Virus record (IMG/VR): IMGVR_UViG_3300027911_000042
Location: 1 to 33,731 of that record
Direction: 5' to 3' (one strand)
DNA from: a virus
DNA length: 33,731 nucleotides
The notes under the pieces: model-generated
The model's input: only the letters and a program-made list of their open reading frames with translations
Databases searched by the model: none
What the model was told of the DNA's origin: nothing
Part shown: in pieces, positions 1 to 33,731 of the stretch
Layout: every line of letters starts with the position of its first letter
Position numbering within the stretch: position 1 is the stretch's first letter
Translations under genes and position numbers: made by a program

Positions 1-77
1 GTCACCGTAGTTATCACATGACCGAGCGGCACAGGGCAGGAGCATTCCGAAAATCAAAAAGGAGAATAACGAAATGA
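1..77 (+). other. Window edge, tail of an upstream gene
   Basis: Two readings are possible. Frame 1 gives six codons and a TGA at 19-21. Frame 3 stays open to a TGA at 75-77 that would overlap the next ATG (74) as ATGA, the junction style used throughout this window. The sequence does not decide between them. The SD for the next gene (AAAAAGGAG, 56-64) lies inside this stretch. Confidence 0.3.
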
Positions 78-472
78 GAACTGACGAGTACGGGGATGTC
101 ATTCTGCCGAAGCGCATTACCACGAAGTGGGTAGCCACGCATTCCGCAGAGGAACTGTACGAAGCGTGGAATCAGTCTCGCTATCCTTTCGACATAGCGC
201 GAGGCTGTTACGATTGTCTTACCCAACACTTTAATGCGTGCAAAGAGCACGCCGCTCTACAAGAAGAGATTCGAAAGATTATGCCAAAGGAATTTGAATT
301 TCGAGATTCCACAAGTAAGTTTGCAGCGAATTATTCCGGCATGGACAAGTCGGAGTTCATTCCTTGGCTACATAGCCACTTCCAAGAACTGCTCGCCTTG
401 CGGCGAAAGTATCGCAAAGCCTACGGAGTCCCTCCTCTGAAGGGCAGCGCGTCGAGAGAGGAGCTAGCATGA
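74..472 (+). CDS. Hypothetical protein, 132 aa
   Basis: I do not recognise this protein. The ATG at 74 is preceded by a strong SD (AAAAAGGAG, 56-64). The product is soluble, rich in aromatic and charged residues, with a predicted mostly helical C-terminal half (about residues 85-120, HSHFQELLALRRKYRKAYG). Two Cys near residues 48-58 and several His are present, but there is no clear metal site. The stop overlaps the next start as ATGA (469-472), so it probably heads a translationally coupled run of small accessory genes. Confidence 0.75.
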   Translation: MRTDEYGDVILPKRITTKWVATHSAEELYEAWNQSRYPFDIARGCYDCLTQHFNACKEHAALQEEIRKIMPKEFEFRDSTSKFAANYSGMDKSEFIPWLHSHFQELLALRRKYRKAYGVPPLKGSASREELA

Positions 473-741
473 CAGTACACCAAGCAGGGATTCTGATGCT
501 CGTCGGTGGAACGCTGATGCTAGTAGGCGCTTACTTCGACTGGTACTTCCACGAGCGCAAAACGGAAGGACCAAGCAGTATGCCCGAAGCAATGCCACCC
601 TACGCGAAGTTCAGCGAACAGGAGTTGAGAGAGCTATCGCAAGAAGCGGGGCGCACTCTCGACGAAACCCAGGCCATGGAGTATCTGAAGCGCAGAACGA
701 TTTCAGGAGCAGTACAGAACTACCAAAAGGAGAAAGCATGA
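469..741 (+). CDS. Small single-pass membrane protein, 90 aa
   Basis: Unknown function. Residues about 5-23 form one hydrophobic segment (GILMLVGGTLMLVGAYF) followed by a charged soluble tail with a helix around FSEQELRELSQEAGRTLDE, so an N-terminal anchor with a cytoplasmic or periplasmic tail is inferred. The start overlaps the preceding gene as ATGA and has a GAGAGGAG-type SD just upstream. Its last codons overlap the next start (ATGA at 738-741). Such N-anchored small proteins are common in phage early regions; nothing points to a spanin or holin. Confidence 0.7.
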   Translation: MTVHQAGILMLVGGTLMLVGAYFDWYFHERKTEGPSSMPEAMPPYAKFSEQELRELSQEAGRTLDETQAMEYLKRRTISGAVQNYQKEKA

Positions 742-1076
742 GCACAGAGACTTACTTCACAACACCGGGAGCAACCTGGAGGCAGGGAGACTTGCTCTTT
801 CGCCGTATCGAAGACTTGCCGCTAGAGAATCTAACTGAACGAGAGAATGGTCACATTCTCGAAGGGGAAGCAACTGGTCACATCCACCGCTTGAAGGATA
901 CCGTCGTCGCAAAGGTTCTCGAAACCTTCGCGGGATTGCGTATGTTCATTCGGGCGGAGAAGCCAGCGGAGATTATCCACGAAGACCACGACACGATTAC
1001 TCTTCCGCCAGGCAATTACGAAGTTATAAGGCAGCGTGAATACACACCAGAGGCAATTCGTCAAATCGCAGACTGA
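738..1076 (+). CDS. Conserved hypothetical protein with EGEATGHIH motif, 112 aa
   Basis: Matches from memory a family of short proteins in phages and bacteria marked by an N-terminal QGDLLFRRI strand, an E-G-E-A-T-G-H-x-H motif (about residues 42-50), an H-E-D-H motif (about 80-83) and the ending LPPGNYEVIRQREYTPE. The paired His motifs suggest a metal-binding beta-sandwich, but no reaction is known to me. It is coupled to the upstream membrane protein by ATGA and has SD AAAGGAG. Its last 19 bases (1058-1076) recur at 1278-1296, after the next gene. Confidence 0.7.
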   Translation: MSTETYFTTPGATWRQGDLLFRRIEDLPLENLTERENGHILEGEATGHIHRLKDTVVAKVLETFAGLRMFIRAEKPAEIIHEDHDTITLPPGNYEVIRQREYTPEAIRQIAD

Positions 1077-1296
1077 AAGGAAAAACCAGAATGGCAAAAC
1101 CAAAGAAGCATCTCAAGAAGTTTGTTTGTCTAGAAGATAACAAGGGGTTCGATACATCGGCAGAGTTCAGCGACCACATACACTCTGTCGAGTGTACAAA
1201 CCCGGTTCCCTGGCAACCATCTGCCGATTGGATGGCTATGCATCCTGATTTCGTAGTAGGCTTTCCAAGGGAATAGGTCGTCAAATCGTAGACTGA
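1058..1296 (+). repeat. 19-base direct repeat flanking a small gene
   Basis: Copies at 1058-1076 and 1278-1296 (TCGTCAAATCG, then C or T, then AGACTGA) match at 18 of 19 bases. The first copy encodes the last residues and the stop of the 738 gene; the second is noncoding and lies just before the SD of the 1307 gene. The pair brackets the 61-aa gene at 1091-1276, suggesting gene gain by duplication or recombination at this point. Confidence 0.75.
1091..1276 (+). CDS. Hypothetical protein, 61 aa
   Basis: Unrecognised. The ATG follows an AAAGGAAAAA SD. The protein is short with a basic start (MAKPKKHLKKFVC), two Cys and two His (FSDHIHSVEC) that could bind a metal, and a Trp-rich end. It lies between the two copies of the 19-base direct repeat, so it looks like an inserted cassette rather than a core member of the operon. 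Confidence 0.6.
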   Translation: MAKPKKHLKKFVCLEDNKGFDTSAEFSDHIHSVECTNPVPWQPSADWMAMHPDFVVGFPRE

Positions 1297-1306
1297 GGGA
1301 GAGATT

Positions 1307-1564
1307 ATGGATTGTTCGAATATAATGCCAGGAGATAGGGTTCTAGTGTTTGACCCTCAGCTTTTCCGGGATGATGTAACTACTCCGCTTTCCTACACGA
1401 TGCGTCCCGCAGTAGTTCTCCGCAGATACGGGCGCAGAGCCGAGCACTATCCAATAAGTGATATGACTCTCGGTCCCTACCCCGATTTGGTAGATGTAAT
1501 TTTCTTACATAGAGGGCTGTCCCGAAGTCACTTTACCGACAGCGTTCGATATGAAAGACCCTAA
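1307..1564 (+). CDS. Hypothetical protein, SH3/KOW-like start, 85 aa
   Basis: Unrecognised. ATG follows a GGGAGAG SD. The N-terminus MPGDRVLVFDPQ followed by a strand PAVVLRRYG resembles the beta-barrel start of KOW/SH3-like modules, which is only a fold guess. It overlaps the next gene out of frame by 14 bases (1551-1564), consistent with coupling. Confidence 0.65.
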   Translation: MDCSNIMPGDRVLVFDPQLFRDDVTTPLSYTMRPAVVLRRYGRRAEHYPISDMTLGPYPDLVDVIFLHRGLSRSHFTDSVRYERP

Positions 1565-1889
1565 GAAAATTACTCTTCGTGACATTTTCTACGAGACGGA
1601 GAATGTCACGGAACGCCGTCGTCTCATCGAGCTAGTCGGGTGGGAACGTCTTTTACAGTTGTCGGGTGATGCCGCTAGAGTAATCCAGCGCACCCGGCAG
1701 GGCACGCTGTACGAGATATTCCTACCCGATGACCCCGACTGCTTTATGAAGGTGGTAAAAGTAACCTGTCCATCGACGGGAAACATTTACCACCTTCGCG
1801 TCCCTCCCACAACGTTGACCGTAGCGGAAGCAGTCAGTTGGACATTCGGGCTGGACCCCGAAAATTACAAGCCGATAAAGGAGACTTAA
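1551..1889 (+). CDS. DUF6745-like C-terminal module, 112 aa
   Basis: The C-terminal half (STGNIYHLRVPP, then EAVSWTFGL, then YKPIKET) resembles, from memory, the end of DUF6745 proteins of bacteria, which are normally longer and repetitive at the N-terminus; here only a short upstream segment (GWERLLQLSGDAARVIQRT) remains. Function of the family is unknown. The start overlaps the previous gene by 14 bases and the stop is two bases before the FtsK-like ATG. It could be a trimmed phage version of a host gene. Confidence 0.6.
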   Translation: MKDPKKITLRDIFYETENVTERRRLIELVGWERLLQLSGDAARVIQRTRQGTLYEIFLPDDPDCFMKVVKVTCPSTGNIYHLRVPPTTLTVAEAVSWTFGLDPENYKPIKET

Positions 1890-1891
1890 TT

Positions 1892-3403
1892 ATGAAACTC
1901 TTTACGTGCAGGAAAGACGGTGTAGTATCAGAGTTGACAGAATGTCCCGTGTGCAGCGGAAAGATGATTCCTTTCGAGAAGAAACTGGCAAAGAAAGCGA
2001 AGCGATTCCCGCGCATAGAGACGCCGGAACGCAAGGCGCAAAAAGAGGAGCAGAAGCGAGTCTCCCAAATCATCGAGAACACTTGCGAAACCTTCCAATG
2101 TCCGGGGGATATCATTGGGGTAAGGCAAGGCCCGTGCATTACCGAATACAAGTTCAGACCAATGCGGCATACTCGCGTGAAGAACATTACTTCCGGGTCC
2201 ATGCGGGAAGACTTAGCCGTAGTCATTCCGGCAGAGAACGTATCCGTGGCAAGAGCACTCGGGGAAAAGGCAATCAACATCTGCGTGCCCAACTCCGTGC
2301 GGCAAGACATAGACTTTGAGTCTACGCTTGCGAACGTGCTAGAGCACCGCTACGACATGGAACTCCCGATTAACCTGGGAGTCACATCCGTAGGCGACCC
2401 CGTTGTCATCGACTTGACAAAGGCGGGGCCGCATATGCTGATAGCAGGTTCTACGGGTAGTGGAAAGTCTGTAGCAATCAACGCTATCCTGACTTCCCTG
2501 CTCTGCATCCGCTCTCCCAAGGAGCTAGAACTACTGCTCATCGACCCGAAACAGGTAGAGCTAATGCCCTATGCCGGATTGCCGCACGTCCGCAGACCAC
2601 CCGAGTCCAGCATTATGGGCTCGCTTGCCTTAATGGATACGGTAATCCAGGAGATGCGGCGTCGCATGGCTTTCCTCGCAATGATGCGAGTAAAGAACCT
2701 AAAGGAACTCAACGAGAAGCTAAAGACGATGGGAGAGCAAACGCATCCCTATTGGTTGCTCGTAATCGACGAAATGGCCGAACTTGCTATTACGGAAAAG
2801 AAGCTATTCACGGAGAGAATGGCTTCCATTTCCTCGATGGCGAGAGCAGCAGGCATACACATCATTGCTGCGACACAGCGCCCGTCTGTCGATGTGTTGA
2901 GCGGCAAGATTAAGGTGAACTTCCTAACTCGCCTTGGATTGAAGGTTCCTTCGGTAGGAGACTCGCGCACGGTATTCGGGCGAAGTGGTGCGGAGCAACT
3001 CCTGGGCAAGGGGGATTCCTTCTTGATGTCGGGTTCGACACAGGGATTATTGCGCTGCCACCTTCCGTTCTGCACGGAGAATCACATCCGGGCTATGCTG
3101 CGCCTGTCTTCCGACTTAGGGCATGTGAACAACGTCCCCGCAGACGGCATGAAAGACGGGAAGTTTCCGGTCGTGAAAGAGGAAAAGCCGGTTGAGACAC
3201 TTCCGCCGCAGCAGAAGGCTCAGACGGATGCAGAGGAACAGGCAAAGGAAGGTCAGCCGGGGTATCTGCTCAACACTTTCCTGCGGGAGAAAGGAACCAC
3301 GCTCGAAGCTGTCCGTAAACTCTCGCGGGAAGAGCAGCTAGTCATGAACGAAGACTTTAAAGCTTGGCAGCATCGCCGTCGTGAACAGCGGAGGACTGTA
3401 TGA
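1892..3403 (+). CDS. FtsK/SpoIIIE-type DNA translocase ATPase, 503 aa
   Basis: Soluble hexameric DNA pump of the FtsK-HerA group by family knowledge. Visible in order: a CPVC pair near the N-terminus (CPVCSGKM), the peptide RFPRI at 38-42, the alpha/beta domain (GPCITEYKFRP), Walker A GSTGSGKS at 186-193, DPKQVEL, Walker B LLVIDEMAEL with D293-E294, and the ATQRPSVDVLSGKIK segment. The four-helix membrane domain and the gamma (KOPS-reading) winged helix of FtsK are both absent. The frame is open from 1838, but the ATG at 1892 has the SD (AAAGGAG, 1877-1883) and starts after the previous stop. Role is inferred: genome segregation, recombination or replication support rather than capsid packaging. 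Confidence 0.92.
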   Translation: MKLFTCRKDGVVSELTECPVCSGKMIPFEKKLAKKAKRFPRIETPERKAQKEEQKRVSQIIENTCETFQCPGDIIGVRQGPCITEYKFRPMRHTRVKNITSGSMREDLAVVIPAENVSVARALGEKAINICVPNSVRQDIDFESTLANVLEHRYDMELPINLGVTSVGDPVVIDLTKAGPHMLIAGSTGSGKSVAINAILTSLLCIRSPKELELLLIDPKQVELMPYAGLPHVRRPPESSIMGSLALMDTVIQEMRRRMAFLAMMRVKNLKELNEKLKTMGEQTHPYWLLVIDEMAELAITEKKLFTERMASISSMARAAGIHIIAATQRPSVDVLSGKIKVNFLTRLGLKVPSVGDSRTVFGRSGAEQLLGKGDSFLMSGSTQGLLRCHLPFCTENHIRAMLRLSSDLGHVNNVPADGMKDGKFPVVKEEKPVETLPPQQKAQTDAEEQAKEGQPGYLLNTFLREKGTTLEAVRKLSREEQLVMNEDFKAWQHRRREQRRTV

Positions 3404-3594
3404 TAACCTGCGACTGTCCAGTTTCTACGGGGATTGACGGAGAGCTAACCTGCGGAACGGGGAGACTCGATGATTTCGGATTTTGGGAGTTTCCCTGCCC
3501 TCACCACAGAAAAGAAGACCCAAACTGTCGATGTGCTCAGTGCAAATGTGACTTACTCGAAGCGCAACGTCGCCGTTCGCAGAGGAGAGCATAG
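3400..3594 (+). CDS. Cys-rich small protein, 64 aa
   Basis: Coupled to the translocase gene by ATGA. Nine Cys and two His in 64 residues, with pairs CDC, PCPHH and CRCAQCKC, indicate one or two zinc sites; the end is basic (EAQRRRSQRRA), consistent with nucleic acid binding. No named family recognised. The stop abuts the next ATG directly. Confidence 0.65.
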   Translation: MITCDCPVSTGIDGELTCGTGRLDDFGFWEFPCPHHRKEDPNCRCAQCKCDLLEAQRRRSQRRA

Positions 3595-4068
3595 ATGAGG
3601 CCGCTTGTTGTGGCGGTTCTCGACACGATGTGGGGAGAGAGGCAAGGCTCTGCTCCCCGCTTCTTCCGTATCAACCCTGAGAACACTTCCGGTCGCCGTC
3701 TCTACCGTCTAGTGGGGGAGGATGTGCGGCTTATCGTTACCAACGTATGCCGGGAGCTAGTAGACCACTCTAATAAGCATGGCAAGCCAGATGCGGGTTG
3801 GCTTTACCAGAACATCCGGCACATTACTGCACCCCGCTTTAACACACAGCTCATTCTAGTCTGCGGCCAGATAGCGCAGAGTGTATTTAACTCCATTCTT
3901 TGCCGCTTTGAGGATGAATGGATACTTCGAACTAACTTACTCTGCTTGCCGCACCCGGCAGCTAGAATCTGGACAGAGAAGACTATTCAGAAGCAGCAGA
4001 AGCGAATCCGCGAGGCACTCGATGGAGAAACCGTACAAGTTCCCGAATCATCCTCCCGCGAAGTCTAG
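3595..4068 (+). CDS. Uracil-DNA-glycosylase-superfamily-like protein, 157 aa
   Basis: Fold assignment is by pattern. There is an early strand VVAVLDTMWG, then the loop RFFRINPENTSGRRLYRL, then LIVTNVCREL, then a Rossmann strand LILVCGQIAQSVF, and a late LPHPAARIW with the His position used in motif B of UDG/Mug-type enzymes. Size (157 aa) suits a minimal UDG-like domain. If active it would process or sense modified bases, which fits a phage with a base-modification operon and a UDG-polymerase fusion. Catalytic residues cannot be confirmed by eye. The ATG follows the previous stop with no gap; SD is GAGGAGAG. Confidence 0.45.
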   Translation: MRPLVVAVLDTMWGERQGSAPRFFRINPENTSGRRLYRLVGEDVRLIVTNVCRELVDHSNKHGKPDAGWLYQNIRHITAPRFNTQLILVCGQIAQSVFNSILCRFEDEWILRTNLLCLPHPAARIWTEKTIQKQQKRIREALDGETVQVPESSSREV

Positions 4069-4177
4069 CACCAGCGTAATGTCCAAGGCCGCTGCCTGTC
4101 AGAAGTGCGGCTGTCTCGTAGAGCGGTCCCGTAGGCGGGGCTGTAACTGCGTATGTCACAAATCTCATATCAAATAA
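4022..4177 (+). CDS. Small zinc-ribbon-like protein, 51 aa
   Basis: Out-of-frame overlap of 47 bases with the preceding gene if the ATG at 4022 is used; an internal ATG at 4079 would avoid overlap but has no visible SD. The C-terminal part CQKCGCLVERSRRRGCNCVC has three CxC/CxxC pairs, typical of a tiny zinc ribbon. Function unknown. The start choice is uncertain, the C-terminal coding signal less so. Confidence 0.5.
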   Translation: MEKPYKFPNHPPAKSSTSVMSKAAACQKCGCLVERSRRRGCNCVCHKSHIK

Positions 4178-4189
4178 AGGAGAATAGCC

Positions 4190-4477
4190 ATGCCTTGCAC
4201 AATAACGGGTAGTCTTGAAGGTGATGCTGCTCTCTTTGCAAAAGAGAGTTTGGATAAGTGCCGGATACGTGCCCAGAAACTGAACCGCTTGCTGTGTATG
4301 CTCTGCCGAGACGTGGAGAATCGTGCAGAGCATCCACTCCCATCGCAGGTAGCTAAGTGGTGGAAACGCCACAAGGAAATTGACCTCCGACGAGACTTGA
4401 AGAAGCGTGTGGAGGGATTAGAGCGCAAGGCTAGACGCGACGCGACACCCGATAATGTCCCGTATTGCGGAGAATAG
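4190..4477 (+). CDS. Hypothetical protein, 95 aa
   Basis: ATG with strong SD (AAAGGAGAA) 8 bases upstream. Helical, charged protein with conserved-looking W-W-x-x-H-x-E-D (KWWKRHKEIDLRRDLKKRVE) and paired Cys (LLCMLCRDV). It begins MPCTITGSLEGDAAL, a start style seen in other phage hypotheticals. No function assigned. Confidence 0.7.
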   Translation: MPCTITGSLEGDAALFAKESLDKCRIRAQKLNRLLCMLCRDVENRAEHPLPSQVAKWWKRHKEIDLRRDLKKRVEGLERKARRDATPDNVPYCGE

Positions 4478-4530
4478 CCTAGAAACCTACACTTAGGCGC
4501 AGTCATTCCAGACTTCCCGGAGGTGCACAC

Positions 4531-5253
4531 GTGAGCGAAACACCGCAAGGCTGGCATCGGCATCCGAACGGCGGAGGATTAGTCCAAGACACCGCCAAAG
4601 TCGAAGCAACGGTATTTGTCGAGAAGGACGCGGGGGTCTACGGCAACGCGCGGGTCTACGGCAACGTGGGGGTCTACGGCAACGCACAGGTCTACGGCAA
4701 CGCACAGGTCTGCGGCGATGCGCAGGTCTGGGGCAACGCGCGGGTCTACGGCAACGCGCGGGTCTACGGCAACGCACAGGTCTACGGCAACGCACAGGTC
4801 TACGGCAACGCACAGGTCTGCGGCACCGTGCAGGTCTGCGACAACGCGTGGGTCTACGGCAACGCGGGGGTCTACGGCAACGCGTGGGTCTACGGCGACG
4901 CGGGGGTCTACGGCAACGCGTGGGTCTACGGCGACGTGCAGGTCTACGGCAACGCACAGGTCTACGGCAACGCGCAGGTCTACGGCGACGCGTGGGTCTA
5001 TGGCAACGCGCAGGTCTGCGGCGACGCGCAGGTCTGCGGCAACGCGTGGGAAACTACTCCCTTGCAGATTCACGGCACGCGGCATGTGCTCACCAACTCC
5101 GCGCACGGACATATCACCATCGGCTGCCACACGCACGACTTCAAATACTGGCTAAAGCACTATCGCGCCATCGGAAAAGCGAACGGCTACACCAAAGAGC
5201 AGACCAAAGAATATGGCGAGCACATCAAGTACATCGCCAGAATGGGGAAATGA
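4531..5253 (+). CDS. Hexapeptide-repeat beta-helix-like protein, 240 aa
   Basis: GTG start with SD CCGGAGG just upstream. N-terminal lead-in GWHRHPNGGGLV, then residues 36-173 are 23 consecutive hexapeptides of the form V-(Y/C/W)-G-(N/D)-(A/V)-(Q/R/W/G), the sort of repeat that folds as a left-handed beta-helix in hexapeptide transferases and polymer-forming proteins. The C-terminal domain (TIGCHTHDFKYWLKHYRAIG, then GYTKEQTKEYGEHIKYIARMG) is not repetitive and resembles the end domain of similar phage proteins. No acyl-transfer residues are seen, so a structural, binding or stacking role is inferred. The last TGA is followed by the regulatory gap. Confidence 0.85.
   Translation: MSETPQGWHRHPNGGGLVQDTAKVEATVFVEKDAGVYGNARVYGNVGVYGNAQVYGNAQVCGDAQVWGNARVYGNARVYGNAQVYGNAQVYGNAQVCGTVQVCDNAWVYGNAGVYGNAWVYGDAGVYGNAWVYGDVQVYGNAQVYGNAQVYGDAWVYGNAQVCGDAQVCGNAWETTPLQIHGTRHVLTNSAHGHITIGCHTHDFKYWLKHYRAIGKANGYTKEQTKEYGEHIKYIARMGK
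4636..5049 (+). repeat. 23 tandem 18-base units (hexapeptide minisatellite)
   Basis: Near-identical 18-base units (consensus GTCTACGGCAACGCGCAG) encode the hexapeptides. Differences are few and mostly change Tyr/Cys, Asn/Asp or the sixth residue. The unit length is a multiple of three, so several other frames on both strands are also open; those are artefacts of periodicity. The homogeneity suggests recent expansion by slippage or recombination. Confidence 0.95.
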
Positions 5254-5330
5254 TGAACCGCATTTCGAGGCGCTGCGAAGGGCTAACGCCTGGTTTGCCC
5301 GCACGGAAACCTACACTTTCGCCTTTTCTT

Positions 5331-5360
5331 CGCCCCTAGAAACACGATTAGAGGCGTTTT
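5331..5360 (+). terminator. Probable intrinsic terminator
   Basis: CGCCCCTA (5331-5338) pairs with TAGAGGCG (5349-5356) with one C/A mismatch and a 10-base loop, directly followed by TTTT (5357-5360). It sits 78 bases after the stop of the hexapeptide gene, where the next gene starts a new unit. Confidence 0.55.
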
Positions 5361-5395
5361 AAGCGACGATAGCGGTTTTAGGCTATACCCCTACT

Positions 5396-5422
5396 AGGAC
5401 GAAAAAATAATCGCTGTACGGG
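5396..5422 (+). repeat. 27-base intergenic repeat, copy 1
   Basis: Identical over 27 bases to 18820-18846 (both begin AGGACGAAAAAATAATCG and end TGTACGGG). Just upstream, CTATACCCCTAC (5383-5394) is present; at copy 2 the same 12 bases occur as the reverse complement (18807-18818). Each core is followed immediately by a hairpin. Both copies lie in the only two long gaps that lack a gene. Promoter, operator or replication element are the candidates. Confidence 0.8.
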
Positions 5423-5440
5423 GCTAGGAATGCCCCTAGC
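5420..5440 (+). promoter_or_regulatory. Hairpin with two alternative pairings
   Basis: GCTAGG (5423-5428) pairs with CCTAGC (5435-5440); alternatively GGGGC (5420-5424) pairs with GCCCC (5432-5436). The two stems exclude each other. No U-tract follows. It directly abuts repeat copy 1. Confidence 0.4.
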
Positions 5441-5501
5441 GTGCATCCTACAGCGTGCCTTTTCCTGTCCTAACCTATACCTAGCCTGTCTCGCGCTGTG
5501 C

Positions 5502-5513
5502 AGTACTAGTACT
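5502..5513. promoter_or_regulatory. 12-base perfect palindrome, operator candidate
   Basis: AGTACTAGTACT is a perfect palindrome and also two tandem AGTACT units. It lies 14 bases upstream of the SD of the 5542 gene, where a repressor would block transcription or initiation. Another CTATACC motif occurs at about 5474, similar to 5383. Confidence 0.4.
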
Positions 5514-5541
5514 AGATGCAGATTCGAAAGGAGAGCTAATT

Positions 5542-5931
5542 GTGACTAACGACCGGGATTTGGACTACTTAAAGCAGTCCCAACGCAGCAGTCCAAGGAA
5601 AGTGAAGAAATGGGTTTTCGAGGAATGTGAACCCCGTGAGGATGTGAGACTCGCGCTTCCCGATGGGTGGAGACTACGAGTCTTCCGTGTAACAAGCGGA
5701 GACTCAGGGGACAAGTATTGGGTACAGATTCTACGTGAACAAGACAGAGAAGACTCTACTACACGGCTTCAAGGTCGTCGTCTATCAGACGACACGGGAA
5801 AGCTTATGACAGTTGTTCTTTGTGACTGTATGCAGGGCAAGTTTCTTGCCCCACTAAGTATCCTGGGTCTGGGTAGCGGGGAACTCTGTAAGCACAGCAA
5901 GCAATTGCTCGCGTTTCTTAAATCGAAATAA
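5542..5931 (+). CDS. SWIM-type zinc-finger-like protein, 129 aa
   Basis: GTG start with SD AAAGGAGAG (5528-5536), first gene after the regulatory gap. The C-terminal part has C-D-C-x(n)-C-K-H (VVLCDCMQGKF, then LCKHSKQLLAFL), the CxC...CxH order of SWIM domains, which bind DNA or protein partners. The N-terminal half (WVFEECEPREDVRLALPDGW, then RVFRVTSGDSGDKYWVQ) looks beta-rich. Role unknown; single-domain SWIM proteins are common accessory proteins. Confidence 0.65.
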   Translation: MTNDRDLDYLKQSQRSSPRKVKKWVFEECEPREDVRLALPDGWRLRVFRVTSGDSGDKYWVQILREQDREDSTTRLQGRRLSDDTGKLMTVVLCDCMQGKFLAPLSILGLGSGELCKHSKQLLAFLKSK

Positions 5932-5945
5932 AGGAGAATATCGCA

Positions 5946-6428
5946 ATGAACAAGCTGCTAAAGCTAAAGCCAGCAATAGAAGCATTCCACTTCCCTAAGT
6001 TCACGAAAGCCTCCGAAGTCTTAGCGGCTGCTCGTCAGATTATTCGGGACGAACGCCGCTGGACACGGCACGACCTAGCTGTATTCTACAAAGAAGACCT
6101 TGAGCATAGCGGGGAAGTAGTCGCTTCTGCCTGTGCCGCCAGAGTTCCGAAATCAGGGAAAAGCAAAGCGACGGCGTTCTGTGCGCTTGGAGCAGTCAAG
6201 TTTGTTAACGGTCCCGCAGAGAGAGCCGCAGTTAAGTTTCTAGCTACCGCTGCTGCCATCGACCGGGGGACGGTTACGCTTAACAGCAAAACAGGCAAAG
6301 TGATACCAAATCTTGGCGACCATCCAAACATGGATGACATCTTTAGCATTAATGATGAGAGCGGCCATTGGCATGTTATGGCAATGTTCAAGCTAGCGAT
6401 TAAGCTGGCAAGGAAGGCAGGTAATTGA
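5946..6428 (+). CDS. DUF6197-like protein, 160 aa
   Basis: Pattern resembles DUF6197: an N-terminal helix with AARQIIRDERRWTRHDLA, a central A-F-C-A-L-G-A segment, and the end FSINDESGHWHVMAMFKLAI (an N-D-x(n)-H-x-x-V-x-x-x-F-x-x-A-I arrangement). The family is found in phages and bacteria with no established activity. SD AAAGGAGAA upstream of the ATG; the same leader style as 74 and 4190. Confidence 0.65.
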   Translation: MNKLLKLKPAIEAFHFPKFTKASEVLAAARQIIRDERRWTRHDLAVFYKEDLEHSGEVVASACAARVPKSGKSKATAFCALGAVKFVNGPAERAAVKFLATAAAIDRGTVTLNSKTGKVIPNLGDHPNMDDIFSINDESGHWHVMAMFKLAIKLARKAGN

Positions 6429-6431
6429 ACT

Positions 6432-6722
6432 ATGTATCCGAAGGAAGTTCCCCCGCATGTGAAGCGTCAGAACAAAGAACGTATTATGGCGGAGATGAAG
6501 CCGAAACCGAAGCAGCCAGCAGGTTCCGCACAGGCAGCGTGGGAGAGGTGGAATCCCTTGCAACGGAGCATTCTGCTCACTGTTTGGTGCAAGGCTCCTG
6601 CGCCGATGTTCGAGCACAAGTCTTGGTACCGGCTGTCTCTCTGGGTACGCAAGTCCGTTAAGCTGTTTTTCCGGCAGGCGCTAAATCCCGACCACCCGCT
6701 TTACAGTCTGCGCTACAACTAG
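6432..6722 (+). CDS. Hypothetical protein, 96 aa
   Basis: Unrecognised basic protein (lysine-rich start, then WERWNPLQRSILLTVWC and SWYRLSLWVRKSVKLFF). The aromatic amphipathic segments are not long enough for confident membrane spans. Begins 3 bases after the previous stop with a GGCAGG-type SD. It closes this mini-operon; the next 180 bases hold no clear gene. Confidence 0.6.
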   Translation: MYPKEVPPHVKRQNKERIMAEMKPKPKQPAGSAQAAWERWNPLQRSILLTVWCKAPAPMFEHKSWYRLSLWVRKSVKLFFRQALNPDHPLYSLRYN

Positions 6723-6902
6723 TAGACACAAGTCATGCCCGTAGAACTGCATATAGATTGAGCGAGTAAATACACCAGAAATGCAGAGGGAGTGAGCGAG
6801 CCATTAAAGGGAAATTGCAAAGGCGAGTGAATCAATGACTCCGAACTGTAGCGTGAGGGAGTGCAATGAATCCTAGTATGATTAAGCAAAAAGGAGATTC
6901 CT
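6723..6902 (+). other. 180-base gap without a convincing gene
   Basis: Contains loosely repeated GAG(T/C)GAG-like motifs (near 6760, 6793, 6823, 6851) and a short GAGT/ACTC inverted repeat near 6825-6841, but no convincing promoter, terminator or tRNA. A 17-codon open frame begins ATGAATCCTAG (6865), the same 11 bases that begin the HU gene at 7073; I treat it as non-coding. Confidence 0.4.
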
Positions 6903-7070
6903 ATGAAAAAGAAATTTAGAGTGTATTATTTTGTGCATCTAGAAGCGTCTAACTCGAAAGATGCAAAAATTCTCTATGCTCAGATTAAACGTACTATTAA
7001 AGACGGTTCTTGGCAAGACAGAAAGGGAATAGAGATTCAACCCCCCTCTGAACTTCCAGCACTGGATTAA
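6903..7070 (+). CDS. Small protein, 55 aa
   Basis: Begins MKKKFRVYYFVHLEAS after an excellent SD (AAAAAGGAG). The start has alternating hydrophobics (a beta strand), then a helix (AKILYAQIKRTIKDG) and a tail ending PPSELPALD. No known family. Stop TAA (7068-7070) is two bases from the next ATG. Coding is supported by SD, spacing and codon style. Confidence 0.65.
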   Translation: MKKKFRVYYFVHLEASNSKDAKILYAQIKRTIKDGSWQDRKGIEIQPPSELPALD

Positions 7071-7072
7071 GG

Positions 7073-7741
7073 ATGAATCCTAGAACGATTTTCCTAACGC
7101 CTTTGCGCGAATCTCCCGAAGCAAGGAAACAGCGTCTTGCGAGTGTGGGCAAACACAAAGACGAACGGAGTGTTCGCGTGAATAGGCGTGAGGGAGTCTC
7201 TCCTGAGGAGATTGAACGGGCAAACATCTACCGGGAACTGGGATTTGATTTATACCAAGGGGCAACACGAAAGCAGATTACTCATAAGCTGGAGGGCGTG
7301 CGCCTTAATACGTTATCCGCGAACGCCCTTCAATTCTTGTCTGATAATTACGCCGTAGAAACAGTCGAAAAACGGGGACACGCAGTATTGCATTTTCAAA
7401 CCAAAAAGGAGAAACACAAAGTGAACTTGCTCAAAGCGATTGCAGAGAAGACGGAAGTACAGAAGAAGACTGTCCGCGATGTGTATGAGGGGCTGGTAGC
7501 CGTCATCGACGAGCAACTGAAAGCAGAGCGTCGTTGCCGTCTTCCTCAAATCGGAGTCATTATGATTCGATACAAGGAAGCGGTTAAGGGCGGAGTCAAG
7601 AAGTCGAATCCGTTCAAACCAGGAGAGACCTACAAAACCAAAGCCAAGAAAGCAAGCAACAAGCTGAAGATCAATCCGGCGAAGGACTTGAAAGAGTTCG
7701 TAGCGAAGCTCCCCGTAGTAGCTCCCAAGAAAAAGAAGTAA
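7073..7741 (+). CDS. HU/IHF-family DNA-binding protein with N-terminal extension, 222 aa
   Basis: Residues about 117-210 are an HU-family domain: NLLKAIAEKTEVQKKTVRDV start, RLPQIGVIMIRYKEAVKGG, and NPFKPGETYKTKAKKA arm-like region, ending in a lysine tail. HU-type proteins bend and coat DNA. Residues 1-116 are an unrelated basic, possibly winged-helix-like segment (IERANIYRELGFDLYQGATR, then LSDNYAVETVEKRG). The ATG at 7073 has a poor SD, whereas GTG at 7421 has AAAAAGGAGAAACACAAA directly upstream and would give a normal 106-aa HU. The most likely reading is two products from one frame: a long fusion and a short HU. Confidence 0.8.
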   Translation: MNPRTIFLTPLRESPEARKQRLASVGKHKDERSVRVNRREGVSPEEIERANIYRELGFDLYQGATRKQITHKLEGVRLNTLSANALQFLSDNYAVETVEKRGHAVLHFQTKKEKHKVNLLKAIAEKTEVQKKTVRDVYEGLVAVIDEQLKAERRCRLPQIGVIMIRYKEAVKGGVKKSNPFKPGETYKTKAKKASNKLKINPAKDLKEFVAKLPVVAPKKKK

Positions 7742-7761
7742 CTTACCCCGAGTACAGTGGG

Positions 7762-7785
7762 GCGCGTATACTGGGAATCACGCGC
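7762..7785 (+). promoter_or_regulatory. Inverted repeat in a short gap
   Basis: GCGCGT (7762-7767) pairs with ACGCGC (7780-7785), with a CCCC/GGGG pair just upstream (about 7746-7762). A TATACT sequence (7767-7772) resembles a -10 box but I see no good -35. No U-tract, so more likely regulatory or mRNA structure than terminator. Confidence 0.3.
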
Positions 7786-7807
7786 AATTCTAATTCAGGA
7801 GAGTAAA

Positions 7808-7981
7808 ATGGAGCTTCCAAGCTTTGAGCAGCTAACTTTAGCACAGCGAATAAGAGTGAGAGAGATGGCCGATCAGCTTTGGGATTGCTTTGCACGGGAG
7901 GTAAAGTGGATTCTCCCAGAAGATGTGTCCCTAGATACTACGGACATAATAGATGAAGTTTTGAAGGGAGAATCGAAATGA
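7808..7981 (+). CDS. Hypothetical protein, 57 aa
   Basis: The frame is open from a GTG at 7757, but the ATG at 7808 has the SD (CAGGAGAG) and starts after the inverted repeat, so I choose it. Small acidic helical protein (LTLAQRIRVREMADQLWDCF, then DTTDIIDEVLKGE). No family recognised. Coupled to the next gene by ATGA (7978-7981). Confidence 0.6.
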   Translation: MELPSFEQLTLAQRIRVREMADQLWDCFAREVKWILPEDVSLDTTDIIDEVLKGESK

Positions 7982-8172
7982 CTGAAACAGGGACGGCACT
8001 CTTGGGCTGTGTGGGATTCCTCTACTTGCTACTCTGTACCGCTGTGGGATTCTGCATCGTGTTCCCTTGGGGCTGGACGGGAGTAAAGGTGATTATCCTG
8101 CGGCGAAAGGAAATCACAGAAGCAGTTCGCCGGGAGATACAGGAGTACTCAGAATCGTACCATCATGATTAA
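7978..8172 (+). CDS. Small membrane protein, 64 aa
   Basis: One long hydrophobic stretch (about residues 6-30, ALLGCVGFLYLLLCTAVGF and onward) then a basic helix (RRKEITEAVRREIQEYSES). Single-pass or hairpin membrane protein of unknown role. The architecture (N-terminal anchor, charged helical tail) is compatible with many phage accessory membrane proteins; a lysis role cannot be argued from this alone. Coupled upstream by ATGA. Confidence 0.65.
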   Translation: MTETGTALLGCVGFLYLLLCTAVGFCIVFPWGWTGVKVIILRRKEITEAVRREIQEYSESYHHD

Positions 8173-8192
8173 CTCTCTGTTTGGGGAGAGAT

Positions 8193-8711
8193 ATGGACAC
8201 AGTAGAGGATTTGAAAAAGACTCTCCGCATCGGGAGCCGGGTTACATTCTGCGCTACGATGAAAACGGGGGAAGTGTTTCGGATTGACGAGGGGGGAGTG
8301 TTCGTATTCCTTCCCTACGGAGAGAAGGGGTACTGGCCCTGGTCTATGCTGCTGCGAAAGTTTCCTAGACTGGTACGAAGGTTTCCGAGAACGTCCAGGT
8401 TCCCCCGGCTAGTCCCGTCCCTGCATTGCCATTGCTTTACCAAATCCGGCGGAGGGAGACTAAAAGTTGACCTCAGGACGAAAGCCGTTACTTGCGGCAA
8501 GTGCTCTAAAGCAATTGGAACGGAAAGCTTTCCAAAACGCCAAGAGAGTGCTGCCAAAGCCTACGAAAGATACGTCAAAGCTTTCAAGCCGCGCAAGCGC
8601 AATCACAAAGGGAAACCCAAAGGCAAGGTTCGTAAGCGAACGAATCGAAAACGACCGGCACTACGTCGTACTCGCAAAAGAGGTGCCAAAGCACGGCGTC
8701 ATTCTTCTTGA
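8193..8711 (+). CDS. Zinc-ribbon protein with triple FPR motif, 172 aa
   Basis: ATG 8193 has the SD GGGGAGAG. The N-terminus RIGSRVTFCATMKTGEVFRI looks like an SH3/KOW barrel. Then three close copies of the peptide FPR (KFPRL, RFPRT, RFPRL at 8358-8411). Then a CHC...CGKC zinc ribbon, and a very basic Lys/Arg tail. The last 245 bases overlap the next gene in another frame, so either the tail is genuine dual coding or a frame change occurs here. Function unknown, but the composition suggests nucleic-acid binding. Confidence 0.6.
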   Translation: MDTVEDLKKTLRIGSRVTFCATMKTGEVFRIDEGGVFVFLPYGEKGYWPWSMLLRKFPRLVRRFPRTSRFPRLVPSLHCHCFTKSGGGRLKVDLRTKAVTCGKCSKAIGTESFPKRQESAAKAYERYVKAFKPRKRNHKGKPKGKVRKRTNRKRPALRRTRKRGAKARRHSS

Positions 8712-8823
8712 GTATGGTTTTGTTGCGGAGCAAGCTATTGCTGCCATGAAGAAGCAGTTTCCTGCCATGGGACAGCCAGCACGCAGATTCCCTCGGTTGA
8801 AGAAAATAAAGAAAGGAAAATGA
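8467..8823 (+). CDS. Hypothetical basic protein, overlapping frame, 118 aa
   Basis: The C-terminal part (HYVVLAKEVPKHGVILLEYG, then EQAIAAMKKQFP) looks like genuine protein and lies beyond the preceding gene's stop. The only upstream start in frame with a decent SD (GGAGGGAG, about 8452-8459) is TTG at 8467, giving a 245-base out-of-frame overlap. Alternatively the segment is reached from the 8193 frame by a +1 shift. It ends with RRFPRLKKIKKGK, carrying the same short FPR peptide as its neighbour. Confidence 0.5.
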   Translation: MTSGRKPLLAASALKQLERKAFQNAKRVLPKPTKDTSKLSSRASAITKGNPKARFVSERIENDRHYVVLAKEVPKHGVILLEYGFVAEQAIAAMKKQFPAMGQPARRFPRLKKIKKGK

Positions 8824-8826
8824 ACT

Positions 8827-9042
8827 ATGATAAACAGTGAAATCTCTCATATACATAGTTGGTGGGAAGTGTGGGGAACACAGGGACAAGGAGAAACACT
8901 ATTTGAAAAGTTTGCTTCCAGAGGGCAGGCACTTAACTACATTCAAGAAAACAGGAATAGCGCCTCTTTTTCTATTTCACGGTGCTCCCGCATGAGAATT
9001 ACATTTAGCAAGAAGGAACTTGAGGCGTTGAAAGGAAAATAA
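8827..9042 (+). CDS. Hypothetical protein, 71 aa
   Basis: ATG with SD AAAGGAAAA, three bases after the previous stop. Aromatic beta-rich start (HIHSWWEVWGTQGQGETLFE), then ASRGQALNYIQENR, a small alpha/beta module like those of DUF-type 'WEV' phage proteins. No function known. The next gene begins two bases after its TAA. Confidence 0.6.
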   Translation: MINSEISHIHSWWEVWGTQGQGETLFEKFASRGQALNYIQENRNSASFSISRCSRMRITFSKKELEALKGK

Positions 9043-9044
9043 AA

Positions 9045-9308
9045 ATGCCAAGAGGGGCTGTAAGTGAAAGAGAGCAACGGCGTATAACTTATGGTAAGTG
9101 TCTCCACAAAAAGGGCGGTTATACGGCGTACTATGAAGACTATCCTCGCTCAAAAGAGATTACCTGCTCCCAATGCAAAGTGAGCATACAAGTGTACTGT
9201 GATTCTTTGATTCCGGTCAAAAAGGCAGTAACCCGAGAACAGGTTTCTGTGCTTCTCCGCGATGTACTGGAGGGAAGAGATAATGACCCGAGAACAGTTC
9301 TGGGATAA
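9045..9308 (+). CDS. Zinc-ribbon-like hypothetical protein, 87 aa
   Basis: ATG with SD AAAGGAAAA. One Cys/His group (KCLHKKGGYTAYYEDYP) and a CSQC pair with a later C (VYCDS) suggest a single zinc site. The C-terminus (VTREQVSVLLRDVLEG) is helical. Overlaps the next gene by 26 bases. A 12-base sequence ACCCGAGAACAG appears both near its end (9231) and at the start of the next gene (9286), so the two genes share TREQ at that point. Confidence 0.6.
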   Translation: MPRGAVSEREQRRITYGKCLHKKGGYTAYYEDYPRSKEITCSQCKVSIQVYCDSLIPVKKAVTREQVSVLLRDVLEGRDNDPRTVLG

Positions 9309-9657
9309 ATGGAAATATGGATTCAGGGAAGGCAGAGGCACTCTCTTTCAACAGCAGCGCCGACACGATGTAGCGAAGATAAAGTTCATGCACGACCTAG
9401 ACGAAGTAATTGAAGGCGCACCTTTCAAGTTTCTAGGCATGTCAATCACTCCGTCCCAACCCGAACCCGAAATGCGCTGTATCGTCTGTGGGATGCCTGG
9501 ACCTCCAAAGACTTCGAAAGAAGCCGATGCGTGGGATTGGTTTACCGGAACACTAAAGGAAACCGTACACTTCTGTCCTCAACACAACCGCAGTTCTGAG
9601 TGGGAGAGGTTATGGAAGCTATCTCGTGACTCCAAAGAAAGCACAGCGAAAGTTTAA
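9283..9657 (+). CDS. Hypothetical protein with C-x2-C/C-x2-H site, 124 aa
   Basis: The frame is open from 9262, but ATG 9283 has SD GGAGGGAAG. The N-terminus is a helix (TREQFWDKWKYGFREG), followed by a loop and a zinc site: CIVCGMPGPP and, 40 residues on, CPQHN. Unknown function. It overlaps the next gene by 32 bases in a different frame. Confidence 0.6.
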   Translation: MTREQFWDKWKYGFREGRGTLFQQQRRHDVAKIKFMHDLDEVIEGAPFKFLGMSITPSQPEPEMRCIVCGMPGPPKTSKEADAWDWFTGTLKETVHFCPQHNRSSEWERLWKLSRDSKESTAKV

Positions 9658-10186
9658 GCGGCTGATTCGCTCTGTCTCCTACATCTACTCGAAACGAAAT
9701 CACTATCGCCTGTCCCAAGAAGATTTGGAGTCCGAGGGGATGCTTGTCCTAGTCCGGTGCTGTAGGGACTTCCCGAAAGGCAAGACCTACTTCACCCGCT
9801 ACTTCAAGCGTTCCCTCTATTCCCATCTCATAGACCTGCATCGCTTTGAAAAGCAGCAAAAGAGGCAAGGCTATATTGTGCCTCTCAATGAAGTCCAGCA
9901 GCAAGTAGCAGAATCGCACCTGTCTCCCTACGCGGACAGAGCTATGGCAATCTTGCCGTTTCTGTCTCCCAAAGCTAGGAAGTTTCTGCAAACTCTAGTC
10001 TTCCCACCGATAGCTCTGTCTGAGTTTGCATGGAAGCAGTACAAGGGTTCGAATCGGAAGCGATTTCGTATCCGGTTCATTGATCTTCGAAGATTCCTCA
10101 ACCTGTCAGCAGCGGACGTTCGGGGACTGGTTGGGGAGATTCGAGGCACGTGGTTGGAATATAAAGCGCAAAAGGAGAAACACTAG
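9626..10186 (+). CDS. Sigma-70 region-2-like protein, 186 aa
   Basis: GTG start. Residues about 28-80 read like sigma region 2: LSQEDLESEGMLVLVRCCRD, then TYFTRYFKRSLYSHLIDLHR, followed by a basic helix. The C-terminal part (SPKARKFLQTLV, LNLSAADVRGLVGEIR) is helical and may act as a degenerate region 4. A phage-encoded ECF-like sigma would redirect host RNA polymerase to phage promoters, such as the two repeat-bearing gaps; that link is inference. SD is weak. Its TAG overlaps the next GTG (TAGTG). Confidence 0.6.
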   Translation: MTPKKAQRKFKRLIRSVSYIYSKRNHYRLSQEDLESEGMLVLVRCCRDFPKGKTYFTRYFKRSLYSHLIDLHRFEKQQKRQGYIVPLNEVQQQVAESHLSPYADRAMAILPFLSPKARKFLQTLVFPPIALSEFAWKQYKGSNRKRFRIRFIDLRRFLNLSAADVRGLVGEIRGTWLEYKAQKEKH

Positions 10187-10956
10187 TGAAAAAGAAGCTG
10201 AAGTCGAAGGGCAACAAGAAGAAAGCGAACAAGGGCAGCAAGAAGGCGAGTCAGGACGAGGATGAGGAAGAAGAGGAAGAGACTCCCAAGAAGAAAAAGA
10301 AACTGAAGGCGAAGGTGAAGGAAGACGAGGACGAAGAGGAAGATGAGGAAGAAGAAGACGAGGAAGAGTCTGAGGACGAAGACGAAGAGGAAGAGCCAAA
10401 GAAAAAGAAGCTGAAGGACAAGAAAAAGAAGAAGTCCTCTGACGATGAGGACGAAGAGGAAGATGAAGACGAAGACTCTGACGAAGATGAGGAGTCTGAA
10501 GACGAAGAGGAGGATGAGTCGGAAGACGAGGATGACGACGACGAGCCTCCCAAGAAGAAAAAGAAGAAGTCCAAAAAGCACGACGACGAGGAGGAAGACG
10601 AAGACTCGGACGACGATGCCGACGAGGATGAAGACGAGGACTCAGAAGACGAAGATGAGTCCGAAGAGGAAGATGAAGAGGAGGACGACCCGAAAGGGTC
10701 GTCTTCCCTTGTCCAGATAGGGAAGAACTATAAGCCCATACCGCCCAGTGTCGTAATCCCGCCAGGGTACAAGGATTGTTTCGGGGTTCCTGGGATGCCG
10801 GACAAGGACGATTTCGATTGCAAGCGATGTGAACTAGGAAACCGATTCGAACCAGGTGGTTGGAGCAACTCGCCCTGCTTACAGGTATCTAAGCGGGAAG
10901 AGCCGCTCGATGAGTTGAAGAAAGGCAAGAAGGGTAAGAAAAAGAAAGCTGCTTAG
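10186..10956 (+). CDS. Highly acidic Lys/Asp/Glu-block protein, 256 aa
   Basis: GTG start with SD AAAAGGAGAAACAC. Residues about 1-22 are lysine-rich, 23-168 alternate long Asp/Glu/Ser runs with short P-K-K-K-K-L-K blocks, and 169-256 form a small Cys domain: DCFGVPGMPDKDDFDCKRCE and later SPCLQ, four Cys that could bind zinc. The C-terminal CFG...C..C...C arrangement is seen in other phage proteins of unknown role. The acidic blocks suggest DNA mimicry or a chaperone for basic DNA-binding proteins (an HU-type protein is encoded nearby). Nucleotide low complexity (GAGGAAGAC-type) makes indels likely between relatives. Confidence 0.8.
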   Translation: MKKKLKSKGNKKKANKGSKKASQDEDEEEEEETPKKKKKLKAKVKEDEDEEEDEEEEDEEESEDEDEEEEPKKKKLKDKKKKKSSDDEDEEEDEDEDSDEDEESEDEEEDESEDEDDDDEPPKKKKKKSKKHDDEEEDEDSDDDADEDEDEDSEDEDESEEEDEEEDDPKGSSSLVQIGKNYKPIPPSVVIPPGYKDCFGVPGMPDKDDFDCKRCELGNRFEPGGWSNSPCLQVSKREEPLDELKKGKKGKKKKAA

Positions 10957-10964
10957 GAGGAATC

Positions 10965-11510
10965 ATGTTTTTCAGAAAAACCAGCACTGAGAATGAGAAA
11001 CAGAATCTAGCTGTGATGCCAGAAGCTAAGCCAGAAGCTAAGATTTCTAGAGTACTCCCATCAGTTACCGTGCTTGACGATGAATCGCGTAAGTTAGCCG
11101 AGGAAGTGGCGCAAACATTTGGGTACTCTTTGCTTCTAAACCCACTAGGTCGCGCTTTGCGAGGTCTAGAGATAGAAGTGCTAAATGCGAGCGAAGTAAA
11201 AGCTTACATGGAGGAAGTCTCGCTATTTGCGGGAAAGCCGGGCGTAGAATGGGCTTGGATTCCGCTAGACCAACAGAGTGCTGATACATACGGTATTACG
11301 GCAAAGCCTTACGCAAAGCCGATTCCTGAGTTCGTACTGCGAAAGGCACTCCAGATTAGAAAGGCTGTTCCAGAAGTGGCTATATTCGTCCGCGAGTTTG
11401 AATACGTAGAAGACCCATTTCTTTGGGTAGGAATAAAGGGAGGACATTCCTACTACGTGGAAGTCTGGGACGAGCCAAAATTTGAAGAAAGAATGATTAA
11501 GGGAGAATAA
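10965..11510 (+). CDS. Hypothetical protein, 181 aa
   Basis: ATG with very strong SD (TTAGGAGGAA). Two copies of PEAK near the N-terminus, then an alpha/beta core (LAEEVAQTFGYSLLLNPLGR, IPEFVLRKALQIRKAVPEV, AIFVREFEYVEDPFLWVGI) and the end YYVEVWDEPKFEERM. It resembles other bacterial and phage hypotheticals with a DPFL-x(n)-WDEP ending; no activity known. Separate from the preceding gene by 8 bases. Confidence 0.7.
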   Translation: MFFRKTSTENEKQNLAVMPEAKPEAKISRVLPSVTVLDDESRKLAEEVAQTFGYSLLLNPLGRALRGLEIEVLNASEVKAYMEEVSLFAGKPGVEWAWIPLDQQSADTYGITAKPYAKPIPEFVLRKALQIRKAVPEVAIFVREFEYVEDPFLWVGIKGGHSYYVEVWDEPKFEERMIKGE

Positions 11511-11512
11511 CG

Positions 11513-11932
11513 ATGGAACAGGCGAATGTAACAGTCTCTATGGGAAAGTGTTCCGAGTGTGGAATCGAATGGACTCTCACTACGATGGAATACGAGTGGT
11601 GGGACGAACGGGTACAGAGGGGAACTGCTAAGTTTCCCAAGCGGTGCCGGGGATGCCGGGACCGGCGCAAGTCAGACACTTCGGCATGCAGCAGGGAGAT
11701 TCGGGAAATCATAAAAGGCTACTTCGAAACAGAGACCATCGGGCTTGCAGAGTTGAATAGCCGGCTTACTATTCTCGCGGAGAAAGTAGAAGCACTGGAG
11801 GCTAAGTCCTATGCACCGAGACAGAATCGAAGACCTGTTCGCGTTCATGAAAGAGCGATACCAGATATTTCTCAACCGGACAGCGGGGAAGCCGAAGCCA
11901 TGGACACAGGACAGGATACTCCAGAAGCATAA
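11513..11932 (+). CDS. Zinc-finger protein, 139 aa
   Basis: ATG two bases after the previous stop with SD AGGGAGAA. Residues about 13-50 carry CSECGIEW and FPKRCRGCRDRR, a four-Cys zinc ribbon with a basic tail, followed by a coiled-coil-like helix (LAELNSRLTILAEKVEALEA) and a disordered acidic end. The last 122 bases overlap the start of the 11811 gene in another frame, so the disordered tail is dual-coding. Probably nucleic-acid or protein-binding; heads the hypermodification operon. Confidence 0.65.
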   Translation: MEQANVTVSMGKCSECGIEWTLTTMEYEWWDERVQRGTAKFPKRCRGCRDRRKSDTSACSREIREIIKGYFETETIGLAELNSRLTILAEKVEALEAKSYAPRQNRRPVRVHERAIPDISQPDSGEAEAMDTGQDTPEA

Positions 11933-12647
11933 GTTTACGAATTGCTATCGGGAGGATGACCGGGTAACGCGATGGATTGCAAAGAACTGGAGAACTCCGC
12001 ACAAGAATGACCCTGATCTCTGGTTTGCTATGTGCGTTGCCCGGTACATCAACTGGCCTGACACTTTGGAGGAACTAGGCTACCCCGTTCCCTGGGAACC
12101 CGAAGACTTTATCGACTGTCTGCATAATCGAAAAGCGGACGGAAAGCAGGTCTTCACAGGTGCCTACATTGTTCACAGTCTCGGTCCCAAGATTCCCTAT
12201 CTCGCGGACAAGGTGTTTACTCCTCTTTGGAAAGACCGCATGAGTGTGCGTCCCCAGGCGGTGGACTCCTTGGCGAGCTTCTTTGCGCGACTGCGATTAT
12301 ATCAGGGTATGGGCAGCTTTATGGCAGGACAGGTCGTAGCGGACATGAAGTATGTACAGCCACTCGAAGACGCTGATGACTGGTGGGAATGGGCAGCTAT
12401 GGGACCCGGAAGCGCGAGAGGGCTAAATCGGGTAATAGGTAGGCCCATAAAAGAACATTGGTCTCAAGAAAGTTGGCTTGCTGCTGTAAACTGCATTCAA
12501 GACAAGCTGGCACCCAAGCTGGAGAAAGCCAGGATGCCGAGGATGCACGCACAAGACCTTCAGAATTGCCTTTGCGAGTTCGATAAGTATGAGCGAGTGC
12601 GTTTAGGCGAAGGTCGGCCAAGAAGCCTGTATCCGGGGCTACCATGA
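11811..12647 (+). CDS. DNA base hypermodification protein, HMUDK-helical/aGPT-PPlase1-type, 278 aa
   Basis: Strong resemblance from memory to the HMUDK_hel (aGPT-PPlase clade 1) family of phage thymidine hypermodification systems: PWTQDRIL (30-37), FTNCYREDDRVTRWI (42-56), GMGSFMAGQVVAD (166-178), GPGSARGLNRV (198-208) and DLQNCLCEFDKYERV (249-263). The family is glycosylase-like (HhH) in fold and, in other phages, is fused to or next to the 5-hmdU DNA kinase. Here the kinase is a separate gene (16477). ATG with SD GGAGG nine bases upstream; the frame overlaps the previous gene by 122 bases. Expected role: acting on phosphorylated 5-hmdU in DNA. Confidence 0.85.
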   Translation: MHRDRIEDLFAFMKERYQIFLNRTAGKPKPWTQDRILQKHKFTNCYREDDRVTRWIAKNWRTPHKNDPDLWFAMCVARYINWPDTLEELGYPVPWEPEDFIDCLHNRKADGKQVFTGAYIVHSLGPKIPYLADKVFTPLWKDRMSVRPQAVDSLASFFARLRLYQGMGSFMAGQVVADMKYVQPLEDADDWWEWAAMGPGSARGLNRVIGRPIKEHWSQESWLAAVNCIQDKLAPKLEKARMPRMHAQDLQNCLCEFDKYERVRLGEGRPRSLYPGLP

Positions 12648-13393
12648 ATCTAGTTCCTTTTGGGCGGCAACTCCTGGAGACGGGGGACTTAGACCCCATC
12701 TACACAATTCTCTGGAAGGCTGAACTGCATCCTAACCAACTCCGACGATGGCTTCTTGCCTATTGGTGGTTCTATCATGCAGGGGTATCTTCACACCTGT
12801 CCGCATGTAAAGGAAACCAATTCTATCGGGAAGCTGCTCATTTAGCGTCCAAAACAGCAACAAGGCGAGGAACAGAAAGGCGGCACTTCAGAGGACAGAA
12901 GTGTCTAGACTGTATTTCTTGGTTTCAAAGGCACTATCCTGCACCGGAATCAGCAGTACACTCCCTAGAGCGGTCTTGGAAGATTAGTAAGTTGGTGAAA
13001 CACCTAAGCGCGAGTTGGCCGCTGTTCGGTCCCTGGATGGGGTTCAAAGTAGGAGACATGCTAGAAAGACTGGCGTTGGCTCCCGTTGAATTTCCGGCAG
13101 AGAGTTTGAGTATGTATTCCACTCCGGTAAAAGGGGCAAAGCTGGCCTGTAAACTGTATGACTGGGATATGTCCACAGAGGAGGTAGTGACACACCTAAT
13201 CTCAGTATATCACAGGTACAAAGCGCCGCCTAGATACGAGCGCCCAGTAAACGCACAGGAGATAGAGACAATCCTGTGTAAGTGGAAATCCCATAAAGGA
13301 GGACACTACCCTTTAATGAAAGACACTCACGAGATAAAAGAGGGGCTGATTGGATACGGAGCATTGGCTACCGGGCTACGGAGATTCCTGTGA
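12644..13393 (+). CDS. Amino acid:DNA transferase-like protein (aGPT-PPlase clade 2, ADDT), 249 aa
   Basis: Resembles the ADDT family: LDPIYTILWKAEL, RRWLLAYWWFYHAG (34-47), the marker ERRHFRG (78-84), PLFGPWMGFKVGDMLERL and the ending of the pathway enzymes. In characterised thymidine hypermodification this class displaces the pyrophosphate from activated 5-hmdU in DNA with an amino acid. ATGA overlap with the previous gene (12644-12647) and GTGA overlap with the next, so it is translated as a unit with them. Which amino acid it uses cannot be read from sequence. Confidence 0.85.
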   Translation: MNLVPFGRQLLETGDLDPIYTILWKAELHPNQLRRWLLAYWWFYHAGVSSHLSACKGNQFYREAAHLASKTATRRGTERRHFRGQKCLDCISWFQRHYPAPESAVHSLERSWKISKLVKHLSASWPLFGPWMGFKVGDMLERLALAPVEFPAESLSMYSTPVKGAKLACKLYDWDMSTEEVVTHLISVYHRYKAPPRYERPVNAQEIETILCKWKSHKGGHYPLMKDTHEIKEGLIGYGALATGLRRFL

Positions 13394-14184
13394 AATTACG
13401 ACGTACTCCGGTGCAGCTCATAGACGGCATCTATGTGAAACGAGAAGATTTATGCTCTCCGGCAGGATGGCCAAAATTCAGTAAATGCCGAGGCGTGCTT
13501 CAACACATTCGAGAACGGGACGAGGAAACAATTGGTGTCTTAGACACAGCACACTCACAGGCAGGTTGGGTTGTAGCAGCAGTTTGCAAGTTAAGGGGAA
13601 AACGGTGTGTGAACTTCTATCCCCACTTTAAGGCGGAAGCGCGCGGCCATATTAGACCCTTTCAGAAACGTGCGGAAGGATTTGGGGCCAGACTATTTCC
13701 TCTACAGGCGGGGCGATCAGCCATTCTCTATCATCAGGCAAAGAAGGAGCTACTGCGGATAAGCGGGGATAGCTACTTAATGCCCAACGCTTTGAAGCTG
13801 ACAGAATCTGTAGAGGAGACAGCACAGGAAGCTGCACACCTGCCTGGTAGCTATAGGCGTGTAATCATACCAGTCAGCTCAGGCACGATTGCTGCGGGAG
13901 TTCTCTTGGGCCTATCCCGAAAAGGAAAGTTCCCCCGAGTCTATCTCCATCTAGGCTATAGCCGAAGCCACGATGCCGTTATTGAATACGTGCAGGGCTA
14001 CGCCCCAGACTATCCTGTGGAAAAGATCAAGATCATTGATGAAGGATACAAATACAAGGACTCTGCTCGCGGGACGGACAGGCCAAAGTTTCCTTGCAAC
14101 GAGTTCTACGACCTAAAAACTTGGCAGTGGCTTCGACAGCGCAATTGGTCAGGGAAAACACTGTTTTGGAACATAGGTGCTTAA
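13390..14184 (+). CDS. PLP-dependent enzyme of hypermodification operon, 264 aa
   Basis: Fold-type II PLP enzyme (ACC deaminase/tryptophan-synthase-beta group). Visible: VKREDLC (16-22), K32 in FSKCRG as the likely Schiff-base lysine, VLDTAHSQAGW (50-60), MPNALKLTESV (131-141) and the phosphate-binding SSGTIAAG (163-170). In phage thymidine hypermodification a PLP enzyme decarboxylates the amino acid adduct on thymidine; a similar role on this phage's base is inferred. At 264 aa it is shorter than typical members, suggesting a minimal catalytic core. GTG start overlaps the previous TGA. Confidence 0.85.
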   Translation: MKLRRTPVQLIDGIYVKREDLCSPAGWPKFSKCRGVLQHIRERDEETIGVLDTAHSQAGWVVAAVCKLRGKRCVNFYPHFKAEARGHIRPFQKRAEGFGARLFPLQAGRSAILYHQAKKELLRISGDSYLMPNALKLTESVEETAQEAAHLPGSYRRVIIPVSSGTIAAGVLLGLSRKGKFPRVYLHLGYSRSHDAVIEYVQGYAPDYPVEKIKIIDEGYKYKDSARGTDRPKFPCNEFYDLKTWQWLRQRNWSGKTLFWNIGA

Positions 14185-15062
14185 TGTTAGACTGGAAAAG
14201 GGTCACATACGGGGCTGAGTTAGAATTAGCTGACATAGATACTCGCTTAGTGCTTCCCGCAACCGCTGTTTGGGATTACCGCGAGTACAGCATTCGTAAC
14301 TCTAATGGTACCTCGGTTGACCCTAAAAAGAGATTGAATGCATTTGGCAGCGAAGTACACACAGTCCCCTGCCGGTCGGTGTCGAGCCTACTGGGTGCTA
14401 TAGAGGACACCTATAAGCACCTCAAGGTAGGGCATCGCTGCTTTAACCACACTACCAGTTTGCACTTCCATGTTCAGATTCCTGGGCTTAGTGCAGACTT
14501 GAGTGCCCTAAAGAAGCTAATCAGATACATCCGGCAGTGGGATACAGAAATCTATGAGAACATAGACCCAATTCGATTTCCTGAAGACGGCACAGACAGG
14601 CACTTCTTCCTTCAAAGAAAGCGGTGGCATCACTCTAGGGTTTCAGCCCAAGTGTACCAGAAGCTCCTGTCCGCTACGTCTGCAAAGGAGTTTATATCCG
14701 CTCATGCGCCACAACACAGAGGCATACCACAGTGGCATCTAATGCAGAGGGCGGGGATTAACCTTGCACACCTAGCAAAGCCCTCAAACACTGTAGAGTT
14801 CAGATGTTTTACTATGAGCCTAGACCTAGACAGGGTGCGGCAGGCGGCGCTTTGGGTATCAGAATTTATTCCTCGGGCGTTGGATAACGAACGCCCTAGA
14901 TTCCCTAACGACCTTCAGCGGTGCTATCCTCACAACACTAGTCTAGACAGAATCTACTATCTTACGAACATACACAAGCAGGGTAGCCGAGGCAAGGTAC
15001 TCCGTAACTATGAAGCACTGTTCCGCACCAAAAAGCTCACGAGAGCGGAGGTTCTAGGTTGA
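14184..15062 (+). CDS. Amidoligase family protein (Amidoligase_2-like), 292 aa
   Basis: COOH-NH2 ligase of the ATP-grasp-like/glutamine-synthetase-fold amidoligase family by pattern: YGAELE (9-14), SEVHT (56-60), FNHTTSLHFHVQ (87-98), RAGINLAHL (189-197) and TVEFRCF (203-209). Such enzymes join an amine to a carboxylate. Comparative genomics has linked amidoligases to phage base-hypermodification clusters, but I know of no demonstrated DNA product. The frame is open from 14094; ATG 14184 overlaps the previous TAA by one base and the N-terminal motif starts right after it, so I choose that start. Confidence 0.8.
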   Translation: MLDWKRVTYGAELELADIDTRLVLPATAVWDYREYSIRNSNGTSVDPKKRLNAFGSEVHTVPCRSVSSLLGAIEDTYKHLKVGHRCFNHTTSLHFHVQIPGLSADLSALKKLIRYIRQWDTEIYENIDPIRFPEDGTDRHFFLQRKRWHHSRVSAQVYQKLLSATSAKEFISAHAPQHRGIPQWHLMQRAGINLAHLAKPSNTVEFRCFTMSLDLDRVRQAALWVSEFIPRALDNERPRFPNDLQRCYPHNTSLDRIYYLTNIHKQGSRGKVLRNYEALFRTKKLTRAEVLG

Positions 15063-16480
15063 TGCAAGACAACGAAGCGTTAGACCTGTTTGATGAAGAG
15101 GGAAAGTATAAGTGGTTCACACGAACAGAGCCTAGACAGGCAGATGGACCAGTAAAAGTTGATGACAAGACCGGATTCCGGTATCAATATTGGTCTATCG
15201 GAATGGTTCGCAACGCAAAAGAGGAGAACCGCGACCGGGTAAAGGTTTTCCTGGACCCAATCCCGCACATTATAATCCCCAAAGCGAAGCCTCTGCAAGG
15301 CTGGTATAAAGCTAAGTTTGAGCCCAAGGGTGTAAGGCCGCGTCCTTGTATGACCGAAAGTGTCCTAACTGAACCCTACGGGGGCTACTGCGCTGTAGGG
15401 TGCGGCTTCTGTTACATCAACTCTGGTCAGCGCGGCTATCGTGCAACAGGACTAACAACAGTTCCGCAGGACTACGGTGATCAAGTCCGAGAGCAGTTAC
15501 GCAAATGGAGAACGTCTGCCGCAGGGTACATCTGTAGCTTCATTGATCCCTTTCTCCCACTAGAGGGAATTTATCACAATTCGCAGGGCTGCGCTGAGGC
15601 TTTTCATGCAGAGGGACTACCTGTGTACTTCCTGAGTCGGCTGTTGTATCCAGATTGGAGCTATGATCTGCTCCGAAAAAACAAGTACAGCTATGCACAG
15701 ATGTCAATAAACACAAACGACCCAAATGATTGGAGAAAGCTTTCGCCAAAAGCCGCCGCTCTCAAGGAACTGTTCGAGCAGATTCGAGAACTGCATAAGA
15801 ATAAAATCTACATCTCAATTCAGTGCAATCCGATTGTGGCGGGAGTCACAAGTAACGAAGATATTGTCAAGCTAATCTACAAGCTTGCAGACTGTGGGGC
15901 TGATCACGTTATATTTAAATTCGTCGAAGCTGCGTATTCATGGAAAGGTGCTCTCGTAGACAAAATGACGAAGCAGTTTGGTGCGGAGCGCGGAGAGAGT
16001 TTTCGCAAGCTGTTAACGTGCAACATCGGAGGACAGGTTACAATCCAAGAGGAGTATCGGCTAGACGCACTAAACCTGTTCCGCAAGCACTGTAAGAAAG
16101 CCGGAATAACTATGGCTACCTGCTATGAGTACGAGTACGAGCGCGATAAGAAAGGGAACATAGTCAACTCCACAGGAGTCAGTGTAGGACCGAAGTATTT
16201 AACCGCAGATCAGTGTCACGGACACCGTGTTCCTATGTTCACTAGGGAGCATCCAGATTCGAAATTTACGGAAGTGGAAGAGTGTCCGCCTAGTGGATGC
16301 TTACACTGTGGAGATGATAACAACGGCATAGGTTCTTGCGGCTCCCTACTTTTCAGCCAGGCAGGTGCCTTGCGCTCTACGGATTACAGAGTCCCTGTTC
16401 ATCACAGTAAGACTCTCACACAGATACAGAAGTATGCCCCTCGCACAGAGGCAAGTGATTTAGTACAGATCAAACTGTGA
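15062..16480 (+). CDS. Radical SAM enzyme of hypermodification operon, 472 aa
   Basis: Radical SAM cluster CAVGCGFCY with C110, C114 and C117, inside a TEPYGGYC context; the TIM-barrel part follows (SFIDPFLPLEG, FLSRLLYP, MSINTNDPNDW). The C-terminal ECPPSGCLHCGDDN, GSC group may hold an auxiliary iron-sulfur cluster. In the related Pseudomonas phage M6 pathway a radical SAM enzyme isomerises an N-linked glycyl adduct to a C-linked one; an analogous isomerase step is likely here. TTG 15059 and ATG 15062 are adjacent starts; the ATG overlaps the previous stop as TGATG. Confidence 0.88.
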   Translation: MQDNEALDLFDEEGKYKWFTRTEPRQADGPVKVDDKTGFRYQYWSIGMVRNAKEENRDRVKVFLDPIPHIIIPKAKPLQGWYKAKFEPKGVRPRPCMTESVLTEPYGGYCAVGCGFCYINSGQRGYRATGLTTVPQDYGDQVREQLRKWRTSAAGYICSFIDPFLPLEGIYHNSQGCAEAFHAEGLPVYFLSRLLYPDWSYDLLRKNKYSYAQMSINTNDPNDWRKLSPKAAALKELFEQIRELHKNKIYISIQCNPIVAGVTSNEDIVKLIYKLADCGADHVIFKFVEAAYSWKGALVDKMTKQFGAERGESFRKLLTCNIGGQVTIQEEYRLDALNLFRKHCKKAGITMATCYEYEYERDKKGNIVNSTGVSVGPKYLTADQCHGHRVPMFTREHPDSKFTEVEECPPSGCLHCGDDNNGIGSCGSLLFSQAGALRSTDYRVPVHHSKTLTQIQKYAPRTEASDLVQIKL

Positions 16481-17073
16481 TAATCCAAATACGGGGGTGT
16501 AATGGAAGTGGAAAATCAACAATCATCAGAAAACTGCTACGAGCGTATGGAAAGAATCCTCGTTGGGCGAAGATTAACGGCAAGAGAAAGATTGTTGGCT
16601 ATCGCTTATCCCGAATGTCCCAGCGCACCTATGTTATCGGCGCTTACGAGACGCCTACTGGTGGATGTGATGTATTTCCAACTGTCTCTGCGGTTGAGAG
16701 GTGGGTAGAGCACTTCGCTAAAAAGGGAAACGTAGTATTTGAAGGAGCTATGATTTCTACCCTAACGGGAAGATTCGTGGCTCTAGCCCGAAAGATGCAG
16801 AGCCGGAGAGACTGTCACGCGCATAGATTCATATTCGCTGTTTTAGACACTCCACTCCACAAATGTAGACGGCGAATAGAAAAGCGGCAAGCAAAGAGCG
16901 GGAGAAAGAACAGCAAGGGCACTAGACCCTTTGGTACGGACAGAGCTATGCAGCGATATCGCGGCTCTATGATTAGCAGTCCCAAGTCTCTAAAACGGGA
17001 AGGGATGGATGTACGTGTGTTGAATCACAAAAAAGCAGTTCGTCGAATCGTACATTGGTTAGGAGAGGAATGA
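16477..17073 (+). CDS. P-loop kinase, probable 5-hmdU DNA kinase, 198 aa
   Basis: Walker A GCNGSGKST at residues 7-15, followed by FEGAMISTLTGRFVALARK and a C-terminal Arg/Lys-rich lid (HKCRRRIEKRQAKSGRK), ending in RTGTDRAM-type helices. Together with its position between radical SAM and thymidylate-synthase-like genes, this matches 5-hydroxymethyl-deoxyuridine DNA kinases that phosphorylate the base hydroxyl in DNA to activate it. GTG start overlaps the previous TGA. A general nucleotide kinase remains possible from sequence alone. Confidence 0.8.
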   Translation: MIIQIRGCNGSGKSTIIRKLLRAYGKNPRWAKINGKRKIVGYRLSRMSQRTYVIGAYETPTGGCDVFPTVSAVERWVEHFAKKGNVVFEGAMISTLTGRFVALARKMQSRRDCHAHRFIFAVLDTPLHKCRRRIEKRQAKSGRKNSKGTRPFGTDRAMQRYRGSMISSPKSLKREGMDVRVLNHKKAVRRIVHWLGEE

Positions 17074-18125
17074 GAATCCACACAGGACGGGGGCTGGGCG
17101 ATTTCTATTACAGTGTATTCCGCAATATCAAAGCGAACGGCGTGAAGGTAACTCCACGAGGGCAGAAATGCATTGAGCTACCGGAACCAGTTACGTTCGT
17201 CTACACCAAACCCGGAGCTTGCTGGATGCACATTCCCGGCAGGAAGTTCAATCCCTTCTTTGCGCTTGCCGAAGTAGTCTGGATTCTGTCGGGCAGGGGC
17301 GACATAGATTGGATTGCGAAGTACAACGAGAAGATGCGAGACTTCAACGACGGGGGACCGGAGAATCACGGTGCTTACGGACTGCGGATTCGAAAAGCAC
17401 AGACCATTCAGGGGCCGCTAGATCAAATCCAATACGTAGTTAGTAAGCTAAAACAAGACCCCTACTCTAGGCAGGCCGTAATCTCACTTTGGGACCCCTT
17501 TCTCGACAACTGCTTTCTGTCGAAAGACATTCCATGCAACAATCTGATATACTACTCCCTCCGCGAGACGCAAGAGGCTTTCAGTAAGGTTCCTTTTCTC
17601 GACCAAACAGTTGTAATGCGTTCGAACGACCTAGTTTGGGGAACTCCCTACAATGCGGTTCAGTTTACACATCTGCACGCGCTCGTAGCGGGGATGCTCG
17701 GGGCGGAGATGGGCAAGTTTACTTACGTGATTCAGAATCTACACTTCTACGAAGACCTGTACCCAGAGACGCTGGCTGCAATCCAAGAGGCTGCGGCGTA
17801 CATTCACAATCCTACTGCAAAGGAAGTTCCAGGGTTCGGTCCTGTAACTCAGGAAGAGTTTGATTATACAAAGCAGCTTATCTGTTCTCCTGAGCGACCG
17901 GGATACTGGTCCTTTACGATTCCGCACATGCTTTGGATATGGGAGGCTATCCGAAACGGACTAACCTGCAACGGACGCGGCGAGCAGATTGCACAGGAGA
18001 TAATGAAGCTACCTAGCACGCTACAGACACTTGTTTACGGTTTCTACAGGGATTCCAAGAATGAGTTTACACGTGACGTCATCCGCAGATACAAAGCGTT
18101 ATCATCTCCTACTCGCGGAGTATAA
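17070..18125 (+). CDS. Thymidylate-synthase homologue, probable dUMP hydroxymethyltransferase, 351 aa
   Basis: Thymidylate-synthase family: ALAEVVWILSGRGDIDWIAKY, catalytic Cys C156 in the IPCNN loop, RSNDLVWGTPYNAVQFTHLH and QNLHFYEDLY. After the Cys most thymidylate synthases carry His; here Asn follows, as in some hydroxymethylating relatives. In this context it should make 5-hydroxymethyl-dUMP rather than dTMP. The frame opens at 17055 (TTG), but ATG 17070 has SD TAGGAGAGG and overlaps the kinase stop as ATGA, so I choose it. Last gene of the modification block. Confidence 0.87.
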   Translation: MRIHTGRGLGDFYYSVFRNIKANGVKVTPRGQKCIELPEPVTFVYTKPGACWMHIPGRKFNPFFALAEVVWILSGRGDIDWIAKYNEKMRDFNDGGPENHGAYGLRIRKAQTIQGPLDQIQYVVSKLKQDPYSRQAVISLWDPFLDNCFLSKDIPCNNLIYYSLRETQEAFSKVPFLDQTVVMRSNDLVWGTPYNAVQFTHLHALVAGMLGAEMGKFTYVIQNLHFYEDLYPETLAAIQEAAAYIHNPTAKEVPGFGPVTQEEFDYTKQLICSPERPGYWSFTIPHMLWIWEAIRNGLTCNGRGEQIAQEIMKLPSTLQTLVYGFYRDSKNEFTRDVIRRYKALSSPTRGV

Positions 18126-18774
18126 GAAGATTCTGACTGTGCTAAAAGCTACTCAAGAGTTTGATAAATCGAAAGAATCACATCCAGGCGCTTGGTGGCT
18201 CTGGATAAACGACACTGTAGCGGAAGAAGTTCTAATCATCGAGGAGCTGCGAATGGAAATGAAAGAGATTGTGCAAAAGATGTTTGAGGAAGCGCGAGGC
18301 AGGGCGATTGTCCGTCCTACAGACTATTTGACGCTTTCCGTAGAAGCGTCTCGCGGATTGCAGGACGGGCTTACCGTAGCTTACGAGCTAGTGCCGATTA
18401 CTACTGCTATGATGAATCGAATTCAAACAGAGTCGTCCTATGGATTTGCGTTCATGTGTGGACTGCTGTGCAAGGTCGAAGCGGTAAAAGGGAAGCACTA
18501 TGCTGCTATCTGGCAGAAAAGGGGGGAACCGGGAATCCTAGATAACCTGCTCAGGAAAGCGAATCGCGCGGAGCAGATAGTGGAATTACAGAAAGTCGCA
18601 CCGGAACGTCCCTTCTCTGCCGATGACGGGGAAACACTGTCTGAGACTCTAGGAGACGGTGCTGTATATGCCCTAAAGTGGCTCACATGGAGAAAGGAGT
18701 TCAATCCTCAAGAATTTCTCGATTTTGTCCAAAAAGTCCACAAATTGGGCAAACCCTTTGAGAAAAGCGCGTAG
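18061..18774 (+). CDS. Hypothetical helical protein, 237 aa
   Basis: ATG 18061 has SD AGGGA eight bases upstream and overlaps the preceding gene by 65 bases out of frame. Long helices with conserved-looking DKSKESHPGAWWLWINDTV and EEVLIIEELRMEMKE, later LTLSVEASRGLQDGLTVAYE. It could be part of the modification operon by position but shows no catalytic motif I recognise. It ends at the 231-base gap carrying repeat copy 2. Confidence 0.65.
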   Translation: MSLHVTSSADTKRYHLLLAEYKKILTVLKATQEFDKSKESHPGAWWLWINDTVAEEVLIIEELRMEMKEIVQKMFEEARGRAIVRPTDYLTLSVEASRGLQDGLTVAYELVPITTAMMNRIQTESSYGFAFMCGLLCKVEAVKGKHYAAIWQKRGEPGILDNLLRKANRAEQIVELQKVAPERPFSADDGETLSETLGDGAVYALKWLTWRKEFNPQEFLDFVQKVHKLGKPFEKSA

Positions 18775-18819
18775 GAGGCGATTACAGCGACTTTCCCTAA
18801 TTCCGGGTAGGGGTATAGC

Positions 18820-18846
18820 AGGACGAAAAAATAATCGCTGTACGGG
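18820..18846 (+). repeat. 27-base intergenic repeat, copy 2
   Basis: Same 27 bases as 5396-5422. The 12 bases upstream (18807-18818, GTAGGGGTATAG) are the reverse complement of those upstream of copy 1, so the flanking motif is inverted relative to the core. A hairpin follows (18846-18886). The gap holds no gene and separates the modification block from the SPFH and replication genes. Confidence 0.8.
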
Positions 18847-18886
18847 CTTCTAATAGCGTTTAAATGGGGTTTAAAGAAGCGTTTTT
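18846..18886 (+). terminator. Hairpin with T-tract, possible terminator
   Basis: GCTTCT (18846-18851) pairs with AGAAGC (18875-18880); inside, TTTAAA pairs with TTTAAA across a TGGGG loop with a small bulge. GTTTTT follows (18881-18886). It overlaps the end of the 27-base repeat. A weak A/U-rich stem makes this a moderate call; it may equally be mRNA structure. Confidence 0.4.
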
Positions 18887-18956
18887 CGGAGTCTACCGCG
18901 AGGAAAAGACCTATTTTCTGTAACAAAGAACCTAGAATTATTGCAGCGGGCATGTG

Positions 18957-18973
18957 CTGTGATACAGTCACAG
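18957..18973. promoter_or_regulatory. Inverted repeat upstream of the SPFH gene, operator candidate
   Basis: CTGTGA (18957-18962) and TCACAG (18968-18973) form a perfect 6-base inverted repeat around TACAG, 33 bases before the start codon at 19006. It fits an operator or a small hairpin in the leader. Confidence 0.4.
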
Positions 18974-19005
18974 TTGAATGAGTTAAATCGCAAAGGGGGA
19001 AATTG

Positions 19006-20826
19006 ATGACTTACGACCAAGCTGTAACAGCAGCATTCCATTTATGGTGGATTCCAGTCCTACTGCCAGTTTTGGTAGGATATAAACTGTTCCTGCGGCT
19101 ATTCGGGGTTGTATTGATTCCGCAGAACAGCATCGGTATCGTGAACAAGCGATACGCGATTCTAGGAAAGAACAGAACCCTCGCGGAGGGGCAAATCGTA
19201 GCATTGAATGGAGAGGCAGGGATTCAGGCAGATACTCTTGCACCAGGACTGCATTTCTTTCTCTGGCCTTGGCAGTACAAGATTAAGCTGCAAGAATTCC
19301 TAATTGTTCCACAGGACAGTATCGGTGTGGTAGAGTCTAGAGCGGGGGCCACCCTTACGGAAGGGAGAGTCCTAGGTAAGCGGGTAGAATGCAAGTCTTT
19401 CCAAGACACTCGGGCATTCCTCGCCGGGGGAGGACAGCGGGGACCACAGATTACAGTAATTCCACCAGGAACCTACCGAATCAACACCGCCGTATTCTCC
19501 GTAGCTTCCGCAAAGGCGGTAGAGATTCCCAACAATGCAATCGGCATCGTAACTGTGAAAGACGGCAAGCCGCTAAACACCGGGGAGATTGCGGGACCGA
19601 TTGTAGCAGACCACAATTCTTTCCAGGATGCCCAGACGTTCATAGACAAGGGCGGCAACAAAGGCTTGCAAGAACAGGTCATGCTTGCAGGCCGCTACTT
19701 TATCAATCCGATGTTTGCAACGGTAGAGATTAAGACGATGACGGCAGTACCGATTGCGAACGTAGGGGTTGTAATCGCGTACGTTGGGGAAGAGGGCAAG
19801 GATGTTACCGGGGATGCGTTCAAGCATGGGAATCTCGTAGCGAAGAACCAGAAAGGTGTCTGGAATGAACCCTTAGACCCTGGTATGTATCCTATCAACC
19901 CCTACACGCACAAAGTCGAGCTAGTGCCTACCGCGAATGTCGTACTTAATTGGGCAGACGCAAAGACGGAAGCGCACATGCTAGACAAAGACCTATCGAC
20001 AATCACAGTCCGGTCGTCCGATGGCTTTAAGTTCAATCTAGATGTTAGTCAGATTATCCACATCCCCCGGAACGATGCGCCGAAAGTCATCGCAAGGTTC
20101 GGCAATATGGTAAATCTAGTCACGCAGGTACTGGAGCCTACTATCGGCAATTACTTCCGCAACGCGGCACAGAACTCCGATGTCATTGACTTCCTAAAGA
20201 ACAGGCAGACTCGCCAAACGGAAGCAAAGACTTCGATTGCCGCTGCGCTTACGGAATACAACGTGAATGCGGTAGACACTCTCATCGGGGATATCACGCC
20301 TCCAGAAGAGCTAATGAAGACTCTCACAGACCGGAAGATTGCCGACCAACAGAAGCTAACCTTCGAAACACAGACTACGGCGCAGACTACCCGCACAGAG
20401 CTTGCCAAGGCAACAGCTATGGCGGATACACAGGCCAGTGTCGTTACCGCAGAGCGGCAGGTAGCAATTCAGGAGTTCGAAGCGGCAGCGACTGTGAAGA
20501 AAGCGGAAGGGGCAAGACAGGCTGCCATTCTCTCCGCAGAAGGCGAAGCAAAGTCTATTCAGCTCAAGGGAGACGCACAGGCAGCAATCACTAAGTCAGT
20601 AGGAACAGCGGAAGCGGATGTAATCAAGTTGAAGATTAACTCGATGGAGTCGGGCAACTACGCTATGATTGAGACGGCTAAGGCGCTCTCAACAAGCGGA
20701 AAGCTTGTTCCCGAGATTATGGCAGGAGGGGGAGGAGGCGGTAACGACTCGGGGAGTCTCGTCAATCTCTTCCTCGCCAAGATGCTCAAGGACAGCAGCA
20801 ACGGAATCGCTAAGGAGAGCAAATAG
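19006..20826 (+). CDS. SPFH/flotillin-like membrane protein, 606 aa
   Basis: ATG with SD AAAGGGGGA; TTG 19003 is adjacent. One N-terminal membrane helix (residues about 14-35, WWIPVLLPVLVGYKLF), then repeated SPFH/band-7 beta units (IPQNSIGIVNK, VPQDSIGVVES, IPNNAIGIVTV), a classical SPFH core around DGFKFNLDVSQIIHI, and a long Ala/Glu/Gln-rich coiled coil (TTAQTTRTELAKATAM, EGARQAAILSAEGEAKSIQL) with a glycine-rich end (GGGGGGN). SPFH proteins oligomerise on membranes and organise protease or lipid microdomains. A phage copy might shield host membrane protease complexes or scaffold replication; this is inference. Confidence 0.87.
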   Translation: MTYDQAVTAAFHLWWIPVLLPVLVGYKLFLRLFGVVLIPQNSIGIVNKRYAILGKNRTLAEGQIVALNGEAGIQADTLAPGLHFFLWPWQYKIKLQEFLIVPQDSIGVVESRAGATLTEGRVLGKRVECKSFQDTRAFLAGGGQRGPQITVIPPGTYRINTAVFSVASAKAVEIPNNAIGIVTVKDGKPLNTGEIAGPIVADHNSFQDAQTFIDKGGNKGLQEQVMLAGRYFINPMFATVEIKTMTAVPIANVGVVIAYVGEEGKDVTGDAFKHGNLVAKNQKGVWNEPLDPGMYPINPYTHKVELVPTANVVLNWADAKTEAHMLDKDLSTITVRSSDGFKFNLDVSQIIHIPRNDAPKVIARFGNMVNLVTQVLEPTIGNYFRNAAQNSDVIDFLKNRQTRQTEAKTSIAAALTEYNVNAVDTLIGDITPPEELMKTLTDRKIADQQKLTFETQTTAQTTRTELAKATAMADTQASVVTAERQVAIQEFEAAATVKKAEGARQAAILSAEGEAKSIQLKGDAQAAITKSVGTAEADVIKLKINSMESGNYAMIETAKALSTSGKLVPEIMAGGGGGGNDSGSLVNLFLAKMLKDSSNGIAKESK

Positions 20827-21119
20827 TGGCTAAACTCGAAGAGCATCCTGTATCCGCAGTTACAAACGAAGGGAAAGATCACCGCTCAATAACGGAGAAA
20901 GTAAAGTTTGTAAATATAGGAAGTAAAACATTCCTTCTATGCGGGACTACACTACTAGACTGTGCTGACATCTCTGTGTTGGAGTTCAGACTAGACGACG
21001 ATGAGACCGTAAACGATGACGCAATAGTCAGGTTTAAAAATGCCTCAGAGACTTGGAATATTCCAGAAGAAGACGCGGTTCTGCTGAAGGAGTATCTGAA
21101 GGAGTATTTAGACAGGTGA
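20826..21119 (+). CDS. Hypothetical acidic protein, 97 aa
   Basis: GTG start overlapping the previous TAG by one base (TAGTG). Beta-rich middle (KVKFVNIGSKTFLLCGTTLL, then VLEFRLDDDETVNDDAIVRF) and a helical end (DAVLLKEYLKEYLDR). No family recognised. Ends in a GTGA overlap with the polymerase fusion, so may be co-translated with it. Confidence 0.65.
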   Translation: MAKLEEHPVSAVTNEGKDHRSITEKVKFVNIGSKTFLLCGTTLLDCADISVLEFRLDDDETVNDDAIVRFKNASETWNIPEEDAVLLKEYLKEYLDR

Positions 21120-23818
21120 CAAAACTCACAGTTCTCCCTAACGGTAGGACCGTAGACAAATACTGCCAGGAATGCGGACTGTGGAAGGAGTGTGCGTCTC
21201 CTCGTATGAATGGGGAGGGAGCCGCGCACCCGAAGTTTCTCTTTGTTATGGAGGCTCCCGGTGAGACGGAAGACAGGCGGGGGATTCCGGCTTGCGGAGA
21301 GGCAGGGCAACTTCTTAGAGAAACCATCGAGCAGGTAGGAATCAACATTCAGGAATGCCGGTTTACCAACGTTGTGCGATGCCGTCCGCCGAACAACGAT
21401 TTAACGAAGTGGAAGAAAGCACCGGAACTGTGCCTAGCTCATCTGCTGCGGGAGATTCGCTCTACCAATCCGAAAGTAGTCGTAGTTATCGGGGCGGTAG
21501 CAATGAAAGCACTGCTAGACAGAACCGGAGTTCTCAAGTTGCACGGAGAAGTATTCCAATATCCACAAAGAACCTTCGTAACGATGTTCCATCCAGCCTA
21601 TCTCTTGCGGAACAACACCCCGGAGAACAGGCAGAAGTTTCGACAGGCAATCGCAACGGTAAAGGCACTAGGCAACCCGAAAGCAATGAAGAGGACGCAA
21701 GATGAAAATAAAGTCGAAATCATCAAGGACAAAAAGCGACTCTACGAGGTCACCGACTACCTTAGAGGAATTAAGCTCAAGGCTACTGATATCGAATCGA
21801 GCACTCTGTCTCCTTATAGCCAAGCTACAAAACCCGAAGTGGGCATTGTCGGATTCGCAGCAGGACCACATATGGCGTTTATCTTTCCGATATATTCAAG
21901 ACTCGGAACGGCTATTAACTTCCATCCGAGACTCGCTCTTGAAGCTGTAGCGGAACTGTGGGAGGACTCTGACTGTGAATATATCCTGCATGGAGGAAAG
22001 CACGACTATACCTACATGGCAGTTCTGCACGGAATCTGGTTGCAGGGATTCCGCAGGCATCCTACCGGGTACAGCTACGACACGCACCACGAATCCTATA
22101 CCCTAAAAGGGGAACCGGGAGGGCATAAGCTAAAAGAATTGGCTTGGAAGCTAGGACTCGGGGGATATGAGTTTGCATTGGAGCAATACAAACGGGAGCA
22201 TCCCGAGGCAAAGTCAAACTACAATCTTATCCCACTTCCCATCCTCGGTCCTTACTGTGGAATGGACTGCATTACGACGTTCCGGTTGCATCACTACTTC
22301 CGCCCCATTCTAGAGAAACGCAATCTGTGGAAGAATCCGTATCTGTTCCCGCAAATGTACCACAACTGGACCGCTGCGATGTTGCAGATTAAGGGAATCA
22401 AGACAGACTTAAAGCGCAACAAAGAACTGTCCATTATCGTTCCCAATCTGCAAAAGAAAGCGGAGCGGGAGCTGGAGCAGTTCGACGAGGTTCAAACGCT
22501 TCTGCAAATGAGGAAAGACAAGGCTCGAAAGAAGATTCGGGAGCGAGTCTACAGCTACAAGCGGAAAGTCTCGAAGCCAAAGCGGTTAATCAAGCAGATG
22601 CTCCGGGACTGGGTAGCGAAGCATCCTATGAAGTGGACACCCGACGAGCGCCGGACTCTTGTTTTCGATGTTCTCCGCTACCCTTCGCTAGCCGAGACAA
22701 AGAAGGGATTGCCAGTAGTCAGCAAGAAGATTCTCAAGAAGCTGCTCCTGCGACATGGGAAGCATACGGTACTAGAGAAGTTGATGGAGCGGGGATTGTA
22801 CTATTACGCGAATACGAAGTATGTCAAGCCAATTCCTAGTTGGGTAGGCAGCGACGGCAGGACACATACCACCTACAATCCAGCAGGGCAGAACACAGGG
22901 CGTGTACCGAGCGAGAATCCAAATCATGAAAACATCCCGAAGCGGGAACCGAAAGTAGCGCCTCTGATTCGCTCCCAGTTCGTTCCGACTAGTGATGACT
23001 ATGTATTCGCGGCGGGAGACGGAAAGCAGATGGAGTTGCGGCTAGTCTGCGACGCTTCCGGTGACGAGACAATGCAGGCGGAGTTTGAAGCGAGAAAAGA
23101 CCCTCACAAGATGGGTGCTTCGGCGTTTTACGAAGTCCCTGAGGCGCAAGTCACAAAGGAGCAGAGAACGGATGCGAAATCCGCTGTATCTTTCGGTCTC
23201 ATCTACGGCAGGTCCACAAAAGCACTTGCGGCAGACTATGGGAAGTCGATAGAGTGGGCGCAGGAGAAGATAAATCGCTATTTTGCTAAATACCGTAGAA
23301 TCCCGGAATGGTGGAAATCCGTAGAGGAGTTTGTCAAGAGGAAAGGCTATGTTCTGTCCACATTCGGCAGACGGAGCTACTGTCCGGGAATACGGAGTAG
23401 CGAGGAGGGTATTTATAAGAAGGCTGTGCGGGATGCAATCAACCATCCTATCCAAGGCACCGGGTCCGACATTACTTGGATAGCAGCGTACCGGATGCAA
23501 CGTTGGCTGATGAAGTACAGGCTGCGGAGCAAAGCAGAGTTCCGGCAGCAACGGTTTGTTTTCTATCGAAACTCACGCCCCGTAGTTGTCATCCACGACG
23601 ATGTAACCGGAGACGTGTACTTGCCAGAGCTAGAGGATTATATCGAGCATCTACAGTTCTACATGACAGACAGGAAGTATATTGAAGAACATACAGGATG
23701 GTGGTGCAAGGTTCCTCTTGACTTAGACATCTCGCTAAGTCGGCATCACCTAGGCGAGTCTGTAGAGTTGGAAAGAAACGGAGACGATTTTATCATCCCC
23801 AAGGAGTTCAAGGTATGA
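21116..23818 (+). CDS. UDG - 3'-5' exonuclease - DNA polymerase A fusion, 900 aa
   Basis: Residues 1-190 are a family-4-type uracil-DNA glycosylase: CQEC pair, E46-A-P-G-E50 motif, CGEAGQLLRE, later Cys (VVRCRPP, ELC) that would complete an iron-sulfur cluster, and HPAYLL with H159. Next a DnaQ-like exonuclease: D225-x-E227 (TDIESS), then HGGKHDYTYM and YCGMDC. The polymerase A core follows: motif A with D635 (DGKQMELRL), motif B with K688 and Y697 (DAKSAVSFGLIYG), and motif C H827-D-D829 (VIHDDV). UDG fused to polymerase A is known in some hmU-containing phages. The GTG at 21116 overlaps the prior stop; the upstream open frame from 21053 overlaps another gene. Confidence 0.93.
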   Translation: MTKLTVLPNGRTVDKYCQECGLWKECASPRMNGEGAAHPKFLFVMEAPGETEDRRGIPACGEAGQLLRETIEQVGINIQECRFTNVVRCRPPNNDLTKWKKAPELCLAHLLREIRSTNPKVVVVIGAVAMKALLDRTGVLKLHGEVFQYPQRTFVTMFHPAYLLRNNTPENRQKFRQAIATVKALGNPKAMKRTQDENKVEIIKDKKRLYEVTDYLRGIKLKATDIESSTLSPYSQATKPEVGIVGFAAGPHMAFIFPIYSRLGTAINFHPRLALEAVAELWEDSDCEYILHGGKHDYTYMAVLHGIWLQGFRRHPTGYSYDTHHESYTLKGEPGGHKLKELAWKLGLGGYEFALEQYKREHPEAKSNYNLIPLPILGPYCGMDCITTFRLHHYFRPILEKRNLWKNPYLFPQMYHNWTAAMLQIKGIKTDLKRNKELSIIVPNLQKKAERELEQFDEVQTLLQMRKDKARKKIRERVYSYKRKVSKPKRLIKQMLRDWVAKHPMKWTPDERRTLVFDVLRYPSLAETKKGLPVVSKKILKKLLLRHGKHTVLEKLMERGLYYYANTKYVKPIPSWVGSDGRTHTTYNPAGQNTGRVPSENPNHENIPKREPKVAPLIRSQFVPTSDDYVFAAGDGKQMELRLVCDASGDETMQAEFEARKDPHKMGASAFYEVPEAQVTKEQRTDAKSAVSFGLIYGRSTKALAADYGKSIEWAQEKINRYFAKYRRIPEWWKSVEEFVKRKGYVLSTFGRRSYCPGIRSSEEGIYKKAVRDAINHPIQGTGSDITWIAAYRMQRWLMKYRLRSKAEFRQQRFVFYRNSRPVVVIHDDVTGDVYLPELEDYIEHLQFYMTDRKYIEEHTGWWCKVPLDLDISLSRHHLGESVELERNGDDFIIPKEFKV

Positions 23819-24324
23819 AACCGTTAGACCGTCTGGCAATACTGCTTCTGCTTCTGGCACCCTACACGGCGAGCAAGGTATATTCCATATACCAGCAGGC
23901 GCATCTCAAAATAGAAACCCCCGTGTTCTCGTCCTCTGACTCTGACTCCTTCAAACACAGAGAAGAGGTTTCCCTTCTAACCGACTCTGACTTGCAGAAG
24001 ACCTTTCAAGAGTACAATAAGCAGTACTTCAATAATGAGCTGCGTAAAGATCAAGACATAAAATTCGAGGATTGTCCTCCCGGCATCGAAGGCTACTTCA
24101 ACTACAAGGACTGGACGATTCGGCTAGACAAAACCGTACAGTCCCGTCCACGAGAATTGCAAACGGATTTAATCCATGAGATGGCACACGAATGGGTACG
24201 AATTCACTATCCCGGAGATGTAAAAATCTACGCAGTACACGGCGAGGCATGGAGAGCCGAAATGCGAAAGCTAGCGGGAATAGGTGCTCTAGACACCGCA
24301 CTTTGGAGCGAGGAGGAAAATTAG
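23815..24324 (+). CDS. SprT-like zinc metalloprotease with N-terminal hydrophobic segment, 169 aa
   Basis: HExxH at residues 121-125 (DLIHEMAHEW) and a third His H142 (VHGEAWRAEMRKL) with FQEYNKQYFNNELRKD before it; this matches the SprT/Spartan zincin layout. Residues about 7-20 (LAILLLLLAPYTAS) are strongly hydrophobic, a signal peptide or anchor, unlike cytosolic SprT proteins. Spartan proteases cut DNA-protein crosslinks; an exported relative could act on envelope proteins. ATGA overlap with the polymerase gene. The C-terminal zinc ribbon of longer SprT proteins is absent. Confidence 0.78.
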   Translation: MKPLDRLAILLLLLAPYTASKVYSIYQQAHLKIETPVFSSSDSDSFKHREEVSLLTDSDLQKTFQEYNKQYFNNELRKDQDIKFEDCPPGIEGYFNYKDWTIRLDKTVQSRPRELQTDLIHEMAHEWVRIHYPGDVKIYAVHGEAWRAEMRKLAGIGALDTALWSEEEN

Positions 24325-24738
24325 TTGATTAAGAAGCTGCCGGTAGTCGTTCACCTTTCGGATTCAGACGTAAAAGAACTCGACTTGATGAAGGAATTGC
24401 GCGTCGATAAATTCAATCTAGACAGGCAGCTCATGCAGTACGCGCAACGCTACGGCTACTGGGCAGAGTTGTATGCTTCTGCTTCTGCCAAAGTCTCGAA
24501 ACTCCGGGAGGATTTGGAGAGCCTAGAGGCAGAACTATTTGGCAGGTCCGGGGGAAACGTAACAGACAAGCGATTCTGGATTAAGCGGCATCCCCGGTAC
24601 AGGGCTGTTAGGAAACGACTTCGCAAGTGGGAGGATGCGGAGAGATTCCTGAAGTTTGCAGAAAAAGCTTTCGATAAGAAACTTAGTGTCTTAATGTGCC
24701 TAAACGCAAACGAGCGCAAGGAGAAAGAGCGTGCCTAG
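24325..24738 (+). CDS. UvsY-like recombination-mediator candidate, 137 aa
   Basis: TTG start immediately after the previous TAG, SD GAGGAGGAA. Entirely helical: FNLDRQLMQYAQRYGYWAEL, SAKVSKLREDLESLEAEL, then DKRFWIKRHPRYRAVRKRLR and a last helix FAEKAFDKKLSVLMCL. The length (137 aa), the layout and the position between polymerase and single-strand-binding/recombinase genes resemble the T4 UvsY mediator that loads UvsX onto ssDNA. Sequence identity cannot be judged by eye; a general coiled-coil protein is the alternative. Confidence 0.45.
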   Translation: MIKKLPVVVHLSDSDVKELDLMKELRVDKFNLDRQLMQYAQRYGYWAELYASASAKVSKLREDLESLEAELFGRSGGNVTDKRFWIKRHPRYRAVRKRLRKWEDAERFLKFAEKAFDKKLSVLMCLNANERKEKERA

Positions 24739-25111
24739 CTCGCACAACCCTAAGGACTGCCCTCACGTTGAGGGAGGGGAACTAACCATCTACTTTGTTC
24801 GAAACGCAAATCGGAATATCCTGTACTGTTACCTATGTGATGCAACCTTCGTTCGACAGGATGGCTGGCCCGAAGGACAAATCAAAGGAGAGAGCATGAT
24901 TAGCAAAGAAGAACTAGAGAACTGGTTTATGTATCATCAGCCGAAAGCAGAAGATGTGGATGCTTACATGAAGATTCGGGAAGCTGGGAAGAATCTTGCC
25001 AATGTAATTGTCGAGAACACCCCTGCTTCCGCAGATCAATCCGCAGCAATCCGGTTAGTACGGGAAGCAATCATGACCGCAAACGCGGCACGCGCATGTA
25101 GGGGGAAATAA
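24731..25111 (+). CDS. Zinc-ribbon/Acb2-like composite, 126 aa, probable internal start at 24896
   Basis: GTG 24731 starts a frame whose first 55 residues hold CPH and CYLC (a zinc ribbon). Residues 56-126 begin MISKEELENWFMYHQPKAED and continue YMKIREAGKNLANVIVENTP and REAIMTANAARAC; this resembles phage Acb2 (T4 Vs.4-type) proteins that sequester cyclic nucleotides and block CBASS immunity. The ATG at 24896 has its own excellent SD (AAAGGAGAG, in-frame as KGES), giving a 71-aa product of normal Acb2 size. So one frame may yield both a fusion and a stand-alone protein. Assignment rests on motif memory. Confidence 0.6.
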   Translation: MPSSHNPKDCPHVEGGELTIYFVRNANRNILYCYLCDATFVRQDGWPEGQIKGESMISKEELENWFMYHQPKAEDVDAYMKIREAGKNLANVIVENTPASADQSAAIRLVREAIMTANAARACRGK

Positions 25112-25114
25112 CAC

Positions 25115-25894
25115 ATGACAATGACAGCGAAAGAAATCGCGGAGTACAGACAGAAGGCGAAAGACAGGGATGAGCGGAGCGGAGTCGCATGGTTCTCGAT
25201 TAAGCCGGATACGACGGTATATGTCCGCATCGGTAGGCCCTGGAAAAAAGATGGAGACATTTGGAAGGACGTAATCTATCACGGTCGCTGGACACAGGAC
25301 GGAAGTGGGAAAGTCTATTGCGGAAAGAACGAGAAAGACCCCGAAACCGGAAAGCCCAAGAAGTGTGCCGTTTGCCGCCGTCTAAAGAAGCTAAGGCTAG
25401 AAGCACGTACTCCTGAATCGAAGGAGCTATTCAAGGCGCTTGTACCTCACGAAGAAGCTCTCTGGAACGTCCTAGTAGCTGAAGTAAAGACTCTCGATTC
25501 CGGGAAAGTGGTAGTAAAGCGATATGTTGATAATCAATTCAAGGTATTACGGCTTGCAAAAGGATTCCATCTAGACCTGATAGAACTCTTCGCAGACCCG
25601 GAGTACAGTGCGGAGAGTGCCTTGGGAATCTGCTCACATGAGAAGGGCTACCTAGTTCGTATCCGCAGGGAAGGGGAGATGCTGGATACGGATTACAAGT
25701 TCAAGGTAGTAGGGAAGCCCTGTCCCCTTTCGAAAGACCCGGAGCGGACCAAGAAACTAGGGGCTACCCGGAACGACTTGGACAAGCTAGTTCATGCGAG
25801 TTCCGAGGAGGAGTTGAAAGCCTTTGTAAAGACGGCAGAACGGGAAGCGCGCAGAAAGGCAGAGGGAGACGATGACGACGGAGACGACGAATGA
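25115..25894 (+). CDS. ssDNA-binding protein, gp32-like, 259 aa
   Basis: ATG with SD GGGGGAAA. Basic N-terminus, YCGKNEKDPETGKPKKCAVC zinc-like site and an OB-type core (TTVYVRIGRPWKKDG, KYLVRIRREGEM-type strands), with an acidic tail ending EGDDDDGDDE, typical of single-stranded DNA-binding proteins where the tail recruits partners. It lies directly before the recombinase gene, as in T4-like replication modules. Coupled to the next gene by ATGA. Confidence 0.8.
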   Translation: MTMTAKEIAEYRQKAKDRDERSGVAWFSIKPDTTVYVRIGRPWKKDGDIWKDVIYHGRWTQDGSGKVYCGKNEKDPETGKPKKCAVCRRLKKLRLEARTPESKELFKALVPHEEALWNVLVAEVKTLDSGKVVVKRYVDNQFKVLRLAKGFHLDLIELFADPEYSAESALGICSHEKGYLVRIRREGEMLDTDYKFKVVGKPCPLSKDPERTKKLGATRNDLDKLVHASSEEELKAFVKTAEREARRKAEGDDDDGDDE

Positions 25895-26112
25895 GCAAAG
25901 TCACTATTAACGGGAAAGAAGTGGAGGCTACACAACTTAGCTTTACTCCCTTCACAGAGCCATTCGCGGAATATCACCTAGAGGACGGTTCTATCGCTCG
26001 GGTTAAAGTGTGTCTCTTGAAAATCTACCGGCTACAAGAGAAAGGCCCAGATGGAAATTCTCAATACTTCATTAACCAAAATGTGATGCTTGTTGTCGAT
26101 GAGAAATCATGA
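25891..26112 (+). CDS. Small conserved phage protein, 73 aa
   Basis: Coupled on both sides by ATGA overlaps. Beta-rich (KVTINGKEVEATQLSF, VCLLKIYRLQEKGPDGNSQY, INQNVMLVVDEKS). The string KIYRLQEKGPDGN-type is seen in other phage hypotheticals near recombinases. No activity known; probably an accessory of the ssDNA-binding/recombinase pair by position. Confidence 0.65.
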   Translation: MSKVTINGKEVEATQLSFTPFTEPFAEYHLEDGSIARVKVCLLKIYRLQEKGPDGNSQYFINQNVMLVVDEKS

Positions 26113-27194
26113 AGCTGAAACGATTTCCACGTCTGCCTGAAGAGGAAACGACTCCGGTAAGCCGGGCTACGGTCCTCTCTGTCGTGAAGAAGATCAATCG
26201 ACAATTCAAGAAGAAGCGGGACGAAGATGAAGATGCTGCGGCGAGCACCTTCGAGGGTTCCGTCTTCGCTAGGCCCAAAGTGTACGTTCCCAGTGGAATC
26301 CTGCCCGTGGACTGCATTATCGGTTCCGGGCAGGGTTGGCCTACCGGCATCATCGAGATATACGGCCCAGAGGGTTCCGGGAAGAGCGCCGTGCTAGAGA
26401 AAACCATTGCAGCAGCACAGAAGCGAGGCTTCTACACGGCCATCTTTCCTATGGAATATTCTCTCGATGATGCTCGGGTGCGGAATGTAGGCATTGACAC
26501 GGAAACACTAATGATTCTTGATGCCGAGACGATTGAGGACATTTTCGATCAGATTAAAGCGACAACTCGCTCGATACGGGAAACGGACAAGGACACTCCC
26601 ATTGTATTCGGATGGGATTCTGTAGCGGCAACTCCCTGTAGAAGTGAGCTAGAGAACGCGGATGATACTGGAATAGAGAAAAGCAACATGGGCAGGGTAG
26701 CACAGCAAATGTCCAAGATGTTTAAGATGCTAGTCCGGTTCCTGTCGAAAAACAAAGTCTGTCTCATCTGCGTAAATCAGACTCGGGCTAGTATGGCGAT
26801 GTACGGTCCTAAAGAGACTACGAGCGGAGGAAAAGCATTGCGCTTCTATGCCTGGGTACGATGCAGGACAGGCATAGTAGAGCGAATCAAAAGCAAGGAC
26901 AAGCAGACCATAGGAGTAATGATTGAGATAGAAAGCGTAAAGAACAAGACCGGGACTGCTCCCTTTCAGAAATGCCGACTCCCTCTTACGTTTCTACGGG
27001 GGATAGACTCGGTACAGGCAGTTTGGGAATACGGTATCGAGCTAGACGTATTTAAGCGCAAAGGCACTTCCTACCGATTCGGCAATCAGTTAGTCACCAA
27101 GAAAAGCTTCAAGAAGCTATATGGTAAAAATCATGTGCTAATAGACGGATTGATAAAAGAAGCGGCGCGAAAGTTCACTGCAAAGCTAGTATAA
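26109..27194 (+). CDS. RecA/UvsX-type recombinase, 361 aa
   Basis: Walker A GPEGSGKS at residues 86-93, then FPMEYSLDDARV, a Walker-B-like PIVFGWDSVAA and the L2-like ICVNQTRASMAMYG followed by TTSGGKALRFYAWVR. This is the homologous recombinase core that forms filaments on ssDNA. Residues 1-60 are an extra tail with the peptide RFPRL (26121-26135) and a charged stretch (KKKRDEDEDAA). No C-terminal RecA domain of normal length. Neighbours: gp32-like protein before, 5' nuclease and SbcCD after, a complete recombination set. Confidence 0.9.
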   Translation: MKLKRFPRLPEEETTPVSRATVLSVVKKINRQFKKKRDEDEDAAASTFEGSVFARPKVYVPSGILPVDCIIGSGQGWPTGIIEIYGPEGSGKSAVLEKTIAAAQKRGFYTAIFPMEYSLDDARVRNVGIDTETLMILDAETIEDIFDQIKATTRSIRETDKDTPIVFGWDSVAATPCRSELENADDTGIEKSNMGRVAQQMSKMFKMLVRFLSKNKVCLICVNQTRASMAMYGPKETTSGGKALRFYAWVRCRTGIVERIKSKDKQTIGVMIEIESVKNKTGTAPFQKCRLPLTFLRGIDSVQAVWEYGIELDVFKRKGTSYRFGNQLVTKKSFKKLYGKNHVLIDGLIKEAARKFTAKLV

Positions 27195-27255
27195 TCGGGC
27201 GTTAGTGAATACCCACATTCGGCAAGCAGCCAACAGGAAGAAACTGGAGGAATAA

Positions 27256-27525
27256 ATGGACTCGCTACTAGACGACATCAAGAAGATGGCAGAGTCTTTA
27301 GGGGAGTCTCCAAACGATTCATTTCTAAAGGCGGGGATAGACGAGGCAGAATGGAGCGAACTAGTCTACTTAAATTGCCCGAAGCTAGTTACATCTGTGG
27401 CACTTCTGGGGCTGCATACTGAAATGTCTAGCTTCATCCAATTTATCTTGTGCTCCGGTGCTCTAATCCAAGCAAGGCTACAGGCTGAAGCTAACAAAGC
27501 TAAGACCAGCAGTCTCATTCAATGA
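27256..27525 (+). CDS. Hypothetical helical protein, 89 aa
   Basis: ATG with SD CTGGAGGAA after a 61-base gap that shows no promoter or terminator. Helical and acidic (MDSLLDDIKKMAESLGESPN), with a hydrophobic stretch (VALLGLHTEMSSFIQFILCS) that is too short and polar for a sure membrane span. Unknown role. ATGA overlap with the nuclease gene. Confidence 0.6.
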   Translation: MDSLLDDIKKMAESLGESPNDSFLKAGIDEAEWSELVYLNCPKLVTSVALLGLHTEMSSFIQFILCSGALIQARLQAEANKAKTSSLIQ

Positions 27526-28454
27526 AAACGCTGCTTATTGATGGAAACAATGCATTCTGGCGGATAGCGAACGGGCTTCCTGACCTAACAGTAGACGGGA
27601 AGCCCGTACAGGTAGTATACGGGTTTATGAAACTCCTGCGCGGACTCTTGGAGGATTTCGAACCCGATAAAGCCATCATCTTCTGGGACAGCGGCAAGCC
27701 AGAATACCGAATGAAACTGTTTTCAGGGTACAAGGCTAGCCGCTATCTGCGCCGGGAAGAAGCCTCTAGGAAGGAAAAAGAGAAGCGGAAGCAAGCAGTC
27801 GCTCAACTAGAGACAGTGAAGAAGCTGCTTCCCCTGCTCGGCGTATATCAAGTTTCCCGAGAGAATACGGAAGCCGATGATTTAATAGCCGTAGCCTCTA
27901 GGATGAGTGATTTAGGATTACGTGTCATCGTTTCCGGGGACCAGGACTTTCTTCAACTGGTAAAAAGGCATGTTCGTGTATTCATGCCGTCTCGAAATCA
28001 ACTTTACCGGCACACTACGTTCGAAAAGCTAATCGGCTTAACTCCTACACAATGGCTAGAGTACCGAATCCTTACGGGAGATTCTAGTGATGAGATTCCT
28101 TCCGTAGTCTCCGGGTTTGGAGAGAAAACCGCACTAGAACTCTTGAGGGAGTACGAGACTATAGGGAACCTGTTGAAGAATGATGTTCGCAAGAAAGTAG
28201 AACAGATGGGAGCAAGGTTCGCTAAGTTCTATTCGCCAGGAGTAGCAGAGAATATCTCACGGAACTACCGACTCATGCGGCTAGATTGGATTCCACAAGA
28301 AAGTAAGCTCAGGAATTGCATCCGCAAGGAACTAGCGGGGGATATACACCTACGGAAGACCCGAATACAGCAGGAGTTTCGAAAGCGCAGGTTTGTTTCG
28401 TTGCTAGCCAACTTCAACAATTGGCTAATTCCATTTAAAGGATTAGGCACATGA
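27522..28454 (+). CDS. 5'-3' exonuclease/flap endonuclease (FEN/T5-D15-like), 310 aa
   Basis: PIN-like 5' nuclease: LIDGNN (5-10), FWDSGKPEYRMK, a lysine-rich helical arch (SRKEKEKRKQA), acidic metal ligands in TEADDLIA (116-123) and SGDQDF (138-143), then GDSSDEIP (186-193) with the helix-three-turn-helix GFGEKTALELL. Removes RNA primers and flaps. Separate from the polymerase, which keeps only the 3'-5' exonuclease. ATGA overlap upstream and downstream. Confidence 0.92.
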   Translation: MKTLLIDGNNAFWRIANGLPDLTVDGKPVQVVYGFMKLLRGLLEDFEPDKAIIFWDSGKPEYRMKLFSGYKASRYLRREEASRKEKEKRKQAVAQLETVKKLLPLLGVYQVSRENTEADDLIAVASRMSDLGLRVIVSGDQDFLQLVKRHVRVFMPSRNQLYRHTTFEKLIGLTPTQWLEYRILTGDSSDEIPSVVSGFGEKTALELLREYETIGNLLKNDVRKKVEQMGARFAKFYSPGVAENISRNYRLMRLDWIPQESKLRNCIRKELAGDIHLRKTRIQQEFRKRRFVSLLANFNNWLIPFKGLGT

Positions 28455-28645
28455 AAGTGTCAGATCTGATAGCAAAATTAGAAGAGTTTCCAGGAGATGC
28501 TGAAGTGTTCACAAACGAATGCGAAGCAACGCCCTCTCATGAGGAAATTGTTCCACTAGATACGGTTGCGTTGGTTGCAGATGACAGTGCCGCTGCTGCC
28601 CCTTATAGATTCCATGTCTATGCTGGAACGTATTCAGCGCGATGA
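28451..28645 (+). CDS. Hypothetical protein, 64 aa
   Basis: ATGA-coupled to the 5' nuclease. The start MKVSDLIAKLEEFPGDAEVF follows the common phage/bacterial pattern 'VSELIxxLxxFPxDAEV', seen in small proteins of unknown function. The C-terminal part is beta-like (PYRFHVYAGTYSAR). Ends with ATGA into the next gene. Confidence 0.65.
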   Translation: MKVSDLIAKLEEFPGDAEVFTNECEATPSHEEIVPLDTVALVADDSAAAAPYRFHVYAGTYSAR

Positions 28646-28857
28646 AAGTCGTCTATCGCTTTCCTCGCATCTCCCGGTTCCCTAGATTCTCAAAAAAGAG
28701 AGGGCCGGGAGGACAGCAACTCTGCATCTGCGGTAAAGCATGCAAGTTCTACTTCTCATCCACGAAACGCAGCTTCTGTTCCGAAACGTGCCTTTCTATC
28801 TATCAACAGCATTGCGGTCCTCCGCGAGTAAGCATTAAGAGGGAGTCTATGCCGTGA
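28642..28857 (+). CDS. Small zinc-ribbon protein with two FPR motifs, 71 aa
   Basis: ATGA overlap on the 5' side, GTGA on the 3' side. Residues 6-16 read RFPRISRFPRF, two copies of the short peptide shared with the FtsK-like, RecA-like and 8193/8467 proteins. Then CICGKACKFYFSS and FCSETCLSIYQQHC: five Cys forming a zinc ribbon of the FCSxxC type. Function unknown; the basic start suggests binding to nucleic acid or to a shared protein partner. Confidence 0.65.
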   Translation: MKVVYRFPRISRFPRFSKKRGPGGQQLCICGKACKFYFSSTKRSFCSETCLSIYQQHCGPPRVSIKRESMP

Positions 28858-29093
28858 AGCTTTGCTTTTATGAGCACTGTGCTAAAGAATTCTTTCCACA
28901 CAAGGGTGGGAAGCCGCAACGGTTCTGTAGTCCTCGTTGTAGAAATGCCCATTGGAACGAGACTCACCGAAAAAGGCGGAAGCGGATCAACAGAAAGTTC
29001 TACCGTGCTCACTTGCAAGCACGGCGAGAGCAGAGCAGGAAGTACAGGGAAAAGCACTGGCTAGAGTTAAAGTTGAAGAGGAGCCTAGATTGA
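28854..29093 (+). CDS. Small zinc-ribbon protein, 79 aa
   Basis: GTG start overlapping the previous TGA. CFYEHCAKEFFPHKGGKPQR then FCSPRCRNAHWN gives a C...C...FCSxxC ribbon like that of its upstream neighbour, followed by a long basic helix (KRRKRINRKFYRAHLQARRE). Probably nucleic-acid binding. The two adjacent FCSxxC proteins may be related. TTGA overlap with the SbcD gene. Confidence 0.65.
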   Translation: MKLCFYEHCAKEFFPHKGGKPQRFCSPRCRNAHWNETHRKRRKRINRKFYRAHLQARREQSRKYREKHWLELKLKRSLD

Positions 29094-30115
29094 AAGAAGT
29101 ATGCAGGTTCTTGGCTACCGGCGACCTTCATGTAAACAAGTTCCGGCAATTCGCCTACACCCGAAAAGATGGCATGAATTCCCGGCTGTGGTACTGCTTG
29201 AAAGTGTTTCGGATTCTAGAGCGGGAAGCGGTAAGTCGAGGCATAACCAAAATTCTGCTTAATGGAGATATTTTCGATGATGCCGATGAGATTGACACTG
29301 AAGTCTATGGTGAAGTCTATCGACGCCTGGAGCACCTACATAGTCTGGAACGGGATACGATACTTAATCTTGGGAATCACGACATTGCTCTTCATTCTAG
29401 CGAGCGAGTTGTTCACTCTCTCCAAGCGTTTCGAAAAGTCGCCCGAGTTATTACAAGACCTACACAAGTGTGGTCTTGCGTTACTGTTGTGCCATGGGTA
29501 CCTTCAGCTGCTCTATTGCGGAGCGGCGTACAGTACGGCGCAAAGTTTGGGCATCCCCGCGTCCTCGCCGGGCATGTTGGAATTAGAGGAGCACGCGTCG
29601 GTCGTAAGCAACTATCTATCCATGCTAAAGTGGGATTGGAAGATTTACAACCAGAGAAATTCGATTTGATTCTACTGTCCGACTACCATCTACGGCAGAA
29701 AGTAGCTCCTCACGTCTACTATCTAGGAAGTCCTCTACAGCACAACTTTGGGGAGAATCACAATGCCTGTGTCTGGGATATTACGCTTTATGATAGACCG
29801 CCTTATTACCGGCGCATTGCAATCCCAACAAACCTACCCCGGTTTGTGGATATCACTGTTACAGAGGCTTCTCAGCTTCGCAAAGGGAGTCTTTCTGGGA
29901 ACTACGTGCGTATTCACACTCCTCCTGCTTTTATGGGTGAGCATGCTGTGGAAAGAATTGCGAAAGAGGTAGGATTCCAGTACCAGATAGTGCGAGAGGC
30001 GGAAGAACACAGCACGGTAAAAGTACCAAAAATTGTAAATGTGGAGAAGACCATTGTCCAATACGCAAGAAACACCCGATTGGCTAGACTCGGAATCGAA
30101 CTCTACCGGCAGTGA
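29090..30115 (+). CDS. sbcD: SbcD/Mre11-like nuclease (gp47-type), 341 aa
   Basis: Metallophosphoesterase nuclease subunit: GDLHVN (11-16), NGDIFD (58-63), GNHD (95-98), GHVGI (161-165), DYH (198-200) and GSPLQHNF (213-220). With SbcC it resects or opens DNA ends. The frame is open from an ATG at 28952, but that would overlap the zinc-ribbon gene for 142 bases. TTG 29090 has SD GAGGAG, forms a TTGA overlap and starts just before the first motif. Confidence 0.88.
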   Translation: MKEVCRFLATGDLHVNKFRQFAYTRKDGMNSRLWYCLKVFRILEREAVSRGITKILLNGDIFDDADEIDTEVYGEVYRRLEHLHSLERDTILNLGNHDIALHSSERVVHSLQAFRKVARVITRPTQVWSCVTVVPWVPSAALLRSGVQYGAKFGHPRVLAGHVGIRGARVGRKQLSIHAKVGLEDLQPEKFDLILLSDYHLRQKVAPHVYYLGSPLQHNFGENHNACVWDITLYDRPPYYRRIAIPTNLPRFVDITVTEASQLRKGSLSGNYVRIHTPPAFMGEHAVERIAKEVGFQYQIVREAEEHSTVKVPKIVNVEKTIVQYARNTRLARLGIELYRQ

Positions 30116-30383
30116 ATGGCAACCTGCCCGTCTAGTATACGCACACGGAGAGCAGTTAGCAGCCATTGGGGAGGATGTATTGTCTCCCGAGCACATAAAG
30201 GAATCGGTATCGAGGATTGTGCGAGTAAAACCCGCATCGCCACCTTTCTCTATACTGGTCCTGTACTCTCGGCTGAACTGCGATGCTACTCGGTTCTATG
30301 CTGTTCATCCTGATGACTGCATCCTGTCTGGAGGAACACGGACGGGCGCTTTCCTCTGCGAACACGAAATCCTTACGGACTAA
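30039..30383 (+). CDS. Hypothetical protein between SbcD and SbcC, 114 aa
   Basis: ATG 30039 would overlap the SbcD gene by 77 bases out of frame, with a weak SD. Beyond the overlap the sequence looks truly coding: ARLVYAHGEQLAAIGEDVLS, then PPFSILVLYSRLNCDATRFY, then GTRTGAFLCEHEILTD. It ends 3 bases before the SbcC GTG. No family recognised. An internal, non-ATG start inside the overlap is possible. Confidence 0.55.
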   Translation: MWRRPLSNTQETPDWLDSESNSTGSEWQPARLVYAHGEQLAAIGEDVLSPEHIKESVSRIVRVKPASPPFSILVLYSRLNCDATRFYAVHPDDCILSGGTRTGAFLCEHEILTD

Positions 30384-30386
30384 CAG

Positions 30387-32159
30387 GTGCTAGAGTTTAC
30401 TAAGCTCACTATCCGCAACTTCCTGAGTTACAGCGACTACAAGACTGTTATTCCTCTCGCTAATCTCGGAGTCATCCGGCTAGAGGGAAACAACCTAGAT
30501 AATCCTAGCGCAGCAAGCAACATGAGTGGGAAGTCTGCGATTCTGGATGCGCTAAGTTGGGTCCTTTGGAAGAAAACGCTAAGGGGGCTAAAAGGGAATG
30601 CCATTGTACACCGGGCCAGAAAAAGAGATTGCGCCGTCTCTCTCTTGTTCTCGCGGGGAGACGCTTCTTATGAAGTTAGGCGATATTGCTCTCATGCTAA
30701 GTACGGTAACAGCCTGCATCTTTATCGTGACTCTGTACCCCTACACAGTCGTCATCTTGACAGAACACAGCAAGTTCTCGAAGAAATTCTTGGGCTATCT
30801 TACGCTCAGTTCTGCCATTGCGTTATTTTTGGAGGTACTCGCCCTTTTTCTTCTCTCTCGGATGGCGATCAAAAAAGAGTACTGGAATCCTTCCTACACT
30901 TCGAGGAAGTAGATAAAGCTTTACAGCGAACGCGAACTAGGCTAAGGTTAGTCCAGCAGCAGCTTCAAGAAACGGAGATGGCCTATGTGGACAGTATTGG
31001 CAGGTGCCGTACTCTTCAATCTGTTCTCCGTCTGCATCAACGCAATCTCCGCGTTGCGCTATCGCAGGCTCATAAAGCAGCTAAACGAAGCGCAAGAGGA
31101 CTACAAGAAGCTACCCACAAGCTGCGACGTTGTAGACTTCGAGTTCGACATGGACGAGAAAGGCTCCACGTTTCCGCAAGAGCATTTCAACAAGTATCCC
31201 GTGAATTAGAGGAAGCATCTACAGAATGGATGACACTCCGAAAGGAAAAGTCTTCACTGAGTTCAAAGCTGCAAGGCTGTACTTCGCGTTCCGTGACGCA
31301 GCATTGCAGGCTTTGCGGCCAGAAAATAACTGTGGAATCTCGGAGGAAGTACAGGCTCCGACTCGAAAAGGAGCTGTCATTCCTTTCCGCAAAAATTCCC
31401 GCAATAAAGCGATGGCTAGAGGACAGTCAAGAAAAAGCAAATCACCTACAGAGAAAGCTTGATAGGCTTAGGCAGTCGGTAGCGCGGGGTCAAGCTAAGG
31501 CAGAGAGTCTACTAGAGCAGATTCGCAAGTTACGGCAGTCCACAAAAGAGATACCCTCTACGTTTCCGTTGGAGCAAGACTTGGAAATAGCCGGGAGAAA
31601 GTACACTCGGGCCGTTGCTCAAAAGATACGAGTACAGCGCAAGAGGGAATCCCTCCGCAAGCAAACGCGGGACTTAGAGTTTTGGGAAACAGGATTCGGG
31701 AATCGCGGAATCAAGTCTATCATTGTGCGGGAAGCATTGCCGAGTCTAAATGCGAAACTGCGGGAGTTTGCGAATGCCATTTTCGAGGAGCCAGTAGAAC
31801 TAGAGTTTCGTCCTTCGAGGGAAACGAAATCAGGTGAAGAGCGGGAGTCTTTCTACGTGCATTATTCCAATCCAAGAGGCGGAGAATCCTATCTTGCGGA
31901 GTCTGCGGGAGGGAGAAAGCGAGTAGACGTAGCGGTACTGCTTGCCTTTAATTGGTTAAGCAGGGCAAGCAATCTTCTGTTCATAGACGAACTCCTCGAT
32001 GGGTTGGATAGGACAGGCAGGGAGAAAGTGTTAGAAATACTATCAACTCTGCGCGGGACGGTGTTCGTGATTTCGCATCGGAAGGATGTGCAATCACAGG
32101 TAGGGAGAGTATGGACGATAACAAAGCAGGACGGCTGTTCTAGATTGGAGTTGAAATGA
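30387..32159 (+). CDS. sbcC: SbcC/Rad50-like ATPase (gp46-type), 590 aa
   Basis: N-terminal MLEFTKLTIRNFLSY and Walker A G-N-N-x(n)-M-S-G-K-S with GKS at 48-50; a Q-loop-like region (CHCVIFGGTRPFSSLSDGDQ); coiled coil; zinc hook C307-R-L-C310; second coil; signature ESAGGRKRVD; Walker B LLFIDELLDG with D534-E535; H-loop VISHRKD. The coiled coils are short (590 aa in all), as in phage gp46 proteins. GTG start. Pairs with the SbcD protein across one small gene. Several hydrophobic frames overlap the coil region. Confidence 0.9.
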   Translation: MLEFTKLTIRNFLSYSDYKTVIPLANLGVIRLEGNNLDNPSAASNMSGKSAILDALSWVLWKKTLRGLKGNAIVHRARKRDCAVSLLFSRGDASYEVRRYCSHAKYGNSLHLYRDSVPLHSRHLDRTQQVLEEILGLSYAQFCHCVIFGGTRPFSSLSDGDQKRVLESFLHFEEVDKALQRTRTRLRLVQQQLQETEMAYVDSIGRCRTLQSVLRLHQRNLRVALSQAHKAAKRSARGLQEATHKLRRCRLRVRHGRERLHVSARAFQQVSRELEEASTEWMTLRKEKSSLSSKLQGCTSRSVTQHCRLCGQKITVESRRKYRLRLEKELSFLSAKIPAIKRWLEDSQEKANHLQRKLDRLRQSVARGQAKAESLLEQIRKLRQSTKEIPSTFPLEQDLEIAGRKYTRAVAQKIRVQRKRESLRKQTRDLEFWETGFGNRGIKSIIVREALPSLNAKLREFANAIFEEPVELEFRPSRETKSGEERESFYVHYSNPRGGESYLAESAGGRKRVDVAVLLAFNWLSRASNLLFIDELLDGLDRTGREKVLEILSTLRGTVFVISHRKDVQSQVGRVWTITKQDGCSRLELK

Positions 32160-32275
32160 GATGCATTAAGTTTGGAGGCGGGTTCGGGTTCGGAGTATGG
32201 CATCATCACGAAAAGTACATCTGTCAATGGGCAGTAGCTTTAGGACCGATCACTATCTACTGGGTTCACATATGA
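32156..32275 (+). CDS. Tiny glycine/aromatic protein, 39 aa
   Basis: Starts MRCIKFGGGFGFGVWHHHEK and ends PITIYWVHI. ATGA overlaps on both sides, with SbcC (32156-32159) and with the nuclease gene (32272-32275), are the main evidence for translation. No family known; the GGGFGFG/HHH/W composition is unusual for so short a protein. Confidence 0.6.
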   Translation: MRCIKFGGGFGFGVWHHHEKYICQWAVALGPITIYWVHI

Positions 32276-32742
32276 GGAAGGGCGGAGGCCATGCAAAGGG
32301 TGCTGCTTTCGAGAGGCTTATTGCTAAACAGATAGTCAAAGCGTTCAAAGGCTTCGGAATGAGGCAGAGAGATTGCTGGAGGTCAGTTCTGTCCGGGGGG
32401 CACTCTATGTCTTCGGGTGACCTAGAAATGTCCTCTGCAATGGAGAAGCTGTTTCCCTACTCTGTAGAGTGCAAGTTCAGGAAGAAGATTCGGTGGGAAC
32501 ACTTTCTTATGAAGAAGAAGTCCGAGGAGTCTTCCTGGGTAGACCAAACAGTAGAAAGTGCTCGCAAGAGGAAAGGCTTGATTCCAATTCTAGTTATGAA
32601 AGCCAATCATCAACCGATTCTAGTGCTCTACCCAATTAACGGAGCAAGTCTGCATCCTGTACTTAGCAATACGCACGGATATTGGAAGCTCATGTTGTGG
32701 TCTAAATTCTTAAAGAGAGCAGTTCAAAAGGAGACAAAATGA
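32272..32742 (+). CDS. PD-(D/E)XK Holliday-junction-resolvase-like nuclease, 156 aa
   Basis: Nuclease core: E14 in FERLIAKQ, D50 in SSGDLEM, E66-C-K68 in YSVECKFRKK, then WEHFL and LIPILVMKANHQPILVLYP as the last strand. This arrangement fits Hjc/RecB-like phage resolvases. It would resolve recombination intermediates made by the adjacent RecA, SbcCD set. The frame is open from 32197, but ATG 32272 is coupled to the 39-aa gene by ATGA and the family's core starts just after it. Confidence 0.7.
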   Translation: MRKGGGHAKGAAFERLIAKQIVKAFKGFGMRQRDCWRSVLSGGHSMSSGDLEMSSAMEKLFPYSVECKFRKKIRWEHFLMKKKSEESSWVDQTVESARKRKGLIPILVMKANHQPILVLYPINGASLHPVLSNTHGYWKLMLWSKFLKRAVQKETK

Positions 32743-32894
32743 AATACCTAGCAGGTTTACTGATTTTAGTAGGTTCTATTGTACCTTCGGCCCACGCCGA
32801 CCATCGCAAGCTAACCTTCGTGCCCCGGCTGGCAGGCCGCACAGCAGTGGACATGCTGCTGTTCAAGGACAAGACCGCTGCGACCGAGCAATAG
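32739..32894 (+). CDS. Small exported protein, 51 aa
   Basis: ATGA overlap with the nuclease gene, SD AAAGGAGA. Residues 1-20 look like a signal peptide (MKYLAGLLILVGSIVPSAHA) with a plausible AHA cleavage site, then a 31-residue tail. The TAG at 32892-32894 is followed by an in-frame open stretch of 50 codons to 33047. Base composition becomes more G+C-rich from about 32790. Confidence 0.6.
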   Translation: MKYLAGLLILVGSIVPSAHADHRKLTFVPRLAGRTAVDMLLFKDKTAATEQ

Positions 32895-32912
32895 CTGACG
32901 CTAGGATTGGCG

Positions 32913-33047
32913 GTGGCCGAAGGGTGCCGGGAGCATCTTCGCTGCCCCCATTGCAAGTCCGTGTTCGTTCCGCATGAGAAGTGTCGCAGCGTCGAGCTAC
33001 AAGGGCTGCACGTGTGCGAGCGAGTCCCGGAGCATGTGATCGAGTGA
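32913..33047 (+). CDS. Small zinc-ribbon-like protein, 44 aa
   Basis: GTG 32913 (or TTG 32907) gives a protein beginning MAEGCREHLRCPHCKSVFVP with CPHC and further Cys (EKCRS, VCERV). It is in the same frame as the preceding exported protein, separated only by the TAG at 32892. Ends in a GTGA overlap with a 19-aa frame. Could be a separate gene or the second half of one interrupted by an amber codon. Confidence 0.5.
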   Translation: MAEGCREHLRCPHCKSVFVPHEKCRSVELQGLHVCERVPEHVIE

Positions 33048-33103
33048 ACCCGGCAGTGTTGGAGCGAATCAGGCAGAGAGAGGAGAAGAAAGCTCATGGT
33101 TAA
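33044..33103 (+). CDS. Possible 19-aa peptide
   Basis: GTG overlaps the previous TGA (GTGA) and encodes VNPAVLERIRQREEKKAHG before TAA. It also contains the SD (GAGGAGAAG) of the 33096 gene and overlaps that gene's start. The coupling suggests it may be translated, perhaps only as a leader; coding cannot be shown at this length. Confidence 0.25.
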   Translation: MNPAVLERIRQREEKKAHG

Positions 33104-33320
33104 TGAAGTGAAGGTAAAGGCAACGTATTCAGACGATTCGAAAGTTCCTCGCATCGGGCAGAGAAAGCGGATGCTGGTGAATGGGCGCATAGAAACGCTC
33201 ACACTAAATCGAATTGAAGCAGAGCGACGGCATTTTTATGATGACGATGGTGGCCACGGCGGCTATGAGTACGATGCAACGGAAACATGGTCGGGCTATA
33301 AGGATTGTACTGGCTGGTGA
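33096..33320 (+). CDS. Hypothetical protein, 74 aa
   Basis: ATG with SD GAGGAGAAG. Starts VNEVKVKATYSDDSKVPRIG, beta-like; then RMLVNGRIETLTLNRIEAER and a Gly/Tyr/Asp-rich end (YDDDGGHGGYEYDATETWSG). No family recognised. A GAGCC/GGCTC hairpin covers its stop codon. Confidence 0.6.
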   Translation: MVNEVKVKATYSDDSKVPRIGQRKRMLVNGRIETLTLNRIEAERRHFYDDDGGHGGYEYDATETWSGYKDCTGW

Positions 33321-33331
33321 GCCGAAGGCTC
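33319..33331 (+). promoter_or_regulatory. Short hairpin at a stop codon
   Basis: GAGCC (33319-33323) and GGCTC (33327-33331) around a GAA triloop overlap the TGA at 33318-33320. No T-tract follows. A stable hairpin at a gene junction may affect mRNA stability or re-initiation. Confidence 0.35.
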
Positions 33332-33357
33332 GATAAACAGGAGAAAAGGAGAACACA

Positions 33358-33618
33358 ATGAAACGTTTAATCGAAGAAGTACCCGGCGGTGGTTTGTACT
33401 CACTGATGGGCGAGCGAGTGTTGCTGTTGTGCGGGAATTACTTCTACACAGGCAAGCTGGTCGGTGTGAACACGACCTGTATCGAGCTGGAAGACCCTGC
33501 CATCGTGTACGAGACAGGTGAATGGTCCGCGAAGTCGTTCAAGGATGAACAGAAGCTCCACGTTAAGAGGTTCTTCGTGCAGACGGGAGCCATTGAAGCG
33601 TTTGGGCTGGCGAAATGA
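33358..33618 (+). CDS. Conserved phage hypothetical protein, 86 aa
   Basis: ATG with SD AAAAGGAGAA. Compact beta protein (GERVLLLCGNYFYTGKLVGV, then TTCIELEDPAIVYETGEWS, then FFVQTGAIEAFGLAK), matching from memory a family of small phage proteins with Y-T-G-K-L and E-D-P-A-I-V-Y-E-T-G-E-W-S. Function unknown; an Sm/SH3-like barrel is a guess. ATGA overlap with the next gene. Confidence 0.7.
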   Translation: MKRLIEEVPGGGLYSLMGERVLLLCGNYFYTGKLVGVNTTCIELEDPAIVYETGEWSAKSFKDEQKLHVKRFFVQTGAIEAFGLAK

Positions 33619-33731
33619 AATACCTTAAAAGTCGTTATCGAAGATGGTCGCGGTCGTGGTCGTGGTCGCGGTCGTGGTCGCGGTCGGGGTCGCGGTCGGG
33701 GTCGTGGTCGGGGTCGCGGTCGTGGTCGCGG
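33615..33731 (+). CDS. Partial Ser-Arg/Trp/Gly repeat protein, runs off the window
   Basis: ATG overlaps the preceding stop as ATGA. After MKYLKSRYRRW come at least 14 Ser-X dipeptides with X = Arg (6), Trp (5) or Gly (3) and no stop before the window end. No SD is visible besides coupling. Short start followed by a monotonous repeat is known in some phage proteins, but I know no function. Confidence 0.5.
   Translation, partial: MKYLKSRYRRWSRSWSWSRSWSRSGSRSGSWSGSRSWSR
33648..33731 (+). repeat. 14 tandem TCG-NGG hexanucleotides
   Basis: All 14 six-base units are TCG followed by CGG, TGG or GGG; variation is confined to one position and is never A. The repeat continues to the end of the window, so its total length is unknown. 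Confidence 0.95.

Follow-up and report, generated by a model that had tools for sequence, protein, structure and literature searches.

A viral operon of the M6 thymidine hypermodification type carrying an amidoligase that may cap the base amine

The locus lies in a virus genome fragment of 33,731 nucleotides (IMG/VR record IMGVR_UViG_3300027911_000042), referred to here as the window. A run of seven adjacent genes overlapping by 1–4 bases had been described there from the sequence alone, and our ORF check gave the same coordinates and strand: all seven are on the + strand, at 11811-18125 (Table 1). The junction overlaps are 4 (12644-12647), 4 (13390-13393), 1 (14184), 1 (15062), 4 (16477-16480), and 4 (17070-17073) bases. 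Relative to the mechanical ORF list, three starts were reassigned downstream: the amidoligase to the ATG at 14184, the radical SAM enzyme to the ATG at 15062, and the thymidylate synthase (TS) homologue to the ATG at 17070. It is uncertain whether the preceding zf_Tbcl gene is a member of the operon; a homologue stands directly upstream of hel in one related phage (L005) and is absent from every other locus searched.

Table 1. Genes at the hypermodification locus, with predicted functions and closest matches
Predicted product	Coordinates	Strand	Matches and remarks
zf_Tbcl small zinc-finger-like protein	11513..11932	+	PF13451 6.5e-7; overlaps the operon's first gene; possible accessory
HMUDK_hel / aGPT-Pplase1 protein	11811..12647	+	PF18723 2.6e-49; M6 gp55 39%
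ADDT / aGPT-Pplase2, amino acid:DNA transferase, probably glycine	12644..13393	+	PF18724 1.1e-13; M6 gp51 37%
Fold-type-II PLP enzyme, probable decarboxylase of C-linked amino acid	13390..14184	+	PALP 2.6e-11; phrog_7093 5e-72; M6 gp52 51%
Amidoligase, GS/GCS-fold ATP-dependent carboxylate-amine ligase (predicted)	14184..15062	+	Proposed amine-capping step
Radical SAM enzyme, probable N-to-C isomerase of glycyl adduct	15062..16480	+	phrog_9252 2e-163; M6 gp53 53%
P-loop 5-hmdU DNA kinase	16477..17073	+	GCNGSGKST; HMUDK_HMUD1 5e-4 (under the Pfam cut-off); phrog_800 1.4e-16; M6 gp54 29%
Thymidylate synthase homologue, probable dUMP 5-hydroxymethylase	17070..18125	+	TS 2e-25; M6 gp58 34%

The seven protein identities given in the sequence-only reading agreed with the Pfam, PHROG, and PDB matches, the amidoligase being recognized through its family members and predicted structure. 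The HMM searches placed the first two operon proteins within the hypermodification families HMUDK_hel (aGPT-Pplase1) and ADDT (aGPT-Pplase2), as had been expected. Common descent of these two proteins is not claimed; their profile–profile match was only marginal. Searches of PDB sequences returned chance matches only for HMUDK_hel and none for the kinase, the amidoligase, the radical SAM enzyme, and the PLP protein.

The best PDB relatives of the TS homologue are CMP 5-hydroxymethylases, whose Asp is replaced by N195 in the window protein. Both C156 and N195 are invariant in the alignment; the window protein, which thus has the catalytic Cys and the uracil-type Asn of a pyrimidine hydroxymethylase, is probably a dUMP 5-hydroxymethylase. 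The prediction of a 5-hmdU DNA kinase is backed by the P-loop and the homology to M6. Among solved structures, the ADDT is most similar to PDB 8z2m, annotated "Glycinyltransferase" (3e-49), and the amino acid donor is probably glycine. The window ADDT is only 28.5% identical to the phi W-14 protein.

The radical SAM enzyme belongs to the M6 gp53 family. Its CxxxCxxC motif, noted previously as C110/C114/C117, is invariant across five phages, and further conserved cysteines occur at C354, C385, C408, C413, C416, and C426. The enzyme probably shifts the glycyl adduct from an N- to a C-linkage. In the PLP enzyme, which belongs with M6 gp52, the SKxRG motif with the catalytic Lys and the SSGT loop are both invariant; this enzyme probably decarboxylates the C-linked amino acid.

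The hypermodification cassette of M6-like phages has been listed (PMC9476957). The hydroxymethylase, kinase, aGPT-Pplase1, aGPT-Pplase2, radical SAM enzyme, and PLP enzyme of the Pseudomonas phage M6/YuA-type cassette, which makes 5-NedU, are all found in the window, and the six proteins other than the amidoligase have M6 counterparts at 29–53% identity. The window differs in gene order, in having the amidoligase, and in lacking Nmad5, and its phage is of another lineage, with a UDG-PolA polymerase. An HMM built from the M6 gp56, Pam3_51, Bhz59, and Simon proteins detected no Nmad5 in the window; the same HMM detected it in just 30 of the loci covered, which shows that Nmad5 is not universal. 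The description of the operon as complete thus holds for all other genes of the M6 cassette and fails for Nmad5. Chance is excluded as an explanation for the gene content of the operon, and by homology it is near certain that the core encodes an M6-type thymidine hypermodification pathway. The six M6 counterparts, together with the match of the ADDT to a glycinyltransferase of known structure, make glycine-derived 5-(2-aminoethyl)-dU, the base of M6, the most likely product of the core.

What sets this operon apart is the amidoligase, which had not been singled out before. The window protein matched Amidoligase_2 (PF12224) at 0.0028 and 16.7–18 bits, under the 22-bit cut-off; a relative (L065) reached 24.3 bits, and 17 of the 27 aligned family members matched Amidoligase_2 and no other family. 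The AF2 model (pLDDT 93.7) retrieved YbdK, GshA, and glutamine synthetase (GS) with Foldseek, at modest TM-scores of 0.36–0.48. The residues G10, E12, E14, D17, E57, H96, R189, N193, E205, and R207 are invariant in the family alignment. In the predicted structure the fold is that of glutamine synthetase and glutamate–cysteine ligase (GCS), and the active-site residues are conserved with it. The protein has the fold and the conserved acidic, His, and Arg residues in common with Amidoligase_2, YbdK, GshA, and glutamine synthetase, but its sequence similarity to these ligases is weak, and the acceptor proposed for it is an amine borne on DNA.

Used as a single query, the window amidoligase gave no match in IMG/VR, and an alignment was required to find relatives; nothing was found either when 84,980 species genomes of bacteria and archaea were scanned with a single pattern. 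The alignment-based scan with the amidoligase alone yielded 29 loci, and pooling with the other scans gave 35 distinct loci. An ADDT was present at 34 of these 35, compared with ADDT matches in 92 of 50,697 phage records. The amidoligase co-occurred with radical SAM and PLP enzymes in eight contigs and with a flavin lyase in 20, two routes that both end in a primary amine; six loci had neither module. The amidoligase tree requires at least three changes between gene contexts. By itself, the co-occurrence with an amine-making module says little, because most ADDT loci have such a module anyway, and the Fisher tests on co-occurrence ignore shared ancestry and are rough guides only. In the gene orders "addt fad X kin hel ts" and "hel kin rsam addt palp X," slot X is occupied by the amidoligase or by a GNAT, never by both (p = 0.058 in a set selected for neither gene, uncorrected for shared ancestry); the GNAT assignment was confirmed. 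Searches of the window found no GNAT (PF00583) and no LMW phosphatase, the latter present in most relatives.

Two other phage systems resemble the window closely. The PaMx11-type cassette (ADDT, flavin lyase, acetyltransferase, kinase, hel, TS) has the same front end and likewise makes a primary amine followed by an acylating enzyme, a role assigned partly from annotations to the PaMx11 acetyltransferase; a flavin lyase replaces the radical SAM and PLP enzymes, and a GNAT replaces the amidoligase. Phage Simon (PQ683277), a sewage isolate, shares ADDT, kinase, hel, and TS with the window, and its amidoligase and the window protein are 30% identical, but it uses the flavin lyase route and has an LMW phosphatase downstream of the amidoligase. 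An ATP-dependent amide bond on a phage DNA base, as proposed here, is also made by CmoY of Synechococcus phage S-B43, which forms a glycine amide on carboxymethylcytosine (PMC12783734); CmoY differs in being asparagine synthetase-like and AMP-forming and in acting on a cytosine carboxylate.

We consider it reasonably probable that the operon hypermodifies thymidine after replication in the manner of M6 and has, in the amidoligase, an additional amine-capping step. Counting against this are the six amidoligase loci with neither amine-making module and the absence of the LMW phosphatase from the window. In the first five steps, which we infer by homology to the M6 pathway, the TS homologue would produce 5-hydroxymethyl-dUMP for incorporation into DNA (step 1), the kinase and the HMUDK_hel protein would (pyro)phosphorylate 5-hmdU in DNA (step 2), and the ADDT would put an amino acid, in all likelihood glycine, in place of the phosphate (step 3). 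The radical SAM enzyme would then presumably shift the bond from N to C (step 4) and the PLP enzyme presumably decarboxylate the product to a primary amine, 5-(2-aminoethyl)-dU, that is 5-NedU (step 5); both roles are assigned partly from annotations. In step 6, suggested by the fold, the gene context, and the slot shared with acetyltransferases, the amidoligase would couple a free amino acid, through its carboxylate, to the amine, giving an amide-capped (aminoacyl-amido) thymidine; given the fold, glutamate is the likeliest donor. The more specific proposal is evenly balanced in our judgment: working on DNA, and often accompanied by an LMW phosphatase, a dedicated amidoligase of the GS fold would attach a free amino acid, possibly glutamate, in amide linkage to the amine of a 5-aminoethyl (or 5-aminomethyl) group on thymidine.

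The amidoligase could instead be dispensable or unrelated to the base, serving for example peptide or peptidoglycan modification, with 5-NedU as the final product. The core genes suffice in M6, which has no amidoligase, and amidoligases do occur in other phage modules such as a putative peptidoglycan module (PMC11945000). We regard this as improbable; the subfamily tracks ADDT loci, the gene is embedded in the operon and overlaps each neighbor by one base, and its slot is common to the GNATs of the pathway. Slightly better placed, though still unlikely, is a reaction in the opposite sense, in which the enzyme would use ammonia or a free amine to turn the carboxylate of the amino acid on the DNA into an amide, giving a carboxamide base; this step would either precede decarboxylation or replace it. 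At two distant amidoligase loci that have no amine-making module, a glutamine amidotransferase (GATase_6 glutaminase) adjoins the amidoligase, which fits ammonia as the amine and a DNA carboxylate as the acceptor, and the unrelated AsnB-like ligase CmoY couples a base carboxylate and glycine in phage DNA (PMC12783734). However, the window and 27 other loci also encode an enzyme that would remove this carboxylate, and neither in the window nor in the closer relatives did the neighborhood of the amidoligase show a glutaminase motif.

A further doubt concerns the core: glycine might not be the amino acid transferred by the ADDT of this branch, in which case the core product would differ from 5-NedU. 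The sequence does not reveal which donor this ADDT accepts, and its identity to M6 gp51 is no higher than 37%. Against this, the radical SAM (53%) and PLP (51%) enzymes are closer to M6 than the ADDT is, and the solved structure nearest to the ADDT is that of a glycinyltransferase; a different donor is judged improbable.

If the amine is capped as we propose, the aminoacyl-amido base would be one not known from DNA; the amidoligase itself may have been described earlier. A bulky thymidine had been predicted here, but the M6-type core alone would leave a small aminoethyl group, so the bulkiness of the base would depend on the amidoligase. By analogy with the DNA of M6, ViI, and phi W-14 (PMC6449724), the modification would probably protect the phage DNA from host restriction or nucleases.

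The proposal is accessible to test, since phage Simon has the same enzyme and substrates could be made with the M6 and PaMx11 enzymes. It offers a function for a subfamily of phage amidoligases and brings into view the LMW phosphatases that travel with them. The base chemistry of phage DNA decides which host nucleases fail, and an amidoligase acting on a DNA base, if true, would add a new reaction class to the pathway and predict a specific new nucleoside.

Our searches showed that the seven operon genes adjoin one another on the + strand (11811-18125) with overlaps of 4, 4, 1, 1, 4 and 4 bases, in line with the 1-4 bases given by the sequence-only reading; these overlaps follow from starts at ATG 14184, 15062 and 17070, which lie downstream of those in the mechanical ORF list. 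Profile searches likewise placed the HMUDK_hel and ADDT proteins inside the hypermodification families. The radical SAM cysteines picked out by that reading (C110, C114, C117) were invariant across five phages; six further cysteines near the C terminus (C354-C426), also conserved in five phages, are possible ligands of an auxiliary Fe-S cluster, judging from sequence. The PLP enzyme retains the SKxRG lysine motif and the SSGT loop. The TS homologue keeps the Cys and has Asn at the position of Asp in CMP hydroxymethylases, as expected with a uracil substrate.

Six window genes had tblastn counterparts in Pseudomonas phage M6: ADDT (37%), PLP enzyme (51%), radical SAM enzyme (53%), kinase (29%), HMUDK_hel (39%) and TS (34%). 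The amidoligase had no tblastn match in M6 or the comparison phages Pam3 and Bhz59. M6-like cassettes contain a hydroxymethylase, Nmad5, aGPT-Pplase1, a kinase, an rSAM, a PLP enzyme and aGPT-Pplase2 (PMC9476957). Six of these seven genes occur in the window and Nmad5 was not found there; set against the M6 cassette, the operon is complete with that one exception. Since M6 DNA contains 5-NedU (PMC6449724), the core product would, by analogy, most likely be 5-NedU, and the core pathway proposed for the operon is very probably correct.

The window record (IMG/VR, 33,731 bases) is probably a fragment. Outside the operon, it most closely resembles L005 (IMGVR_UViG_3300050821_003702, 62 kb); the two have in common the seven operon genes and further proteins, FtsK-like, PolA and RecA-like ones among them, with identities of 30-54%. 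Among full-length matches to the DNA polymerase, the best come from the SPO1/SP8 group of Bacillus phages; SP8 DNA contains 5hmdU (PMC6449724), which fits a modified-uracil genome.

Features of the window and of compared viral loci (LMW phosphatase rows are examples)
Locus	Coordinates	Feature	Observation
Window	3595-4068	Second UDG-superfamily-like protein	4.8e-5, just under Pfam cut-off
Window	9626-10186	Protein resembling sigma-70 region 2	Weak similarity (0.0042); conserved at 46% in L005
Window	11811-12647 (+)	HMUDK_hel protein	Pfam HMUDK_hel 2.6e-49
Window	12644-13393 (+)	ADDT protein	Pfam ADDT 1.1e-13; PDB 8z2m 'Glycinyltransferase' 3e-49
Window	13390-14184 (+)	PLP enzyme	Pfam PALP 2.6e-11; phrog_7093 5e-72
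Window	14184-15062 (+)	Amidoligase	
Window	15062-16480 (+)	Radical SAM enzyme	phrog_9252 2e-163
Window	16477-17073 (+)	Kinase	phrog_800 1e-16, labelled 'terminase small subunit'
Window	17070-18125 (+)	TS homologue	Pfam thymidylate synthase 2e-25; nearest PDB relatives CMP hydroxymethylases
Window	19003-20826	SPFH/Band 7 protein	607 aa; between operon and polymerase
Window	21053-23818	DNA polymerase	UDG-exonuclease-PolA fusion, an arrangement shared with SPO1-like phages; N-terminal UDG-superfamily domain, motifs MEAPGETED and HPAYLL apparently retained
Window	24731-25111	Protein with Acb2/Tad1 hairpin domain	Match passes the cut-off (1.1e-8); from sequence, might be a sponge against CBASS or Thoeris
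L005	7679-8170	LMW phosphatase	Beside amidoligase
L006	9872-10393	LMW phosphatase	Beside amidoligase
L007	8854-9975	Amidoligase relative, Vibrio jumbo phage	Adjoins queuosine-type 7-deazaguanine genes; no ADDT nearby
L009	10899-11384	LMW phosphatase	Beside amidoligase
L013	9290-9970	GATase_6 glutaminase	Near amidoligase
L013	10882-11448	LMW phosphatase	Beside amidoligase
L015	7885-8529	GATase_6 glutaminase	Near amidoligase
L065	10525-12639	LMW phosphatase-amidoligase fusion	A single protein scores over the Pfam cut-off for each family

Viral contigs were scanned with the amidoligase alignment, neighbours not being a criterion, and 29 loci were found; these were pooled with the loci of the radical SAM and ADDT scans, and per-gene profiles were applied. 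ADDT was present in 34 of the 35 distinct amidoligase loci (window counted), the sole exception being a 6.3-kb contig. The amidoligase accompanied radical SAM and PLP enzymes in eight contigs (window counted) and the flavin enzyme, which in phage Simon matches PDB 8z2o 'Flavin-dependent lyase' (7e-62), in 20. The amidoligase tree requires at least three switches between these contexts. The amidoligase is a minority variant: of the 80 loci that the radical SAM scan returned, just 6 carried it. A literature search that did not reach the main pathway papers returned no paper linking an amidoligase with thymidine hypermodification.

An LMW phosphatase (LMWPc, PF01451) adjoins the amidoligase in 26 of 34 loci versus 0 of 122 other hypermodification loci, and most aligned members retain the CxGNxxRS and DP catalytic motifs; none was found in the window.

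The gene order in phage PaMx11 is ADDT, flavin enzyme, acetyltransferase, kinase, hel, TS, and many amidoligase loci have this order with the amidoligase in the third place. Within the radical SAM group, one locus (L067) ends in ADDT, PALP and GNAT, and three (L040, L055, L035) end in ADDT, PALP and amidoligase. Among 40 flavin and ADDT loci, 19 had the amidoligase, nine GNAT and none both (Fisher 0.0014, shared ancestry ignored); for the 26 flavin loci of the ADDT scan, selected for neither gene, the counts were seven, nine and none (Fisher 0.058, shared ancestry ignored).

The AlphaFold2 model of the amidoligase (pLDDT 93.7, pTM 0.90) had YbdK, glutamate-cysteine ligase and glutamine synthetase as its best solved Foldseek matches, with modest TM-scores. 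G10, E12, E14, D17, D46, E57, H96, R189, N193, T203, E205 and R207 were invariant in 27 sequences. Ligases of the GS/GCS type use ATP to activate a carboxylate, usually that of glutamate, and then form an amide bond to an amine.

Both core routes, radical SAM with PLP and flavin, leave a primary amine on the base, the amino acid carboxylate being gone. With the place of the acetyltransferase taken by an amide ligase, the simplest reading is that the amidoligase would acylate that amine. Against this stand six amidoligase loci with neither amine-making module, and the GATase_6 glutaminases that adjoin the amidoligase in L013 and L015, distant loci without radical SAM, PLP or flavin modules, where they may mark another use of the enzyme. 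On balance we lean slightly towards the amidoligase capping the amine of the modified thymidine with an amino acid.
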